Shown: positions 1 to 64,000, counted from the stretch's first letter. The stretch: DNA of 64,000 nucleotides from Bacillota bacterium (GCA_003973385.1 QNYK01000107.1:1-64000); one strand, 5' to 3'. The notes: generated from the sequence alone by a model not told the origin. A program made the numbers and translations.

Positions 1-1
1 T

Positions 2-49
2 GCGATCACCTACATCACCGCCATCGGAGACGCCGCCGCCGGTCGATGA
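2..49 (+). CDS. C-terminal fragment of an unidentified protein
   Basis: The second frame is open from the window edge and ends at a TGA at 47-49, reading ...AITYITAIGDAAAGR. This looks like a genuine protein end rather than a shadow, and the TAIGDAAA stretch resembles the last helix of FAD/NAD-binding reductases. Sixteen codons are too few to name a family. A weak hairpin and a run of eight T follow, as expected after a gene end. Only the upstream sequence could settle it. Confidence 0.35.
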   Translation, partial: AITYITAIGDAAAGR

Positions 50-64
50 GGGTTCAATTCGTCG

Positions 65-94
65 CTCCGGAGCAGGTTTCTGGGAGTTTTTTTT
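65..94 (+). terminator. possible weak terminator after the first partial gene
   Basis: A short inverted pair (CTCC at 65-68, GGAG at 83-86) precedes eight consecutive T (87-94), shortly after the stop codon at 49. The T-tract is convincing but the stem is only four base pairs, so Rho-independent termination is possible rather than likely. Confidence 0.3.
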
Positions 95-530
95 GGCTGC
101 CCATCCAATACTGGAGTCGCCCTGTCATCGCGATCTTCTCGGCTCCTCGCGGTGCCCTCAGATGCTCTAACCGCACCTGTCTAAGATCTTTGAAAACAAC
201 CAGTTATGGAAACTGCGCTGGAACCTCACCGGCTCTCCAGAAGAAATGAAGCGGGGCTCTTCTATTTCCGATAATGCTTCATCGGGTGGCTCGGTCGGGT
301 CCGGAATCGTGAAATTCTATGCCAAGAGGTCTTGCCACTTTTCTCCGATCCGTCTCTCCTATCGCCCATGGAGCGAGGGCCTGTTGCCCTCCACGGAGGC
401 GAGGGCCGGAAGGCCCGGGAGGCATGAACGAGCCTTCCGATCCTCGCTTGCGCCGCAAGTAAGCAAGAAGGGAATCCCCTTTAGATCGTCGGCAAGTCCG
501 CCGGAGTGGAATGGGGAAGAAAGGGTGATC
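95..530 (+). other. long gene-free leader upstream of porin gene
   Basis: About 435 bases with no credible coding region separate the T-tract at 87-94 from the porin start at 531. One frame stays open and in phase with the porin from 246, but its translation is Arg/Ser/Gly-rich, and a signal peptide begins exactly at the ATG at 531. The distal part (375-481) is a series of hairpins described separately. No confident sigma-70 promoter was found; GATAAT at 270-275 is a possible -10 without a good -35. Confidence 0.6.
375..481 (+). promoter_or_regulatory. structured leader RNA with five consecutive hairpins
   Basis: Five perfect or near-perfect stem-loops follow one another. GAGGGC 375-380 pairs with GCCCTC 386-391. 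GGGCC 403-407 pairs with GGCCC 412-416 around a GGAA loop. GGGAGGC 417-423 pairs with GCCTTCC 432-438 (one G-U). CTTGC 447-451 pairs with GCAAG 455-459. AAGGG 468-472 pairs with CCCTT 477-481. The array ends 49 bases before the porin ATG and leaves the Shine-Dalgarno region near 517-525 free. It matches no riboswitch class I recognise. It could stabilise an abundant mRNA or bind a regulator. Confidence 0.45.
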
Positions 531-1643
531 ATGAACAAGAGCACACTGCTCGGCCTGGCTCTGGCCATGTTGGTTCCGACCGTCGCCTTGGCGGACGGAG
601 TTACGATAGGTGGAGATCTTCGTTTGCGCTGGGATTACTCAGGCAACGATACAGCTGCATCTGTCAACAGTTCGTCGGCGGTGATCAACTTCGATCTCGA
701 TGCCGCGGTCAATGACAATGTTTCGTTCTCCGCATCGCTGCGGCACGACTTTGCCTTTGGCGACGGTAGCGGCGGAAGTCCGATGGGGGTCCAGGAAGCG
801 TATGCGTCCATCGGTGACCTGGGATCTGCCAGCGGAGTTCTCGCCGGCTGGTCTCTGGATGTCGGTCGCATGAACAACCCCGACTACGGTCGCATCATCA
901 ACAGCGACGACTGGGATCAGACTACTGCACCCGCCTCGAGCGACGGTTACCACCTCGCTTCGGACATGGGTGGAGTTGGTATCGACATCTACTACTTCGG
1001 TGGTGGTAACTCCCCTGCCGGAAGTGCTGACAGCGCCCTCGGTGCCAACTTCGACCTGGGCGACATGGGCGGATTCGCTGACATCACCATCGGCTACTGG
1101 AGTGGCAGTTCTGCCGTCGATTCCAGCAACACGTCGATCACCATCAGCAACATCGGGGGCGATAGCCTCGCCGGTGTCGATCTCGATGTGCAGTACGCCA
1201 CCAGTGACGATGGAACTGCCTCTGATGACGGTACTCTGACCTCGATCAGTGCCAGCTACGGTCTTGGCGACATGGGCATGACCCTGCACGCCAGCAACAC
1301 CATTGCCGATGCCACCTGGACGGCGATGAGTGCTGCCGCACACGGCACCAACGGTATTGCTGATATTGCTCTGACAGCCGGTATATTTGGTGCGGATATC
1401 GATAACACGACCATCGGGCTGAGTTTCTCACCGATGGACGGAGTCGATGCCACCATCAATTTCATCACCCTGGCTACTGACGCTGCCGGTACCGATCTCG
1501 GAACCGAGACGGACCTGGTACTGAGTTGGGAGTGCGGAAGTGACGTCACCATGGATGTCGGATATGCCACCTTCTCGGCGGATACCGCCGGTGGATTGGC
1601 TGACGATGACTTCTTCTACCTCCAGACGGGCTGGGACTTCTAA
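531..1643 (+). CDS. porin-like outer-membrane beta-barrel protein (copy 1)
   Basis: A 370-residue secreted protein. Residues 1-21 form a signal peptide ending ALA, and the mature part opens with DGVTIGGDLRLRWDYS. The body has alternating Gly/Asp/Ser-rich strands typical of a transmembrane barrel. The chain ends FFYLQTGWDF, with the terminal Phe expected for recognition by the BAM machinery. The ATG at 531 is chosen because the signal peptide starts there and AAGAAAGGG lies just upstream. It is paralogous to the next gene: DLRL-W-YS near the N-terminus, GRII-SDDW in the middle, HGT-GIAD in the second half and the same C-terminal strand. The substrate is unknown. A strong terminator follows. 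Confidence 0.75.
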   Translation: MNKSTLLGLALAMLVPTVALADGVTIGGDLRLRWDYSGNDTAASVNSSSAVINFDLDAAVNDNVSFSASLRHDFAFGDGSGGSPMGVQEAYASIGDLGSASGVLAGWSLDVGRMNNPDYGRIINSDDWDQTTAPASSDGYHLASDMGGVGIDIYYFGGGNSPAGSADSALGANFDLGDMGGFADITIGYWSGSSAVDSSNTSITISNIGGDSLAGVDLDVQYATSDDGTASDDGTLTSISASYGLGDMGMTLHASNTIADATWTAMSAAAHGTNGIADIALTAGIFGADIDNTTIGLSFSPMDGVDATINFITLATDAAGTDLGTETDLVLSWECGSDVTMDVGYATFSADTAGGLADDDFFYLQTGWDF

Positions 1644-1696
1644 GCATCCGAGCTGCGGGGATTTCCCCGCACCCCGGATCTAGAATTGTACTGGAG

Positions 1697-1737
1697 CGGG
1701 GACGTGCGCCTTTGGCGCGCGTCCTCGTTCTTTTTTT
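1697..1737 (+). terminator. Rho-independent terminator after porin copy 1
   Basis: GGACGTGCGCC (1700-1710) pairs with GGCGCGCGTCC (1714-1724) over eleven positions with one G-U and a TTT loop. Three further pairs extend the base, and a T-rich tract runs to 1737. It separates the two porin genes into independent transcripts or sets their ratio. Confidence 0.9.
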
Positions 1738-1848
1738 AGGGCTGGTTCCCGAACAGTTCTTCTTGCCAGATCGCCGAATCAGGGCAGGATGTCACAGGTC
1801 CGGGGGGGCAGGTGCGCTGCCAGCGCCCGAGGGGAAGAGAGTGGGACC

Positions 1849-3129
1849 ATGATCAGGAACCTCGTCACTATCGTCGCCAGCGTGCTGGCGCTCCTGACAC
1901 TGTGCGTTGAACCGGTACAAGCCGATGGCCATCTCGAGATCGGTGCCGATCTACGATTGCAATGGGAGTACTCGAGCCCATGGGATGGTTTGGCGGCAAC
2001 CGCAGGGGATACCGTCACCATGATGCGAACGCGCATCGCCGTCGCTACTGCCTTCTCCGACAACCTCGACTTCTCGATGGGCATCACCGATGCGCGCACC
2101 CTGTCGGGACACAACTCCGATGCGCTGATCGCAACCGGGGATCTCAGTGTCCGCGAGTTGTATCTGCAAGTCGCGGATCTGTCCGCGATCAATGAGCACC
2201 TCGAGTTTCTCTCCGGCTGGAGCCTGGGTCTGGGCAGGTCTGCTGTTCCCACCTACGACAGCGGCCGGATCATCCACAGCGATGACTGGAGCAACCTGGG
2301 GCCTGCGATTGCCGACGGCTATCATCTCAACAGCGATTTTCTCGACGGCGCTATCGATCTCGATATTCACTTCCTCACCCTCGCCAAGGATCCCACCGGC
2401 GGTGCGGGCTCCGGCGATCACTTTTACGGTGCACATCTGGCCGTCGACTCGTTGCCATTTGTCGATGGCAGCTTTTTCTACTGGAAGTACACCGCAGACC
2501 TCGCCAACCAGGCGGAGGCTGCTGCGGGCGGGAATGCAGATCCGGGTAGTTCTGGTGAAGATACTTACGGCTACTGCTTCTCGCTCAAGGAGGGGCTCAT
2601 CTCGAGGGTCGGGATCGATGTCGAGTACGCTCTCCAGGACGGCAACCGCTACGATGTCGGTGACGACGCCATCGAGAAGCTCGATTCGCTCTACTACTCC
2701 ATCGAGGCCACCTACGATCAGCCCGCATCCGATGACTTCGGAGCCCTGGACTGGCGTGCCGGCCGTATCCTCGCGACCGGCACCTCCTCGGGTGCGACCG
2801 GCCAGGAAACCTTCCGCTCCCCCTTCGGTGCCCCTCATGGCACCCATGGCATCGCTGACCTGGTCGCCACCAGCAATGTCCAGGACACCTACATCGGAGC
2901 CACCATGGAACTGATGGAGACCGAGGTCGATCTCTCACTGCATATGCTGGCGGCAGATCAGGGCGAGGACTGGGGACAGGAACTGGATCTTGTCCTCAGG
3001 CGCCAGCAGCAGCCTGACTTTCTCGGTGGGCTGATGCCGCTCGAAGTGGGGCTGGGCAAGTTCTCTTCCGATCACAGCACCCTCGACTCGACCACCTTCT
3101 TCTACGTTCAGTCGAGCTGGGACTTCTAG
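1849..3129 (+). CDS. porin-like outer-membrane beta-barrel protein (copy 2)
   Basis: A 426-residue paralogue of the preceding gene. The signal peptide covers residues 1-25 (ending VQA) and the mature start is DGHLEIGADLRLQWEYS. It shares SGRIIHSDDW, DGYHLNSD, HGTHGIADLV and the C-terminal FFYVQSSWDF with copy 1, but is about 55 residues longer through insertions in the middle, probably extracellular loops. ATG 1849 is preferred over an upstream in-frame start at 1789 because it opens the signal peptide and follows GGGGAAGAG. It probably acts as an outer-membrane channel; specificity cannot be read from the sequence. No clear terminator separates it from convergent lepB. Confidence 0.75.
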   Translation: MIRNLVTIVASVLALLTLCVEPVQADGHLEIGADLRLQWEYSSPWDGLAATAGDTVTMMRTRIAVATAFSDNLDFSMGITDARTLSGHNSDALIATGDLSVRELYLQVADLSAINEHLEFLSGWSLGLGRSAVPTYDSGRIIHSDDWSNLGPAIADGYHLNSDFLDGAIDLDIHFLTLAKDPTGGAGSGDHFYGAHLAVDSLPFVDGSFFYWKYTADLANQAEAAAGGNADPGSSGEDTYGYCFSLKEGLISRVGIDVEYALQDGNRYDVGDDAIEKLDSLYYSIEATYDQPASDDFGALDWRAGRILATGTSSGATGQETFRSPFGAPHGTHGIADLVATSNVQDTYIGATMELMETEVDLSLHMLAADQGEDWGQELDLVLRRQQQPDFLGGLMPLEVGLGKFSSDHSTLDSTTFFYVQSSWDF

Positions 3130-3201
3130 CCGCGACTGTTTGTCGAGGTAGCGTCAGGGTTCTGGGTAGCCTGTGGGTTTCATGATCTCCGTGCCGAGCG
3201 A

Positions 3202-3798
3202 TCAGAACAGTTTGAAGTCGTCGATGGGCCACAGTCTCAGCAGCACCTTGCCTCGCACCAGGTTCACGGGGATGGTTCCGAAATCGCGGCTGTCTCGACT
3301 TTGAGGTCGGTTGTCTCCGAGCATGAACAGGTGACCGGGTTTGACGACGATCACATCTCCGGGTCGGTTGGGGAACAGTGTCCTGTGTGTATAATCCTCG
3401 ACCAGATCCTCACCGTTGAGTCGCACCTTGTCTCCGATCAGTTCGATCCGGTCTCCGCCGATCCCGATGACGCGCTTGATCAGATTCTTGGCTGAATCCT
3501 CGGGAGAGACGAAGATGATGAGGTCGCCGCGATCGATCTCACCGAATGCGGGCCGGACCTTGTCGACCACCACCCGTTGACCGTCTTCGAGAGTCGGTTC
3601 CATCGAGTGGCCGCTGATCGAATAGACCTGCGTGACAAAAGTGTGAAGAGCCAGCGCCAGTGGAATCGCGATCGCCATCACGAGCAGTGCTTCGAGGAGT
3701 AACCTTTTGAGTGGCGATGCTGTCTTGTCGGTGTTGGACGCCGCACCATCCCCGGGCATCGCTTCGAGCGGATCGAGTGGAGATTGAAAGCCGCTCAA
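3202..3798 (-). CDS. lepB: signal peptidase I
   Basis: A 198-residue membrane-anchored serine/lysine protease that removes signal peptides from exported proteins at the periplasmic face of the inner membrane. One transmembrane helix (about 35-55) is followed by the catalytic Ser box SGHSMEPTL (Ser65), the Lys box NLIKRVIGIGGDRI (Lys108) and the GDNRPQSRDSRDFG box near 161-174. The length is typical of compact single-span enzymes. The start is TTG at 3798, sharing a TTGA overlap with the stop of the upstream membrane-protein gene, so the two are probably translationally coupled. Clients would include the many secreted proteins in this window. Confidence 0.95.
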   Translation of the reverse strand: MSGFQSPLDPLEAMPGDGAASNTDKTASPLKRLLLEALLVMAIAIPLALALHTFVTQVYSISGHSMEPTLEDGQRVVVDKVRPAFGEIDRGDLIIFVSPEDSAKNLIKRVIGIGGDRIELIGDKVRLNGEDLVEDYTHRTLFPNRPGDVIVVKPGHLFMLGDNRPQSRDSRDFGTIPVNLVRGKVLLRLWPIDDFKLF

Positions 3799-4286
3799 TT
3801 CTGTTGCTCCCCATCCGCGGTGGATTGGTCACGAACCTGCTTGGCAGATTCCAGTTTTCCAGCGGAGATCTTCTCCAGCCGTTGCACCCATTGACGCCAG
3901 GCCTGCGGATCGGGGCCGAAGTCCTTGCCGGTGAGCCGGACCAGTTCCCGGTGCACGGTCTCGATGACATCCGGGCCAGAGGTTTCGAGGGCGCGAATCA
4001 GGATGCGAATCGCTCCGATGTGCTGAAGTCCGGGCTGCAACCTCAGGAGAGCCCTGGCGAGCGCTCCCTGCCTCCTGCGCGTCAATGCGCCGAGCAGGTG
4101 CTCGGTCAGGATGCCGCACAGGGCGAGGGCGAGAGCGCCTCTGAGAAGCCGATCCTGACCTCCAGCAGCATTCACGGCGAAGTCGTAGATTCCCCAGCCA
4201 GGATCGAGCAGCAGCACCACCATCACTGCCAGGCACAGCAGCCACAGGTTTCGAATTGCGATACTGAGGGCAATTAGCGTCTTCAT
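3795..4286 (-). CDS. small membrane protein of unknown function
   Basis: A 163-residue protein with two or three hydrophobic segments in its first 65 residues (AIRNLWLLCLAVMVVLLL and LLRGALALALCGILTEHLLG), then a charged helical tail rich in Arg, Leu and Glu. It lies between purH and lepB in the same orientation and overlaps lepB by four bases, which argues that it is translated and linked to the membrane or export gene. I recognise no family. The start is the ATG at 4286. The purH stop lies 18 bases beyond that, so read-through from purH is likely. Confidence 0.6.
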   Translation of the reverse strand: MKTLIALSIAIRNLWLLCLAVMVVLLLDPGWGIYDFAVNAAGGQDRLLRGALALALCGILTEHLLGALTRRRQGALARALLRLQPGLQHIGAIRILIRALETSGPDVIETVHRELVRLTGKDFGPDPQAWRQWVQRLEKISAGKLESAKQVRDQSTADGEQQN

Positions 4287-4304
4287 CGACTCCCGGTATC
4301 ATTT

Positions 4305-5897
4305 CTAGTGACGGAAATGTCTCTCTCCCGTGAACACCATGGCGATACCGGCGGTATCGGCGACCTCGATCACGGCTCCATCTCGGACCGATCCCCCCGG
4401 CTGGATCACTGCGGTGACCCCGGCATCGATGGCCGCCTCGACACCGTCCGGGAAAGGGAAGAACGCATCCGAGGCGAGAGATGATCCCTTCGATCTGTCA
4501 CCCGCCTTGCGGCAGGCGATGTGGACTGCATCGACGCGGCTCGGCTGGCCGGCTCCGACACCCACCACGGCACGATCATTGGCGAGCAGGATTCCGTTGG
4601 AGCGGACATGGGGCAGCACGCGCCAGCCAAACAGCAGATCTTGCCACTCCTGATCGGTCGGTTCGCGGTCGCTAGCGACCGTGAAGTCCTCGCGTTGCAC
4701 GATGTTGCGATCTCGCGTCTGGAGCAGCATCGCCCCGGGCACCGATCGAACCTCGATGGGGACAGTCTCCTGCTCTCCGGTCTCGCCACCCTCGAGCATG
4801 CGGCAGGATCGTCCCCACTTGACCCCATCTCTGATCGCCTCGATGGCCCCTGGCAGGAACTTCGGCGCATGGATCACCTCGAAGAAGAGATCGGTTGTGG
4901 CGAGCCGACGAGCCAGTTCCACATCGAGAGGCTCGGAGAGTGCGAGGATGCCTCCGAAGGTGCTGACCGGATCGCCAGCGAGCGCAGCCTCGAAGGCCGC
5001 GTCGATGTTCTGTCGCTCGGATGCGCCACAGGGGAGGCAGTGTTTCACGACCACGGCTGCGGGGCCCTCGAGGCCTCGGCAACACTCGATGGCGGCCGAA
5101 GCGTCCAGGATGTTGTTGTAGGAGAGGGCCTTGCCGCCGTGACAGGTGGACTCTGCGATGGAGAAGGAATCACCATCGTTTCGCAGATACCAGGCAGATT
5201 GTTGATGCGGATTTTCACCGTAGCGAAGTGCACCGATCCGATTCCACTGTTCGGTCACGCTTCCAGGAAATGGACCCTCGAGTTGCTGTCCGAGCCAGTT
5301 CGAGATCGATGCATCGTAGGCTGCGGTGCGACGAAACGCCTCGAGTGCCAGTTCCTGTCGCGTGGCTGCCGATAACTGACCATCCTGTTCCTTCAACTCG
5401 GCGATGACCATGCCGTAGCGATCGGGATCGACAACCACCGCCACATCACGATGGTTTTTTGCCGCCGCGCGTACCATCGCAGGCCCTCCGATGTCGATCT
5501 GTTCGACCGTGTCGTCGAAGGAAGCGCCAGCAGCCACGGTTTGCTCGAACGGATACAGGTTCACGATCAGCAGATCGATGGTTGGAATCCCGTGCTCATG
5601 GCACGCTTCAAGGTCACCCTCGACATCCCTTCTCGCGAGCAACCCGCCGTGGATTCTCGGGTGAAGTGTTTTCAGGCGTCCACCCATCATCTCCGGGAAG
5701 TCGGTCACCTGCTCGACGGGACGAACTTCCACGCCGCCCTCACCGAGTACAGATGCGGTGCCACCTGTCGAGAGGATCTCGACCCCCAGCTGCTGCAAGG
5801 ACGAACACAGTTCGACGATTCCACGCTTGTCGCTGACGGCGACGAGGGCGCGCTGGACCTTGCGCAACTGTTGATTTTCAGGAGCAGGAGCGGACAT
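4305..5897 (-). CDS. purH: bifunctional AICAR transformylase / IMP cyclohydrolase
   Basis: A 530-residue enzyme for the last two steps of purine synthesis: formylation of AICAR by 10-formyl-THF, then ring closure to IMP. The N-terminal MGS-like cyclohydrolase shows SDKRGIVEL, STGGTA, MMGGRLKTLHPRIHGGLL. The transformylase part shows LRYGENPHQ, ALSYNNILD, VKHCLPCG, RSNGILLAND, GAGQPSRVDAV and SDAFFPFPDG, and it ends with the conserved PGGSVRD and FTGERHFRH. ATG 5897 is chosen because it begins just before the conserved domain and follows AGGAAAGG. It is divergent from xseA with 177 bases between. folD, elsewhere in the window, makes its cofactor pathway intermediate. Confidence 0.97.
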   Translation of the reverse strand: MSAPAPENQQLRKVQRALVAVSDKRGIVELCSSLQQLGVEILSTGGTASVLGEGGVEVRPVEQVTDFPEMMGGRLKTLHPRIHGGLLARRDVEGDLEACHEHGIPTIDLLIVNLYPFEQTVAAGASFDDTVEQIDIGGPAMVRAAAKNHRDVAVVVDPDRYGMVIAELKEQDGQLSAATRQELALEAFRRTAAYDASISNWLGQQLEGPFPGSVTEQWNRIGALRYGENPHQQSAWYLRNDGDSFSIAESTCHGGKALSYNNILDASAAIECCRGLEGPAAVVVKHCLPCGASERQNIDAAFEAALAGDPVSTFGGILALSEPLDVELARRLATTDLFFEVIHAPKFLPGAIEAIRDGVKWGRSCRMLEGGETGEQETVPIEVRSVPGAMLLQTRDRNIVQREDFTVASDREPTDQEWQDLLFGWRVLPHVRSNGILLANDRAVVGVGAGQPSRVDAVHIACRKAGDRSKGSSLASDAFFPFPDGVEAAIDAGVTAVIQPGGSVRDGAVIEVADTAGIAMVFTGERHFRH

Positions 5898-6074
5898 GTT
5901 GATGGGCCTTTCCTGGCAGCAATGTAGCCCGAGAAGGTCTACGATGCGGGTATCCCGATGCAGTGGGTCGTCGAGAAATTCCTGCCTCGGGGCCCCTTTC
6001 GAGTGGGTCAGGGGTTGAAAGATAGATCCTAGCCCGGTTCCCTGTGATGGTCCAGCGAGGCGGAAGGGGATCTT

Positions 6075-7769
6075 GTGAAGCGGTTGGAGTGGCTTGCTGA
6101 TCTGGGTCGAATTGTGATTCGATTCTCCTATGACCCGATGCTGCTCGAGGCGGTGAAGTCGATCCCCGGTCGTCGTTGGCACCGCGATCAGAAGTTCTGG
6201 AGTATTCCCATCGAAAGTGTAGGAGAGGCAGCGACTCTGCTGTTGCCGCTCGGATTTGATCCCTCCTCCGAGGTGGAGGGACTTTTGAATGGAGATGTGG
6301 AAGGGTTGGCGGGGCTGGCCCAGCTGGTGGCGGAGAACTCCGGGAGCTCCGAGTCGAAGCACGATGGCTGGAGTGTGACGCGCCTCAACGAGACGGTCAG
6401 GGATGCCGTGATTCGGTCGGTTCCCGAGACGGTCTGGCTCGTTGGCGAGGTGCTTGAGTTCGACCGTAACCGTCATCGGGATCATGTTTTTTTTCGCATC
6501 GTCGAGAAAACAGAAGGGGATGATACGCCCTGCGCCACCGTCAGCGCAGTGCTGTTTCGGGGCGACAGAGACCGGGTGCTGAGTCGCTTCGAGGCCGCCG
6601 AGACGGAACTGGTCGATGGCCTCCAGGTCCGCGTTCAGGTTCGTGTCGACCTGTATGTTCAGGGTGGTTCCTATCAGGTCGTGGTCGAGGACATCGACCC
6701 ATCCTATACCCTCGGCGAGATCGCCCGGCGTCGTGAGAGGATCCTTGCAGAGGTGCGCAAGCAGGGGCTACAGGATCGAAACCTGTCGCTCACCTTTCCG
6801 AAACCCGCACTGCGTGTCGGAGTCCTCACTAGCCCCGGTAGCGACGCCTGGAAGGATCTGATCGAGGAGTTGCGGCAATCCGGTTTTGCCTTCGATGTGA
6901 CGCTTCACGGGGTTCATGTCCAGGGCGATCGGGCAGAAACCGAGTTGCTGGCGGGTCTCTCATACTTTCAGAAACTCGAGGCACAGTTCGATGTTCTGCT
7001 GTTGATCAGGGGCGGCGGCTCGAGGGCGGATCTGATGGCATTCGACTCGTTGCCGCTGGCACTGGCGGTGGCGAAGCATCCGCTCAAGATCGTGGTGGGG
7101 GTCGGTCACCAGGCCGATCGTTCCGTGCTCGATGAGATCGCGCACTCCGAGAAGACTCCGACCGCTGCTGCCCAGCACCTCGTCCGCCTCGTGAGCGAGT
7201 ACTGGCAGGGAGTGCGTGGCCAGGTCGCCAGGATCATGGTCGGCGCTGCCCATTCGATCCATACCAGCCGACTGGATCTGCAGCGCCTCCATGCCCTGAT
7301 CATCGGTGCCAGCGAACTGGCATTGCTGGAGAGAAGAAGAGCGCTGCAAGCTCGTGGTGGCTCGCTGGCCGCTCGCGCAGCGGGACACATCGGTGAGGCC
7401 AGGGGTGTTCTCTGGGCCCTGAGGAGGGGACTCCACTCCGGTTCCCTGCGGATGCTCGAGCGCGCGAGGAGCCACCAGGTGCAGCAGCAGCAGAGCCTCC
7501 TTGGCGGGGCGCGGGGTTGTCTCCGGCGAGAGGATGAACGGCAACAGGCTCGGAAAGCCCGGGTTCAGGGGGCAGATCCAAGCACCATCCTGTCGCGTGG
7601 CTTCGCCTGGGTCAAAGACGAGTCAGGGCGGACGATTTCCACTGCAGATGCAAGCCTGAAGGGCAGCAAGATCGAGGTTCGGCTCAGGGATGGGGTGCTG
7701 GATGCACGTGTGGAAGCAGCCAGAATCGACCCCTCTGCAGGTCTGTCCACTCGAGAGAATGACGGCTAG
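6075..7769 (+). CDS. xseA: exodeoxyribonuclease VII large subunit with HARP-like N-terminal domain
   Basis: A 564-residue catalytic subunit of ExoVII, which degrades single-stranded DNA and acts in recombination and repair. An OB-fold domain (about 105-210) is followed by the nuclease domain with VGVLTSPGSDAWKDLIEEL, LIRGGGSRADLMAF, VGVGHQADRSVLDEIA and TPTAAAQ, then a long helical coiled region and a C-terminal SRGFAWV segment. The first 70 or so residues are extra for this family. FSYDPMLLEAVKSIPGRRW followed by KFWSIPIES resembles the HARP module of SMARCAL1-type helicases. The start is GTG 6075 after GGAAGGGGA. It forms an operon with xseB. Confidence 0.93.
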   Translation: MKRLEWLADLGRIVIRFSYDPMLLEAVKSIPGRRWHRDQKFWSIPIESVGEAATLLLPLGFDPSSEVEGLLNGDVEGLAGLAQLVAENSGSSESKHDGWSVTRLNETVRDAVIRSVPETVWLVGEVLEFDRNRHRDHVFFRIVEKTEGDDTPCATVSAVLFRGDRDRVLSRFEAAETELVDGLQVRVQVRVDLYVQGGSYQVVVEDIDPSYTLGEIARRRERILAEVRKQGLQDRNLSLTFPKPALRVGVLTSPGSDAWKDLIEELRQSGFAFDVTLHGVHVQGDRAETELLAGLSYFQKLEAQFDVLLLIRGGGSRADLMAFDSLPLALAVAKHPLKIVVGVGHQADRSVLDEIAHSEKTPTAAAQHLVRLVSEYWQGVRGQVARIMVGAAHSIHTSRLDLQRLHALIIGASELALLERRRALQARGGSLAARAAGHIGEARGVLWALRRGLHSGSLRMLERARSHQVQQQQSLLGGARGCLRREDERQQARKARVQGADPSTILSRGFAWVKDESGRTISTADASLKGSKIEVRLRDGVLDARVEAARIDPSAGLSTRENDG

Positions 7770-7810
7770 ACTGGGCCTTTGGGTCGATTGAGCGGGAGGT
7801 CAGGGTTCCG

Positions 7811-8053
7811 ATGAGTGCCAAGAAAAAGCCAGGGTACACGGATGCAACCCGCGAGATCGATGAGATCTTGAGGCGCATCGATGATACGGATCAGATCGAT
7901 GTGGATGCCCTCGCCGACGATGTCGAACGTGCTGCGTACCTGCTGAAGATCTGTGGTGACAAGTTGAAGGCATCCGAGGTGCGAGTGAAGGAAGTCTCGC
8001 AGCGGCTCACGGAAGAATCGGGTGAAGATCCGGGCGAAGACGAGATGGAATAG
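7811..8053 (+). CDS. xseB: exodeoxyribonuclease VII small subunit
   Basis: An 80-residue, almost entirely helical protein of the XseB family. It shows the usual pattern ATREIDEILRRID, VDALADDVERAAYLLKICG and DKLKASEVRVKEV, with a short acidic tail. The small subunit binds along the helical arm of XseA and is needed for the active complex. It starts at ATG 7811, 41 bases after xseA, behind GGGAGGTCAGGG. Adjacency to xseA makes the assignment safe despite its short length. Confidence 0.93.
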   Translation: MSAKKKPGYTDATREIDEILRRIDDTDQIDVDALADDVERAAYLLKICGDKLKASEVRVKEVSQRLTEESGEDPGEDEME

Positions 8054-8065
8054 GGCAGGAGAAGC

Positions 8066-8998
8066 ATGTCGCTGGTGGTCGTTGGTAGCGTCGCGTTTGA
8101 CAGCATCGAAACTCCCGATGGTTCCGTCAAGGATGCCCTCGGTGGCTCTGCGGTACATTTCTCACTCGCTGCGGCGTTGTTTGGGCCAGTCCAGCTGGTC
8201 GGAGTGGTAGGCGAGGACTTCACTGCGGATTGCCACAACATTTTGCGGGAAAAAGGAGTCAGCACCGAGGGACTCGAAGTGATCCCGGGAGGAAAAACAT
8301 TTCGTTGGTCCTGCAAGTACTTCGACGACATGGATCAGAGGGAAACTCTCACTACCGATCTCAATGTGTTCGAGAAATTCCAGCCCACTCTGCCGGCGGA
8401 ATATTGTCAGGCGGGGTTCCTGTATCTCGGGAACGGGGCGCCGGTGACCCAGTCGAGCGTACTCGACCAGATGAGCGGCAAGCCTTTTTCCGTCGTCGAT
8501 ACGATGAATTTCTGGATCGATGGGAACAGATCGGAATTACTCGAGTTGCTCGGTCGTGTCGACGCGCTGGTCCTCAACGATGAGGAGGCGTACCTGCTGT
8601 CCGGTGAGAAGAACCTGGTCAGGGCGGGCCGCAGCATCCGCAAGATGGGGCCGAGGATCGTCATCGCCAAGAAGGGGCAGCATGGAGCCACCATCTTCCA
8701 TGAAGCCGGTGAAACGGCGCTGCCGGCGCTACCGCTCGCGGATGTGGTGGATCCGACCGGGGCTGGCGATTCCTTTGCCGGTGGCATGATGGGGAGTCTG
8801 CAGAGTTGCGGCAGCGTCGACCTCGAGACACTCAAGGTTGCCGTGGCCTGGGGCACGGTCACCGCTTCCTTCTGTTGCGGAGGGTATGGAGTCGAGGGGC
8901 TGCTCAAGGCAGATCCTGTGTCTCTGCGCGAGAGATTCGAACAGTACCGGAAGATGCTGGACCTCCAACCCGTGGAGATTCCGCTGACCTCGAACTGA
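8066..8998 (+). CDS. PfkB-family carbohydrate kinase
   Basis: A 310-residue ribokinase-fold enzyme. The N-terminal GGSAVHFSLAAALFG matches the substrate-lid and signature-1 region. DVVDPTGAGDSFAGGMMG near 230-247 is the PfkB signature 2, with the catalytic Asp in GAGD. LNDEEAYLLSG and IAKKGQHGATIF are further family landmarks. The substrate could be a sugar, nucleoside or related alcohol; ribokinase- or adenosine-kinase-like activity cannot be separated here. It starts 12 bases after xseB at ATG 8066, probably in the same operon, although no functional link to ExoVII is obvious. Confidence 0.88.
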   Translation: MSLVVVGSVAFDSIETPDGSVKDALGGSAVHFSLAAALFGPVQLVGVVGEDFTADCHNILREKGVSTEGLEVIPGGKTFRWSCKYFDDMDQRETLTTDLNVFEKFQPTLPAEYCQAGFLYLGNGAPVTQSSVLDQMSGKPFSVVDTMNFWIDGNRSELLELLGRVDALVLNDEEAYLLSGEKNLVRAGRSIRKMGPRIVIAKKGQHGATIFHEAGETALPALPLADVVDPTGAGDSFAGGMMGSLQSCGSVDLETLKVAVAWGTVTASFCCGGYGVEGLLKADPVSLRERFEQYRKMLDLQPVEIPLTSN

Positions 8999-9050
8999 TC
9001 GGCAAACTCCCCTCTTGCCAGGGCGAGAGGAATCGACGAGAGGGAGTGCT

Positions 9051-9998
9051 GTGACTTCGTGTGAAGATCTCTCACGACACCATCTGCCACTCACTGATCT
9101 GTTCATGCAACCGACCACACACGATCAGTGGTCAGATCACGCTCTTTCTCGCCAGCAACTCGGTCATTTCGAGCAGCACGGATTTGTCTCTGGGATTCCG
9201 GTGTTGCAGCCGGAGCAGGTGGAAGTCCTCAGAGAGCAGTTGTCGCGCCTGATGGATCCATCTCATCCGGGGAATCCTCTCTTCTACGAGTTTCATTCCA
9301 ACGAGTCTCAGGATCCAGATACGGTGCTCTTCCATGCTCTCGGTGGGTGGCGCATCGAGAAGGCGTTTCACGACCTCCTCTACTGCCCGAGGCTCCGCAT
9401 GATCGCATATCAATTGCTCGGCACCGCGGTGCGTTTCTTCCACGATCAACTCTTCTGCAAGCCACCGGCTCACGGAGGAGTGGTGTCCTGGCATCAGGAC
9501 TACTCCTACTGGCGCTGGACCCAGCCGATGGCGCATCTGACCTGCTGGATCGCGCTCGATGATGCAACGGTGGAGAATGGCTGCCTGTGTTATCTCCCCG
9601 GTTCGCACAGATGGGGATTACTCCCCATCTCCGGGCTCTCCGGGGACATGAATGCTGTCGAGGAGTTGCTCGATTCGGATCAGCAGGCGGCCCTGTCTGA
9701 ACAGGTCGCTGTCACCTTGCGTGCAGGGGAAGCCGTGTTTCACCATCCACTGGTGATGCATGGATCGCATCACAACCGCACCAGCTCGCCTCGACGCGCG
9801 GCCGTGATCAATTATGCCGCGAATGGAGTGTGGTCGCATCCAGCAACGCTGGAGGGCCCGGGGAGCGAGTCCTTCCCGATCTTGCCAGAGGGACAACCAC
9901 TCGGTGGCAACTTCTATCCACTGCTGTTTGATCCGCAAAGAGAACTGGCAGGAGAGACGAGCCAGATCCCCTCCCTCCCCTCCTCCCTGGGTACCTGA
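9051..9998 (+). CDS. phytanoyl-CoA dioxygenase (PhyH) family protein
   Basis: A 315-residue Fe(II)/2-oxoglutarate oxygenase. WHQDYSYWRW supplies the HxD iron ligands. FHHPLVMHGSHHNRT holds the distal His, and SSPRRAAVINYAANG the Arg that binds 2-oxoglutarate. CWIALDDATVENGCLCYLPGSH is the typical jelly-roll centre of PhyH proteins. GTG 9051 is chosen because AGAGGGAG lies just upstream; TTG 9015 and ATG 9105 are alternatives. The substrate is unknown, since the family hydroxylates lipids, ectoine and many small molecules. It lies 52 bases behind the PfkB kinase and may be cotranscribed with it. Confidence 0.85.
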   Translation: MTSCEDLSRHHLPLTDLFMQPTTHDQWSDHALSRQQLGHFEQHGFVSGIPVLQPEQVEVLREQLSRLMDPSHPGNPLFYEFHSNESQDPDTVLFHALGGWRIEKAFHDLLYCPRLRMIAYQLLGTAVRFFHDQLFCKPPAHGGVVSWHQDYSYWRWTQPMAHLTCWIALDDATVENGCLCYLPGSHRWGLLPISGLSGDMNAVEELLDSDQQAALSEQVAVTLRAGEAVFHHPLVMHGSHHNRTSSPRRAAVINYAANGVWSHPATLEGPGSESFPILPEGQPLGGNFYPLLFDPQRELAGETSQIPSLPSSLGT

Positions 9999-10162
9999 AG
10001 CCCTGGCTACAGCGTAGTGGTGCGGTCCCCTTGCGGCCTTCCTCCCATCTCATCAGAATGACGCCCATGGTGCTGGCGCAGAATCATGGTGTTGGCCCGG
10101 TGGTGGATTTCCTGTCCCTTTGATCAGAGTCGGGAATCACTGGAGGAGAGTTGGGACCGAAG

Positions 10163-12802
10163 ATGCGAGTGGCACAGATTCGAAGCCAGTTTCTCGAGTT
10201 CTTCCGCGAGAAGGGCCATGAGGTGGTTGCGTCCAGTCCAGTGGTGCCACACGAGGATCCGACACTGTTGTTTGCCAATGCAGGAATGAACCAGTTCAAG
10301 TCCGTCTTTACCGGTGAGGAACAGCGAGCGTATTCTCGCGCCTGTTCATCTCAGAAGTGCATCCGCGCCGGCGGAAAGCACAACGACCTGGAAAATGTTG
10401 GTTACACCGCTCGACATCTGACCTTCTTCGAGATGCTGGGGAATTTCTCCTTTGGAGATTACTTCAAGGAGGATGCGTGCGCCTGGGCATGGGAACTCGT
10501 CACGGAGAAGTTCGGCATCGATGGGGATCGAATCTGGATCTCGGTATACAACCAGGATGATGATGCGAGGCAGATCTGGGCAGACCGGGTCGGGGTTCCT
10601 GTCGACCGGATCGTCGGACTCGGTGACAAGGACAACTTCTGGTCGATGGGAGATGTCGGTCCTTGTGGACCCTGTTCAGAACTCTATATCGACCGAGGTG
10701 AGCAGCAGGCTTGTGGTAAAGAATGCGCACTCGGGGTTTGCGATTGTGATCGCTGGATGGAGATCTGGAACCTGGTTTTCATGCAGTTCGAGCAGCAAGC
10801 CGATGGTTCCAGGATAGCACTGCCGAGTCCGAGTATAGACACGGGGATGGGGCTTGAGCGGATCACCATGGTTCTTCAGCAGAAGAACACGGTGTTCGAG
10901 ACCGATCTGCTGGCGGGAATCATCGATCGTATTGCAGATGCGACGGGAGTCGCGACTTCCACCGGGCCGGACGGCACTCCACACCGGGTCATCGCAGATC
11001 ATCTTCGGAGCCTCTCCTTCGCCATCGCCGATGGAGCATTTCCATCCAACGAGGAGCGGGGTTATGTGCTGCGCAGAATCCTGCGAAGGGCGAGCCGTTA
11101 CGGCTACAAACTCGGCATGGAAACTCCCTTCATCCATCAACTGGTCGGTGATCTGGTGTCGGAGATGTCTGACGCTTTTCCGGAACTGCTGGAGCGCCAG
11201 CCGCTGATAGAGAAGCTGGTTCATGCGGAAGAGGAGCAGTTTCTTCGGACCCTGAAGACCGGAATGACTCGATTTGACGACGAGGTGGTGAGGATCGGTG
11301 GCGGTGGTCAGAGCCAGTTCCCCTCCGCGGCTGCATTTTTTCTTCACGACTCCTGTGGCTTTCCGATAGACCTGACCGAGCAGATGGCTCGAGAGGTGAA
11401 CCTGGAGGTGGACCGCGATGGATTTGATCAGTTGATGGAACAGCAGCGCAGCCGAAGTCGTGCCGGTAGCAGGGTGGGAGTGTCCAGCCAGGAAACATCC
11501 GCTGCGGCGAGCCGTCATACCGGAGTCGGTGACACCGAGTTTGTCGGTTACCAGGCAATTGAGGCAGAAGCCGCCATCAGTACGCTGATCACCGACGGCG
11601 ATCAGGTGTTGCTGGTGCTCGATAGGACGCCCTTCTATGCAGAATCGGGCGGCCAGGTCGCTGACACCGGGCACATCGAAGGAAAGGGCTTCCAGCTCGA
11701 GGTGCTCGATTGCCAGAAGAACAATGAAGGCACTTTTTTCCATTCGATTCGCTTCGTCGAGGGGGAAGCGGGACAACTCGAGGCGGGTGTCGAGGTGAAC
11801 TGCCAGGTGGATCCTGAAAGGCGTCAACATATCGTTCGAAATCACACAGCAACGCATCTGCTTCATGCTGCGTTGCGTGAAGTGGTGGGGGACCATGTCC
11901 AGCAGAAGGGTTCGTTGGTATCACCCGAGCGACTTCGTTTTGACGTCAGTCATTATGAAAAGGTGACATCAGACCAGCTTCTCGCTGTCGAGGAGATCGT
12001 TCAGCAGTGGGTGCTTCGCGATGTTGAAGTGCAGATCCATGATGACATTCAGATAGAGGATGCGAAATCGCGCGGAGCGATGGCGCTGTTTGGTGAAAAG
12101 TATGGCGATCGGGTACGCCTGGTAGAAGTGCCTGATTTTTCTCTGGAACTGTGCGGGGGCATTCACTGCCAGAGAACAGGGGAGATCGGCCCCGTGGTCA
12201 TCGTTCACGAGGGAAGCGTCTCGTCGGGAGTACGCCGTATCGAGGCGCTGACCGGTGTCGAGGGGGCACGTCGAACTCGCGCCGATGAAAACCTGCTGCA
12301 AGATCTGGCGTCCACTCTTCGGGTGCCCAGAGAGGACCTGAAGCAGCGCATCGAGGGGCTGGTGACCGAAAATCGCTCGCTCAAGGGTGGCAAGGGAACC
12401 CAGCCCTCGCGAAACCTGCTCACGGAACTGGACGCCGGTCATGGCCAGGTGATCCGTGCAGGATCTGCGGAACTGGTGATCGCAACGTGGCAGGATGCTC
12501 CTCAGGATCAATTGTTGCAGGTCGCGGACGCGCTCAAGCGCCGTGGCGGTGATCGGGCATTCATCCTCGTTTCCGCTGGTGACGAGGAAGTTCGCTTCAT
12601 CGTCGGAACCTCGGAATCGGTGCCACGGGGCACGGTTCACGCCGGCCAGATTGCCAAGATGGGGGCAGGGATCCTCGGTGGTGGCGGTGGCGGACGCCCG
12701 GATATGGCCCAGGCAGGGGGCAAGGAGGTCGATAGGCTGGCAGAGGCGATCGACGAGATGAGCCGATCCCTGCACGATTCCCTGGCTGGAAAAGGCTCCT
12801 GA
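10163..12802 (+). CDS. alaS: alanyl-tRNA synthetase
   Basis: An 879-residue class II synthetase. The N-terminal core shows FFREKGHEVV, LLFANAGMNQFK, RACSSQKCIRAGGKHNDLENVG and FFEMLGNFSFGDYFK. The editing domain carries the zinc ligands HTATHLLHAAL and CGGIHCQRTGEIG. The C-terminal DHHA1/C-Ala part ends with GAGILGGGGGGRPDMAQAGG. It charges tRNA-Ala and hydrolyses mischarged Ser or Gly. ATG 10163 gives the standard N-terminus; an in-frame TTG at 10151 sits almost on the GGAGGAGAG site and is less likely. It stands alone, with about 160 non-coding bases before rpmF. Confidence 0.98.
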   Translation: MRVAQIRSQFLEFFREKGHEVVASSPVVPHEDPTLLFANAGMNQFKSVFTGEEQRAYSRACSSQKCIRAGGKHNDLENVGYTARHLTFFEMLGNFSFGDYFKEDACAWAWELVTEKFGIDGDRIWISVYNQDDDARQIWADRVGVPVDRIVGLGDKDNFWSMGDVGPCGPCSELYIDRGEQQACGKECALGVCDCDRWMEIWNLVFMQFEQQADGSRIALPSPSIDTGMGLERITMVLQQKNTVFETDLLAGIIDRIADATGVATSTGPDGTPHRVIADHLRSLSFAIADGAFPSNEERGYVLRRILRRASRYGYKLGMETPFIHQLVGDLVSEMSDAFPELLERQPLIEKLVHAEEEQFLRTLKTGMTRFDDEVVRIGGGGQSQFPSAAAFFLHDSCGFPIDLTEQMAREVNLEVDRDGFDQLMEQQRSRSRAGSRVGVSSQETSAAASRHTGVGDTEFVGYQAIEAEAAISTLITDGDQVLLVLDRTPFYAESGGQVADTGHIEGKGFQLEVLDCQKNNEGTFFHSIRFVEGEAGQLEAGVEVNCQVDPERRQHIVRNHTATHLLHAALREVVGDHVQQKGSLVSPERLRFDVSHYEKVTSDQLLAVEEIVQQWVLRDVEVQIHDDIQIEDAKSRGAMALFGEKYGDRVRLVEVPDFSLELCGGIHCQRTGEIGPVVIVHEGSVSSGVRRIEALTGVEGARRTRADENLLQDLASTLRVPREDLKQRIEGLVTENRSLKGGKGTQPSRNLLTELDAGHGQVIRAGSAELVIATWQDAPQDQLLQVADALKRRGGDRAFILVSAGDEEVRFIVGTSESVPRGTVHAGQIAKMGAGILGGGGGGRPDMAQAGGKEVDRLAEAIDEMSRSLHDSLAGKGS

Positions 12803-12966
12803 GGTGATCGGTTCTTCTTGACCGATTTCGAGCCGACTCCTACCATCCGTGCTGGACTCGAAATCTTCCCCGGGCAAGAACAGATCTCGGGGTTCGAAGC
12901 GCAAGATTAGTCGACAGATCAGGAAGCCCTGATCCTCTCACCAGTGACGACGATGGAGCAGATCAG

Positions 12967-13149
12967 ATGGCAGTACCAAAGCGAAAGACAAACCAGGCGC
13001 GAAAGCTCAAGAGACGTGCACATGATGCGCTGAGCCCGATTCACTACAGCCGTTGTACCCGCTGCAATTCACTCACCTTGCCCCACAGCATCTGCGACAA
13101 CTGCGGCACCTATCGTGGCCGTACACTGCTGGCGGTCGAGGACTTCTAA
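12967..13149 (+). CDS. rpmF: 50S ribosomal protein L32
   Basis: A 60-residue ribosomal protein beginning MAVPKRKTNQARKLKRRAH, with the paired Cys motifs CTRC and CDNC that bind zinc in the C+ form of L32. It heads the fatty-acid cluster (rpmF-plsX-fabD-fabG-acpP-fabF), an arrangement conserved in many bacteria. The yceD-type gene that often precedes rpmF is absent; the 164 bases upstream hold only a 6-bp hairpin at 12807-12826. Confidence 0.97.
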   Translation: MAVPKRKTNQARKLKRRAHDALSPIHYSRCTRCNSLTLPHSICDNCGTYRGRTLLAVEDF

Positions 13150-13169
13150 TTCCGTCAGGAAGAAGTGAC

Positions 13170-14243
13170 ATGCCCCGCATCGCAATCGATACCATGGGGG
13201 GGGATCAAGCCCCTGGCGTTCCCATCGCAGGCGCCATCCGCGCCGTCTCGGAGCATCCAGAGCTCGAGGTGGTTCTGGTGGGGCCCACCGACCTGATCGA
13301 GGAAAGCCTGGCATCTGCAGGGTGCGAAGATGCTCGTATCCAGATCGTGCATTCCAGCGAGTGGATCACGATGGCTGACTCTCCCGTCGAGGCGCTACGA
13401 ACCAAGCCCGATTCTTCCATGAATGTGATGGTCCGGCTGCATAAAGATGGAGCGGTCGACGGCATCTTCAGTGCAGGGAACACCGGGGCGATGGTGGCCT
13501 CCTGTTCGATGCAACTGAGAATGCTCGAGGGCGTTCGGCGCCCGGCGATCGCATTACCACTGCCGTGTGGTGAGAATCCGATGGTGCTCTGTGATGGCGG
13601 AGCCAATGTCGAGTGCAAGCCCGTGCACCTGCTCCAGAACGCCATCATGGCGGCATCCGTTCTTCGCTGTGCCTATTCGGTCGAAAATCCAAGGGTCGGG
13701 CTGCTCAATGTCGGCTCGGAAAATGACAAGGGTCACAGCCTCGCCAAGGAAACCTTCCAGTTGCTGGAGAAGAGCGGACTCCAGTTCATCGGCAATGTTG
13801 AAGGAAGTGATATCTTCCAGTCCGATGTGGATGATGTGGATGTGGTGGTGTGCGACGGATTTGTTGGAAATATCGTGCTCAAGACTGCAGAGGGCTTCTC
13901 GGAGGAACTGTTTCAGATCCTGGCTACGGAACTCGGCAACGGCTCCGGTGATTCCGGCGACGACAGTGGTTCGACGGGTGCTCTCCTCGAGCGAGGGCTG
14001 CAACGTATCAGGAGCCGATTCGATTATTCCGAGTATGGCGGCGCTCCGCTGCTCGGCCCGCGGGGTGTTTGCACCATCGGCCACGGCAAAAGTGACGAAA
14101 AGGCGGTTTCCAATGCGCTCCGGTGGACCCTTCGAATGATCGAAACGGGAGTCCAGCAAGATGTGATCGAGTCGATCCGCACCGAGATGGAGATGGTCGA
14201 AGCGGTGAGGTCGGGGCAAGCCGAGTCGAGCGCCAGCAGCTAG
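13170..14243 (+). CDS. plsX: phosphate acyltransferase PlsX
   Basis: A 357-residue enzyme that converts acyl-ACP and phosphate into acyl-phosphate, the donor for the first glycerol-3-phosphate acylation in phospholipid synthesis. Landmarks are IAIDTMGGDQAPG at the start, GIFSAGNTGAMVA, LCDGGANVECKPVHL, SENDKGHSLAKE, VVVCDGFVGNIVLKTAEG, YSEYGGAPLLG and GHGKSDEKAVSNA. ATG 13170 lies behind AGGAAGAAG, 20 bases after rpmF. It is peripheral to the inner membrane and uses the ACP encoded downstream. Confidence 0.97.
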   Translation: MPRIAIDTMGGDQAPGVPIAGAIRAVSEHPELEVVLVGPTDLIEESLASAGCEDARIQIVHSSEWITMADSPVEALRTKPDSSMNVMVRLHKDGAVDGIFSAGNTGAMVASCSMQLRMLEGVRRPAIALPLPCGENPMVLCDGGANVECKPVHLLQNAIMAASVLRCAYSVENPRVGLLNVGSENDKGHSLAKETFQLLEKSGLQFIGNVEGSDIFQSDVDDVDVVVCDGFVGNIVLKTAEGFSEELFQILATELGNGSGDSGDDSGSTGALLERGLQRIRSRFDYSEYGGAPLLGPRGVCTIGHGKSDEKAVSNALRWTLRMIETGVQQDVIESIRTEMEMVEAVRSGQAESSASS

Positions 14244-14269
14244 GCTTCCCCTCTGAGATGGGGTCCACG

Positions 14270-15241
14270 ATGACAGATCCGTTTCCAGCACCGCACCCTC
14301 GTCGAGCTCTCCTGTTCCCGGGCCAGGGCAGCCAGTTCGTTGGAATGGCGGTAGATCTGGTCGAGGCCCATGCTGTTGCCAGGTCGCGCTTCGATGCAGC
14401 CAGTTCCTGTCTCGGGCAGGATCTGTTCGCCATCTGCAGCGAAGGACCGCCAGCTCGCCTCAACTCGACCGACATCAGTCAGCCTGCGATATTTACCGCT
14501 TCGATGGCCGTGCTGGCCGTGTTGGAACAGTCAGGGGGAAGCCATCTGCTGCAGTCATGCGCCACGGCGGGACTCTCACTGGGGGAATACAGCGCACTGG
14601 TATTTGCGGGAGCGATGAGCTTCGAGGACGCACTCGAGGTCGTGGTCGCACGGGGGAGCGCGATGCAGCAGGCCTGTGAGGCGGTGGAGGGGACGATGAC
14701 ATCGATCCTCGGACTCGACCTGGCGACGGTGAAAGAAGCACTGTCGGAGGGGCAGCGACTCGGTGTGGTGGCCATCGCAAATGTCAACACCGAGACCCAG
14801 ATCGTCATCAGTGGTGAACGGGCAGCAGTCGAGAAGGCTGCACAGGTGGCGATGGAACTGGGGGCCAGACGCACCGTCGAACTGGAGGTCGCCGGTGCCT
14901 TTCATAGCCCGTTGATGGCCGACGCGACGGCCAAACTGGAGCCGTTGCTGGAGCAGGTGCAGATCCGTGTACCGGAGGTGCCATTTTACCCCAATGTCCT
15001 GGCCCAGCGGGTTTCCGATCCAGTTCAGATCAGGGATTGTTTGTTGAAACAGGTCGAGTCTTCGGTGCTCTGGGCACCTACCATCGCTGCACTGGTGGCA
15101 GCTGGCCTCGATGAGGTGATCGAGCCTGGACCCGGAAGAGTCATCGCTGGTCTCCTGAAGCAGATCGATCGTCGGATTCCGACGCGCTCCATCCTCGGGC
15201 AGGACAGTGTCGAGGAAATCCTGGAAGGAAACGCCTCGTGA
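14270..15241 (+). CDS. fabD: malonyl-CoA:ACP transacylase
   Basis: A 323-residue transferase that loads malonyl groups onto ACP. It shows LLFPGQGSQFVGM at the N-terminus, the nucleophile elbow GLSLGEYSAL, and GAFHSPLM with the catalytic His. The ATG at 14270 is preferred; an in-frame ATG at 14258 adds four residues. The stop TGA overlaps the start of fabG, indicating coupled translation. Confidence 0.96.
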   Translation: MTDPFPAPHPRRALLFPGQGSQFVGMAVDLVEAHAVARSRFDAASSCLGQDLFAICSEGPPARLNSTDISQPAIFTASMAVLAVLEQSGGSHLLQSCATAGLSLGEYSALVFAGAMSFEDALEVVVARGSAMQQACEAVEGTMTSILGLDLATVKEALSEGQRLGVVAIANVNTETQIVISGERAAVEKAAQVAMELGARRTVELEVAGAFHSPLMADATAKLEPLLEQVQIRVPEVPFYPNVLAQRVSDPVQIRDCLLKQVESSVLWAPTIAALVAAGLDEVIEPGPGRVIAGLLKQIDRRIPTRSILGQDSVEEILEGNAS

Positions 15242-15972
15242 TGAAATTCAATGACCGAAGAGTGATCATCACCGGAGGAACTCGAGGCATCGGAAATGCC
15301 ATCGCCGCCGGGTTCGCTTCGGCAGGTGCTCGAGTCGTGATCTCGGGCCGGGATGCAGAGGTGGCGGCAGCGAAGGCTGCAGAACTCGATGGCGATGTGC
15401 ATGGCCTCGCACTCGATGTCACCAGTGGAGAAAGCGTTCAGCAGTTCTTCGCAGCAGCCACCGATTGGCTCGGAGGCATCGATGTGCTGGTAGCCAATGC
15501 AGGGATCACCAGAGATAAACTCGTGATGGCTCTCAAGGATGAGGACTGGGATGAGGTACTCGGGACCAACCTGCGCGGAGCATTTCTGTGCGCTCGCGAG
15601 GCGATTCGGCCGATGATCCGAAATAGAAGCGGTCGAATCATCGCTGTCACGAGTGTCATCGGATTGACCGGGAATCCGGGCCAGGGAAACTACGCTGCCA
15701 GTAAAGCGGGCCTGATCGGACTCGTGAAATCGCTGGCTCAGGAAGTGGCGAGCCGCAACATCACCGTCAATGCAGTGGCTCCAGGAATGATCGATACCGA
15801 TATGTCTGCCGACCTGCCCCCGAAAGCGAGAGAGGCCATCGAAAGCAGGATTCCCGCCGGACGGGCAGGAACCGCCCAGGAAGTGGCCTCGGCGGTGATG
15901 TTTCTCGCCAGTGATGAGGCGTCATATATCACAGGAGAGGTGCTACGGGTCGATGGAGGCCTTGCCTGTTGA
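15241..15972 (+). CDS. fabG: 3-oxoacyl-ACP reductase
   Basis: A 243-residue short-chain dehydrogenase that reduces beta-ketoacyl-ACP with NADPH. The TGGTRGIG cofactor loop, NAGITRD, the catalytic Ser in VTSVIG and the Tyr/Lys pair in GNYAASKAG are all present, as is the conserved C-terminal YITGEVLRVDGGLAC. ATG 15241 overlaps the fabD stop by one base. GTG 15238, with a better-spaced GGAAGGA, would add one residue and cannot be excluded. Confidence 0.96.
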   Translation: MKFNDRRVIITGGTRGIGNAIAAGFASAGARVVISGRDAEVAAAKAAELDGDVHGLALDVTSGESVQQFFAAATDWLGGIDVLVANAGITRDKLVMALKDEDWDEVLGTNLRGAFLCAREAIRPMIRNRSGRIIAVTSVIGLTGNPGQGNYAASKAGLIGLVKSLAQEVASRNITVNAVAPGMIDTDMSADLPPKAREAIESRIPAGRAGTAQEVASAVMFLASDEASYITGEVLRVDGGLAC

Positions 15973-16138
15973 ATTTCTGTTTTCAAAGTATGCTGGACGA
16001 TTCGCAGATGAACTCTAGAATCGTGACGATTGCAGGGACTATCTCCATCGCCGCAGTTGGCGCGGAGCCAGGCTCCAACAAAATCAGGAAACCACCCCGA
16101 GCACTGCGTGTGGTCGGCCCGTCAAAAGGAGGAACTCG

Positions 16139-16477
16139 ATGAATCCAGCAGAAGAACCCTCGGCGGAAGCACCGCAAGAACAGGAGACGAACCGTATCGA
16201 GAAGGTATCGCCCGACTCCGCAACACCAGAATCTGCCAAGAGTGTTGGAGATCAGGTCAAGGCAATCATCGCGGACAAGCTCGATGTGGCACGGGACAAG
16301 GTCAAGGACGAGGCAAACCTGCAAACGGACCTCGGAGCGGACAGCCTCGATATCGTCGAGTTGCTGATGCACCTCGAAGACAACTTTGACATGAAGATTC
16401 CTGACGAGGACGCAGAGAATCTGAAAACCGTCGGCGACGCCATCAAGTATATCGAGGCGAATACCGTCAAGGAGTGA
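16139..16477 (+). CDS. acpP: acyl carrier protein with acidic N-terminal extension
   Basis: A 112-residue protein whose residues 34-112 form a normal [33 protein letters not shown] with the phosphopantetheine Ser69, and a C-terminal DAIKYIEAN. The first 33 residues are extra: Glu/Pro/Ser-rich and probably disordered. The ATG at 16139 follows a near-perfect AAAGGAGG, so the extension is likely real; no later in-frame Met precedes the ACP domain. It carries growing acyl chains for the Fab enzymes and PlsX. A TATGCT at 15989 could mark its own promoter within the 166-base gap. Confidence 0.93.
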
Positions 16478-16502
16478 GTACGCCTCCGGAAGGTGTTCCA
16501 GG

Positions 16503-17744
16503 ATGAGCAGCAGAAGGGTCGTCATCACAGGGATCGGTGTTGTTTCACCGATCGGAAATGACCTCGCATCCTTCTGGAACGGCATTCTGGAGGGGCGCAA
16601 CGGGGTTGGCCCCATCACTCAGTTCGATGCCTCCGAGTTCAGGACCAAGTTCGCCATGGAGGTCAAGGACTTCGACCCGGAGTCGAGGGTGGACCGGAAG
16701 ACCTTGCGATTGCTCGATCGTTTCGCCCAGTTTGCCCTGGTTGCTGCAGCAGAGGCGATGGAGTACAGCGGTCTCGATCCCTCCGCTGATCCGACCCGCT
16801 ACGGTGTCATCACCGGATCCGGAATCGGTGGACTCGCCGAGATCGAAGTCCAGCACAATAACTTCAGGGACCGCGGTCCTTCCCGAATTTCTCCGTACTT
16901 CGTTCCCAAGATGATGATGAATGCTGCTTCGGGTCAGATCGCCATCCAGCACGGCTTCAAGGGTTTCAATTTTGCCACCGTATCCGCATGTGCATCCAGT
17001 CAGCACGCCCTCGGGGTGGCTCACGATTCGATCGTGTCAGGCCATTGCGATGCGGTGCTCGCAGGAGGAAGTGAAGCAGCGATCACGCCTCTTGGAGTCG
17101 GCGGATTCTGCTCCCTGAAGGCGATGTCATCGCGTAATGACGAGATTACCACCGCGATGCGTCCATTTCAGGCGAGTCGAGATGGCTTCGTCATGGGAGA
17201 GGGCGGTGCCATCTTTGTTTTCGAGGAACTCGAGCACGCTCGAAAGCGCGATGCCAGAATCTACTGCGAGGTACTCGGATTTGGATTCACCGACGACGCC
17301 TACCACATCACTGCACCCGATCCACAGGCCCCGATGGCAGTAGCCGCGATGAGGGCTGCCATCGAGAATGCCGGCCGCAACCTCGATGAGGTCGATTACA
17401 TCAATGCTCATGGCACATCTACTCCCCTCAATGATGTGATGGAGATGCAAGCCATCCGGGAACTCTTCGGGGCGCACTCGGAGAAATTGATGGTGAGTTC
17501 CACCAAGTCCCAGATCGGGCACCTTCTGGGCGCTTCCGGGGCGGTGGAACTGGCTGCCATCGCAGTCGGCATTCGCGAAGGCGTTGTTCCAGCGACCATC
17601 AACCAGGTCGATCCGGACCCGGAGTGCGACCTGGATTCGGTCCCCGATGAACCGCGTGAAGCTCCGATCAGGGTGGCACTGTCGAACTCCTTCGGGTTCG
17701 GCGGTCACGACGCCTGCCTTTGTCTTGGAAGATTTGAGGATTGA
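16503..17744 (+). CDS. fabF: 3-oxoacyl-ACP synthase II
   Basis: A 413-residue condensing enzyme that elongates acyl-ACP with malonyl-ACP. The catalytic triad is Cys163 in VSACASSQHALG, His in NAHGTSTPLND and His in KSQIGHLLGASGAVE. RRVVITGIGVVSPIG starts the chain and SFGFGGHDACL ends it. It lies 25 bases after acpP and closes the fatty-acid cluster. The family also includes polyketide-type KS enzymes, but the cluster context supports a primary-metabolism role. Confidence 0.96.
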   Translation: MSSRRVVITGIGVVSPIGNDLASFWNGILEGRNGVGPITQFDASEFRTKFAMEVKDFDPESRVDRKTLRLLDRFAQFALVAAAEAMEYSGLDPSADPTRYGVITGSGIGGLAEIEVQHNNFRDRGPSRISPYFVPKMMMNAASGQIAIQHGFKGFNFATVSACASSQHALGVAHDSIVSGHCDAVLAGGSEAAITPLGVGGFCSLKAMSSRNDEITTAMRPFQASRDGFVMGEGGAIFVFEELEHARKRDARIYCEVLGFGFTDDAYHITAPDPQAPMAVAAMRAAIENAGRNLDEVDYINAHGTSTPLNDVMEMQAIRELFGAHSEKLMVSSTKSQIGHLLGASGAVELAAIAVGIREGVVPATINQVDPDPECDLDSVPDEPREAPIRVALSNSFGFGGHDACLCLGRFED

Positions 17745-17795
17745 ACCCAACCAGCGTCTCACACGATGTTGAACTCGCCGAAAGGACCAGCTGAG

Positions 17796-18749
17796 ATGAA
17801 CGACACCCCCATGAAAGTGCTGATTTCAGACCCGCTACCCCCCCAGACCCGGGAGATCCTCGAAAAGGCTGGGCTCCTGGTGGTCGAGGGAGAGGATCAG
17901 GTGGATGCCAGCCTCGGATCCATCTCCGGCTGGATCCTTCGTTCTGGAACTCAGATCACAGCGGAAGTCCTCGACAGGGCGCCGGGACTCAAGTGCATTT
18001 GCCGTGCGGGTGCTGGAGTCGACAACATCGATTGCGATGCGGCCGCAGACCGAGGAATCCTGGTCATGAACACTCCTGCCGCGAACTCGAACGCAGCAGC
18101 AGAGCAGGCGCTGGGCCTGATGTTCGCGCTGGCGAGAAATATCCCCCAGGGCCATCTAGCAATGACTGAAGGGGGTTGGGGTCGCAAGGAACTGGTCGGG
18201 ATTGAACTGGCGGGTAGGACACTGATGGTGCTTGGACTCGGCAAGATCGGGCGTCGTGTTTGCAAGAAGGCGAACGCTCTGGGAATGACGGTGGTCGCTT
18301 GCGATCCCGTTGTTGGAGCGGAAGTCGCCAGTTCCTGCGGCGCGGAGCTCATTTCGCTGGAGGACGCCCTTGGTCGTGCCGATTTCATCTCACTGCATCC
18401 TCCGCTCAACGATTCGACTATAGGCATGGTCAACGATGAGTTCCTCGCTCGTTGCAAGGATGGAGTCAGGATCGTCAACGTAAGCCGAGGACCGGTGATC
18501 GAGGAGGCAGCGCTGCTCAAGGGGCTCGAGAGCGGCAAGGTCGCCGGGGCTGCCCTGGATGTATACGCTGAGGAGCCTCCCGCTGCTGATCATCCATACC
18601 GCCAACACGCACGTGTCATCTGCACACCACATCTGGGCGCATCTACAGTCGAGGCGCAGGACAATGTAGGTACGCAATCAGCGCATCAGGTCGTGGCGTT
18701 TCTCACCGAAGCCAGAGTCGAACACGCGGTCAACGCACCGGGACTCTGA
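17796..18749 (+). CDS. D-3-phosphoglycerate dehydrogenase-like (short D-2-hydroxyacid dehydrogenase)
   Basis: A 317-residue NAD-dependent dehydrogenase of the SerA/2-hydroxyacid family. AGAGVDNID, NTPAANSNAAAEQALGLM, the Rossmann loop GLGKIGRRV, NVSRGPVIEEAAL (catalytic Arg region), DVYAEEP and CTPHLGAST (His) are present. The C-terminal ASB and ACT domains of longer SerA proteins are missing, so serine feedback through an ACT domain is not expected. ATG 17796 follows AAAGGA; ATG 17766 is an alternative. It may make 3-phosphohydroxypyruvate for serine or act on a related hydroxyacid. Confidence 0.87.
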   Translation: MNDTPMKVLISDPLPPQTREILEKAGLLVVEGEDQVDASLGSISGWILRSGTQITAEVLDRAPGLKCICRAGAGVDNIDCDAAADRGILVMNTPAANSNAAAEQALGLMFALARNIPQGHLAMTEGGWGRKELVGIELAGRTLMVLGLGKIGRRVCKKANALGMTVVACDPVVGAEVASSCGAELISLEDALGRADFISLHPPLNDSTIGMVNDEFLARCKDGVRIVNVSRGPVIEEAALLKGLESGKVAGAALDVYAEEPPAADHPYRQHARVICTPHLGASTVEAQDNVGTQSAHQVVAFLTEARVEHAVNAPGL

Positions 18750-18763
18750 CCAGGGGTCAAGAT

Positions 18764-19453
18764 CTAGTTCCCCGGGGAGCCGTCTTCATCGCCAGGTGCC
18801 TTGCTTTCGCTGGGCCAGCGTCGTGATGGCATCTGCTCGCCTTGAGCTGGGTAGAGATTCTCGAACCTGTTCAGCACCCCCATGGCATCTGCGGGCCTCC
18901 GCTGTCGGATGGCGATGATCTGCGCTGTGGTCCAGAGCACATGAGCGTGAGCCTCTCCCTGTGGCAGGATCTCGTCGAGCATATGGGCGTGATAGAGCGC
19001 TCTGGAGTTCTCGTTCGCAGCCAGCGCCAGTTCCATCGCCCTCAGTCGTAGCATCGGATTCATCGGATCTTTCCGCAGTTTCTTTTCGAGCCGCTGGAGC
19101 TTGCCGAGAAGTTTACGGGGATTGCCCCGGCCAACCGACGAGCGCCAGCGCCAGAGCAGTGGGCTTTCATCGGGAATGGGCTCTTGGGCCTGGGAGGCGA
19201 TGCGCAGTATCGCAGGCAGGTGGAACAGCAGTGCTGAACCAGCCAGCACGATCATGGCCGGCAACGGAACCCTCAGGTAGAGCAAGATGGAGCACAGGAA
19301 TGCGAATGAGCCGATCAGTGCCGACAGAAACACTCCGCGAGGGGTTCGCCGTCGGCACAGGCCAGGATCGGCATCGAGGACCAGAAACAGCGCCAATCCG
19401 ATCATGGCACACAGCAGTGTCGGAGTCAGTGCCAGGCCGATCGAAGCGAGCAA
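18764..19453 (-). CDS. membrane protein with helical-repeat cytosolic domain, unknown function
   Basis: A 229-residue protein. The first 85 residues hold three hydrophobic helices (LALTPTLLCAMIGLALFLVL, VFLSALIGSFAFLCSILLYL and PAMIVLAGSALLFHLPAIL). The rest is a charged helical domain whose LRLRAMELALAANENSRALYHAHML pattern looks like tetratricopeptide-type helix pairs. The start is TTG 19453 with GCGGAGG four to five bases upstream. It stands between convergent SerA-like and purF. No family is recognised; a scaffolding role at the membrane is a guess. Confidence 0.6.
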   Translation of the reverse strand: MLASIGLALTPTLLCAMIGLALFLVLDADPGLCRRRTPRGVFLSALIGSFAFLCSILLYLRVPLPAMIVLAGSALLFHLPAILRIASQAQEPIPDESPLLWRWRSSVGRGNPRKLLGKLQRLEKKLRKDPMNPMLRLRAMELALAANENSRALYHAHMLDEILPQGEAHAHVLWTTAQIIAIRQRRPADAMGVLNRFENLYPAQGEQMPSRRWPSESKAPGDEDGSPGN

Positions 19454-19573
19454 TGGACCTCCGCGGGGCTGTATCGCCGATCACCGCAGTGTACGGATGG
19501 CGTCAATATAACGCCGTGGATCGAACAGATAAGTCGAACGGGTGGAACGAACTGGTCCTCCCGATCTTCGATT

Positions 19574-21067
19574 CTATCCAGGTTCTCCCACCTTGTCTGC
19601 CTCGGTGGAGAGCCGCTGTCGTTGGTCCTGGAGGCGTGCTTCTTCGATATTGGAGAGAGTTTCAGCACTGACATCTGCGGTCGGGTAATTGCCATCGAAG
19701 CACGCTGCGCAGTAGTGGAGATCTGAACCCGAGTTGGCGACTGCCAGCCGCAGGTCTGAAATCTCCTGATAAATTACGGCATCGGCTCCCAGTTTCTGGG
19801 CGATTTCAGCTTCACTCGTTTCGTTCGCAATCAACTCGGCTCTGGTGGACATATCGACGCCATAGACGCAAGGGTGTCTTACAGGTGGCGAGCAGGATGC
19901 AAAGTAGACCTTCTTCGCACCGGCGGCCCGGGCCAGTTCGACGATCTGTCGCGAAGTGTTTCCACGTACGATGCTGTCATCGACAAGCAGCACATCTTTG
20001 CCCTTGAATTCACTTTCGATCGCATTCAGTTTTCGGCGAACACTCGAGGTCCGTTCACCCTGACCAGGCATGATGAATGTGCGCCCGATGTATCTATTCT
20101 TGACCAGGCCTTCCCGGTACTCGATGCCCAGTTCCCTCGCCATGGTGCTGGCAGAAGTGCAGGCACTATCTGGAACAGGGATCACGACATCCGCGTGAAA
20201 TCCGCTCTTTTCCCACTTCTTGGCCAGTTGGATGCCAAAGTTCCTGCGCGCCTCGTAGACACTGACATTGTCGATGATGCTGTCGGGGCGGGCGAAGTAG
20301 ACATGCTCGAATATGCAAGGATTGTGACGGATGCTGAGAACCTTGCGACGCAGGGGATCTTCACCCGGTCGAAAGATCACGGCCTCGCCTGGACCGATGT
20401 TTTCGATGTCGCTATATCCAAGAATTTCGAGAGCGATATTTTCGGAGGCGCACGCCCATTCCACGGTTCCATCAGCCGCAATTCGTTTTCCCATCAGTAG
20501 TGGTCGAATTCCGTGGGGATCCCTGAAGGCGACCATGCCAAGTTGTGCCACCAGGCTGATCACCGAGTAGGCACCCTTGACGCGTTGTAACACCTTTTCG
20601 ATCGCCTTGAAGACAGACTCAGGATCGGGATCAACACCGCCTATTTCTCCCAGTTCTGCGGCGAAGGTGGCAAGTATCAATTCGATATCGCAACTGGAAT
20701 TCATGATGGTGCGTTTTTCGCAACGGAGCCATTCAGTGAGAATCTCGGCGTTGGTGACATTCCCGTTGTGCGCCATCGCGATGCCGTATGGGTAGTGGAC
20801 CTGGAAAGGTTGTGCGTCTTCAGTCGTGGCCCCACCGAAGGTCGGGTACCGAACCTGGCCGATACCCCAGGTGCCGGTCAGGCGTTCCATGTTCTTGGCG
20901 CGAAAGATGTCTCGAACCAGTCCGTTTCCCTTCTTGAGATGGAAACGGTGGTCATAGCTGACGATTCCTGCGGAGTCCTGTCCTCGATGCTGGAGACAGA
21001 CGAGCGCCTCGTAGACCTCATGGCAGACATTTGGATTTGATCCTATGGCACCGTAGAAGCCGCACAT
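19574..21067 (-). CDS. purF: amidophosphoribosyltransferase
   Basis: A 497-residue enzyme for the first committed step of purine synthesis: PRPP plus glutamine to 5-phosphoribosylamine. Met1 is followed directly by the nucleophile Cys of the Ntn glutaminase (MCGFYGAIG), with CLQHRGQDSAGI and GIGQVRYPTFG behind it. The phosphoribosyltransferase part has VIPVPDSACTSA, KNRYIGRTFIMPGQ and the PRPP loop LLVDDSIVRGNTSRQ. ATG 21067 is fixed by the Cys and by AGAGGAG six bases upstream. It transcribes away from the two-component pair. purH is elsewhere in the window, so the pathway is not one operon. Confidence 0.97.
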   Translation of the reverse strand: MCGFYGAIGSNPNVCHEVYEALVCLQHRGQDSAGIVSYDHRFHLKKGNGLVRDIFRAKNMERLTGTWGIGQVRYPTFGGATTEDAQPFQVHYPYGIAMAHNGNVTNAEILTEWLRCEKRTIMNSSCDIELILATFAAELGEIGGVDPDPESVFKAIEKVLQRVKGAYSVISLVAQLGMVAFRDPHGIRPLLMGKRIAADGTVEWACASENIALEILGYSDIENIGPGEAVIFRPGEDPLRRKVLSIRHNPCIFEHVYFARPDSIIDNVSVYEARRNFGIQLAKKWEKSGFHADVVIPVPDSACTSASTMARELGIEYREGLVKNRYIGRTFIMPGQGERTSSVRRKLNAIESEFKGKDVLLVDDSIVRGNTSRQIVELARAAGAKKVYFASCSPPVRHPCVYGVDMSTRAELIANETSEAEIAQKLGADAVIYQEISDLRLAVANSGSDLHYCAACFDGNYPTADVSAETLSNIEEARLQDQRQRLSTEADKVGEPG

Positions 21068-21569
21068 GACTACTCCTCTGGCAGTGGATCCGAGCCTGAG
21101 AGTTCGAGGTCCCCTGAATGGACCGAAGCATATCTTCTCAACCGGCCGCTGACGAGGCACTGTGACCAGTTGGCACGAAATCCGATGAGATGGCAGACTT
21201 CATTGACCGGCGCACAGGTCGTCGAGTCCCGGGGGCCATCCCCTGGCCGTGGAGAATCTGAAATCAGGCAGCCGGAGTGTCATTGTTTGGTGTGCTGGAA
21301 GAGGAAAAGGCCGGCTGTCTGACCTTTCTCCACGTGAACTGGCGAAGTTGGGCCCTCTGCCCTGAATCGCCCCATCTTGCCATCCCTGGCGGGTGACCGG
21401 GAAACCGTGGTGTGGTAATCCCCGGTCTCCCGCCTCCTTTCTTGCCTATTGAGCGTCTTCGGGAACTCGACCCCGGACTGCTGCGTTTCGTAGCAGTAAG
21501 GGGAAATTGGCCCTATGATGGCCACCAGCCCCGATGTTCGCCCAATCCCGCCAGAGAGGTTCGTGATCC
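21068..21569. other. 502-base divergent intergenic region
   Basis: This lies between the starts of purF (minus) and the kinase-like gene (plus) and should hold both promoters. It contains a strong interrupted 13-bp stem at 21388-21434 and an 8-bp stem (CTGCTGCG 21478-21485, CGTAGCAG 21489-21496). A possible -10, TATGAT, lies at 21514-21519 without a good -35. No protein-like reading frame was found. Confidence 0.6.
21388..21434 (+). promoter_or_regulatory. long hairpin upstream of two-component genes
   Basis: GGCGGG (21388-21393) pairs with CCCGCC (21429-21434), and GACCGGG (21395-21401) with CCCGGTC (21421-21427). The two helices are separated only by a T-T mismatch, and a 19-base loop closes them. 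TCCTTTCTT follows on the plus strand, so it could act as an attenuator or leader element about 135 bases before the kinase-like gene. There is no known gene upstream on that strand for it to terminate. Confidence 0.4.
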
Positions 21570-22418
21570 TTGCTCGACCAACCAGCTGCGCTGCGGTCCG
21601 GAAGCTCCCAGTGGGCGATCTGGACCCTCGGGACCTCCCGGAAATGGGCCGGCTCTGAAGGCTTTCAGGAGGCACTGGAGCGGTATCAAGCGGTGGAATT
21701 GTTGCCGAAAGTACTCGATCAGCCGTGGGGTGAAGGATCGGGCGAGTTCGATACTTGCCAGTGGCCGCTGGACTCGCAGACGATGCTCCAGGCGAGTTGG
21801 TTGCATCACCTTCCCTCGAGTGATGGACCCTGTCTGCTGCTCCAGATCTGCGACGTCACTGGTGCGAACGAGCCCCATCCATCTACCGAGATGGTTCAGC
21901 AGCAGACCCTGGGGCACATCATCCCCAAGCTTCTCCACCAGCTCAAAAACCATCTCACGGTAATTCAGAATTCTTCAGCTGCTCTCGAAATAGCGATGCG
22001 CAATGAAGACAAAGAGCGCATCGAGAAGTGTCAGAACCTGGCACTGAAGGGGGTCACCCGAGCCGATGCTCTTCTGACCACCATCACGGTGCTGGCCGAC
22101 TGGGATGTCGAGGCGATCCTCGAACACTATCGCAGACGCTACAGTGCGGTTTCTGTCGAGATCGAAGTGGAGGGGGAGGTTCCCGCTGGGGATCTGTGGG
22201 TTGCGGCGATCGTCGTCTCGCTCGAATATTCCCGCCCCAATCTTCCGCAAGAGACGACATTGAGAATTCATTGTGAAGAAACTGCTCTTCACTTCACCGT
22301 AGATGGTTTGGATCAGATTGCAGTTCCGCCACTGCAATCAGGGTTCTTCGGAGCGCTGCTTGAATGTCGCGCCGAGGGAGTGGGATGGGTTGTGACCAAC
22401 CCTGGAGGGAACCAATGA
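21570..22418 (+). CDS. histidine-kinase-like protein with degenerate ATPase domain
   Basis: A 282-residue protein. Residues 115-135 (HIIPKLLHQLKNHLTVIQNS) match the phosphoacceptor H-box of HisKA kinases, with His123 in the H-x-x-K-N arrangement. The C-terminal part has the spacing of a HATPase domain, but the N-box Asn and the DxGxG box are replaced (SLEYSRP, DGLDQI). It is therefore probably not an active kinase by itself and could be a phosphotransfer or sensory partner. Residues 1-110 resemble a small input domain. The start is TTG 21570 after AGAGAGG, the first possible after a TGA at 21564. It overlaps the response regulator by an ATGA. Confidence 0.6.
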   Translation: MLDQPAALRSGSSQWAIWTLGTSRKWAGSEGFQEALERYQAVELLPKVLDQPWGEGSGEFDTCQWPLDSQTMLQASWLHHLPSSDGPCLLLQICDVTGANEPHPSTEMVQQQTLGHIIPKLLHQLKNHLTVIQNSSAALEIAMRNEDKERIEKCQNLALKGVTRADALLTTITVLADWDVEAILEHYRRRYSAVSVEIEVEGEVPAGDLWVAAIVVSLEYSRPNLPQETTLRIHCEETALHFTVDGLDQIAVPPLQSGFFGALLECRAEGVGWVVTNPGGNQ

Positions 22419-23965
22419 TGAGTGACAAGGCGGAAAAAAAAGCGACGGTTCTTCTGGTCGATGATAATCAGTTACAACTGGATGCCCTCGCCCTGCGCCT
22501 CGAGCAGCACTACGAAGAAGAGGCGCTGGACATCAGGGTAGAGATCGAGTCAGACGAGAGAAACGTGCTGGCGACCCTCAGGGAAAAAACGATCGATGTG
22601 GTCGTCAGCGATCTGGATATGCCCTTTTTTCGAGGCGATGAACTGAATCAGATGGTCCAGAAGTTCGACGATAAGATCCAGTTCATCATCCATTCCGGTG
22701 TTGGGGGACAGAAGGCCAGAAATCAACTCATCGACGAGAATGTCCGGGACATCATCGAGAAGGCCAAACCGGGATCAGACACCTTCAAGGATCTGGTCGA
22801 GGCGATCCGCAAGGCACTCAAGTTCCGCGAGGAGCGGCTCGCAGTTTCGATGATAAACAGTGCTGCGCGCAGGCAGCGCAACATCGTTCATGAAGATCCG
22901 AAGATGGAGAAGGTGTTCAGCATCGTCGACAAGGTCGCTGGCGCACCATCGCCGGTACTCGTCCAGGGTGAGCCAGGTACAGGCAAGGAATTGATCGCCC
23001 ACGAGATCCATCGAAAACGAAACGAGATGCTGCGTCTGAAGAACCCGAATTTCAATGAGAAGGATTATCCCTATCTTGCCATCAACTGCGGTGCTCTCTC
23101 TCGCACATTGCTGGAGAGTCAACTCTTCGGCCACAAGAAGGGCGCTTTCACCGGATCGGTGGCGGATCAGGATGGTGTCTTCGTGGCTGCCAAGAAGGGC
23201 ACCCTGTTCCTCGACGAGATCACAGAACTCGATCTTGACTTGCAGGTGAAATTACTTCGTGTGCTCCAGGAGAAGGAAGTCACCCCACTCGGATCCACGC
23301 GACCCATTCCAGTTCGTGCGCGAGTGGTGACAGCTACCAACGCCCCGATCAAGCAACTCGTCGAGGAGCGAAAGTTTCGCGATGACCTGTACTACCGGAT
23401 CAATGTCGTCAATATCGAGATTCCGCCACTTCGCGAGCGAAAACTGGACGTCGAGGCGCTGGCCAATCACTTCCTGCTCGAGATGGCAGATGCCTATAAC
23501 TGCCCACCCAGATGCCTCAGCCCAGGAGCCCTCGAGTTGCTGAAGAAGTATCGGTGGCCCGGCAATGTCAGAGAACTTCACAATGTCATCGAGCGCTCCT
23601 TCGCCCTGGGAGACGAGTACAACATCATCCCCAGAGACCTGCCGGATGAGATCCAGGGCATCGGTCCAGGCCACGATGATGCAGGCGATGGACAGCGAGA
23701 CGCGGACCTCGAGGCGGGACTCTCTCGTTTCCATGAGGCGGCACGAGAGGTCGGAGATTCGATCGCTGCGAAACATTCCCTCGGTGACCGTCAGAGTTCT
23801 TTTCCCACCTATGACGAGGTGGTGGCGGAGCACATTCGACGCGCCCTGCTGCACACCCAGGGGGTCAAGAGCCGAGCAGCCTCGCTCCTCTCCATCGATC
23901 GAAATCGCCTCTACAGATTGATGAGCAAGTATCGGATCCCTGCCGATGGAGTCTCCGCTGACTGA
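22415..23965 (+). CDS. sigma-54-dependent response regulator (NtrC type)
   Basis: A 516-residue activator. The receiver domain has VDD near 15-17 and phosphoacceptor Asp66 in VVVSDLDMP. The AAA+ domain has Walker A GEPGTGKE (186-193), the sigma-54 contact loop GAFTGS (243-248), Walker B GTLFLDEI, and KFRDDLYYRINV plus WPGNVRELHNVIERS. The C-terminal helix-turn-helix is Fis-like (GVKSRAASLLSIDRNRLYRLMSKY). An extra stretch of about 12 residues (EMLRLKNPNFNEKDY) follows Walker A. It should open sigma-54 promoters when phosphorylated. ATG 22415 overlaps the preceding stop and follows GGAGGGAAC. Targets are unknown. Confidence 0.93.
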   Translation: MMSDKAEKKATVLLVDDNQLQLDALALRLEQHYEEEALDIRVEIESDERNVLATLREKTIDVVVSDLDMPFFRGDELNQMVQKFDDKIQFIIHSGVGGQKARNQLIDENVRDIIEKAKPGSDTFKDLVEAIRKALKFREERLAVSMINSAARRQRNIVHEDPKMEKVFSIVDKVAGAPSPVLVQGEPGTGKELIAHEIHRKRNEMLRLKNPNFNEKDYPYLAINCGALSRTLLESQLFGHKKGAFTGSVADQDGVFVAAKKGTLFLDEITELDLDLQVKLLRVLQEKEVTPLGSTRPIPVRARVVTATNAPIKQLVEERKFRDDLYYRINVVNIEIPPLRERKLDVEALANHFLLEMADAYNCPPRCLSPGALELLKKYRWPGNVRELHNVIERSFALGDEYNIIPRDLPDEIQGIGPGHDDAGDGQRDADLEAGLSRFHEAAREVGDSIAAKHSLGDRQSSFPTYDEVVAEHIRRALLHTQGVKSRAASLLSIDRNRLYRLMSKYRIPADGVSAD

Positions 23966-24670
23966 TTCGAAATAGAGCGCACTGCTTCATCTTGATGCAA
24001 AGTGACTAATCCTCCATCTCATCTGCATTTATGTCAGATCATGTTCGCCTGCGAGCATCGACCGGATCTGGCCTGATTTACATCAATCTCCATAGACCGT
24101 TGCCATCGTTGGAGTTAAGAAATTCCAGCAGATTGGTATCGCTGTTGCATGAGGTCAGGGGAGTACGGATCGCATCGGCTGCCTCCGAGCAGCCTCTTCG
24201 ATCCGGAAATGATCGTGACAACCGGGGGGGATGACCGTTGTGCCCCGGCATTTGTGGCGGGCTGAGCCCGGGACTCATGGCATCCCCCTTTTTGAAATCT
24301 GCCTCGTCGATCGAGGCGTTGTTCATCGCCTTCGTTGTTTGATTCCGTGTTCTTTACCCCTCGGGTTTGTTGGGGCTTCGAAGCGGCTGGTCGTCGACAT
24401 CGGGCGGGCTCGTTGACGCTGGTTTTTCGCTTTTGCCCCCTCGGGGACGGAAGACGCGTGGGGGAGAAGGGTGCACAAACTGAAGATCTATCGGATCTCG
24501 GCGGTCACCACTCTCCCCCCTTTTTCTAATCCTGGTCTCACTCGCCAGTACTCACCCACCAGAGTTTTGCACGGCCAGTCGAGTTCACTCACCGAGGGCG
24601 CGCAGTGGCTACCGGAAAATTGTACCGACTTCTCACCGTCCTCATTTGAGCCCTGCTTCCTTCAGAGCCG

Positions 24671-24685
24671 TGGCAACCTGCGTGC
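24671..24685 (+). promoter_or_regulatory. weak sigma-54 (-24/-12) promoter candidate
   Basis: TGGCA at 24671-24675 and TGC at 24683-24685 put GG and GC ten bases apart, the spacing of -24/-12 promoters. Several flanking consensus positions do not match. It is noted because an NtrC-type activator gene lies just upstream and a secreted dockerin protein begins about 175 bases downstream. Chance occurrence is quite possible. Confidence 0.25.
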
Positions 24686-24706
24686 CCACCAATCGGGGAT
24701 TCACAC

Positions 24707-24734
24707 TTAGATTATCGCTTCCAAAGACTACAAT
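24707..24734 (+). promoter_or_regulatory. candidate sigma-70 promoter of dockerin gene
   Basis: TACAAT at 24729-24734 is a good -10, with TTAGAT at 24707-24712 as a poor -35 sixteen bases upstream. It lies about 128 bases before the ATG at 24862. It competes with the sigma-54-like site just upstream as the start point for this gene. Confidence 0.35.
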
Positions 24735-24861
24735 CGAGAGTAGTTAGAGGTCCGTGGATCGAGTCGGCTTCCCCCTGTCCGGCGCACGCGATCTCGGTTG
24801 CTCGACACAGTTGAAGTCGTCCCCTGGACCCTGTGTTGCGTGAACCAAGCGAGGTGACTCG

Positions 24862-26148
24862 ATGACCAAATCCAACCGCCATCGCCTAGCAGTCGCGAAC
24901 GCGATTCTCTGTGTGGTGTTGATGTGCCGGCTCGTATCGGCGCAGGCACCTCAACTGGAGATGAGCGATGTGGTGGTCTACCCCGGTCAGGCGGGAGTCG
25001 GAGTCGAGATCTCTCTCACCGCCAGTCAGTCCGTCAGTGGTGTCCAGGTGGGGATCGCAGTCGATCCGGACCGGATTTTCCTGCAGGATCTGGACCTGAA
25101 TGGCTCCGTACTTCAGGCGGTTGCCGTCGAATTCCTCGACACCAGCGTTGACCTCGAAGAAGGAGAGGCGACGCTGCTCGCCATCTTCGACGATTCTGCT
25201 CCTTTCGATCAGGCCTTGCCGTCCCCTTCCAATGCACTTCTCGGAACCCTGGTCCTCGATGCCTCGAGCTGGTTGGTGCCAACGAATGTGGAGCCGATCG
25301 CTTTCGCCAACGGAGTGGGAGAGCCCGCCATCGACACTCTCGTATTCGTCGAAGGCAACGCAGTACTCCCCGATCTGGTCGATGGCTCACTCTCGGTGCT
25401 CTCCCAGAATGTTCTGATCGCCGCTTCCACGTCGGGGCAGGCATCTATTGGTGAGATCGACTACGAGGTCAGTTTACGCGGCTACAACATCGATGATCTG
25501 CAGGGGTTCTCCGCTGCACTCGCCTTTGACCCGACCGTACTTCAGTGTGCTTCCGCCACCATCGATGGAACCATCACGCAGGTTGCAGGTGCTGAGTTTG
25601 TCGAGGGGGTCATCGACAATGATGTTGGATTTGCGGTACTCGGAGTCCTGATGGATATCTTGCCGCCGTATGATGGCCAGGTGATTCCTGCCACAGGAAT
25701 CGAGATGGAGTTCGCGAGGATCTACTTCGATGTGAGCGGTTCTCTGACCGTCTCCCAGCAGACGCAACTGAGTTTCGAAAATGACCTGGGAGTGCCTCCG
25801 ATCAGCAATGTCTTTGTGATTCAGAACCAGTCCGTTGCTCCCGTGACCATCGACCTGACCATCGACATCGCTGTCGATGGAATCTTTCTGCGTGGTGATG
25901 CGGACGGAAACCTGAGGCTCGATCTCTCCGATGCCATCAACAATCTGGTCTTCATGACCAACTCCTGCCCCGCATGCCCGATCCCTCTCTGCCCCAAGGC
26001 TCTGGATGTCAATGACGATGCTCGAATCGACCTCAGCGACGCCATTCATCTGCTCAGTTTCCTCTATCTCGATGGCCCTCAGCCCGCTGAGCCTTACCCT
26101 GACCCCGGAGTCGACCCCACCCCCGACCTGCTGGACTGCTTCAACTAG
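24862..26148 (+). CDS. secreted protein with two cohesin-like modules and C-terminal dockerin-like module
   Basis: A 428-residue exported protein. The signal peptide is residues 1-27 (ending VSA). Two Ig/cohesin-like modules follow (about 30-185 and 186-338); the second carries LPPYDGQVIP and VPPISNVFV. From about 341 there are two calcium loops, DADGNLRLDLSD and DVNDDARIDLSD, each with Asp/Asn at positions 1, 3, 5, 9 and 12 as in dockerins. The Cys-rich linker SCPACPIPLC between them is longer than in relatives. The end is PYPDPGVDPTPDLLDC. It is a homologue of the minus-strand cluster at 35741-43738. It is presumably extracellular or cell-surface; partner and function are unknown. Confidence 0.8.
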   Translation: MTKSNRHRLAVANAILCVVLMCRLVSAQAPQLEMSDVVVYPGQAGVGVEISLTASQSVSGVQVGIAVDPDRIFLQDLDLNGSVLQAVAVEFLDTSVDLEEGEATLLAIFDDSAPFDQALPSPSNALLGTLVLDASSWLVPTNVEPIAFANGVGEPAIDTLVFVEGNAVLPDLVDGSLSVLSQNVLIAASTSGQASIGEIDYEVSLRGYNIDDLQGFSAALAFDPTVLQCASATIDGTITQVAGAEFVEGVIDNDVGFAVLGVLMDILPPYDGQVIPATGIEMEFARIYFDVSGSLTVSQQTQLSFENDLGVPPISNVFVIQNQSVAPVTIDLTIDIAVDGIFLRGDADGNLRLDLSDAINNLVFMTNSCPACPIPLCPKALDVNDDARIDLSDAIHLLSFLYLDGPQPAEPYPDPGVDPTPDLLDCFN

Positions 26149-26218
26149 CCGATTGGTCCGATTCGCGTGAGCGGGATATTCTTCTCGGGACCAGAGTTTC
26201 CCGGGAGGAGCACATCTT

Positions 26219-26932
26219 TTGCCGACCGATACCGATGTAAAGGGTGCGCCGGATGCACCGAAACGTGCCTTCATCAGGGTTCTCGGCGGTGCCCTCTGTG
26301 GTGGGGTTTGGCAGATCGATTCCGACCCGATTGTCATCGGATCTGCGGCCGATGTGAGCGTCAGCCTTCCCGATCCTCTCGCTGGAGATCGGCACGCAGG
26401 GATACGCTATCACCAGGGCAGCTGGCAGGTCCACGACCTCACCGGCGGGGGCCTCATGGTCAATGACATCCCCACCTCCACTCGTACCCTCTCTGGTGGC
26501 GAGATCCTCATGATCGGAAGCACCGAACTTCAATTTTGCCTCATCGACCCGCGCCGACGGTCAGCGGACGCTGCTTCGATCGAGCAGGAGTCCCCGCAGG
26601 GCCAGAGCGAGTCTGTCGTGGTGCTGGAACTGGTCGTGGAGCAGGGGGACCATCGCGATCTAGGTCGAAAGATCGACATCCTGAACGATTCCGTGATCAC
26701 CCTCGGGCGTGCTGCCCAGGCGGATCTCTCACTCCACGATTGTCTGTCCAGTCGGCGTCATTGCCGGATCCAGAACGGCTCCAGCGGTGTCGAGATCACC
26801 GACCTGCAATCGCTCAACGGAACCCATCTCGAGGGCAGCCTGATCGATACTGCTGCACTGAGACCGGGAGACCTGATCCTGATCGGCAAGACCGCGATCC
26901 GCTGCCTCAAGCCGATGACTCGAGGCGATTGA
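26219..26932 (+). CDS. protein with two FHA domains
   Basis: A 237-residue protein without signal peptide or membrane segment. The first FHA domain (about 16-110) is divergent: IGSAADVSVSLPDPLAGDRHAGI and GGGLMVND. The second (about 132-233) is canonical: LGRAAQADLSLHD, SSRRHCRIQ, ITDLQSLNGTHLEG and GDLILIG. FHA domains bind phosphothreonine, so it probably reads Ser/Thr kinase signals; no kinase gene is in the window. The start is TTG 26219, eight bases after GGGAGGAG. It lies 70 bases behind the dockerin gene and is convergent with the Xer recombinase. Confidence 0.85.
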   Translation: MPTDTDVKGAPDAPKRAFIRVLGGALCGGVWQIDSDPIVIGSAADVSVSLPDPLAGDRHAGIRYHQGSWQVHDLTGGGLMVNDIPTSTRTLSGGEILMIGSTELQFCLIDPRRRSADAASIEQESPQGQSESVVVLELVVEQGDHRDLGRKIDILNDSVITLGRAAQADLSLHDCLSSRRHCRIQNGSSGVEITDLQSLNGTHLEGSLIDTAALRPGDLILIGKTAIRCLKPMTRGD

Positions 26933-26984
26933 CCGCCGGGCTCATCACTCGCTTCGAGGACCTGGAGAACTACCGGCCTGCACC

Positions 26985-27971
26985 TCAAGGGCGAGGGTGA
27001 TGGCGCGAATGAGCAGCCTTCAGCTGCTTGCGATCGACGTGGGTATAGATCTCTGTCGTGTGAATGCTGGCATGCCCGAGCAGGTGTTGCAGGTGAGGTA
27101 GCGCGTCCGCAGGTACGGGATCAGAGCCTTCTCGGATACTGATCTCTCTCATCTCGGTGTTGTTCTCCAGGATGTGTGTGGCAAACGAGTGACGGAGCAG
27201 GTGCGGGTTCACACCTTGTGAGATCCCGGCGAGAGGAGCCGCTCGCTCCAGCAGAGCATATACGCTGCGCCTGTTCAGTTTTCGCCCGGTGGCGGACAGG
27301 AATAACTGATCATTGAGGGCGGGAGCGTCCTCCAACAGCTGAGATCGGTACTTTTCCACTGCAAGTGCTGCTCTGTCTCCGATGGGAATCAGTCGTACCT
27401 TGTCCCCCTTACCGACGCACCGAACGAGCGGGTACTTGCCATCGGTCAGGAAGTCCCTGCGTCGAAGTCCGCACAGTTCCGAGACTCGCATACCCGAACT
27501 GTAGAGCAACTGAACGATGGCTCGGTCCCTCAGACCGAGGTGCGGATTATTTTCCTCCGTCGCATCGATCAGGCGATTCACCTCGTCGAGAGAGAGAGTT
27601 CGCGGCAGACGCTTCGATTGACGCGGCGATACCAGCAGATCAGTGGGGTTTGCCTCGATCAGACCCTCCTGGACGAGGAAGCGGAAAAATCCGCGGATGG
27701 CAGAGATCCGCCGCCGCTGGCTACTGGCACTGGCGCCCCCTTTCATCAGCCTCTGCAGATATTTCTGGAGGTGTTGGAGCCTGACCCTGGCGGGGAAGCG
27801 GATGCGCAGTTGGCGCATTTCGGCAGTGAGGCTGATCAGGTCACGGCGGTATGCCTCCAGTGTGTTTCTGGCCAGACCTCGCTCCACGAGCAGGTAGTCG
27901 AGCCATCTCTGGATCGGTTCTTGTGGCAACTCATCCGTCTTGATCCCTTGCGAGACACCGCTTCGTTTCAT
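26985..27971 (-). CDS. XerC/XerD-type tyrosine recombinase
   Basis: A 328-residue site-specific recombinase, likely resolving chromosome dimers at dif. The N-terminal SAM-like DNA-binding domain shows WLDYLLVERGLARNTLEAYRRDL. Catalytic residues are Arg in SGMRVSELCGL, Lys in GKGDK, HLLRHSFATH (His and Arg), HLLGHAS (His) and the nucleophile Tyr in TTEIYTHVD. Between HILENNTEM and LQHLLGHAS there is an insertion of about 17 residues (centre REGSDPVPADA) absent from typical XerC/D. No integrase-like neighbours or att repeats are seen, so this is probably the housekeeping copy. Confidence 0.9.
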   Translation of the reverse strand: MKRSGVSQGIKTDELPQEPIQRWLDYLLVERGLARNTLEAYRRDLISLTAEMRQLRIRFPARVRLQHLQKYLQRLMKGGASASSQRRRISAIRGFFRFLVQEGLIEANPTDLLVSPRQSKRLPRTLSLDEVNRLIDATEENNPHLGLRDRAIVQLLYSSGMRVSELCGLRRRDFLTDGKYPLVRCVGKGDKVRLIPIGDRAALAVEKYRSQLLEDAPALNDQLFLSATGRKLNRRSVYALLERAAPLAGISQGVNPHLLRHSFATHILENNTEMREISIREGSDPVPADALPHLQHLLGHASIHTTEIYTHVDRKQLKAAHSRHHPRP

Positions 27972-28108
27972 AGAATCCGCTGCCTTTCAGGGGTGCCAGA
28001 TCCCCCTTGAGGATATCCCGGTATGCTGTTATCGGTCAACAGGACCGCCGATGGCGCTCCAGGACGGCCCGGAGATGAGATCTGCGTCGAGACTGCAGGA
28101 AGTCACTG

Positions 28109-28486
28109 ATGGATAGAGAGAAGGCTCAGGAGCCGATGGCAAAGAAGAAGTACACCAAGAGAGAACTGGAGCCTTTCAAGAGACTCCTGCTCCAGCACCG
28201 AAATGTTGTCACGGGCAATCTCACCAGCCTCGACGGCGAGGGTCGAGGTTCCAGCGGAGACGAGGGAGACCTCAGCTCCGAGAACTTCGAGATCGAGTTG
28301 ACCCTCTCCACGATGCAGAGCGAGACGAATCTGGTCAACGAGATCGATGAGGCACTCAAGCGCATCGATGAAGGATCCTACGGTGTCTGCGAAGACACCG
28401 GAGATCTGATCCCGATACCGCGTCTCGAGGCGGTTCCCTGGACCCGGCTCTGTGTCGCGGCGCAGGAGCGACGGGAGCAGTCCTGA
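28109..28486 (+). CDS. DksA/TraR-family protein
   Basis: A 125-residue protein with a helical N-terminal half (YTKRELEPFKRLLLQHRNVV) and the DksA-type C-terminal segment RIDEGSYGVCEDTG, IPIPRLEAVPW and CVAAQERRE. Only one Cys of each zinc pair remains, so the finger is degenerate, as in many DksA homologues. Such proteins bind RNA polymerase through the secondary channel and modulate transcription with ppGpp. ATG 28109 (AGGAAG upstream) is preferred over ATG 28136. TATGCT at 28022 may be its -10. Confidence 0.87.
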   Translation: MDREKAQEPMAKKKYTKRELEPFKRLLLQHRNVVTGNLTSLDGEGRGSSGDEGDLSSENFEIELTLSTMQSETNLVNEIDEALKRIDEGSYGVCEDTGDLIPIPRLEAVPWTRLCVAAQERREQS

Positions 28487-28511
28487 ACCCGGGTGGACCG
28501 AGTCCAGATTC

Positions 28512-28529
28512 GAAGGGTGTAGACCCTTC
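28512..28529 (+). promoter_or_regulatory. hairpin abutting the pyrD start codon
   Basis: GAAGGGT (28512-28518) pairs perfectly with ACCCTTC (28523-28529) around GTAG, ending four bases before the GTG start of pyrD. There is no other Shine-Dalgarno sequence, so the 5' arm (GAAGGG) may be the ribosome site and the hairpin would hide it. This resembles the logic of the enterobacterial pyrC/pyrD leaders, but homology is not implied. Confidence 0.45.
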
Positions 28530-28533
28530 TCAG

Positions 28534-29490
28534 GTGCGGCTGGATGTGAAGTTACCCTGTCCTTCAGGCTCATTGGATCTGACACACCCGGTCCTTCCCG
28601 CATCGGGAACCTTCGGCTACGGCGAAGAATTTGAACCCTTCCTTCCTCCGGGAACCTTCAGCGCCATCGTCCCGAAGTCGATCTCGGTCGAGGTCAGATG
28701 CGGCAATCCTCCTCCGAGGGCGGTGGAGACCCCCGCCGGGCTGCTCAATTCGATAGGCCTGCAAAATCCAGGACTCGATGCGTTTGTCAGTGACTACCTG
28801 CCACGGCTGCAAAGATATGGCGTCCCCTTGCTTGTCAATGTCGTCGGGCGCACGGTCGAGGAGTACTGCACGGTAGTCGAGGCCCTCGAAGGCAAACATC
28901 TGGTGGCGGGGTTCGAACTCAATGTCTCGTGTCCAAATGTCAAGGAAGGACTCCGCTTTGGTCTCGACCCGGAGGCCACCGCAACGCTGATTCGCGCGGT
29001 TCGTCCTCTCACTACCGGGGTCCTGATGGCGAAGTTGACTCCCAACGTGACCGACATCGCCGAGCAAGCGCTCGCGGCGGAGGAGGCAGGAGCGGATTCA
29101 GTCTCTCTGATCAATACCATCCGTGCGATGGCGGTCGACTGGCGGACTGGTGAATCATCGATCGGCACCGAAACCGGGGGCCTTTCCGGTCCTGCAATAC
29201 GTCCCATCGCCCTCAGGATGACGATGGAGGTGGCTCGGGCCGTCAAGGTGCCCGTCTGTGCCATCGGCGGGATCTGCTCGGCACAGCACATTCTGGAGTT
29301 CATCTCGGTTGGCGCGTCGCTGGTCCAGGTAGGAACTCACCTTTACAGGGAACCGACCTGCTTGCCGGAAATCCTTCAGGAATTGCGTCATCTGCTCGCT
29401 TCTGCAGGAATGAGGTCACTCGACGATGTGCGAGGGAACTTCCATCAACTGCAGGATCGGTTGCCGGATCGGGAGCGACAGGTACCCTGA
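28534..29490 (+). CDS. pyrD: dihydroorotate dehydrogenase, class 1B type
   Basis: A 318-residue FMN enzyme oxidising dihydroorotate to orotate in pyrimidine synthesis. PASGTFGYG, PKSISVEVRCGNPPPR, TPAGLLNSIGLQNPG and ELNVSCPNV (with catalytic-base Cys133, diagnostic of class 1) are present. So are AKLTPNV, LINTIRAMAVDW, GGLSGPAIRPIAL and IGGICSAQHILEF. Class 1B enzymes normally pair with the Fe-S/FAD subunit PyrK to use NAD+; pyrK is not in the window. The start is GTG 28534. The start lies 48 bases after the DksA-like gene. Confidence 0.94.
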   Translation: MRLDVKLPCPSGSLDLTHPVLPASGTFGYGEEFEPFLPPGTFSAIVPKSISVEVRCGNPPPRAVETPAGLLNSIGLQNPGLDAFVSDYLPRLQRYGVPLLVNVVGRTVEEYCTVVEALEGKHLVAGFELNVSCPNVKEGLRFGLDPEATATLIRAVRPLTTGVLMAKLTPNVTDIAEQALAAEEAGADSVSLINTIRAMAVDWRTGESSIGTETGGLSGPAIRPIALRMTMEVARAVKVPVCAIGGICSAQHILEFISVGASLVQVGTHLYREPTCLPEILQELRHLLASAGMRSLDDVRGNFHQLQDRLPDRERQVP

Positions 29491-29531
29491 CTGGATCGGG
29501 GAATGCTCCCCATCGAAAGGGATGTCCAATC

Positions 29532-32153
29532 ATGGGCCTCATCAGTGGCCTCAAGGCAGCGTTCCACAAGGTGGTACCGACGCGCAATGACAAGATCATT
29601 CGCGAGATCATGCCGCTGGTGGAAAAGATCAATGCACTCGAGACCCAGTTCGAGGCCCTCGATGCAGAGCAGTTGCGGGCCAAGACGGTCGAATTCAGGG
29701 AGCGCCTGGAGGCGGGAACCTCGCTCTCCGACCTTCTTCCCGAGGCCTACGCCGCCGTTCGAGAATCTTCAAAGCGGTATCTCAAGACTGGAACCGGTGT
29801 CGCGATGCGACCCTACGATGTCCAGCTGGTGGGCGGAATCGTTCTCAATCACGGAGGCATCTCAGAGATGAGAACCGGTGAGGGAAAGACCCTTGTCGCC
29901 ACGCTTCCCGCCTTCCTCAATGCACTTCCTTCCCAGGGTGTTCACATCGTCACCGTCAATGACTACCTCGCCAAACGGGATGCAGAATGGATGAAGGTGG
30001 TGTACGAGGGGGTGGGGATGACGGTGGGTGCCATCCAGTCGAACATGAACAGCCAGGAGCGAATCGAGCAGTACTCCTGTGACATCACCTATGGCACCAA
30101 CAACGAGTTCGGATTCGATTATCTGCGCGATAACATGAAGACCAGGCCAGAGGATCAGTGTCAGAAGCAACGATTCTTCGCCATCGTCGATGAGGTGGAT
30201 TCGATCCTGATCGATGAAGCGAGGACTCCTCTCATCATCTCCGGACCGGCTGAGAAATCGACCGAGATCTACCACAAGGCGGATCGCGTGATACGAAAAC
30301 TGGCCAAGGGGAAACATTTCGAGGTGAAGGAGAAGGAGCAGCAGGTCTTGCTCACCGAGGACGGAATCGAGACTGCCGAGAAAATGGTGGGTGTCGACTC
30401 CTTCTACTCGCCTGCAAATATGCATTGGCCGCATCATCTCGAGCAGTCGATGAAGGCGCATTTCCTGCATCGCAAGGATGTCGACTATGTCGTCAACGAT
30501 GGTGTGGTGGTGATCGTCGACGAGTTCACGGGCCGCCTCATGGATGGCAGGCGCTGGTCGGATGGATTGCATCAGGCGGTCGAGGCCAAGGAAGGCCTCA
30601 AGATCAAGGACGAGAATCAGACACTGGCGACGATCACATTCCAGAACTTCTTCAGGCTCTACAACAAGATCTCCGGGATGACAGGAACAGCGCTCACGGA
30701 AGCGGGCGAATTCCGTGAGATCTATGGACTTGAAGTGGTCGAGATACCGACCAACCAGCCGGTCGACAGGGATGATCTCACCGACATCGTCTACCGAACA
30801 ACCAAGGAGAAGTGGACTGCCGTCGCCGACAGGATCTGCGTGGAACACGAAACTGGCAGGCCGATGCTGGTCGGGACCATCTCCATCGAGGACTCGGAGC
30901 TACTCTCAGAGCGTCTCAAGCGACGTGGCATCCAGCACAATGTGCTCAATGCCAAGCACCATGCCCGCGAGGCGGATATCATCGCTGAGGCAGGGCAGAT
31001 GAACCGCGTCACCATCGCCACCAACATGGCCGGGCGGGGCACCGATATCGTACTCGGCGAAGGCGTCACCGATGTGGGCGGATTGATGGTGATGGGATCC
31101 GAGCGGCACGAGTCTCGCCGGATCGACAACCAGTTACGGGGACGCTGCGGTCGTCAGGGCGATCCAGGAACGACATTGTTCTACCTGTCGCTCGAAGATG
31201 ACCTGATGCGGTTGTTCGCCAGTGATCGTGTCTCGGCGATGTTGAAACGCTTCGGTATGGACGAGGGAGTAGATATTTCTCATCCGATGGTCACCCGTGC
31301 CATCGAGAAGGCCCAGAAGAAGGTCGAGGCGAGGAACTTCGAGATCAGGAAAAACCTGCTCGAATACGATCAGGTGATGGATAGCCAGAGGAAGGTCATC
31401 TACGAGATCCGGGACAGGATTCTGCATAGCCACGATCTACTCGGCCTGGTGGAGGAGAATTTCGATCAGGTGATCGAGGCCTACGCCCTCGGATTACTCC
31501 AGATCGAGGAGCCAGATCAGAAACCCCCGGAAGCCCTCAGCGAGCACCTGGCACACCGATACATGGTGGAGATTTCCCCTTCAACCTTCGAGGATGGAGA
31601 GCCGGAGGACTGGGCGGCAGCCGCCACCGAGTGCTGGCTCAAACTTGTCGATGAAAAGCGCGAAGCAGCTGGAGCGGAACAGTTCGATAGGCTGCTCCAC
31701 TATGTGCTTCTGCGTTCAGTCGACGAGAAGTGGAAAGAACACCTTCATGCGATGGATCAGCTGCGCACCGGCGTAGGATTGCGCGGGTACGCTCAGGTAG
31801 ATCCAAAACTCGAGTACAAGCGAGAAGGCTACACACTCTTCTCGGCCATGCTGGAGATGCTGCGTGAAGAGAGTTCCTCGATCGTTTCCCGGATTCGGAT
31901 CGAAAAGGTCGACGAATCTGAAGCGCAAAGGGGGCTTGAGCAGACCTGGAGTGGCCAGTCGGAGGGCGTATCCGCCGATGCTCTGCAACAGCAATTCCAC
32001 TCTCACGGTGAACAGATGCAGCGAGGAGTACGGGGATCTCAGAGTTCGAAATCTGTCGAAACGATTCGAAATGAACAGCCTAAACTGAGGCGGAATGACC
32101 CCTGTAGTTGCGGATCCGGCAAGAAGTACAAGCGCTGTTGCGGAAAGCAGTGA
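29532..32153 (+). CDS. secA: preprotein translocase ATPase SecA
   Basis: An 873-residue motor that drives unfolded preproteins through SecYEG. It shows MRTGEGKTLVATLPAFLNAL (Walker A), VNDYLAKRDAEWM, YGTNNEFGFDYLRDNM, VDEVDSILIDEARTPLIISG (DEAD-like box), GMTGTA, ATNMAGRGTDIVLG and RGRCGRQGDPG. The C-terminal zinc tail RNDPCSCGSGKKYKRCCG, which binds SecB and lipids, is intact. The start is ATG 29532 with AAAGGGA upstream. The 3' end overlaps waaA by GTGA. Its clients include the window's porins and dockerin proteins. Confidence 0.98.
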   Translation: MGLISGLKAAFHKVVPTRNDKIIREIMPLVEKINALETQFEALDAEQLRAKTVEFRERLEAGTSLSDLLPEAYAAVRESSKRYLKTGTGVAMRPYDVQLVGGIVLNHGGISEMRTGEGKTLVATLPAFLNALPSQGVHIVTVNDYLAKRDAEWMKVVYEGVGMTVGAIQSNMNSQERIEQYSCDITYGTNNEFGFDYLRDNMKTRPEDQCQKQRFFAIVDEVDSILIDEARTPLIISGPAEKSTEIYHKADRVIRKLAKGKHFEVKEKEQQVLLTEDGIETAEKMVGVDSFYSPANMHWPHHLEQSMKAHFLHRKDVDYVVNDGVVVIVDEFTGRLMDGRRWSDGLHQAVEAKEGLKIKDENQTLATITFQNFFRLYNKISGMTGTALTEAGEFREIYGLEVVEIPTNQPVDRDDLTDIVYRTTKEKWTAVADRICVEHETGRPMLVGTISIEDSELLSERLKRRGIQHNVLNAKHHAREADIIAEAGQMNRVTIATNMAGRGTDIVLGEGVTDVGGLMVMGSERHESRRIDNQLRGRCGRQGDPGTTLFYLSLEDDLMRLFASDRVSAMLKRFGMDEGVDISHPMVTRAIEKAQKKVEARNFEIRKNLLEYDQVMDSQRKVIYEIRDRILHSHDLLGLVEENFDQVIEAYALGLLQIEEPDQKPPEALSEHLAHRYMVEISPSTFEDGEPEDWAAAATECWLKLVDEKREAAGAEQFDRLLHYVLLRSVDEKWKEHLHAMDQLRTGVGLRGYAQVDPKLEYKREGYTLFSAMLEMLREESSSIVSRIRIEKVDESEAQRGLEQTWSGQSEGVSADALQQQFHSHGEQMQRGVRGSQSSKSVETIRNEQPKLRRNDPCSCGSGKKYKRCCGKQ

Positions 32154-33544
32154 CCTCGGTGGTGCAGGCGCAGCCAGGTGAGAACCAGACCCGATCCGAT
32201 ACAAATCCCTCCAGTGCCGATGAACTCGCCAGCAGGCATCGGGTGAAACCACTGGCTGCCGCCGGGTGGTGGTTCAGAGCTTGTGGATTCCTGCTCGATC
32301 TGCCGATGCTGGTCGCATCGGTACTTCTCTCCCCATGGATACTTTACCTCGTTGTCGCTCGTGGCAGGTCGATAGGATCGCTGCAAGAAAGGTTCGGCAA
32401 CTGGCGGATCTCTCTTCCTACGCGCGAACGCATCTGGATTCATGCGGCCAGCGTCGGAGAGGTGAGGGCATCGGTATCGCTCGTCGACACCCTGAGGAAA
32501 TCACGCCCCGGGTCCGAGATGGTGATCTCCACGATGACCACGGGTGCGCGTGATCTTGCGAGGGAGCTATTTGATGACCACCAGGTGCATCTGTTGCCCC
32601 TCGATTTCTCTCCATTTGTCCAGGCGGTTCTGAAGAGGCTGCGGCCCGATGTATTGATACTGATTGAACTGGAGTGGTGGCCGAACTTGTTACTCGCGTG
32701 TCGATCTCGTTCGATCCCGGTAGTGGTGATGAACGGGCGCATCACGGAAAAAGGCCTCGGCAGGCTCAGGATGCTTGGCCCTCTGACGAAGTGGATGGCA
32801 AGTTGCCCTGAATTGATCTGCGCACGTAGTGATGAAGATGCGAGTAGATTTCTGCAACTGGGTGTTGCCCCCGAGCGCATACGGATCCCTGGTGACATCA
32901 AACTGGACTCACTGCGCGGTCCCGACCCCGTCAGTCGAAGGCTGGAATTCGATCGATCCTGCGGCGTGTCTGTCGATCTGTTTCGCTGGAGTGCCGGCTG
33001 TACCCATCCTGGCGAAGAAGAGCTATTACTGGCTGCGCACATCAAGTTGCTCGAAGTCTGGCCAGGTAGTCAATTATGGATAGGGCCAAGGCATGTCGAA
33101 CGGGCAGCAGAGGTGGTGGCACTGGTGCGTCGCTGCGGTCTCGAAGGTGCTCTGGAATCGAGCCAGGGTTCAGGCACATCGCAGGTAGTTGTGATCGATC
33201 GCCTGGGTCGGCTGGATGGTGCGTATCGCGTTTCCGATGCGGCATTTGTCGGCGGCAGCCTGGTGGCGCGAGGGGGACACAACTTGATGGAACCGGTGGC
33301 AGCCGGCTGCTTCACCTGCCACGGCCCTCATGTCGAGAATTTCCACGAGATGAAGACCCTGCTCCAGCGTCACGATGCTGTTCAGGAGGTGGCTGATGAG
33401 CACGATCTGTTGCGACTACTGAGCCTCTGGGCGTCAGATCGCCCATCGAGGCAGCAGCGGCATGCGAGGGTCCAGGAACTCCTCGATGAACTGGGTGGAG
33501 CCACCGAGCGCTGCTGCCAGCACCTTGCAGAAGTTCTGATCTGA
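32150..33544 (+). CDS. waaA: Kdo transferase (3-deoxy-D-manno-octulosonate transferase)
   Basis: A 464-residue GT30-family enzyme adding Kdo to lipid A at the inner membrane. After a soluble N-terminus a hydrophobic anchor (LLDLPMLVASVLLSPWILYL) is followed by WIHAASVGEVRAS, MTTGARDLARELF, LPLDFSPFVQAVLKRLRP, ELEWWPNLLLAC and NGRITEKG. The second half shows GDIKLD, the C-GTHPGEEE-like CTHPGEEELLL, and GGSLVARGGHNLMEPVAAG. It supports the presence of LPS and an outer membrane. GTG 32150 overlaps the secA stop and leaves about 30 residues before the hydrophobic segment. Confidence 0.93.
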   Translation: MTSVVQAQPGENQTRSDTNPSSADELASRHRVKPLAAAGWWFRACGFLLDLPMLVASVLLSPWILYLVVARGRSIGSLQERFGNWRISLPTRERIWIHAASVGEVRASVSLVDTLRKSRPGSEMVISTMTTGARDLARELFDDHQVHLLPLDFSPFVQAVLKRLRPDVLILIELEWWPNLLLACRSRSIPVVVMNGRITEKGLGRLRMLGPLTKWMASCPELICARSDEDASRFLQLGVAPERIRIPGDIKLDSLRGPDPVSRRLEFDRSCGVSVDLFRWSAGCTHPGEEELLLAAHIKLLEVWPGSQLWIGPRHVERAAEVVALVRRCGLEGALESSQGSGTSQVVVIDRLGRLDGAYRVSDAAFVGGSLVARGGHNLMEPVAAGCFTCHGPHVENFHEMKTLLQRHDAVQEVADEHDLLRLLSLWASDRPSRQQRHARVQELLDELGGATERCCQHLAEVLI

Positions 33545-33711
33545 CAACGATCCAGGTTGGCGTGGTGTTCTGGAGTCGATAGAGTATCTCGATCTGCCGC
33601 CCGTCAGATCGACCGTATCCATCGACGGGCGTCATCAATCGAGAGGAACTTGCGAGCCGTACGGATCGACCTGCGACCTGATCGGATTTCGCAACAAGGA
33701 AGGAACCTCGG

Positions 33712-34872
33712 ATGTTGGTCGAGAATGCATTTTTCACCTCTGAGTCTGTCTCTGAAGGCCACCCCGACAAGATGGCTGACCAAATTTCTGACGCGATTCT
33801 CGATGCATATCTCGAAGGTGATCCGCAGAGTCGCGTCGCTTGCGAGACGCTTGTGACGACCGGGTTGGTGGTGATTGCTGGCGAAGTGACCAGTAAGGCG
33901 ATGATAGACATTCCTCAACTGGTCAGGGGAGTGATCCGAGACATCGGTTACACCGATTCAGAGATGGGATTCGATGCTGATACATGTTCCGTGATGGTCT
34001 CTCTAGACAAGCAGAGTCCAGATATTGCCTTGGGTGTGGATCGTGATGGCGCCGGAGACCAGGGAATGATGTTTGGCTACGCTTGTGACGAAACACCGGA
34101 ATTGATGCCGATGGCGATTTCACTCTCACACAAGATGGTCGCAGAACACGCCAGGCTCCGGGCTGATGGCAAGGCTCCATTCTTGCGTCCCGATGCCAAG
34201 AGCCAGGTCACGGTGGAATATGTAGATGGGATCCCGAAACGTATCGATGCAGTGGTGTTCTCATCTCAGCATTCAGAAGATGTCAGCAATGAAGAACTGA
34301 CCGCCTTCGTGAAGGAGCGCATCATTCAAGCGGTTATCCCCGCCGAACTCCTTGATGACAACACCAAGTACTTCGTCAACCCGACCGGGCGTTTCGTCGT
34401 TGGTGGTCCGCAGGGCGATTGCGGCCTGACAGGGCGAAAGATCATCGTGGATACCTACGGCGGTATGGGGCGCCATGGAGGTGGCGCTTTCAGTGGCAAG
34501 GATCCCTCCAAGGTCGATCGCTCTGCCTGCTACATGGCACGATTTGTCGCCAAGAATATCGTCGCCTCTGGACTGGCCAACAGGTGTGAAGTGCAACTCG
34601 CCTATGCCATCGGAGTTGCGGAGCCGATGTCTGTTCTGATCGATTCATTCGGTACCGGCACGATCCCGGATACCGACCTTCAGCGCCTGGTGAAGACGGT
34701 GTTTGATCTGACCCCGAAAGGAATCATCACTTCCCTCGACCTCCTGCGTCCCATCTATCGTGCCACTGCGACGCACGGCCACTTTGGTCGCGTGGGAGAT
34801 GGTTTTCCATGGGAGGGAACCGGCAAGGTTGAAGAATTGAAGGTCGCTGCTTCACAGGTTGCAGGTAACTGA
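33712..34872 (+). CDS. metK: S-adenosylmethionine synthetase
   Basis: A 386-residue enzyme making SAM from methionine and ATP. The family landmarks [67 protein letters not shown] and [16 protein letters not shown] are all present. ATG 33712 follows AAGGAAGGAAC. The 167-base leader shows no recognisable SAM riboswitch. The gene stands alone, convergent with the esterase. Confidence 0.98.
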
Positions 34873-34927
34873 CCGCAGTTCAGTCGAGCGAGAGCGGTCC
34901 ATCGGCGCCATCTAGCAACCTCTCGGA

Positions 34928-35683
34928 TCAGTCGATGAGACGGTTTCGCTGCAGCCAGTCCTGTAATGAAGAGATGGCACCATCGCCGAGGCGATGGCCA
35001 TCCTGGTGCCAGCATAACTCGACCTGGGCAGAGGCCTTCTCGAGATGGTCGACAGACTGGAGCACCGGATCGGGACCGGTCAGCGGATCTGCTTTATCAT
35101 GAAGAAATAGCATCCTTGGCAGGTCACCTCGCGCGATTTCATCGGTGAGGAACTCATGCTTGAGCCTGGCAGATGAGATGACACACCCTCCAAACAGTTC
35201 CGGATGACGGCAAGCGACGAATCCAGCCAGGTAGCCTCCCTGGCTGAAGCCGAGCAGGACCGTCCCTTCGGGCTTGACACCGCTCTCTTGTTGCACCGTC
35301 TTCACGATGCCGAGCAGGTCCTGTTCAGATTCCAGAAGGGAAGCGAGGAAGTGCTGTTGGTCGCCGGTGTAGATGTACCAGGCATGACCCTCGCGGATGC
35401 CATCGGGTCCTCTGACCTCGTGCCGATGAGGGCCATCTGGAGCCACCAGATGGATTCCTCGGTCATGCAGAGGATTCAACTTGTGCAGGATGCTGGATCC
35501 GTTCTGGCCGAGACCATGGAGGGCGATCAGACACGAGCGTGCAGCGCCCCCTGCGCCAGACCACATCCAGCCGATGTGGCTCCGAAATTCTCTGGATCGG
35601 AGTTTGCTGTTCTCCAGATGGACCTCCCGCCCTCGGTCGGATGCGTGCCGCCGATTATAGGGTACGGAGCAGGAAATCGTCAC
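34928..35683 (-). CDS. phospholipase/carboxylesterase-type alpha/beta hydrolase
   Basis: Up to 251 residues. CLIALHGLGQNG holds the oxyanion loop and GFSQGGYLAGF the nucleophile Ser. FLHDKADPL carries the acid Asp and WHQDGHRLGDGA the catalytic His, giving a complete triad. The order and spacing fit the carboxylesterase/acyl-protein-thioesterase group. The start is uncertain. GTG 35683 gives the longest frame but a poor ribosome site. GGGAGG lies just before an in-frame CTG at about 35617, a rare start. ATG 35566 would still keep the HGLGQNG loop. The substrate is unknown. It lies downstream of the dockerin cluster on the same strand. Confidence 0.8.
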   Translation of the reverse strand: MTISCSVPYNRRHASDRGREVHLENSKLRSREFRSHIGWMWSGAGGAARSCLIALHGLGQNGSSILHKLNPLHDRGIHLVAPDGPHRHEVRGPDGIREGHAWYIYTGDQQHFLASLLESEQDLLGIVKTVQQESGVKPEGTVLLGFSQGGYLAGFVACRHPELFGGCVISSARLKHEFLTDEIARGDLPRMLFLHDKADPLTGPDPVLQSVDHLEKASAQVELCWHQDGHRLGDGAISSLQDWLQRNRLID

Positions 35684-35740
35684 CGCTACGGTGCCAGGTC
35701 ACCGAACGGAGTGCACTCGAGGAAGGACCCCTGGACCGTG

Positions 35741-36574
35741 CTACAGGCAACTTTCGTAGGACTCGCAGCCAATGCCTGCTTCACCCGCTGGGTCTGCACC
35801 GCAGTTCGGGTAGGGGGCGCCGGGGGGAGGTCCGGCCAGGAACTGGTGGTTGATCAGGAAGATCACATCTCCGATATCCACCGTGTAGTCGCTATTCGCG
35901 TTTGCAGCTGAACGGCATTGTGGCTCGCTGCCGCCACCGAAGATGTAACTGATCAGCGAGATGGCATCTGCGAGATTCAGACTTCCGTCGTCATTGGCAT
36001 CTCCTCGAAGAAAAGGAGAAGAGTTCACGAAGCAAACCTCTCCCCCCTGAAGGTCTGGCATTGAAGAGACTCCGTCGATGGTCAAGATGTTGTGTATCAC
36101 AGGCTGACCGAGGTTATTGGCGGGCTGGATTGTTGTGCAATATCCAACCAGAGCGTTGTCGGCCGCGGTCTGGAAATGAAACCTGGTGATGGAGGTATTG
36201 AATCCAGGTGCCAGGGTCTGTCCTCCAAATGGAGGGCTGAAATCGAAGATGGCAGCACACGCAGCCCAACCGATTCCCGGCTCGATCTCGTCATTGTTGA
36301 TCGAGGTGAAGAACTCCACCATGTAAGGAGCCAGCAGCAGTTCGATGTCGAGACCAGCCGTGTCCACGGAATCGAAGGTGAAGATGCTGGAGTCCCAGCT
36401 GAGGGCGCACTGGAAGCCCTGCACGCCGATCGAGTTATCGAGTCTGACGATGAGATCGAGCTGGGCACCAGGGATGGCGACTGCGTCGTCTACATGCATC
36501 AGGTCCTGGCCGGAGATCAATCCTGTGAACAACAGGGCGATGGCGAGTGTTGCCGAAAAAATCAAATCACGCAT
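35741..36574 (-). CDS. secreted protein with one cohesin-like module and dockerin-like module
   Basis: A 277-residue exported protein with a signal peptide (about 1-22). One Ig/cohesin-like module follows (VQGFQCALSWDSSIFTF, FDFSPPFGGQTLAPG, GQPVIHNILTIDG). From about 190 there is a dockerin-like module with loops DANDDGSLNLAD and NANSDYTVDIGD. The C-terminus PYPNCGADPAGEAGIGC plus SYESC is a Cys-rich variant of the family tail. ATG 36574 lies four bases after AGGAGG. It is the last of five same-strand dockerin genes; the spacing to its upstream neighbour (91 bases) allows cotranscription. Confidence 0.8.
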   Translation of the reverse strand: MRDLIFSATLAIALLFTGLISGQDLMHVDDAVAIPGAQLDLIVRLDNSIGVQGFQCALSWDSSIFTFDSVDTAGLDIELLLAPYMVEFFTSINNDEIEPGIGWAACAAIFDFSPPFGGQTLAPGFNTSITRFHFQTAADNALVGYCTTIQPANNLGQPVIHNILTIDGVSSMPDLQGGEVCFVNSSPFLRGDANDDGSLNLADAISLISYIFGGGSEPQCRSAANANSDYTVDIGDVIFLINHQFLAGPPPGAPYPNCGADPAGEAGIGCESYESCL

Positions 36575-36665
36575 GAATCCTCCTGGGGGGAGAGGCAGGG
36601 TGGTCACTCTGGCCGGGGATGGCGGCCGGGCTTCCTGGGTTTTTCAGAGTTGCGGTTGCCGGGGA

Positions 36666-38036
36666 TCAGCAGCCGCCTGTTAGTAAGCAATCGAGTGTAT
36701 CGGAAGTCGGGTCCAGCCCACATGAGTTCGGCCCTGGAGCTGGAGGGAATGGTCCGCTGACGAACAGGTAGTTGAGCAAGTAGATGGTGTCGGAGATGTC
36801 GACTCCTCCATCGTCATTGGTATCGGATGAATCCATGCAACTGGGAATCGGCCCACCAGCGAAGAGCCAGTTGACGATATACAGCGCATCGCCGAGGTCG
36901 ACACCCGAATCACTGTTGGTATTGCCCCGCATGAATCCCGGTTGATCGAGGAACTCAACGATTCCGTTTTCCAGTACGGGAACAACTGAAAGGCCGTCAA
37001 GGATGACATAGTTGAGGGCCGGTCCTGCCGTACAGTTGGGATCGCTGGGGGGGCAAGAAGGCAGCAGGTATGAATTGTCGAAGGCGATCTCGGTTGTTGT
37101 CCCGAGCAGCACCGGATTGGCCAATGTGTCAAACTCGAGACGTAGCAGCGTCTGATCGGTTCCTGCGGGCAGAACCTGTCCGCCATAAGGTGGCAGAAAA
37201 TCAAAGATGGCAGAGAAGGTGGCGAGCCCCACACCCGGAGCTACAGCCGGATCCATTGCAGGATAGAACAGTTCGATTCCACCTTGCGCACCGGGACCGC
37301 CAGGCATCGCGGAATCCAGCGTCAGACCTGAGAACCAGTCGTAACCATCGATGGGTTCGTTGAGCGTCAGAATGGTGTTGTCGTAAGAGAGGGAGATCTG
37401 GAAGCCCTGGATCTCGTCGACGTGCTCGTAGCGGACGATGGCCTGGACGCTGCTTCCGGGATAGGAGGCCATGTTTCCGAAGTAGAAGCGGTGAAGGTTG
37501 TTGACGGTGACAGATCCATCGACGAGCTGCGGAGTGACGGAAGCCCCTCCGGAAGAGAGCACGTTCAACACCGGCGGATCGCCGATACCATCGACGAACT
37601 GAAGCGGGATCACCTCGGGAAGCGAGGTGGATTCGATGGAAAAGAGCATCCTCAACAGGGAGTTCGGATCTGCTGGTGAAGCGGGCAAGGAGGCTGGAGG
37701 TAAGGTCACACTGCCGTATCCAAAGATCACTCCGGCCAGAAATGTGCCGGTAATGTTGTCTATGCTGGTTCCTGCGAAATCGGGGTCTGCACCGGCAAGG
37801 AGAGCAGATACTGAAGTGTCTTGAAAATCGATGGAAGCCAGCGTCAACTCTGCGGGATCGAACTGGATCCCGACAGCGAAACCCTCGATCGCCTGATCAT
37901 GAGTTGCCGTGATGAAGCATGGGATATCGAAATCCCCTGCGTTGCCGCTGACCTGATCGATGGTCAGGACATCGGCACCACTGCAAATAGCTGGAATCAG
38001 CGTGATGGACATCATCAAAGAGAGGATGCGTAGCAT
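36666..38036 (-). CDS. secreted protein with two cohesin-like modules and dockerin-like module
   Basis: A 456-residue exported protein. The signal peptide is about residues 1-21. Module 1 (about 22-180) has IEGFAVGIQFDP and GDPPVLNVLSSGGASVTP. Module 2 (about 185-365) has IQGFQISLSYDN, FDFLPPYGGQVLPAG and LNYVILDGLSVVP. The dockerin-like module (about 370-456) has NTNSDSGVDLGD and DTNDDGGVDISD, and the tail ends NSCGLDPTSDTLDC. ATG 38036 lies behind AGAGGAG. A strong terminator sits upstream, at the end of the preceding gene, so this gene needs its own promoter. Confidence 0.8.
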   Translation of the reverse strand: MLRILSLMMSITLIPAICSGADVLTIDQVSGNAGDFDIPCFITATHDQAIEGFAVGIQFDPAELTLASIDFQDTSVSALLAGADPDFAGTSIDNITGTFLAGVIFGYGSVTLPPASLPASPADPNSLLRMLFSIESTSLPEVIPLQFVDGIGDPPVLNVLSSGGASVTPQLVDGSVTVNNLHRFYFGNMASYPGSSVQAIVRYEHVDEIQGFQISLSYDNTILTLNEPIDGYDWFSGLTLDSAMPGGPGAQGGIELFYPAMDPAVAPGVGLATFSAIFDFLPPYGGQVLPAGTDQTLLRLEFDTLANPVLLGTTTEIAFDNSYLLPSCPPSDPNCTAGPALNYVILDGLSVVPVLENGIVEFLDQPGFMRGNTNSDSGVDLGDALYIVNWLFAGGPIPSCMDSSDTNDDGGVDISDTIYLLNYLFVSGPFPPAPGPNSCGLDPTSDTLDCLLTGGC

Positions 38037-38182
38037 CGAGAGTTCTCCTCTTCACACGGGGGGCATCCGGCGTCAGTGCACGGATTTCAACATGCTTCTA
38101 TCGTATCACCGTCCCCCATGTGATCCACATCCCTCACCGATGCTGGTAGGCCCGAGATTTGCCACAGGAAACAAATACCCGG

Positions 38183-38216
38183 AAAAAAATGGACTCCGGA
38201 GGGGAACCCTCCGGAG
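38183..38216 (-). terminator. Rho-independent terminator between dockerin genes
   Basis: CTCCGGAGGG (38194-38203) and CCCTCCGGAG (38207-38216) form a perfect 10-bp stem with a three-base loop. Read on the minus strand it is followed within a few bases by seven T (38183-38189). It lies about 58 bases past the stop of the gene ending at 38274 and splits the dockerin cluster into at least two transcripts. Confidence 0.9.
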
Positions 38217-38273
38217 CACATCGATGTGTCGCGAGTTTGATCAGCAAATCCGTGTTGAGGCCAGATCCTCCAC

Positions 38274-39551
38274 TTACAGCGAATCCGCATCTCCATCGCA
38301 GCCGATTCCGTCACCGGTAGTGGGATCGATCCCTGCGTCCGGGAACGGTGCTGCTGGAGGAGCTCCTCCGGCAAACTGGTAGCTGAAGACGCCTACGGCA
38401 TCACCAACTCCGATCTGTCCGTTGTCATCCAGATCACATGCATCGAGGCAACTGGGAGCAGCGCCTCCCTGGAACAGGTACTGGAGTACAGCAATTCCAT
38501 CGGCGATGTTGACGAGTCCTCCATCGCTGTTGCAATCCCCTCTGACGAAAGGATTGAAATTGACGATGGTGATGGTTCCTGCGACGAGGTTCGGAGTCTC
38601 CTGGTAATTCCCATCGACGATCAAGTTCGTGATAGGAGGAGTTCCAGCACTCGGCAAGAAAATGACATCGCTGACAGTCGGTTCAGTCTGCCCCGTGAGA
38701 TCGCCAATGATCTGGAAGTCCACTGTCATGACTTCCTGGTCATCTCCGATGGGGATGTCGATAGAAGTGTCGAACGCCATGATCAGGCCGGCTGCAATTT
38801 CACCAATTGCAACATTGCTTGAAGTCTCGACGAAATCTGCATTGGCAGCGACGCCAGATGCACTGACTCCGATCAACGAGAGCAACGTCGAATCGTAGGA
38901 TCCAGCGATGGAAAGTCCATCGAGCGGACGAACTGTAGAGACGAGCACCGGCAAGTGTGCTGTTTGTGCAGCGATGCCCATGCCATTTCCGAACTTCAGG
39001 AAGTTCGGGCTGAGTGCAGTGAAACTAGCTCCGAGCCATTCGGGAATGACACTGTCTCCGTTGATGACAACGAGAGTGCTCACACCCGGAGATCCAGCGG
39101 TACAGAAATCGACCGTACTGATATGCCCGACGGAGGCCTCGACCTGGTAACTCACATCGAGTAGTTCGAAGTCGATCACCTGTCCTAGAGAAGCACAACC
39201 GGTGAAGCAGATCACGACACCGTTCATCACCGCATCTGCGGAGATGTTTGTGTTCTCGAAGTCGGGCGGGCTACCGTTCTTGACGATACTGGTGCCGGCA
39301 CCAAGTGCAGTACTCAGCGGTGTCAACTCTGCAGGATCAGAGCAGAGACTGAAACTCCAGCCCTGAATCTCGGCAGGTTGTAGCACATCGAGTTTTGCAG
39401 TGGCCGTGAACATCGATCCACCAAAGACATCCGAACTATCCATGTGCATGAAAAAGTTCGGATCAGATTGAGCCATCGCACTGCGACCCAAGACCACAAC
39501 CATGATCAAGGCCACTGCAACGGTACAGAAATTGCGTACGAAACTACGCAT
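38274..39551 (-). CDS. secreted protein with two cohesin-like modules and dockerin-like module
   Basis: A 425-residue exported protein with signal peptide 1-27 (ending AMA). Module 1 has IQGWSFSLCSDPAELTPL and a Cys pair in VVICFTGCASLGQ; the same CFTGCAS string recurs in the small dockerin protein at 60942. Module 2 has LDGLSIAGSYDSTLLSL and TPPITNLIVDG, but its PPF-x-GQ motif is eroded to DTSIDIPIGDDQ. The dockerin-like module has DCNSDGGLVNIAD, one residue longer than usual, and DLDDNGQIGVGD. The tail is FPDAGIDPTTGDGIGC. AGGAAGGA and a hairpin precede the ATG at 39551. Confidence 0.8.
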   Translation of the reverse strand: MRSFVRNFCTVAVALIMVVVLGRSAMAQSDPNFFMHMDSSDVFGGSMFTATAKLDVLQPAEIQGWSFSLCSDPAELTPLSTALGAGTSIVKNGSPPDFENTNISADAVMNGVVICFTGCASLGQVIDFELLDVSYQVEASVGHISTVDFCTAGSPGVSTLVVINGDSVIPEWLGASFTALSPNFLKFGNGMGIAAQTAHLPVLVSTVRPLDGLSIAGSYDSTLLSLIGVSASGVAANADFVETSSNVAIGEIAAGLIMAFDTSIDIPIGDDQEVMTVDFQIIGDLTGQTEPTVSDVIFLPSAGTPPITNLIVDGNYQETPNLVAGTITIVNFNPFVRGDCNSDGGLVNIADGIAVLQYLFQGGAAPSCLDACDLDDNGQIGVGDAVGVFSYQFAGGAPPAAPFPDAGIDPTTGDGIGCDGDADSL

Positions 39552-39565
39552 GACACATCCTTCCT

Positions 39566-39592
39566 GTTGACGGCACAGGGTTGCCGATCAAC
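39566..39592 (-). promoter_or_regulatory. leader hairpin next to ribosome site of dockerin gene
   Basis: GTTGACGGCA (39566-39575) pairs with TGCCG-A-TCAAC (39582-39592) over ten base pairs with one bulged A. On the minus strand it ends immediately before the AGGAAGGA ribosome site of the gene starting at 39551. It may control translation or mRNA stability; two neighbouring dockerin genes have hairpins in the same place. Confidence 0.4.
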
Positions 39593-39650
39593 CTCGCTTT
39601 TTGTTACCTGCGCATCCTCGAGCGCAGAGGTAGTTCTCGTGGGTTACAGA

Positions 39651-41489
39651 TCAGCAACCCGTATCGTCACTATCACAAACAGGGAGCATGTCCTCCGTGG
39701 GATCGGGTCCGTCATCAAACGGTCCCGGGTCCGGCGGAGCAGTCCCAAACTTGAAGAGCCAGTTCATTCCGAACACTGCGTCTGCGAGATTGATGATTCC
39801 ATCATCGTTAGCATCGCAGGCGTCGGCGCAGAGGATTGGCAGACCCGAAAATTGGGAAGCAATCGTCGTCGCGGAATCGGCGAGGTCTACCTTGTCGTCA
39901 CTGTTACAGTCGCCTCGCTGAAAGATCTCCTGGGGAACCACGACGATGCTGGTGCCGATTCGTTCGAAGTCCTGGACGGAGAGGTAATCGATGACAACGT
40001 TGTTGTAGAGCATGACACTTCCGTTGCCGTTGATGTTGTCGCAGAAGTTGATCTCCTGAGCGACGTTACATTCTGCAGTCTCATCGACGGTGATCTGAAT
40101 ACTGCCAAGGAGCAGTTCTTCAGAAGTCGGTGGCAAGGTCTGCCCTTCGAAGGGCGGCAGGGCATCGAGAAGGATCGCAAGGACCATCTCTCCCGACTCA
40201 CCATCGGAGCAATCGTCATCGACCTGGTGGTTGATGTATTCCGCCCCGACCATCTCCACGATGGAGCCTTCCAGGGAGAAGGTCCCTTCTTCGATGGTCA
40301 GATCGCAGTCGTAGCAAATTGTGATGGTCACACCCTGGATCTCATCGTCAGGATCAGAGTAGCAAAAGCTGAGTGTGCCCGTTTGACCGTGGTACGCGTA
40401 GTTACCCGTGTCCTCCTCGAAATCGATCTTTGCGGTCATGATCGTGTTGTGTTCCGGAGGAGGCTCGATCGCGATACAGGTCATCGATCCTGCCTCGAGA
40501 GATGGAGACAGGGACAGTCCGCCGACAACGATCACATTGTCGAGGAGAGGGTCTCCGATGTAACTGTTGATGGGAGTCAGTGGAGTGACCAGATCTGAAT
40601 CAGGCAAGTAGATGATCCCATTGCAACTGTATCGGTAGGTCGCGATGTGATTGTCGGTCCCGGTGGGGATCGTCTGCCCTTCAAACGGGGGCTGGAAATC
40701 TAGCACGACTCCTATGGTTCCGCCGTCAGCGTAGAGATTTGTGACCTCAAATTCGTTGCCGACAGCCTCGGTCAATGTACCGACCAGGGTGATCTCCTGC
40801 AGGGTCAGTTCGTCGCCCCCGTGGGCGACAGCGATCACGAATCCTTGTACCGGTCCTGAACTGTTGGAGAGCAGCACTCTTGCGTCTCCGATGGACATCC
40901 CGTCCGCCAGGACGGAACCATTTTCTATTCTCAAACTATCGGGTGGAGGTGGAGAAATCGTTACGGTTCCGTCGATGAGCAACAGCCCATCGTTGGCTCC
41001 GACAGAGAGTCCTCCCTGGACGATGATGTTGTCCAGCGTAGGCGAATTGAAAACGCCATCCTGGAACTGCAACTCGGAGGTGATGTCCGAGGTGGAAATG
41101 ACGGAAGGAGTGAATCTCAGCACGGCTATACTGGTGCCTGAGCCTGCGGGGATCTCCTGACCCTCGTATGGCAACTCGGCGTCGAGAACCACACCAAGGG
41201 TCAACCCCCCGGATAGGATCTCCGCCACTACCAGTTCAGCACCGACAGATTCCACATCTGTCCCTTCCACTGTGACTTCCGTTGGGTTCAACAGCGACGA
41301 GTCAAAGCCGATGGCAAGGACATAGCCCTGCGTTCCTGTGTCGCTGTCGAGAGTCACTATTGCAGTGAGGGCCTCGAGGCCCTGAGTATTGGTGTCCGTG
41401 ATGCTGAGAGATTGTTGGGCCTGAACCGGAAAGGTCAGAACCAGAACCGTCCACACAGCAACGAACACCTGCCTGAAACAGGTATCCAT
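39651..41489 (-). CDS. secreted protein with three cohesin-like modules and dockerin-like module
   Basis: A 612-residue exported protein, the largest multi-cohesin member. The signal peptide is 1-24 (ending VQA). Three tandem Ig/cohesin-like modules of about 165 residues each show the same sequence marks: VLDAELPYEGQEIPAG, VLDFQPPFEGQTIPTG and LLDALPPFEGQTLPP, each followed by a DNI/NNV-V--GLS type strand. From about 525 there are calcium loops DCNSDDKVDLAD and DANDDGIINLAD, with a C-terminal PDPTEDMLPVC and final TGC. ATG 41489 follows AGGAGAT. Its architecture suggests module duplication within the gene. Confidence 0.82.
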   Translation of the reverse strand: MDTCFRQVFVAVWTVLVLTFPVQAQQSLSITDTNTQGLEALTAIVTLDSDTGTQGYVLAIGFDSSLLNPTEVTVEGTDVESVGAELVVAEILSGGLTLGVVLDAELPYEGQEIPAGSGTSIAVLRFTPSVISTSDITSELQFQDGVFNSPTLDNIIVQGGLSVGANDGLLLIDGTVTISPPPPDSLRIENGSVLADGMSIGDARVLLSNSSGPVQGFVIAVAHGGDELTLQEITLVGTLTEAVGNEFEVTNLYADGGTIGVVLDFQPPFEGQTIPTGTDNHIATYRYSCNGIIYLPDSDLVTPLTPINSYIGDPLLDNVIVVGGLSLSPSLEAGSMTCIAIEPPPEHNTIMTAKIDFEEDTGNYAYHGQTGTLSFCYSDPDDEIQGVTITICYDCDLTIEEGTFSLEGSIVEMVGAEYINHQVDDDCSDGESGEMVLAILLDALPPFEGQTLPPTSEELLLGSIQITVDETAECNVAQEINFCDNINGNGSVMLYNNVVIDYLSVQDFERIGTSIVVVPQEIFQRGDCNSDDKVDLADSATTIASQFSGLPILCADACDANDDGIINLADAVFGMNWLFKFGTAPPDPGPFDDGPDPTEDMLPVCDSDDTGC

Positions 41490-41505
41490 CTCTATCTCCT
41501 CGCTC

Positions 41506-41519
41506 GCCCCCCTCGGGGC
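41506..41519 (-). promoter_or_regulatory. leader hairpin next to ribosome site of dockerin gene
   Basis: GCCCC (41506-41510) pairs with GGGGC (41515-41519) around a four-base loop, about six bases upstream of the GAGGAGAT ribosome site of the gene starting at 41489. Short but fully G-C. It belongs to the same positional pattern as the hairpins upstream of 39551 and 43738. Confidence 0.35.
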
Positions 41520-41671
41520 CCCCGCAAGCAACTCTTCCCCTTGACGCCGAAAGTACCGACGCAAATACTCTTCCCCTCCGAGCCTGCTGCGGGGCAGGAG
41601 CGGACGGACCCTTCGGGACCGAAGGGCTATTCAAGTCTATTGACAAAAGGTTACAAGTCAATCCGAACGGA

Positions 41672-43738
41672 TTAACAATCGATTCCATCCAGGAACGTTG
41701 GATCTGGTCCCGGAGAGGGGTAGGGGGCCGGTGGAGGCGCAGATCCGGTGAACAGGTGGAGTAAGGTATATATCGGGTCAGATATGTCAAGTCGGCCGTC
41801 GTCATTGGCGTCGCAGGCATCGCGACAGGAGGGAGCCTGCCCATCGGAGTAGATCCAGGTCGCGGTGAAGATGGCGTCCGCAAGGTTCAACGTGCCACTG
41901 GAATCTGCGTCTCCACGGATGAAATCGGGGCCATCGCTGACGACCAGCAACTGGAACAGGGTATCTGTCGCCTGGCCTGCGATCACAACCGAACTTCCGA
42001 CGACCTCGAATCCTGTCACGGCATTGTCCAGAAGCACCGGGGAGTTCCCGATCGCGGACAGGGGTAGGTCAAAGTTGAGGGGAAATCCGAACCCGGTGAA
42101 CTGACTGATGCTGGTGACCTGGCCGAGGTTTTCGACTCCACAGATGAAGGTTCCATCCGAGAAGCTAGCGACTCCGCCTCCCATGATCAAACCAGATGTA
42201 CTCGGTGGAGTGATGACTCCGAGTGGATTTCCTTCCGCCCCATCGAGTGCTTCCATACGACGGATCGAAACTGGATCGGATGCGTTGTCAAACAAGAGCC
42301 AGTCATCGGCGGCTGAATCGTACGTGATGGAAGCGATGGAACCGGAGTTTGCCGGGAAGGAACTCAGCGGGCTTCCGGTCAAGGGGTCCACGAAGGTGAC
42401 AAGACTGCTGTTGGCTCGACTCACGAGCAAGACATCGAGGATCGAGTTGTAGCCGATACCTCGCAGGTTGGGCAAGCCGGTATCGATGATGCGCTTCAGA
42501 ATCAGATTGGAATCGAGAACATGGATCACTCCGCTGAAGGATTCTGTTACGTAGAGATCGTCCATCTCTGCATCGTATGCCAGGTCTCTGGGTCGATCTC
42601 CGGGGAAGGCGACGGCGTCGACGAGGCCTCCTGGTCCGTGAATCAGTAAGCAACTGGCGGACTCGATGAGGTTCCCTACCACTCCCTGGACCTGGTAACT
42701 ATGTGTGACTCCGGTCGCGGCATCGAGATCGGTCCATGAGGTCGCAGATCCTGGCAGGGTGTCAACGATGGCGCCGTTTCTGGTGATCCTGAGCAGGCTG
42801 TAAAGACCTCCGGCACCCGGTCCGCAGTTGCGCCAGGATAGATTCACCGCACCCTCGCCATCGGCAGTGCAGAACAGATCTGCGGGGGGGTAGAAGCCGG
42901 GAACCGTCTGGACGATCTGCAGCAAAGATGAGGAGGTGACCGCCAGCAGGGTTGAAGGGTTACTCCCCTGTGCGATGCCCAGCAACTGATGATCTATCGT
43001 GGAGTCGAATTCGATACCGGAGCACTGTAACTCGCCCGTCTGTACCGAGATCGATCTCAACTCCGCAACACTGGCATCGAAAGCGTCTCCGTAGGTGAAG
43101 TCGAGGAATCCCTGGTTGGTATTGGAAAGTCTGTAGGCAATCCCCATGCCGTATCGGACCTCTGCACCGGGGATCGGCAGGGTGGAAATCACATCTCCAG
43201 TGATCGGGTCGATCTCTATGGCGAGTTGATTGACGGTGTCGCGAGTCCAGAGAGATTCAGACAAGATGTCGTATGTGAGACCCGAGGCACTCCCTGAGAT
43301 CGAGAAGGGGACTGGAGCGCCGATCGCTAGCCCTTGATCACTCATCTCGACCAGTTCCAGGGAGGTCGAGTTGAGAAGCCAGAACGTGTTTGTGGCCTGG
43401 CAGTAGGCGATTCCTGAACACTGAGGTTGAAACAGCGGGGCCACAGCTGCACCGACAGGGTGGTCGATCATGTTGGCGAGAGCCAGTCCCGGGGGGTTGC
43501 TGATCGAGGAGTAGACGCAGATCTTGCCACTGGAGCTGTCAATGACCCACACGGTGTCATTGGAACCATTTCTGGCCACATCGACACCGTTTGGATTCGA
43601 CCCGCAGAGACCCACCTCGATCTGTATCGTACCCGTCTGACCCTCCAGGGGGAGCGTCAGAAGCAGCATCGATAGCACCGAGAATACCCAGAGGCAGAAC
43701 TTGCCTGGAGGGGGGGTGGGGCACAGGTTTGGCATCAT
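41672..43738 (-). CDS. secreted beta-propeller / Fn3 / dockerin-like protein
   Basis: A 688-residue exported protein with an N-terminal hydrophobic signal (about 12-35). Two blocks of beta-propeller-like repeats (about 40-285 and 380-600) show NHL/SMP-style motifs such as PNGVDVARNGSNDTVWVID, PRDLAYDAEMDDLYVTE and LRGIGYNSILDVLLVS. Between them lies a fibronectin-III-like domain (PADLFCTADGEGAVNLSW). The dockerin-like end has DADSSGTLNLAD, DANDDGRLDISD and SPGPDPTFLDGIDC. It is the only family member without cohesin-like modules, so it may be a ligand-binding partner for the others. ATG 43738 follows GGAGAGGA. Confidence 0.8.
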   Translation of the reverse strand: MMPNLCPTPPPGKFCLWVFSVLSMLLLTLPLEGQTGTIQIEVGLCGSNPNGVDVARNGSNDTVWVIDSSSGKICVYSSISNPPGLALANMIDHPVGAAVAPLFQPQCSGIAYCQATNTFWLLNSTSLELVEMSDQGLAIGAPVPFSISGSASGLTYDILSESLWTRDTVNQLAIEIDPITGDVISTLPIPGAEVRYGMGIAYRLSNTNQGFLDFTYGDAFDASVAELRSISVQTGELQCSGIEFDSTIDHQLLGIAQGSNPSTLLAVTSSSLLQIVQTVPGFYPPADLFCTADGEGAVNLSWRNCGPGAGGLYSLLRITRNGAIVDTLPGSATSWTDLDAATGVTHSYQVQGVVGNLIESASCLLIHGPGGLVDAVAFPGDRPRDLAYDAEMDDLYVTESFSGVIHVLDSNLILKRIIDTGLPNLRGIGYNSILDVLLVSRANSSLVTFVDPLTGSPLSSFPANSGSIASITYDSAADDWLLFDNASDPVSIRRMEALDGAEGNPLGVITPPSTSGLIMGGGVASFSDGTFICGVENLGQVTSISQFTGFGFPLNFDLPLSAIGNSPVLLDNAVTGFEVVGSSVVIAGQATDTLFQLLVVSDGPDFIRGDADSSGTLNLADAIFTATWIYSDGQAPSCRDACDANDDGRLDISDPIYTLLHLFTGSAPPPAPYPSPGPDPTFLDGIDC

Positions 43739-43972
43739 GGTCCTCTCCGGGCCGGTGCTTACCGGCCCAAGGCAGTTGCCGGATCCTCCTCAATTGATGT
43801 CGGCGGGCACCGAGCCGGCTTCCCCCGCGCCCCGGGGGAAAGGTCGGAATCCATCAATTTTGGAATCATCTCCTCGCTGGAGGATGGCGATCCGATTGAA
43901 CCTGACTTTGTGAGCAGACAGATCCAATGTAAACCCGATTGTAACGCCGGGGGGGGGTAGCGCAAGGGTCCT
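43739..43972 (-). promoter_or_regulatory. structured leader upstream of propeller-dockerin gene
   Basis: This 234-base gap between asnS and the propeller-dockerin gene holds a perfect 8-bp hairpin, GGGCCGGT 43749-43756 with ACCGGCCC 43761-43768, directly upstream of the ribosome site. Further out lie a 7-bp stem (TTCCCCC 43820-43826, GGGGGAA 43834-43840) and an enclosing 8-bp inverted repeat (AATTGATG 43792-43799, CATCAATT 43852-43859). No reading frame and no convincing promoter hexamers were found. Confidence 0.5.
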
Positions 43973-45268
43973 TCAGGGGTAGATCCGATAAAGCATCCTG
44001 GGAAACGGTATACATTCCCGAACATGCTCGATTCCTGCAATCCAGCAGACGGTGCGCTCGACGCCCAGACCGAAGCCTCCGTGAGGAGCCGAGCCATATC
44101 TCCTCAGATCCAGATACCAGCGGAAGTCCTCCTCGGAGAGTTGATGCTGCTGGATCCGTGCCAGCAGGACGTCCAGGTCATCTTCGCGCTGGCCTCCTCC
44201 GATGATCTCGCCATAGCCTTCTGGAGCGAGAACATCGACCCCGCAGGCGATCCGCGGATCGTCGGGATCTCGCTTCATGTAAAACGCCTTCACCTCCTCG
44301 GGGTAGCCGTGGACCATCACCGGGCTATCAAACCACGAGGAGATGATGGACTCATCGGGCGCGCCGAGGTCGCCGCCCCATTCGAAGGAGTGCCCTTGGG
44401 CATTCATGCGATCCACTGCTTCGGAGTAGCTGATTCTGGGGAAGGGTGCCGTTACATTCCGGAGCTTTTCGATGTCTCGCTCAAGAACCTCGAGGTCATC
44501 CTGACGATGTTCAAGCACTCGCGAGACAATTCGCGTGAGCATCTGCTCGGCAAGATCCATGACATCATCCAGGTCTGCAAATGCCATCTCGGGTTCAAAC
44601 ATCCAGAACTCTGTGAGGTGTCGTCGGGTCTTTGATTTCTCGGCACGAAAGGTTGGGCCGAGACAATAAACATCTCCGAGAGCCATGGCAGCGGCTTCCA
44701 TGTAGAGCTGGCCACTCTGGGTGAGAAAGGCCTTTTCGTCGTCGAAGTAATCGACCTCGAATAGTGTGCTGGTGCCCTCGCATGAGTTCGGAGTGAAGAT
44801 GGGCGCATCGATACATGTGAATCCCAGTTCGTGCATCGAATCTCGGATGGCCCGGATCACTTCATCGCGAATATGCATCAATGCGACCTGTTTCCGCGAA
44901 CGCAGCCACAGATGCCTGTGCCTGAGCAGGAAATCAGGTCCGTGGTCCTGCTTTGCGATCGGGTAATCCTCGGCTGCTGAGATGACGGCGACGGCACTGG
45001 TGTGCACCTCTACACCTCCAGGTGCACGGTCATCGGCATGGGCAGTGCCTTTCAATTCAATGGCAGATTCATAAGGGATCTGGCCTATCTGTGCGAAATC
45101 GTCCTCGCCCACATCATCCCTGGTAACGATGCACTGGACGATTCCAGAACCATCCCTGAGTTGCAGGAAGTGCATCTTCTTGGACGATCGGCGATTGTAG
45201 AGCCAGCCCTTGAGCACCACCTCTTGCTCTGCTGCCCCGGGTAGGTCCCGAATCCTCGTCCTCGACAT
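43973..45268 (-). CDS. asnS: asparaginyl-tRNA synthetase
   Basis: A 431-residue class IIb synthetase charging tRNA-Asn. The OB-fold anticodon domain shows [23 protein letters not shown] in outline. The catalytic core shows [46 protein letters not shown] (motif 2) and [15 protein letters not shown] (motif 3). The tail [17 protein letters not shown] is typical of AsnRS rather than AspRS. Its presence argues for direct Asn-tRNA synthesis. It is on the same strand as nadD, 66 bases downstream of it. Confidence 0.97.
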
Positions 45269-45334
45269 CTCGATTCCTTCCTCGCTTGCCTGCTGACCGT
45301 CGACGCTCAGATGTTGCCTCTTCGAATCGGATAT

Positions 45335-45976
45335 TCAAGGAGAACCAGAGCAGTACCAACCCCCGGCCTGTATCGCCTCGAGTACAGGGCCCGGAACCCA
45401 TTCGTCGATCGGCTCACCTGCCGCCAGCATCGCCTTGATCCGGGTCGATGAGATGTTTTCAGAGATCCTCGGTAGTTGCCATGAGATCACCTGCTCCCAC
45501 CTCTCATCATCGAGATAGGGCAGATGGGATCTCTCCATCAGCGGGGTGGAGTCAGGCCTGTGAGCCACGACCGGGATGGCCAGCTGCCACAGTTCCTCTG
45601 CATCTTTCCAGCTCCCGATGTGGGCGATGTTGTCGGCTCCGATCAGCCACAGCAGTGGCCGTCCCGGATGTGCGGCGCTCATCGAGCGTATCGTATCGAT
45701 GGTCCAGGACGGGCCTTGCCGGTCGAACTCGATCTCATCATGAACAAATCCATCGATGCTCGAGCAAAGTTTGCGAACCATCTCGAGGCGTGCTTCCGGT
45801 GGAGCGATGGGGTCATGCTTCTGGTGGGGAAGGATCCTGCAGGGGATCCAGACCACCTCTTCCACCGCAGGTAATTGCAGAGCAGCGCGTGCGATCTCGA
45901 CATGGCCTCGATGCAGCGGGTCGAAGACCCCTCCTAGCATGGCCAGTGGTGCATGCTGGTCTGGCCGTGCTGACAA
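45335..45976 (-). CDS. nadD: nicotinate-nucleotide adenylyltransferase
   Basis: A 213-residue nucleotidyltransferase making deamido-NAD from NaMN and ATP. GGVFDPLHRGH is the nucleotide-binding HxGH-type motif. LPHQKHDPIAPPEARLEMV, SWTIDTIRSM, LIGADN and the C-terminal ISSTRIKAML complete the NadD pattern. The start is TTG 45976 with a good GGAGGAGG upstream. It heads a two-gene minus-strand unit with asnS. Confidence 0.95.
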   Translation of the reverse strand: MSARPDQHAPLAMLGGVFDPLHRGHVEIARAALQLPAVEEVVWIPCRILPHQKHDPIAPPEARLEMVRKLCSSIDGFVHDEIEFDRQGPSWTIDTIRSMSAAHPGRPLLWLIGADNIAHIGSWKDAEELWQLAIPVVAHRPDSTPLMERSHLPYLDDERWEQVISWQLPRISENISSTRIKAMLAAGEPIDEWVPGPVLEAIQAGGWYCSGSP

Positions 45977-46412
45977 TTCCTACCTCCTCCGGTGCTGCAG
46001 TGTCGGAAATCTCTCCGGTATCGGACCCTCTCCAGCAGTTCGAATCCAGTGAACAGTTGTGGATCGGAAGAAATCGGCAAGTGACCGCTGCTGTCACGGC
46101 GTCGCGTCGGAACCGTGGCTTGAGATCCAGCCGAGATTTCCGCGTGGGTGGTTGGCTTTCATCACCAGAGTTCATCCACGATCTCCTTTTCCGGGGCGGG
46201 CCGCAGTTTCGTCGGATACTTCCACTCCTCGAATCGATCGAGGGCCGGAATGGATCCTGTCTTAGACAGGGAGTTGATCCACGCAGATGAGGCGACATCC
46301 ATCGGCTATTCAGAGCGTCTTCTTTCGCCAGCGATGACAGCGAGATCCTCTACGAGCAGCAGGAGATCAACCTGTTTGCCTGTGGCCAGCGATGACGCCG
46401 CCGAGGGTCAGG

Positions 46413-46435
46413 GGTGCCTGTCAGGCGCCATTTTT
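46413..46435 (+). terminator. orphan terminator-like hairpin
   Basis: GGTGCC (46413-46418) pairs with GGCGCC (46424-46429) with one G-U around TGTCA, followed by A and five T (46431-46435). No gene ends upstream on the plus strand. It may end a short RNA transcribed from the nadD-ald gap or insulate the ald promoter. Confidence 0.5.
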
Positions 46436-46467
46436 GAGGAGATGGGCTCTGGATCGGCCTGCATCGG

Positions 46468-46496
46468 TTGTCAGCGTATTTTGTCAGAAGTAGAAT
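46468..46496 (+). promoter_or_regulatory. sigma-70-type promoter of ald
   Basis: TTGTCA (46468-46473) and TAGAAT (46491-46496) each match five of six consensus positions and are exactly 17 bases apart, the best promoter seen in the window. Transcription would start near 46503, giving an ald leader of about 180 bases. Confidence 0.65.
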
Positions 46497-46523
46497 CCGT
46501 GACTGGGGTTGGATTCGAGCCGG

Positions 46524-46542
46524 CCGTGCAGGCCCTGCACGG
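46524..46542 (+). promoter_or_regulatory. perfect inverted repeat in the ald leader
   Basis: CCGTGCAG (46524-46531) and CTGCACGG (46535-46542) form an 8-bp perfect inverted repeat with a GCC centre, about 20 bases after the predicted start point. It could be an operator for a dimeric regulator or an RNA hairpin in the leader. Confidence 0.4.
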
Positions 46543-46682
46543 TTCCCGACACTGAACGGTATTGAGGTAGCGACCCCCTCCTCTGGGCAGGATCATCGGG
46601 GACGAGAGACCACGATGCGGCCCGATCGATTTGCCAGCAGGGGAGATCGGGGAAGCAGGGTTTCGATAAGGAGAGACACCAC

Positions 46683-47825
46683 ATGACAGCCCGCACCATC
46701 GGAGTTCCGAAGGAGATCAAGCAGCAGGAGCAACGAGTCTCGCTGGTTCCTTCAGGTGCATTCCTGTTGAGCCAGGCAGGTCACACGGTACTGATCGAGC
46801 AAGGAGCCGGCATCGGAAGTGGCATCTCCGACGAAGAGTACGCCGCCTCTGGCTGCAGGATCGTCGACAGCGCCCAGGAGGTCTGGGATGAGTCCGAGAT
46901 CGTCGTCAAGGTCAAGGAGCCGCTGCCGACGGAGTATCAGTTCCTTCACCACGACCTCACCGTCTTCACCTTTTTTCACTTTGCCGCATCGAAGCAGTTG
47001 ACCGATGCCTGTCTGGACTCCGGGGTTGCCGCGGTTGCATACGAGACGATCGAGGCGCCCAACGGTACGCTTCCGCTGCTGACTCCCATGAGTGAGGTGG
47101 CCGGAAGGATGTCGGTTCTGGCCGGCGCCAGAAGTCTACAATGTCAAAACGGTGGCAGGGGAGTGCTACTTCCGGGCGTGCCCGGTGTCGAGCCAGGCCG
47201 GGTTGTGGTTCTCGGGGGCGGAGTCGTGGGATCGAATGCTGCTCGAATGGCGGCTGGCCTCGGTGCGAGGGTCAAGATATTCGACATCGATCTCGATCGC
47301 CTGCGCTATCTCGATGAGACGATGCCGGCCAATGTGAATACCTGTTTCTCGACGCATTTCAGCATCCGAGAGGCTGTCCAGCAGGCGGATCTGGTCATCG
47401 GAGCGGTACTGGTGGCTGGCGATCGCACGCCGGTTCTGGTACCTCGTGAATGGCTCAAGGAGATGCCCAACGGATCGGTGATCGTGGATGTCGCCGTTGA
47501 CCAGGGAGGTTGCGTCGAGACCTGCAGGCCGACAACCCACGCTGACCCCACCTATGTCGTCGACGGAGTGGTCCATTACTGCGTTGCGAACATGCCAGGC
47601 GCCGTATCGAGAACCTCGACATTTGCACTCACCAATGCGACGCAGCCATATCTGCTCAAACTGGCATCGGGCGGCCTGGAGGATTTTGTGAAGCGCGATC
47701 CGATGAGAGCACAGGGACTCAATCTATATGGTGGAAGGGTGTTCCACCGTGGTGTGAGTATGGCATTCCAGCTTCCGCTGCATCCCATCGATGATCTTCC
47801 TGCCATCGGAGGACCAGTACGTTGA
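46683..47825 (+). CDS. ald: alanine dehydrogenase
   Basis: A 380-residue NAD-dependent enzyme interconverting alanine and pyruvate plus ammonia. [20 protein letters not shown] at the N-terminus, [19 protein letters not shown], the Rossmann loop [21 protein letters not shown] in outline, VDQGGCVET and [16 protein letters not shown] are typical of Ald. It starts at ATG 46683 behind AAGGAGAG and overlaps the polyprenyl synthase by TTGA. The promoter and palindrome upstream suggest individual control, perhaps by alanine or nitrogen supply. Confidence 0.96.
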
Positions 47826-48853
47826 CCTCGGGTAGCGGTGGAGCCGTAGAAGAGAACCCCATCGAGCGATCCGAGTGGCTCGCGAGTCTCTACCAATCGA
47901 TAGAAGACGATCTGAGTTCACTGCGTGAGTATCTTCATGACGAGTTTGCATCGAGCGAGCCATTCGTGCATGAGTTGCTGGAGCATCTCTCTCGTTTTCG
48001 AGGCAAACAGGTTCGACCTGCCTGTTTGTTTCTCTCTGCACGCTGTTTTGGAGATACAGGGTCCGATCACATCCGCTGTGGTGCGGTGGTGGAGTTGATC
48101 CATACGGCAACACTTGTTCATGACGACTTGCTTGATCAGGCCGAGATCCGTCGTCGGGTCGAGACGATTCACAATCGATATGGGGATCGCGCAGCGATCC
48201 TGCTCGGTGACATCATCTATGCGCGTGGCTTCGTGATCTCGACCGAGGTGGCGGGGGCTGCCCGTCTGCTAGCAGATTGCACCCGAGACATCTGCATCGG
48301 CGAGATGATGCAGGTGGGCAATGCAGGCAATCTGAATCTGACCGAAGAGGAGTACTTCCAGATCATCCATCGGAAGACAGCGATCTTGTACGGCCTCTCC
48401 TGCAAGCTGGGAGCGTTGCTGTCGGGAGCCACTGCGACGCAGGTAGAGGCGATGGAAAGATTTGGCAACTTGCTGGGAACAGCCTTCCAGATCGCGGATG
48501 ATGCACTCGATGTGACGGGAGATCCGCAGCAGGTCGGAAAATCACTGGGTACAGATCTGGCCAACCAGAAACTGACCTTACCGATGATCTTGCTTCGCGA
48601 CGGATTGGATCAGCAGGGCAAAGCAGAACTGCTCTCGATGTTGGCAGTTGCCGAGGAGTTTGATATTGGCTCGGAACCACATCGACAACTGCAGAGGATG
48701 CTGGATCAGCAGCAGATCCTGAATCAGGTGCTTGAGCGAGCCGAAGATCTGACCAGGGAGGCGATCGAAGTGCTTCACGGAGCAGTACCGAAGAGCGCGG
48801 CTCGAGATGCTCTCGAACAACTGGCCGAATTCGTGGTTCAACGGAAACTGTAG
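47822..48853 (+). CDS. polyprenyl diphosphate synthase
   Basis: A 343-residue trans-prenyltransferase. [13 protein letters not shown], the first Asp-rich motif [15 protein letters not shown] with its Arg-Arg, GDIIYARGF, and the second Asp motif [13 protein letters not shown] with Lys-rich [12 protein letters not shown] are present. The small aliphatic residues before the first motif suit a long-chain product, such as the octa- or nonaprenyl quinone tail, but length cannot be fixed by eye. The start is TTG 47822, overlapping the ald stop, so expression is coupled. Confidence 0.9.
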
Positions 48854-48863
48854 GAGTCCCCCC

Positions 48864-49358
48864 ATGCCCTCAGACGGAGACCAACATCTCTCTCACACCG
48901 ATTCGGAAGGGAATGCCCGGATGGTCGATGTCGGAGACAAGCCCGTGACCGACCGAAGAGCCACGGCAGAAGGTTACATCCGGATGAAACCAGCAACTCT
49001 ACGCCTCATCCTCGATGGAGATGTGGAGAAGGGGGACGTTCTTGCAGTTGCCAGGATCGCCGCAATCCAGGGGGCCAAGCAAACTTCTCAGATGGTCCCA
49101 CTCTGTCATCCGCTGCCCCTCGACAATGTGTTGGTAGAGATTGAAGATGGCGAGGACGATGCAGTGACATCGATACGGATGTCGGTTTCGACCCGCGCGA
49201 TGGCAAGAACAGGGGTCGAGATGGAGGCGCTGTCTGCTGTGGTTGTCGGGCTGATCACCATCTATGACATGTGCAAGGCCGTCGATCGTGGTATGGAAAT
49301 CACAGGTGTCCGATTGCTGGAGAAATCCGGCGGCCGCAGCGGCCATTGGACTCGTTGA
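48864..49358 (+). CDS. moaC: cyclic pyranopterin monophosphate synthase
   Basis: A 164-residue enzyme for the first stage of molybdenum-cofactor synthesis, acting with MoaA on [39 protein letters not shown] and [28 protein letters not shown] carry the active-site residues. It starts at ATG 48864 behind TAGGAG, which overlaps the stop of the prenyl synthase. No other moa gene is in the window. Confidence 0.95.
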
Positions 49359-49395
49359 AGGAACTCGCTGGATCGACCAACCGGGAGGATATCGA

Positions 49396-50265
49396 GTGAC
49401 GGCACAGATCATCGACGGCAAGGCACGCGCAAAGCAAATTCGAAAGGACCTCAAGGGGCGAGTCAGTGCCTTCGAGGAGCGCGCCGGGAGACCTCCGGGA
49501 CTCGGTGTCATTCTGGTCGGGAATGATCCTGCCAGCGCGGTATATGTCCGCAACAAGGAGAGGGCCTGCGAGAAGACGGGGATCCGTTCCTTTCATCACC
49601 AGTTGCCCGAAGATGTGACTCAGCAGCACCTCGAGGAACTCATCGATCAACTCAATCAAGATCCAGAGGTTCACGGAATCCTCCTCCAGTTGCCCTTGCC
49701 GGGGCACCTGGACGCGCAACCTCTGATGTTACGAATCTCCCCTTCCAAGGACGCCGATGGCTTTCACCCTGTCAATGTCGGCCAGTTGGCTGTCGGGAAG
49801 CCGGTGTTCGTTCCCTGCACTCCGCTCGGTTGTATCGACCTGCTTCGCTCTGCAGGTGTCCCTCTTCAAGGCGCAAATGCCGTGGTGGTGGGGAGATCCA
49901 ACATCGTCGGCAAGCCGGTGGCGCAATTGTTGCTTGCAGAGGGTGCTACGGTGACGATCTGCCACTCCAAGACCCAGGATCTCGCGGGCCATGTCGGCCG
50001 CGCGGACGTGGTCATTGCTGCCGTCGGAAGACCAGAGATGATCCGTGGAGATTGGATCAAACCGGGCGCTGCAGTGATTGATGTCGGGATCAACAGGCTC
50101 GATGATGGATCGATCGTCGGTGATGTGGAATTCGCGGCCGCCAGTGAGAGAGCCGGCTACATCACGCCGGTGCCCGGAGGCGTCGGACCGATGACGGTGG
50201 CGAAGTTGCTTGAGAACACGCTCGAGGGAGCGCTCAGGATAGAGCAGTACAAGTTGCAGGACTGA
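49396..50265 (+). CDS. folD: methylene-THF dehydrogenase / cyclohydrolase
   Basis: A 289-residue bifunctional enzyme converting 5,10-methylene-THF to 10-formyl-THF, the cofactor used by PurH. Landmarks are GVILVGNDPASAVYVRNKERA (catalytic Tyr and Lys), GILLQLPLPGHL, SPSKDADGFHPVNVG, PCTPLGCIDLL, VVVGRSNIVGKPVAQLLL, CHSKT and TPVPGGVGPMTVAKLLENT. GTG 49396 is chosen for GGGAGG seven bases upstream; the frame is open further upstream but overlaps moaC. It ends four bases before mutL. Confidence 0.96.
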   Translation: MTAQIIDGKARAKQIRKDLKGRVSAFEERAGRPPGLGVILVGNDPASAVYVRNKERACEKTGIRSFHHQLPEDVTQQHLEELIDQLNQDPEVHGILLQLPLPGHLDAQPLMLRISPSKDADGFHPVNVGQLAVGKPVFVPCTPLGCIDLLRSAGVPLQGANAVVVGRSNIVGKPVAQLLLAEGATVTICHSKTQDLAGHVGRADVVIAAVGRPEMIRGDWIKPGAAVIDVGINRLDDGSIVGDVEFAAASERAGYITPVPGGVGPMTVAKLLENTLEGALRIEQYKLQD

Positions 50266-50269
50266 CGGG

Positions 50270-52030
50270 ATGGGAATGCCGCAGCCAGCCAATCAGATCA
50301 TCAAGTTGCCAGCGCTGCTGGTTGACCAGATCGCTGCAGGGGAGGTCATCGAAAGACCTTCTTCCGTGGTGAAGGAACTGCTCGAAAACTCTCTCGACGC
50401 AGGATCATCTCGGATCGATGTCGACCTCGAGGATGGCGGCAAGCGCCTGATCCAGGTCACAGATGACGGCCAGGGGATCGAGCCCGAGCAGTTGCCGATG
50501 GCGCTAGAAAGCCATGCCACCTCGAAGTTGAAAGATGCGTCGGATCTTCACAGGATCCTCACGCTTGGATTCCGGGGAGAAGCGCTGGCGAGCATCGCTG
50601 CGGTGTCGACGGTCGAACTGTCCTCTCGAACTGCTGGCGATGATGTGGCTCACAGGATTCGCGCCAGTGAGGGATCGATGGAGCCACTCTCACCGATGGC
50701 GATGAGGCCAGGTACAAGGGTGTCGGTGAAGGATCTGTTCTCCGCAGTTCCAGCTCGGCGACGCTTCCTCAAGGCCAGTTCTGCTGAGGTGGCTCGCTGC
50801 TCTGCGTCTCTCAAGGGAGCAGCATTGGCCCATCCGACGGTCGGATTCTCCCTCACCCATGATGGCAGAACCGTGCTCAGATTCCCTGCCGATCAATCAC
50901 TGCACGAGCGCATTGCAGAGGTGCTCGGGTCCGAAGTCTCTGCCCGGATGATCGAGGTACACAGCGATGAGGGGGTGACAGGCTGGATCGCCCGGCCAGA
51001 TCTCCAGCGCCGAAACTCCGATGGGATCTGGACATTTCTCAACGGTCGGCCAATCCGTGACAGGGTGATGCAGCACGCAGTTCGCGAGGGATTCAGAGGT
51101 TTCCAGATCCCTGGTCAGTACCCGATGGCAGTGATCGGGATCGATGTCGATCCAGATCTCGTCGATGTAAATGTCCATCCATCGAAATTGGAAGTGCGCT
51201 TCCGGGATCGAGAGGACGTGCACCGACGGATTCGTCGGGCGATCAGGAAGACCCTCGAGGCTGCAGGTTCGGTTCCGGAACTGGTTCTGGAAGATGTGAT
51301 CCCGTCTGATCTGGTCACCGACGAAACGCCCGTGGTCGCGTCGCTTCCGCGTGACGCTTCAGAGGAGGAACGCGCCGTCGAGTTCGACAGGGTGATCGAA
51401 CGAGGATCGCCCTATGGCAGCCAGGAACCTCTGACGGGAGATCCAACCCTCGTCTCCGGGTCGATTCGGGTATTTCAGGTCCGCAATTCATTTCTGATTC
51501 TCGAGCAAGAAGATGGACTCTGCGTCATCGATCAACACGCGCTTCACGAGAAAATCCTCTACGAGAAGATCCTCGCAGCCAGGGAGAAGGGGACACTGTG
51601 CCAGGGATTGCTGGTCCCGGAGCCGGTGCCACTCGACCCTCAGCAGTGGTCGTTATTCGTCGAATACAGGTCCGCGCTCGCCGAACTGGGGCTTGAGGCG
51701 GAGGAGTTCGGTGACGGCGTGGCACTGGTCAGAGCCGTACCCCAGGGCTTCGAATCTCGCAATCCTCCGGAGCTCTTGCGGGAGGTGTTGGTTCGCTTCG
51801 AGCCGGTCGCCAGTGGTGGTGCCTCTGCTCCCGATCTTCGCGAGCGGTTGCTCCAGACGATGGCGTGCAAGGCAGCGGTGAAGGCGGGGGATCCACTCTC
51901 ACCGGAGGCGCAGGAGGACCTCATCCGGGGACGTGACCTGGCTTTTCAGCCCTGGAACTGTCCTCACGGAAGGCCCTCGGAACTGTTCATCTCCTGGCAA
52001 GAACTGGGTCGTCGTTTTGACCGCAAATGA
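50270..52030 (+). CDS. mutL: DNA mismatch repair protein MutL (endonuclease type)
   Basis: A 586-residue GHKL ATPase linking mismatch recognition to strand incision. The N-terminus has IAAGEVIERPSSVVKELLENSLDAG (Glu and Asn of the ATPase site), DDGQGI, HATSKL and GFRGEALASIAAVS. The C-terminal domain contains DQHALHEKILYE (Asp421), matching the DQHA-x2-E-x4-E metal endonuclease motif, plus MACKAAVKAGD and CPHGRP. It therefore probably nicks DNA itself, as in bacteria lacking MutH. It starts four bases after folD. Confidence 0.95.
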   Translation: MGMPQPANQIIKLPALLVDQIAAGEVIERPSSVVKELLENSLDAGSSRIDVDLEDGGKRLIQVTDDGQGIEPEQLPMALESHATSKLKDASDLHRILTLGFRGEALASIAAVSTVELSSRTAGDDVAHRIRASEGSMEPLSPMAMRPGTRVSVKDLFSAVPARRRFLKASSAEVARCSASLKGAALAHPTVGFSLTHDGRTVLRFPADQSLHERIAEVLGSEVSARMIEVHSDEGVTGWIARPDLQRRNSDGIWTFLNGRPIRDRVMQHAVREGFRGFQIPGQYPMAVIGIDVDPDLVDVNVHPSKLEVRFRDREDVHRRIRRAIRKTLEAAGSVPELVLEDVIPSDLVTDETPVVASLPRDASEEERAVEFDRVIERGSPYGSQEPLTGDPTLVSGSIRVFQVRNSFLILEQEDGLCVIDQHALHEKILYEKILAAREKGTLCQGLLVPEPVPLDPQQWSLFVEYRSALAELGLEAEEFGDGVALVRAVPQGFESRNPPELLREVLVRFEPVASGGASAPDLRERLLQTMACKAAVKAGDPLSPEAQEDLIRGRDLAFQPWNCPHGRPSELFISWQELGRRFDRK

Positions 52031-52134
52031 CTCCGGTTGGCTTCCGGGCCGGGGTCCTTCATGGTACTTCTATACCTTGGCGTTGTTTCGACCGCTTCTA
52101 TCGCTTGTTGCCCGCTGACCCTTGTGAGGAGCCG

Positions 52135-53223
52135 ATGGAATCCACTGATTCTGATCCAGAAATGGTCGTGGTGCTCTGTTCCGGGCTCGAGGCTCCATCG
52201 AGACGCAAGATCAGGGAACGGCTTGAATCTCACGGCGCCATCATTTCTCAGATCCAGGCGAACAGCCGCTATTACTTTGTACTCCGTGGAGAGATTGCTG
52301 CCATCGAGACGCTGGCAGTCGATAGCTGGCCAGGAGTCGAAAAGGTCGTGGTGGTCGGCGGCCAGTCCGCTCACTGGGCCATCGATCGATCGAGGCCTGT
52401 TCAGCCAATTCAGGTCGGTTCTACCCTGATCGGGCCTGGATCATTCTGCATCATCGCTGGCCCCTGCGCGGTCGAAGATGAGCAGAGAACCTTGCGGATC
52501 GCAGCAAGTGTCGCAGCCGCCGGTGCAGACCTGTTCAGAGGCGGCGCCTACAAACCCCGCACCTCTCCCTATGCATTTCAGGGACTGGGGGAACTGGCAT
52601 TGCCGATTCTCGAAAGTGCTCGGGAAGAGACGGGACTCGGTATTGTCACGGAGGTTCTCGATCCTCGAGAAGTCGAATCGATCAGCGGCATCGCCGATAT
52701 GCTCCAGGTGGGAAGCCGTAACATGCACAACTACTCATTGCTCAAGGAGCTGGGTCAGACGAGTGTGCCCGTGCTGCTGAAGCGAGGTTTTGCCTCGACC
52801 ACCGATGAACTTCTTCTGGCAGCGGAGTACATCCTCAGCGCCGGGAATCCCAATGTGATCCTGTGTGAGCGCGGTATCCGTTGCGGTGCTGCGAGTCGTA
52901 AGATCGTGCTCGACCTGGGCGCGGTTCCAGAACTGCATCAACGGACGCACCTTCCAGTTCTCGTCGATCCATCACATGGCAGTGGAGAGGCGTATCGGGT
53001 CGGTGCTCTGGCAAGAGCGGCGGTCGCAGCTGGCGCCGATGGGGTGCTGATCGAGGTACACGACCAGCCTGAGGCAGCCCTTTCCGACGGTCGTCAGGCG
53101 CTGACGCCTGAGCAGTTTGCCGAACTGGTTCCAGTACTGCGTCAGATCCGAGCGCTGACGCAACCAGATGGCGAATTGATTTCCGAGGAAATTGTCAGTG
53201 TTTCAGGTGGGGAGGATCGTTGA
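52135..53223 (+). CDS. aroF: 3-deoxy-7-phosphoheptulonate synthase with N-terminal ACT-like domain
   Basis: A 362-residue first enzyme of the shikimate pathway, joining PEP and erythrose-4-phosphate. Residues about 9-75 form a ferredoxin/ACT-like regulatory domain (MVVVLCSGLEAP, VVVVGGQ) as in class I-beta enzymes. The barrel shows IIAGPCAVED, RGGAYKPRTSPYAFQG, LQVGSRNMHNYSLL, VLLKRGFASTTDE, CERGIR and LVDPSHGSG. ATG 52135 follows TGAGGAG; an earlier in-frame start overlaps mutL. Feedback by aromatic amino acids through the N-domain is likely. aroC, at the end of the window, is the last step. Confidence 0.94.
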   Translation: MESTDSDPEMVVVLCSGLEAPSRRKIRERLESHGAIISQIQANSRYYFVLRGEIAAIETLAVDSWPGVEKVVVVGGQSAHWAIDRSRPVQPIQVGSTLIGPGSFCIIAGPCAVEDEQRTLRIAASVAAAGADLFRGGAYKPRTSPYAFQGLGELALPILESAREETGLGIVTEVLDPREVESISGIADMLQVGSRNMHNYSLLKELGQTSVPVLLKRGFASTTDELLLAAEYILSAGNPNVILCERGIRCGAASRKIVLDLGAVPELHQRTHLPVLVDPSHGSGEAYRVGALARAAVAAGADGVLIEVHDQPEAALSDGRQALTPEQFAELVPVLRQIRALTQPDGELISEEIVSVSGGEDR

Positions 53224-54539
53224 CCCGATCGTTCTCCTCAGAGGTGGGTGGATTCGATACGAGGGAGTCTGCTCCCGGCGCCACGCTGCACATTCGCCGC
53301 GAGCCGAGAAGGAAGACCAGTTCCCTGCGCGTCTCCTGGATCAGCGATCTCGGGGACGGTGCTGCGCTCCGCTGCCTGGCCCCTGCCTGCCTGTTGCGAG
53401 GGTCAGCGTCTCACCCTTCGCTCAGGGAGATCAGTCGAAGAAGTGAGGAACTCTGGGGTCTGGTCCTCAGCGCTTCGGTCGATCGAGCAGGTCAGCGCCA
53501 CATCATATCGCTCAGGGCGGAGTTCCCAGAGGATTCGCGACTTCCGGGAGATGCCAAGGTTCTCGACGATGCGGTCGATTTCATCCGGGAAGTGATTCAC
53601 CAGCCGTTGCTTTCCGATGGGCTATTCTGCAGCCAGACGGTCAGTACCGAGGTGGCCCAGCATCGCAGGACCATCGAAGGGCGCTTCGATGATAAGCGTT
53701 CCTGGGCGATGCAACGCTGCGTGGAGGAAACCTGTTCAGACGAGCCGTGGCGCTTCCACGAATACGGCACCATCGATGAACTGGAACTGGCCACTCCTCA
53801 GTCGGTCACCACCGCCTGGAGACAGTCGATCGAGAACAACCCGATGTACATCCACTTCAGCGGTGAAGTGGATCCAGATGAGGTGGCCGCGGTGCTTCTT
53901 CCGTTGACCACCGGGCGCGATCGAGATGTCACTGCTCTTGCTCCGAGACATCCGAGGAGGGGTGCAGGACAACTGAGAGAGGTGGAGGAGCAGTTCGAGG
54001 GGAATCAGGCCAATCTTGTCATCTCGTTGAGGACCAACACGGGCCATGGTGACCCCCTTCATGAGGCGATGATGATCGCCAATGGCGTCCTCGGTGGCTT
54101 CTCGCACTCCCGACTCTTCACACAGGTGAGGGAGAAGCAGAGCCTCTGCTACTCGATCAATTCCCACATCGACGGCAGCGCCGGGCTGATGCTGGTGAGT
54201 GCTGGAATCGATGGAGATACCGCCTCGAGAACCAGAGAGAGCATCTTCGAGCAGATCGATGTCGTGAAGAAGGGCGGGTTCACTGACGAGGAGTTCCAGA
54301 TGACCATCGATTCGTGGGACTCTCGTCTGAGAATGGCGACCGACTCTCCGGCAGCGATGGCGGAGTTCGACCTGGTCTCCCGTCTGGTCGGGCGTGATCC
54401 AGACATCGACCAGCTGCGCCAACGAGTCGCTCAGGTGACCCGGGAGGCGGTCGTCGAGGCTGCCGGATTGTTGCAGCCTGATCTGGTCTACCTGCTGTCA
54501 CCCCGGCAAGGCGAAGACCCTGACGAGGAGGCCTCGTGA
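53220..54539 (+). CDS. M16-family peptidase-like protein without zinc motif
   Basis: A 439-residue member of the insulinase/processing-peptidase family. The C-terminal half shows the usual MMIANGVLGGFSHSRLFTQVREKQSLCYSI segment in outline, but the N-terminal half has no HxxEH. It is therefore probably the non-catalytic half of a pair with the next gene, in the manner of the Bacillus ymfF/ymfH products. The start is TTG 53220, overlapping the DAHP synthase stop, and its end overlaps the catalytic partner by GTGA, so the two should be made in equal amounts. Confidence 0.82.
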   Translation: MTRSFSSEVGGFDTRESAPGATLHIRREPRRKTSSLRVSWISDLGDGAALRCLAPACLLRGSASHPSLREISRRSEELWGLVLSASVDRAGQRHIISLRAEFPEDSRLPGDAKVLDDAVDFIREVIHQPLLSDGLFCSQTVSTEVAQHRRTIEGRFDDKRSWAMQRCVEETCSDEPWRFHEYGTIDELELATPQSVTTAWRQSIENNPMYIHFSGEVDPDEVAAVLLPLTTGRDRDVTALAPRHPRRGAGQLREVEEQFEGNQANLVISLRTNTGHGDPLHEAMMIANGVLGGFSHSRLFTQVREKQSLCYSINSHIDGSAGLMLVSAGIDGDTASRTRESIFEQIDVVKKGGFTDEEFQMTIDSWDSRLRMATDSPAAMAEFDLVSRLVGRDPDIDQLRQRVAQVTREAVVEAAGLLQPDLVYLLSPRQGEDPDEEAS

Positions 54540-55837
54540 CCTGGATTGGGCAGGAAAAGATCCTCGAGAATCAGACACTCGGGGAGCGAGTCGTGGAGCG
54601 AACTCATGCCAGCGGTGCGACCGTTGCGTTCTGTCGAAAACCGGGCTACCTGCGTCGCTACGCCTGTTTCGCCACGCATTTCGGATCTGTTGACAACCGC
54701 TATCGCATCGGTGGTGGACCCGAGCAGGAACTTCCCGATGGCATCGCGCACTTCCTGGAGCACAAGATGTTCGAGGGGCCAGAAGAAGACGCTTTCATGC
54801 AGTTCAGCAGGCTCGGTGCCAGCGCAAATGCATTCACGAGCTTCGTTGGAACAACATACCTCTTCTCATGTGTGGATCAATTCTTCCCGTGCCTTGAGCA
54901 TCTGGTGCGATTCGTTCAGCAGCCACACTTCACGGATGAAAATGTTGAGAAGGAGAAGGGGATCATCGGCCAGGAGATTCGCATGTACGCCGACAACCCG
55001 GGCTGGAGGGTGTACTTCAACCTGCTGGGGGGCTTGTATCGAGATCACCCTGTTGCAAAGGACATCGCAGGAACCGAGCAGACCATCGCTGGGATCTCAC
55101 CGGAGATTCTCGATCGGTGCTGGTCTGCGTTTTATCACCCATCGAACATGATCCTGCTGGCGGTTGCCGACGAGGATGAGGATTCCTACTTCGAACATGC
55201 TGGGCGACTACTCGCCGAGACCGACCTCGGACCCGCCCCCGAGATCGAGAAGATCCTCACCCCGGAGTCGACCGGACCTGCCCAGGCCGAAGTTCGTCAG
55301 CAGATGCAGGTGGGTCGCTCGAAGGTGTTGTTTGGCTGGAAGGACATCCACTCCGGTCTATTTGGTCGCGAATTGATGCGTAAGGAACTGGTCACGGAGT
55401 TGATGCTCGAGTGTGTCTTCGGACAGAGTGGTCCGCTGTTCGAACAGTTGTATGTCAGGGAGCTGATCGATGATTCTTTCGGCACTTCTTACCAGATTCA
55501 TTCCGATGTGGGCCACTCCGTCAGCGGAGGCGATTCTGCCGATCCCGATCAACTGATCTCCACGATTCGCGACCAGGTCGGACAAATTCGCAGTTGCGGC
55601 ATCGATCCTGCTGATATCGAACGTCAGCGACGTTCTGCAATCGGATACCTGCTGCGAGCCTTCAATTCCCTGGAGCACATAGCCAGCAGTTACTGTGGTA
55701 CTCGATTTCTGGGAGCGGATCCCTTCGAGGTGGTTGACCTGCTATCCGAGATCAGTCATGAGGAAGTCGAGACGCGATTGCAGGAGCACCTGATTCCGGA
55801 ACAGATGTCCTGTTCCATCATCACTTCACGATCCTGA
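54536..55837 (+). CDS. M16-family zinc peptidase
   Basis: A 433-residue metallopeptidase. HFLEH (72-76) supplies two His ligands and the catalytic Glu of the inverted zinc motif, and GIIGQEI (Glu147) the third ligand. GASANAFTS, LLGGLYRDHPVAKDIAG and FGQSGPLFEQLY follow as usual. There is no signal peptide, so it is probably cytoplasmic. With the preceding inactive homologue it likely forms a heterodimeric chamber that degrades or processes peptides. The start is GTG 54536. Confidence 0.9.
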   Translation: MTWIGQEKILENQTLGERVVERTHASGATVAFCRKPGYLRRYACFATHFGSVDNRYRIGGGPEQELPDGIAHFLEHKMFEGPEEDAFMQFSRLGASANAFTSFVGTTYLFSCVDQFFPCLEHLVRFVQQPHFTDENVEKEKGIIGQEIRMYADNPGWRVYFNLLGGLYRDHPVAKDIAGTEQTIAGISPEILDRCWSAFYHPSNMILLAVADEDEDSYFEHAGRLLAETDLGPAPEIEKILTPESTGPAQAEVRQQMQVGRSKVLFGWKDIHSGLFGRELMRKELVTELMLECVFGQSGPLFEQLYVRELIDDSFGTSYQIHSDVGHSVSGGDSADPDQLISTIRDQVGQIRSCGIDPADIERQRRSAIGYLLRAFNSLEHIASSYCGTRFLGADPFEVVDLLSEISHEEVETRLQEHLIPEQMSCSIITSRS

Positions 55838-55851
55838 GCAAGAGGAGCGAG

Positions 55852-57417
55852 ATGAAACAGCACTGGAAGATCATGGTCTGGCTCGTCGCTGGAGTGCTGG
55901 TTGGTTTTGGGCTTCAGCAGTTCACCGAGGCCCCCGGAACCATCGGCGTGAACTTTGCCCAGCAAGTGGTAGAAGTGGATGGGCAGGTCGTCGGCATCCG
56001 GGTTGATAGTATTTCCCAGCAGTTACTCCCCAAGGGAAGAAGCACGACCGAGAGCATCCAGATCGGTGATGTTGTGAGTCGGGTCTCGATCAACGCAGGC
56101 ATGGCGGATGAAGCGATGGTCGTGACCACATCGCCACAGGTGTTGGCGGAGTTTCTGGCTCTGAAAGGCTCGGGGGGTGTGGCGACCATCGATCTGGTCT
56201 CCGGCGAAAAGCGAAGTTCGCTGGTCGCTCTCGATCCAGAATCAGCACGTGCCAGGTGGTTGGCTCCCTTCATATTCGTCGCAGACATCTTCATGCGATT
56301 GCTGAAGATGCTGATCATGCCTCTGGTCGTGACTTCCATCGTCACCGGCGTGGCTGGAATCGGTGGAGGCAGCGATTTCGGCCGCATGGGTGGAAGAACC
56401 TTCGGTTATTACGCCACCACATCGTTCCTGGCGGTGGGCCTGGGAATGCTGCTGGTCAATATTATTCAACCTGGAGTCGGGGCTCGCCTGGGGATCTCAC
56501 CGGAGGCGGACTTTGGTCAAAGGAGTGAGAACTGGCTCGATATCCTGCGCAGGATGGTGCCAGAAAATGCATTCAATGCATTCACAGGCAACGGCAACAT
56601 GCTGCAGGTGATCTTCTTCTCGTTGCTGTTCGGGTTCTTCATCACGAAGGCCTCCGACAAGCCGAGACGCTTCATGCTGGACCTCTTCGAATCCGCTTTC
56701 GATGTGGTGATGCGGATGGCGTCCTGGGTGATGCGTCTGGTTCCCTACGGTGTCTTCTGTCTTCTGGTCAAGGTGGTGGGGGAAACCGGATTCGACATTT
56801 TCCGCCCTCTGGGTGCCTACATGCTGACCGTGATGCTGGCACTGATCATCCACAGTTGCGTGGTCCTGCCACTGCTCCTCAAGGTGGTGGGAGGGGTGTC
56901 GCCTCTGAAGTGGGTCCGGGCGATGAGTCCGGCCCTGATGACCGCATTTTCTACCTCGTCCTCAGCGATGACCCTTCCAACGACCCTCAATACACTCGAG
57001 ACGCGTGGCCGGGTGTCCAACCGCACCTCATCCTTCGTGGCTCCACTCGGAGCGACGGTGAACATGGATGGAACGGCGCTGTACGAGTGCATCGGTGTGA
57101 TTTTTCTGGCCCAGTACTACGCCACTGCAGGAGACTTCGAACTGACTTTCAGCGCCCAGGTCACGGTCGTCATGGCTGCATTTCTCGCTTCCATCGGGGC
57201 GGCAGGAATCCCGTCTGCTGGACTGGTGATGATGCTGACGATCCTCAGTGCCTTGAAATTGCCCCTCGAGGGGGCTGCCTTGCTGCTGGCGGTCGATCGG
57301 CCGCTGGATATGTGTCGTACCGTGGTCAATGTCTGGAGCGATACCGTCGGCAGCGCCATCATCGCTGCGAAAGAAGGCGAGACGGGACTGGGTGATCCAG
57401 AAATTGTGGAGCCATAG
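55852..57417 (+). CDS. dicarboxylate/amino acid:cation symporter with PDZ-like insert
   Basis: A 521-residue transporter of the DAACS (GltP/DctA) family. TM1 is residues 6-22. The later core shows LLKMLIMPLVVTSIVTGVAG, the Ser-rich loop STSSSAMTLPTTLN, APLGATVNMDGTALYE and DMCRTVVNVWSDTVGSA, which bind substrate and Na+ or H+. Between TM1 and TM2 about 105 extra residues form a soluble segment (VGIRVDSIS, IQIGDVVSRVSI, LALKGSGGVATIDLVSG) with the look of a PDZ domain, presumably on the periplasmic side. Glutamate, aspartate or C4-dicarboxylates are likely substrates. It lies 14 bases behind the M16 peptidase. Confidence 0.88.
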   Translation: MKQHWKIMVWLVAGVLVGFGLQQFTEAPGTIGVNFAQQVVEVDGQVVGIRVDSISQQLLPKGRSTTESIQIGDVVSRVSINAGMADEAMVVTTSPQVLAEFLALKGSGGVATIDLVSGEKRSSLVALDPESARARWLAPFIFVADIFMRLLKMLIMPLVVTSIVTGVAGIGGGSDFGRMGGRTFGYYATTSFLAVGLGMLLVNIIQPGVGARLGISPEADFGQRSENWLDILRRMVPENAFNAFTGNGNMLQVIFFSLLFGFFITKASDKPRRFMLDLFESAFDVVMRMASWVMRLVPYGVFCLLVKVVGETGFDIFRPLGAYMLTVMLALIIHSCVVLPLLLKVVGGVSPLKWVRAMSPALMTAFSTSSSAMTLPTTLNTLETRGRVSNRTSSFVAPLGATVNMDGTALYECIGVIFLAQYYATAGDFELTFSAQVTVVMAAFLASIGAAGIPSAGLVMMLTILSALKLPLEGAALLLAVDRPLDMCRTVVNVWSDTVGSAIIAAKEGETGLGDPEIVEP

Positions 57418-57524
57418 CTCTCTGGTTGCTACGGATACGAATTCGACGCCACCCGTGGTATGCTTCCATGCAGAATCGGCAACTTGAAGTCCGTGCTTGA
57501 TGCACCATGAGAGGAGAGGGATCG

Positions 57525-58094
57525 ATGGGGGTTCCAGCGACCCAGTTGAGGGTAGGGCAGGTGATCAACTACGAGGATGACCTGTGGGTCTGTGTGAAGC
57601 TGGAGCAGAAGAAACTCTCCAAGGGCGGCGGCGCAGTACAGGCAAAATTGAAGAACCTTCGGCGAGGTGATCACATCACTCATCGCTTCCGTTCAGCAGA
57701 CAAGGTAGAAACCGCATACCTGGACAAGAAGAATTGCGAGTACCTGTACCCCGATGGTGAGTTCTTCGTGTTCATGGATACGGAAGATTTCGAGCAGTAT
57801 CAGCTGCACGCTGATTTCGTTGGCGACCTGATGCCCTATGTGAAGCATAACGAGAAGGTGGTCGTCACCTTTTACGAGGGGAAATCGGTGTCGGTGGATC
57901 TTCCGTCCGCAGTGGTGCTCCTGATCACCGAGACGGAGCCAGGATTCAAGGGCGACTCGGTCAACAATGTCTTCAAGCCCGCGACACTCGAAACCGGTCT
58001 GCAGGTGAAGATTCCCAACCATGTCGCCGAGGGGGATCTGGTCAAGATATCAACCGAGACCGGCGATTTCATCGAGCGGGTGAAGCAGACTTGA
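57525..58094 (+). CDS. efp: translation elongation factor P
   Basis: A 189-residue factor that relieves ribosome stalling at polyproline stretches. All three OB/KOW-like domains are present. The tip loop KKLSKGGGAVQAKLKNL keeps Lys33, the position modified with beta-lysine in E. coli. Domain III has NVFKPATLETGLQVKIPNHV and GDLVKISTETGDFIER. The modification genes are not in the window. ATG 57525 lies behind GAGGAGAGGG; ATG 57507 is an alternative. It is likely relevant for the Pro-rich C-termini of the dockerin proteins. The 3' end overlaps the convergent UDG gene by 26 bases. Confidence 0.96.
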   Translation: MGVPATQLRVGQVINYEDDLWVCVKLEQKKLSKGGGAVQAKLKNLRRGDHITHRFRSADKVETAYLDKKNCEYLYPDGEFFVFMDTEDFEQYQLHADFVGDLMPYVKHNEKVVVTFYEGKSVSVDLPSAVVLLITETEPGFKGDSVNNVFKPATLETGLQVKIPNHVAEGDLVKISTETGDFIERVKQT

Positions 58095-58743
58095 GTCTTC
58101 TCCGCAGCTGACGGACACCCTCGCGAAATTTGTTGTGCCCCCCCATCGAAGGGTGGCGGATATATCCCGCCTCGATTCCGATCCTGGCGAGCACCTCCTG
58201 TGACACCCTTCCGATGGCGATCGGCTCGGCCCGATCGAACAGTTGCAAGTATTGCATCAGGACAGCCTTGCCAGCTTCCTGCTCGGTTCGAGTTGGCTTG
58301 CGATTGGTCAGTGGTTCAGCGGGTCGATGCGGATGCCAGGGAACGGCGTTCCACAGCACTATATTTCGATCGCCTGCGATCTCTCCCCAGACGACGGTCG
58401 CCGAACGCTCCTTGTAAGGGGTCTCTTTACTCGAGGATCGCTTCAGCGCCAGTCCGTTGGTCCACTCCAGCTGATCGGAACCCTCGAACAGGTTCTCACC
58501 GGTGAAGGGAATCCCCGTGAAACGGCATCCAGCCCACCCCGCCGCTTCACCGACCAGGATGGCCCGGGCGTTTTCATGTGCACGCAGGTAGAGGGCCAGA
58601 TTGTCGGACCGGATCCTGGCTGCGCGAGGCTGATCGAGTTCCTCATCGACATCTCGCCACGGATGGAAGACACCATCGGGGGCGGGCTTTCGCAGCAGTC
58701 GGATGAACATATCGACCCGGTGATCAAAATCAGACCGATTCAC
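58069..58743 (-). CDS. uracil-DNA glycosylase superfamily protein
   Basis: A 224-residue protein of the UDG fold. AILVGEAAGWAGCRFTGIPFTGE matches motif 1 in outline, NAVPWHPHRP the uracil-binding strand, and IRHPSMGGHNKF the C-terminal His-containing DNA-intercalation motif. The catalytic Asp of family 1 is absent from motif 1 (GEAAG), as in other superfamily branches, so the exact lesion is uncertain. GTG 58743 follows AGGAGATCC. It overlaps the DDAH-like gene by 14 bases. Confidence 0.82.
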   Translation of the reverse strand: MNRSDFDHRVDMFIRLLRKPAPDGVFHPWRDVDEELDQPRAARIRSDNLALYLRAHENARAILVGEAAGWAGCRFTGIPFTGENLFEGSDQLEWTNGLALKRSSSKETPYKERSATVVWGEIAGDRNIVLWNAVPWHPHRPAEPLTNRKPTRTEQEAGKAVLMQYLQLFDRAEPIAIGRVSQEVLARIGIEAGYIRHPSMGGHNKFREGVRQLRRRLKSASPAR

Positions 58744-59641
58744 GGATCTCCTGTCTCATGCAAAAAACACTGCCTCCCGATTTGAGGAACTCACCCGTAT
58801 CGATTTCTACCACATCCAGTTGCTGCTGGATGAGGCGTTCTCTGGTGACAGGAGCGTTCGACGGCATCAATACGTGCTGACCATCGGGGCACCAGAGGTT
58901 GCCCGCCAGTTGCTCCATTGCCTCCGACTCATCGACCTCGATCAGTTGCTCAAACGCTTCCTCGAGCAGCGCAAGCCCCTCGTCGTCAAAGGCTCGTCTG
59001 ACCACGGCGGCGCGGTTTCGATCGATGATAGCCAGCGCCGTATCGAGGTGATAGAAGCAAGGATCGGTGAGATTCAGCAGAACCACATCATGCCCGAGGA
59101 TGACACCTGCCTGTCGGTGGCACGCGGCAGAACTCCTCGAACCGACACCGCACCAGATCACCGCACGCCCCGGATGCTTGAGAGTATCTCCGTTTCCCTC
59201 CCAGCAACCCTCGCACTCTGGAGGCAACTCTTCACAGCGAACTCCGATCTCTTCGAGAGCGATTCGATGAAGAGCGTTTTCCTCGGTGCGGTTCGGGTGG
59301 CTCATGCGTCCGATGATCGCACAGGGATTTCCCTCGGAGTCATTGGTAACGAGTGAAGGGTTGGCAGTGAATACAGAATCGACCAGATGCAACCGTGCAG
59401 GCAACAGATGAATCGACAATCCGAGCGATTCGATGGCATCGACCAGCGCAGTCCATTGAGAGTGAGCCAGTTGCTTGTCGATGCTTCCGATCTGTCCTTC
59501 CATGTGAGCATTGCGGATGTCGACCACATCGAAATGGTCTGGAGGACACAGCAGTGCCCCGGTCACGGCAGCCTCGGCAGACATCGATCGAGGAGTGTGA
59601 TCACGCCACTGGTTGGATGTCGTGATGAAGCAGGTGGTCAT
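58730..59641 (-). CDS. dimethylarginine dimethylaminohydrolase-like amidinohydrolase
   Basis: A 303-residue member of the guanidine-modifying fold (DDAH/arginine deiminase superfamily). VFTANPSLV, CWEGNGDTL (substrate acid pair), FYHLDTAL (catalytic His) and GGSVFCMRQE with nucleophile Cys294 are present in the right order. It should hydrolyse methylated arginine, citrulline or a related guanidine/ureido substrate. It is translated between mutY (ATGA overlap) and the UDG gene (14-base overlap), an odd place for such an enzyme. Confidence 0.85.
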   Translation of the reverse strand: MTTCFITTSNQWRDHTPRSMSAEAAVTGALLCPPDHFDVVDIRNAHMEGQIGSIDKQLAHSQWTALVDAIESLGLSIHLLPARLHLVDSVFTANPSLVTNDSEGNPCAIIGRMSHPNRTEENALHRIALEEIGVRCEELPPECEGCWEGNGDTLKHPGRAVIWCGVGSRSSAACHRQAGVILGHDVVLLNLTDPCFYHLDTALAIIDRNRAAVVRRAFDDEGLALLEEAFEQLIEVDESEAMEQLAGNLWCPDGQHVLMPSNAPVTRERLIQQQLDVVEIDTGEFLKSGGSVFCMRQEIRESV

Positions 59642-60696
59642 CTTGGCTCCTCGAGAAGTAGTTTTCTTGCTGCGGCCAGTGATTTGCGATGGAGAGCCGG
59701 TAGGCGACCGCCTTCCTCGATGGGGATCGTGGTCGCTGCTTCCGGGATCTCTCCGGTGAATTGATAGACGAGCGGATAGATCTGCAGCCGTCGATGTGTG
59801 ATGGCGTGACGGAATCGATCACCGTGGCCGAGCAGGGTCGCTCCTTCGATGCCGAATCTCCTGAGTTCCCTGTCGGCCATCTTCTCGGCGTGGATTCCGG
59901 GGCCTGCAAGCCTGGCGAGGGGCGGGCCTCGGTGTCCGGCGAGCAGTTCGCCGTCGCCCTCCCAGGTGAGAACCTGCTGGCCCTGCATCACGACAGCAGC
60001 TGCCCACCACTGCTCCTCGGTGGCTCGTTTCGGGCGTGGTTGCGGCCAGCGGGTCGGCTCCCCACTGGCTCGCGCGACACATCCGTTGCCAAGGGGGCAG
60101 ATCTGGCAGGCGGGGGAGCGTGGCGTACAGATCGAACGACCCAGATCCATCATCGCCTGGTTGTGATCGCCGGGATGATCGCAGTCGAGAGCAGCGTCGG
60201 CAGCTTCATGTACACTGTGTTTGGCATCGCCGCGGCGGGGATCTCCGTCGATCCCCAGGTAGCGGCAAAGCACCCTCTGCACATTTCCATCGATCACCGC
60301 CAATGGTTCACCGAAGGCGATGCTGCAGATGGCCGCCGTGGTGTACTCGCCAATTCCAGGCAACTTTCGCACCTGTTCAGGATCGCGCGGGAATTGGCCG
60401 TCGTGATCGGTGACGATCATCTTTGCTGCCTGGTGCAGATTGCGGCAGCGGGAGTAGTAGCCGAGGCCCGCCCACAACTCGAGCACCTCATCGAGTCCAG
60501 CAGCGGCGAGCGACTGCGCGTCCGGATACTTGTCGATGAATCGATTCCAGTACCCGATCACCGTCGAGACCCGGGTTTGCTGCAGCATCACCTCGGAGAG
60601 CCAGATCGCGTAGGGATCACGGATACCCCGCCACGGTAGTTGCTGGTTCGACCGGCGATACCAGTCCGCCAGTTTCGTGGTGATCTGCCGGACCAT
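59638..60696 (-). CDS. mutY: A/G-specific adenine glycosylase
   Basis: A 352-residue base-excision enzyme removing adenine opposite 8-oxoG. LPWRGIRDPYAIWLSEVMLQQT, the helix-hairpin-helix LPGIGEYTTAAICSIAFG with the catalytic Asp in VIDGNVQRVLCR, and the 4Fe-4S set C-x6-C-x2-C-x5-C (CTPRSPACQICPLGNGC) are complete. A C-terminal NUDIX-like 8-oxoG recognition domain follows. ATG 60696 with AGGGAG five bases upstream is preferred over GTG 60702. It heads the three-gene repair-like operon. Confidence 0.95.
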   Translation of the reverse strand: MVRQITTKLADWYRRSNQQLPWRGIRDPYAIWLSEVMLQQTRVSTVIGYWNRFIDKYPDAQSLAAAGLDEVLELWAGLGYYSRCRNLHQAAKMIVTDHDGQFPRDPEQVRKLPGIGEYTTAAICSIAFGEPLAVIDGNVQRVLCRYLGIDGDPRRGDAKHSVHEAADAALDCDHPGDHNQAMMDLGRSICTPRSPACQICPLGNGCVARASGEPTRWPQPRPKRATEEQWWAAAVVMQGQQVLTWEGDGELLAGHRGPPLARLAGPGIHAEKMADRELRRFGIEGATLLGHGDRFRHAITHRRLQIYPLVYQFTGEIPEAATTIPIEEGGRLPALHRKSLAAARKLLLEEPR

Positions 60697-60941
60697 CGTC
60701 ACTCCCTACGGCCCAGGTGTGCTCGACACCGGGGTTCACGGGAGGATAACTCCCGCACTCCTGTGCGATCTGGGATACAATTCAGTGCTATGCTACAGGC
60801 TGTTCCTGAGCAAGTGATGACAGCAGGTCGGTGATGAGAACCGGATCGATCAACGCGATACTTCTCGAACTGCTCTCGTGCAGTTCCTTGCTCGATCTCC
60901 CCGCTTCCCGATCATTCCTGAAGTGGGCTCAGCGGTACGAA

Positions 60942-61817
60942 ATGCGGTGTGAATTGATCCGAGCGCGAATGCGAATCGTGACCCTGGTGGGGCTCTTCTG
61001 CTGCGGTTTCTGGGTGCCGTCGGATGCACAGGTTCTGTTCGAATACCAACCGACCCCTACCGACATCCTCTACGACCTGACCAGCGGGGAGGGGAGCGGC
61101 TCGGTGAGCATTTTCAACGTCGAACTGCCAGCGAGCCTCGGGTTCCCGAACAATGTGCAGGGATGGACCATGAGCCTGGTGCATGATCCCTCCATCCTCG
61201 AAGCCATCGAAATCGACCAGGGGTCTTATATCCAGACCGTCAATAATGGAAACCCTCCGGCTTTCTGGCAGACCTCCATCGAAGCGAACGGCATCACCAT
61301 CGGCGCTCTTTACTGCTTCACCGGCTGCGCAAGTTGCGTCTACGAGATTCCGAAGGAGATCGCTGTCATCAGTTACCAGACCGTCGCGGCAACGCTCGCC
61401 GGGGACCTCGACGGGGAGACGACGACTCTCGTCTTCACACCGATGGGCAACCCCCCGGTGACGAATGTGATGGTGGTGAGTGGCGTCTCCAACCCCGTCA
61501 TCGGACAGGACGGGACCGTGAATCTCATCCCCGCCCTGGAACCGGAGATTGTCCGGGGTGACGCGAATACCAACGGAGTCATCGAGCCTCTCGCCGATGG
61601 AATTACCGCCCTCAACTATCTGTTCTTGAGCGGGACCAGCGTCACCTGTCTCGATGCCCTCGACTGCAACGACGATGCATCGGTCAACCTCGCGGATCCG
61701 ATCCTGCTGCTGTCGTGGGGCTTCGCGATGGGTTCGCCGTTGCCGGCGCCGTTCCCCGATTGCGGAGTGGATCCTACCGATGATCTTCTGTCTTGCGATG
61801 CGAGTGGGTGCCCCTGA
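60942..61817 (+). CDS. small secreted cohesin-like/dockerin-like protein (tandem copy 1)
   Basis: A 291-residue exported protein with signal peptide 1-29 (ending SDA). One cohesin-like module has VQGWTMSLVHDPSIL, LYCFTGCASC and PPVTNVMVVSG but lacks the PPF-x-GQ strand. The dockerin-like end has DANTNGVIEPLAD, one residue longer than usual, DCNDDASVNLAD, and PFPDCGVDPTDDLLSC plus ASGCP. ATG 60942 is chosen because it gives the same length as copy 2. ATG 60969 and ATG 60831 are in frame too, and none has a strong ribosome site. TATGCT at 60789 may be the -10. Confidence 0.75.
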   Translation: MRCELIRARMRIVTLVGLFCCGFWVPSDAQVLFEYQPTPTDILYDLTSGEGSGSVSIFNVELPASLGFPNNVQGWTMSLVHDPSILEAIEIDQGSYIQTVNNGNPPAFWQTSIEANGITIGALYCFTGCASCVYEIPKEIAVISYQTVAATLAGDLDGETTTLVFTPMGNPPVTNVMVVSGVSNPVIGQDGTVNLIPALEPEIVRGDANTNGVIEPLADGITALNYLFLSGTSVTCLDALDCNDDASVNLADPILLLSWGFAMGSPLPAPFPDCGVDPTDDLLSCDASGCP

Positions 61818-61918
61818 GGGTGCACCACCGCTCGGCTGGACGATTTCATCGGGTGATCCACTCCACACCTTGCCGCTCAGTGGTGCTGCTCGTCCAGCTG
61901 CGATTCCCGGCGCCCGAG
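61639..61918 (+). repeat. direct repeat, copy 1: dockerin 3' end and post-stop tail
   Basis: This 280-base segment recurs at 62780-63059 with about 14 differences, only two of them in the 101 bases after the stop codon. The tail contains GCTGGACGA (61835-61843) and TCGTCCAGC (61890-61898), a perfect 9-bp inverted repeat. A short CACCAC upstream could also pair with GTGGTG in the loop. The non-coding tail is more conserved than the coding part. Confidence 0.9.
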
Positions 61919-62085
61919 TGGGCCCATGACCCACATTTCAAACCAATTTCGATCGCTCGCAATTTTCCTGTCCGATGATCCTCGTGGTGCGGATGGTTCG
62001 ACAGTGGGCGAGTGCCTGCTGGGTGAGCGGGCCTGCTTCCCGTTGTTTCTTGGAGTCGATACGCTGATCCGAGATGGGGTGACAC

Positions 62086-62958
62086 ATGTTCCGTGTACGA
62101 ATTCGATCTGTAATGCTCGTGGGCCTCTTCTGCTGTGGTTTCTCGCTGCCAGCGGACGCACAGTGGCTGTTCGAATACCAGCCGGCCCCCCTCGACATCC
62201 TGTACGATGTATCGACAGGGGAGGGGAGCGGCTCTACCAGCATTTCCATCGTCGAATTGCCGACCAGTCTCGGATTTCCCAACCCTGTCTGGGGCTGGTC
62301 CTTGAGCATCGGGCATGATCCATCCCTGATCGAACCCTACGATGTCGTTCAGGGGGTTGATGTCGTGGGCATCAACAATGGCAACGGTCCTGACTTCTGG
62401 GCGATCGGCCTCGAACCGGATGGCTTCTTCATCGGTGCTATCTACAGTTTGAACTCCACTGCAAATGGCTACTACGAGACTCCGGCGGAGATTGCGGTGG
62501 CCCACTACCAGACGGTGGCAGCGACCCTGATCGGCGATCTGGATGGAGAAAATTCGACACTGTTTGCCCTCGAGGTGGGCAATCCTCCGGTCGGAAATAT
62601 CGTGGTGGTGGACATTCCTACGGCTCCGACCCAATCGTCCTACCCCGACATTCCGCCAGCGATCGTGACTCTCGCTCCAGATCTGGGACTGGTCCGGGGC
62701 GACGCCAATGCCAGCGGATCGATCGAGCCTCTCGCCGATGCCATCGTCGCCCTCAACTACCTGTTCGTGAGCGCGAGCGGCGTCACCTGTCTCGATGCCC
62801 TCGATTGCAACGATGATGCATCGGTCAACCTCGCGGATCCGGTCATGTTGCTCGCGTGGGGCTTCGCGATGGGTTCGCCGTTGCCGGCGCCGTTCCCCGA
62901 TTGCGGAGTGGATCCGACCGATGATGTCCTGGCTTGTGATGCGAGTGGGTGCCCCTGA
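62086..62958 (+). CDS. small secreted cohesin-like/dockerin-like protein (tandem copy 2)
   Basis: A 290-residue paralogue of the preceding gene, with signal peptide 1-25 (ending ADA), FEYQPAPLDILYDVSTGEGSG, VWGWSLSIGHDPSLIEP and GNPPVGNIVVVD. The Cys pair of copy 1 (CFTGCASC) is replaced by SLNSTANG, so a disulfide is lost. The dockerin-like end (DANASGSIEPLAD, DCNDDASVNLAD, PFPDCGVDPTDDVLAC) is nearly the same as in copy 1. ATG 62086 lies close behind GGGGTGA. It belongs to the secreted family at 35741-43738 by its C-terminus. Confidence 0.78.
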   Translation: MFRVRIRSVMLVGLFCCGFSLPADAQWLFEYQPAPLDILYDVSTGEGSGSTSISIVELPTSLGFPNPVWGWSLSIGHDPSLIEPYDVVQGVDVVGINNGNGPDFWAIGLEPDGFFIGAIYSLNSTANGYYETPAEIAVAHYQTVAATLIGDLDGENSTLFALEVGNPPVGNIVVVDIPTAPTQSSYPDIPPAIVTLAPDLGLVRGDANASGSIEPLADAIVALNYLFVSASGVTCLDALDCNDDASVNLADPVMLLAWGFAMGSPLPAPFPDCGVDPTDDVLACDASGCP

Positions 62959-63059
62959 GGGTGCACCACCGCTCGGCTGGACGATTTCATCGGGTGATCC
63001 ACTCAACACCTTGCCGCTCAGTGGTGCTGCTCGTCCAGCTGCGATTCCCGGCCCCCGAG
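62780..63059 (+). repeat. direct repeat, copy 2: dockerin 3' end and post-stop tail
   Basis: Partner of 61639-61918, displaced by 1141 bases. Identity stops sharply at 63059, one base before the sequence leading into aroC. The 9-bp inverted repeat is kept at 62976-62984 and 63031-63039. No T-tract follows it in either copy, so it is not a standard terminator. Confidence 0.9.
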
Positions 63060-63097
63060 ATGCTGGCATCTGGCCACGGATTCACTACATTCCTTGC

Positions 63098-64000
63098 ATG
63101 AGCAATAGTTTCGGAGAGTACCTCCGCATCACCACCTGGGGCGAATCTCATGGCCCGGGAATCGGCGTCGTGATCGACGGGCTGCCTGCCGGTGTCCCCG
63201 TCTCCATCGAGACGATCGCGGCAGATCTGGCGAGGCGTCGACCCGGTGGCGATCTGGCCTCATCTCGAAAAGAGCCGGACACACCCAGAATTCTTTCGGG
63301 GCTCCTCGATGGCAAGACGCTCGGTTCGCCGCTGGCGATCTGGATCGAATCGATCGATGCGCGTCCCGGGGATTACGATGAGATGGCCGATCTCTACCGT
63401 CCGGGTCATGCCGATTTCACCACCGAGGCTCGTTACGGTCATCGCGATCGCCGTGGCGGAGGCCGCGCCAGTGCCCGAGAGACCGCTGCTCGCGTAGCGG
63501 CGGGTGCCGTCTGTCGAGTGATGCTGGCGCGGGAATATGGAATCGAGATCGTAGGTTGGGTCGATGAAGTGGCAGGTATCCGTGCAGACGTCGATCCCGC
63601 ACTTGTCGAGTCGAAGGATGTGGAGGCTTCTGCAGTTCGCTGTCCGGTCCCCGCACGAAGTGCCACCATGATGGAGAAGATTCAAACGGCCCGCGACGCG
63701 GGAGATAGCCTCGGTGGCTGGGTCGCCGTGACGGCACGTGGCGTGCCCGCCGGCTGGGGGGATCCCGTGTTTGCAAAGGTGAAGTCGCTACTCGGCGCTG
63801 CCTTGCTGTCGATTCCCGCAGCAGTGGCGATCGAGATCGGGGATGGAATTGCCGCGACTTCGCGATGTGGCAGTGAAAACAACGATGTCTTCATCTCGGA
63901 CGGTGCCGGGGGGATCTGTCAGCAGAGCAATCGATCAGGAGGCATGCAGGGAGGGATCACCAGCGGTGAACCGGTCTGGGCCAGGGTTGGATTCAAGCCG
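63098..64000 (+). CDS. aroC: chorismate synthase (3' end beyond window)
   Basis: 301 codons are open to the window edge. The enzyme removes phosphate from EPSP to give chorismate, using reduced FMN. GEYLRITTWGESHGPGIG (signature 1), ADLARRRPGGDLASSRKEPD, LYRPGHADFTTEARYGHRD and RGGGRASARETAARVAAGA (signature 2) are intact; SGGMQGGITSGEP lies near the edge. The start is ATG 63098, 38 bases after the repeat; no Shine-Dalgarno sequence is visible. About 60-90 residues are probably missing. Confidence 0.96.
   Translation, partial: MSNSFGEYLRITTWGESHGPGIGVVIDGLPAGVPVSIETIAADLARRRPGGDLASSRKEPDTPRILSGLLDGKTLGSPLAIWIESIDARPGDYDEMADLYRPGHADFTTEARYGHRDRRGGGRASARETAARVAAGAVCRVMLAREYGIEIVGWVDEVAGIRADVDPALVESKDVEASAVRCPVPARSATMMEKIQTARDAGDSLGGWVAVTARGVPAGWGDPVFAKVKSLLGAALLSIPAAVAIEIGDGIAATSRCGSENNDVFISDGAGGICQQSNRSGGMQGGITSGEPVWARVGFKP

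Follow-up and report, generated by a model that had tools for sequence, protein, structure and literature searches.

Cohesins and dockerins are known chiefly as the paired connectors of cellulosomes, the machines that digest cellulose. The hierarchy of a cellulosome is maintained by distinct dockerin types; most non-cellulosomal cases are hypothetical. One such hypothetical case is the "planctosome" proposed for the freshwater Nemodlikiaceae, which belong to the Phycisphaerae (Andrei et al. 2019, PMC6461901). There, cohesins and dockerins occur in a planctomycete without cellulose degradation, M12B peptidases, P-domains and HYR domains are found among the carriers, and the complex is small, with a lamin-tail protein bearing one cohesin as its anchor (PMC6461901). 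For ANME archaea, the part of the published account used here (PMC9012536) describes proteins of these non-cellulolytic organisms that combine a dockerin with up to five cohesins on one polypeptide, the cargo being commonly solute-binding proteins and including some S-layer proteins. In a non-clostridial bacterium, Ca. Stygibacter of the Cloacimonadota, dockerin-tagged peptidases accompany a cohesin scaffold, a scaffoldin of 3,755 residues that has a CBM and is attached by its C-terminal domain, and glycoside hydrolases are part of the cargo (PMC8542988). Since proteins with both partners already occur in these known or proposed non-cellulosomal systems (PMC6461901, PMC8542988 and, for the part of it used here, PMC9012536), a polypeptide carrying both is not in itself new.

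Here we describe a cluster of five genes in a 64,000-nucleotide stretch of planctomycete DNA (the window, which denotes this whole stretch throughout). We consider it probable that these genes form one conserved core of a surface network that extends across the genome of a Planctomycetota lineage, uses cohesins and dockerins outside a cellulosome, and is anchored by lipoproteins. The planctosome shares with it the planctomycete host, the absence of cellulose degradation and the carrier domains named above, whereas the system described here has two Ig-stalked lipoprotein anchors, about 145 dockerins, 80 cohesins and a conserved five-gene adaptor cluster; one LTD protein was seen among its dockerin carriers, and the anchors that were found are He_PIG lipoproteins. 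Clostridial and ruminococcal cellulosomes resemble it in both folds, in the two-fold symmetry of the dockerin, in adaptors carrying both modules and in a surface anchor that has a cohesin and no dockerin. They differ in that no cellulase set and no long cohesin tandems were found here, in the cysteine-rich extension of the dockerin, and in the anchor, which is a lipoprotein here and an SLH or sortase protein there. The conserved pair of lipoprotein anchors also distinguishes the system from that of the ANME archaea, for which the part of the account used here reports none (PMC9012536). What is new is the scale within one class, the pair of Ig-stalked lipoprotein anchors, the conservation of the adaptor cluster and the cysteine-rich extension of the dockerin.

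An earlier note on this DNA had placed eight open reading frames for exported proteins with a dockerin-type end in the window, and all eight, p1 to p8, are real and found there, the shared end being one module of about 90 amino acids with two calcium-type loops. Five of them follow each other on the minus strand. The first, p1 (36574 to 35741, minus strand), has one cohesin (36032..36475, profile E 3.0e-36) and a C-terminal dockerin (35744..36016, tail profile 129.6 bits); its start was moved from 36607 to the ATG at 36574, which has a ribosome-binding site with AGGAGG upstream. Two cohesins are found in p2 (36666..38036, minus strand) at 37503..37940 (1.5e-32) and 36951..37463 (3.7e-29), the second being above the Pfam Cohesin cut-off, followed by a C-terminal dockerin at 36669..36935 (129.4 bits) with modelled helices at residues 380-392, 400-403 and 413-424. 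Likewise, p3 (38274..39551, minus strand) has two cohesins, at 39018..39419 (2.8e-32) and 38565..38972 (4.6e-28), and a C-terminal dockerin at 38280..38552 (125.9 bits). The largest number of cohesins, three, is carried by p4 (39651..41489, minus strand; start moved from 41564 to the ATG at 41489 according to the ribosome-binding site), at 40956..41384 (4.8e-31), 40476..40898 (4.8e-36) and 39942..40394 (3.8e-27), with a C-terminal dockerin at 39657..39923 (112 bits). The last gene, p5 (41672..43738, minus strand), encodes a protein without cohesin that combines weak NHL-type, propeller-like repeats (18.9 bits, slightly below the Pfam cut-off) with a C-terminal dockerin (41675..41926, 127.2 bits).

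Three relatives lie elsewhere in the window on the plus strand: p6 (24862..26148; cohesins at 24979-25398 and 25450-25869, dockerin at 25885-26145), p7 (60942..61817; cohesin at 61116-61523, dockerin at 61548-61811) and p8 (62086..62958; cohesin at 62248-62613, dockerin at 62689-62952), the last being a paralogue of p7. Thus p1 to p8 have 1, 2, 2, 3, 0, 2, 1 and 1 cohesins, respectively, and the module profile bears out the claim that every window protein except the propeller protein p5 carries cohesin-like modules. No NCBIfam model covers proteins of the p1-p8 type.

The eight tails of the window align over about 90 residues with 11 invariant columns. When the tail profile was compared with the PDB, dockerins ranked first (CelS, family-48 and other cellulosomal ones; best value 2.7e-5). 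Each window protein taken alone scores under the cut-off of Pfam Dockerin_1 (PF00404), and the dockerin assignment in the window therefore rests on the tail profile; about 30 copies in the genome do pass this cut-off, the best with 8.5e-10. The duplicated calcium-loop and helix repeats of type I dockerins are present, as judged by the motifs, the half profiles and the helices of the p2 model. In 142 copies, the loops read D-x-N-x-D-G ... D in both halves, with the final Asp of each loop kept in 100% of copies, and four cysteines are kept in 98, 77, 99 and 98%, of which three lie past the usual dockerin, in an extension at the C-terminus. The two halves are nearly identical, with a mean Jensen–Shannon divergence of 0.06 at an offset of 33 and of 0.54-0.66 at all other offsets tried. 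In known dockerins, such two-fold symmetric halves provide two equivalent cohesin-binding faces (PMC5429695, PMC8063739).

As for the partner module, p2 passes Pfam Cohesin (PF00963) with 29.6 bits at a cut-off of 24.1, and single modules often fall under it; used as a counter over the genome, the Pfam model finds only 6 weak places and a purpose-built profile 80. In a comparison of the cohesin module profile with the PDB, 23 of 24 matches were cohesins (best 1.7e-5). Structure prediction, which had been put forward as a check, was run on p2: the single-chain AlphaFold model, made with 31 homologues, has a mean pLDDT of 87, and its best fold matches in the PDB are cohesins, with a target-normalised TM score for single modules of up to 0.82. 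The modules of p2 are thus predicted to have the jelly-roll beta-sandwich fold of cohesins. Identity to the first module of the alignment is 15-36%, and, given this divergence, some cohesins may have lost binding.

The genes around all matches of the tail profile in the genome were read, and the whole genome was searched by profile. In this genome of 2.98 Mb (92% complete), the tail profile has 145 matches, of which 140 score at least 69 bits, and the tails in the window are therefore not due to chance. Dockerins are about 2.6 times as dense in the window as in the genome at large, where 64 kb contain 3.1 on average. The three relatives outside the cluster thus exist as had been noted, and the scale was understated, since they are part of a set of about 145. 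A signal-like N-terminus is found on 131 of the 145 carriers; of the remaining 14, 8 are truncated at the end of a contig. The joining of both partner families on single polypeptides, claimed for the window on seven proteins, holds for 51 of the dockerin proteins genome-wide, which together have 77 cohesins, one to three each; about 20 proteins have two or three.

The remaining carriers, about two thirds, are without cohesin and resemble enzymes or adhesins. The Pfam domains on the dockerin carriers as a whole include FG-GAP, P-domain, HYR, PKD, cadherin and lectin domains. Among the enzymes are peptidases of families M4, M9, S8 and M12B, so that the extracellular peptidases with cohesin or dockerin that characterize the planctosome are also present here, together with trypsin-like peptidases, phosphatases, a sulfatase, esterases and endonuclease I; further carriers are di-haem peroxidases, penicillin amidase and glucose/sorbosone dehydrogenase. 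Several di-haem peroxidases of the MauG type and cytochrome-like proteins bear the dockerin (L036/L111, L099/L114 and others), and redox proteins may belong to the surface layer.

This cargo bears on whether the genes could encode a cellulosome or another polysaccharide-degrading complex, whose connector families would be identical. One carrier does have a rhamnogalacturonan lyase-type sheet domain and another a cellulose-binding-protein C-terminal domain, yet GH9 is absent from the genome in a search whose positive control responded, no glycoside hydrolase family is among the Pfam families listed for the carriers, and cohesins never form a long tandem, the maximum being three per protein. We therefore rejected a cellulosome on its cargo, as read from the absence of GH9 and from the Pfam tables of the carriers, and regard such a complex as very improbable; the earlier statement that no cellulase or other glycoside hydrolase is nearby agrees with both observations. 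CBMs were likewise not among the Pfam families listed for the carriers, and a genome search for GH48 gave no match, its control being silent as well. For the larger sets of carriers these lists run to 25 families, and most members of such sets were also scanned in smaller groups.

The position of the dockerin-type module within its carriers is informative. It is C-terminal in nearly all complete genes; seven copies, however, directly follow the signal peptide, an eighth is internal, and the protein L096 (contig C101) has a dockerin at both ends with a cohesin in between. The candidate role of a pure C-terminal sorting signal is weakened by these placements, and the eight N-terminal or internal copies therefore argue for a module. 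A broader possibility is that the module is a tag for surface attachment or export, recognized by a receptor other than a cohesin in the manner of the C-terminal domains of type IX substrates, with the cohesin-like sandwiches serving as structural spacers. We consider this unlikely. The great diversity of the exported proteins that bear the module, mostly at the extreme C-terminus, would fit a tag, as would the majority of carriers without cohesin and a cysteine-rich C-terminal extension that exceeds ordinary dockerins. A tag would be expected neither directly after the signal peptide, inside a protein or twice in one protein, nor in company with a cohesin family that tracks it across genomes; moreover, cohesin proteins without dockerin are lipoproteins, barring contig-cut ends and one N-terminally cut protein. 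A search for the type IX protein SprA returned nothing, and its positive control was silent too.

In the cohesin–dockerin network that we favor, some 50 of the approximately 145 dockerin proteins (p1-p4, p6-p8 and about 40 others) would be adaptor scaffoldins with one to three cohesins, and the remaining carriers, i.e., proteases, phosphatases, esterases, haem peroxidases, lectins and adhesion-repeat proteins, would be cargo. The dockerin of a cargo protein would plug into the cohesin of an adaptor, probably with calcium, adaptors would bind each other in the same way and finally the cohesins of the anchors, and proteins with two or three cohesins (p2, p3, p4, p6) would branch the chain. Much of the protein layer at the cell surface would be joined in this way. 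In 40 of the 51 proteins, only 3-9 residues separate the dockerin from the last cohesin, and a dockerin so close to its own cohesin is unlikely to dock within the same molecule; docking would be expected to join different molecules into chains or a mesh. Co-occurrence of both families on one polypeptide or in one class does not prove docking.

The same short linkers could also be taken to mean that cohesin and dockerin form a rigid pair, comparable to an X-module and its dockerin, whose action is local and limited to small complexes, with no surface mesh. Proteins with a single cohesin, which are common, would suit such an arrangement, whereas the roughly 20 proteins with two or three cohesins and the conservation of two long-stalked anchors would not, and we find it improbable. 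Separate dockerin types for adaptors and for cargo were considered and rejected: the dockerin tree does not divide cleanly into carriers with and carriers without cohesin (30 label changes, compared to 41 for shuffled labels). This departure from the cellulosome counts against the network.

The network would be tied to the outer membrane by two adjacent lipoproteins, whose Ig-like stalks differ greatly in length. Of the cohesin places in the genome that lie off dockerin open reading frames, only one (C36:1666-3084) is not truncated by a contig end. This gene encodes the short anchor, a predicted lipoprotein of 473 residues with a signal ending in ATIGGC, three He_PIG Ig-like repeats, a C-terminal cohesin and no dockerin. 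Another 13 genomes of the family have an orthologue of it (41-75% identity), and the lipobox GC is kept in all nine sequences that were aligned. Adjoining it is the gene of a long lipoprotein with 15-30 He_PIG repeats, which has a terminal cohesin in relatives and no dockerin. In the genome under study this gene (L107, C36:1-1600) runs off the contig, and its cohesin is seen only in relatives, where the protein has between about 1000 and 2986 residues (including L235 of genome G007). Downstream of the anchors, relatives usually have a cohesin–dockerin gene. The cohesins of the anchors form one clade in the tree, separate from other cohesins. A fold search with the anchor model, again of a single chain, was swamped by the Ig repeats and returned Ig-like and cadherin proteins, and the assignment of the anchor cohesin therefore relies on sequence.

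A better assembled relative, G008, has 79 cohesins on 47 open reading frames and 126 dockerins, and 41 of the 47 also carry a dockerin. The six that do not comprise the two anchors, three genes truncated at contig ends and a PKD-repeat protein. The latter (L247, contig C1) has a terminal cohesin and no dockerin, its N-terminus is cut by a contig end, and it is possibly a third type of anchor.

It appears that the surface-anchored cohesin protein of cellulosomes has an analogue here in lipoproteins with a terminal cohesin, their lipobox being a prediction from the protein sequence; we assume that these lipoproteins are exposed at the surface. A gene for Kdo transferase in the window fits a diderm envelope. 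The proposal in the earlier note of a self-assembling or surface-coating system rather than a cellulosome thus stands in part: the lipoprotein anchor fits a surface system and no cellulosome cargo was seen, but the cluster is not self-contained, being one conserved core of a genome-wide set with some 145 dockerins and some 80 cohesins.

A search of related genomes for similar clusters, also proposed earlier, found the five-gene cluster in all seven relatives checked, which belong to at least three genera. The order asnS-p5-p4-p3-p2-p1-hydrolase-metK is kept in all seven, one of which is cut by a contig end within p4, and some of the stretches stop before metK. The module architecture of p1-p5 is the same in the relatives, and identity ranges over 51-80% for p1-p5 (54-69% for p1 in all seven, 54-77% for p2 and 53-74% for p5) and 73-86% for metK and asnS. 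Both module types occur in each of 29 genomes of the class. Outside the class, 30 genomes of the same phylum gave, among the matches listed, no cohesin and one weak tail each in three genomes; match numbers for relatives are to be read as "at least" in both sets. Among named GTDB genomes, the tail occurs almost exclusively in Planctomycetota MAGs. A contig scan with whole p2 as the query gave no match, one with the tail profile gave matches, and a plasmid search with the tail profile gave none.

Both families are present at cellulosome scale in every sampled genome of one bacterial class, with conserved adaptors and a conserved anchor, and the cargo points to protein, phosphate-ester and redox chemistry. 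It is conceivable, though we would put it forward only tentatively, that this entire class of Planctomycetota uses cohesin–dockerin docking as its general means of surface display, with most of its exported surface proteome attached non-covalently. If so, the two long-stalked lipoproteins and the conserved set of branching adaptors would do here what sortases, S-layer domains or type IX secretion do elsewhere. With the first protein pairs named, the role of non-cellulosomal cohesin–dockerin pairs becomes directly testable, and the cysteine-bearing dockerins and their cohesins are a new supply of connectors for protein engineering.

Several further observations were made. Further cohesin–dockerin clusters exist in the same genome, for example one with six genes and a cut seventh on one strand, which includes close paralogues of p4 (L055, contig C46:894-11845), and G008 has a cluster similar to it (L248, contig C15). 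The same planctomycete-type dockerin was found on contigs labelled Proteobacteria or Acidimicrobiia (L140, L146, L153, L167 and L187, i.e., JAFMMO01...; L163), which are probably mislabelled or mixed MAGs. Finally, positions 26985-27971 of the window encode a two-domain tyrosine recombinase of the phage integrase family, probably of the XerC/D type.
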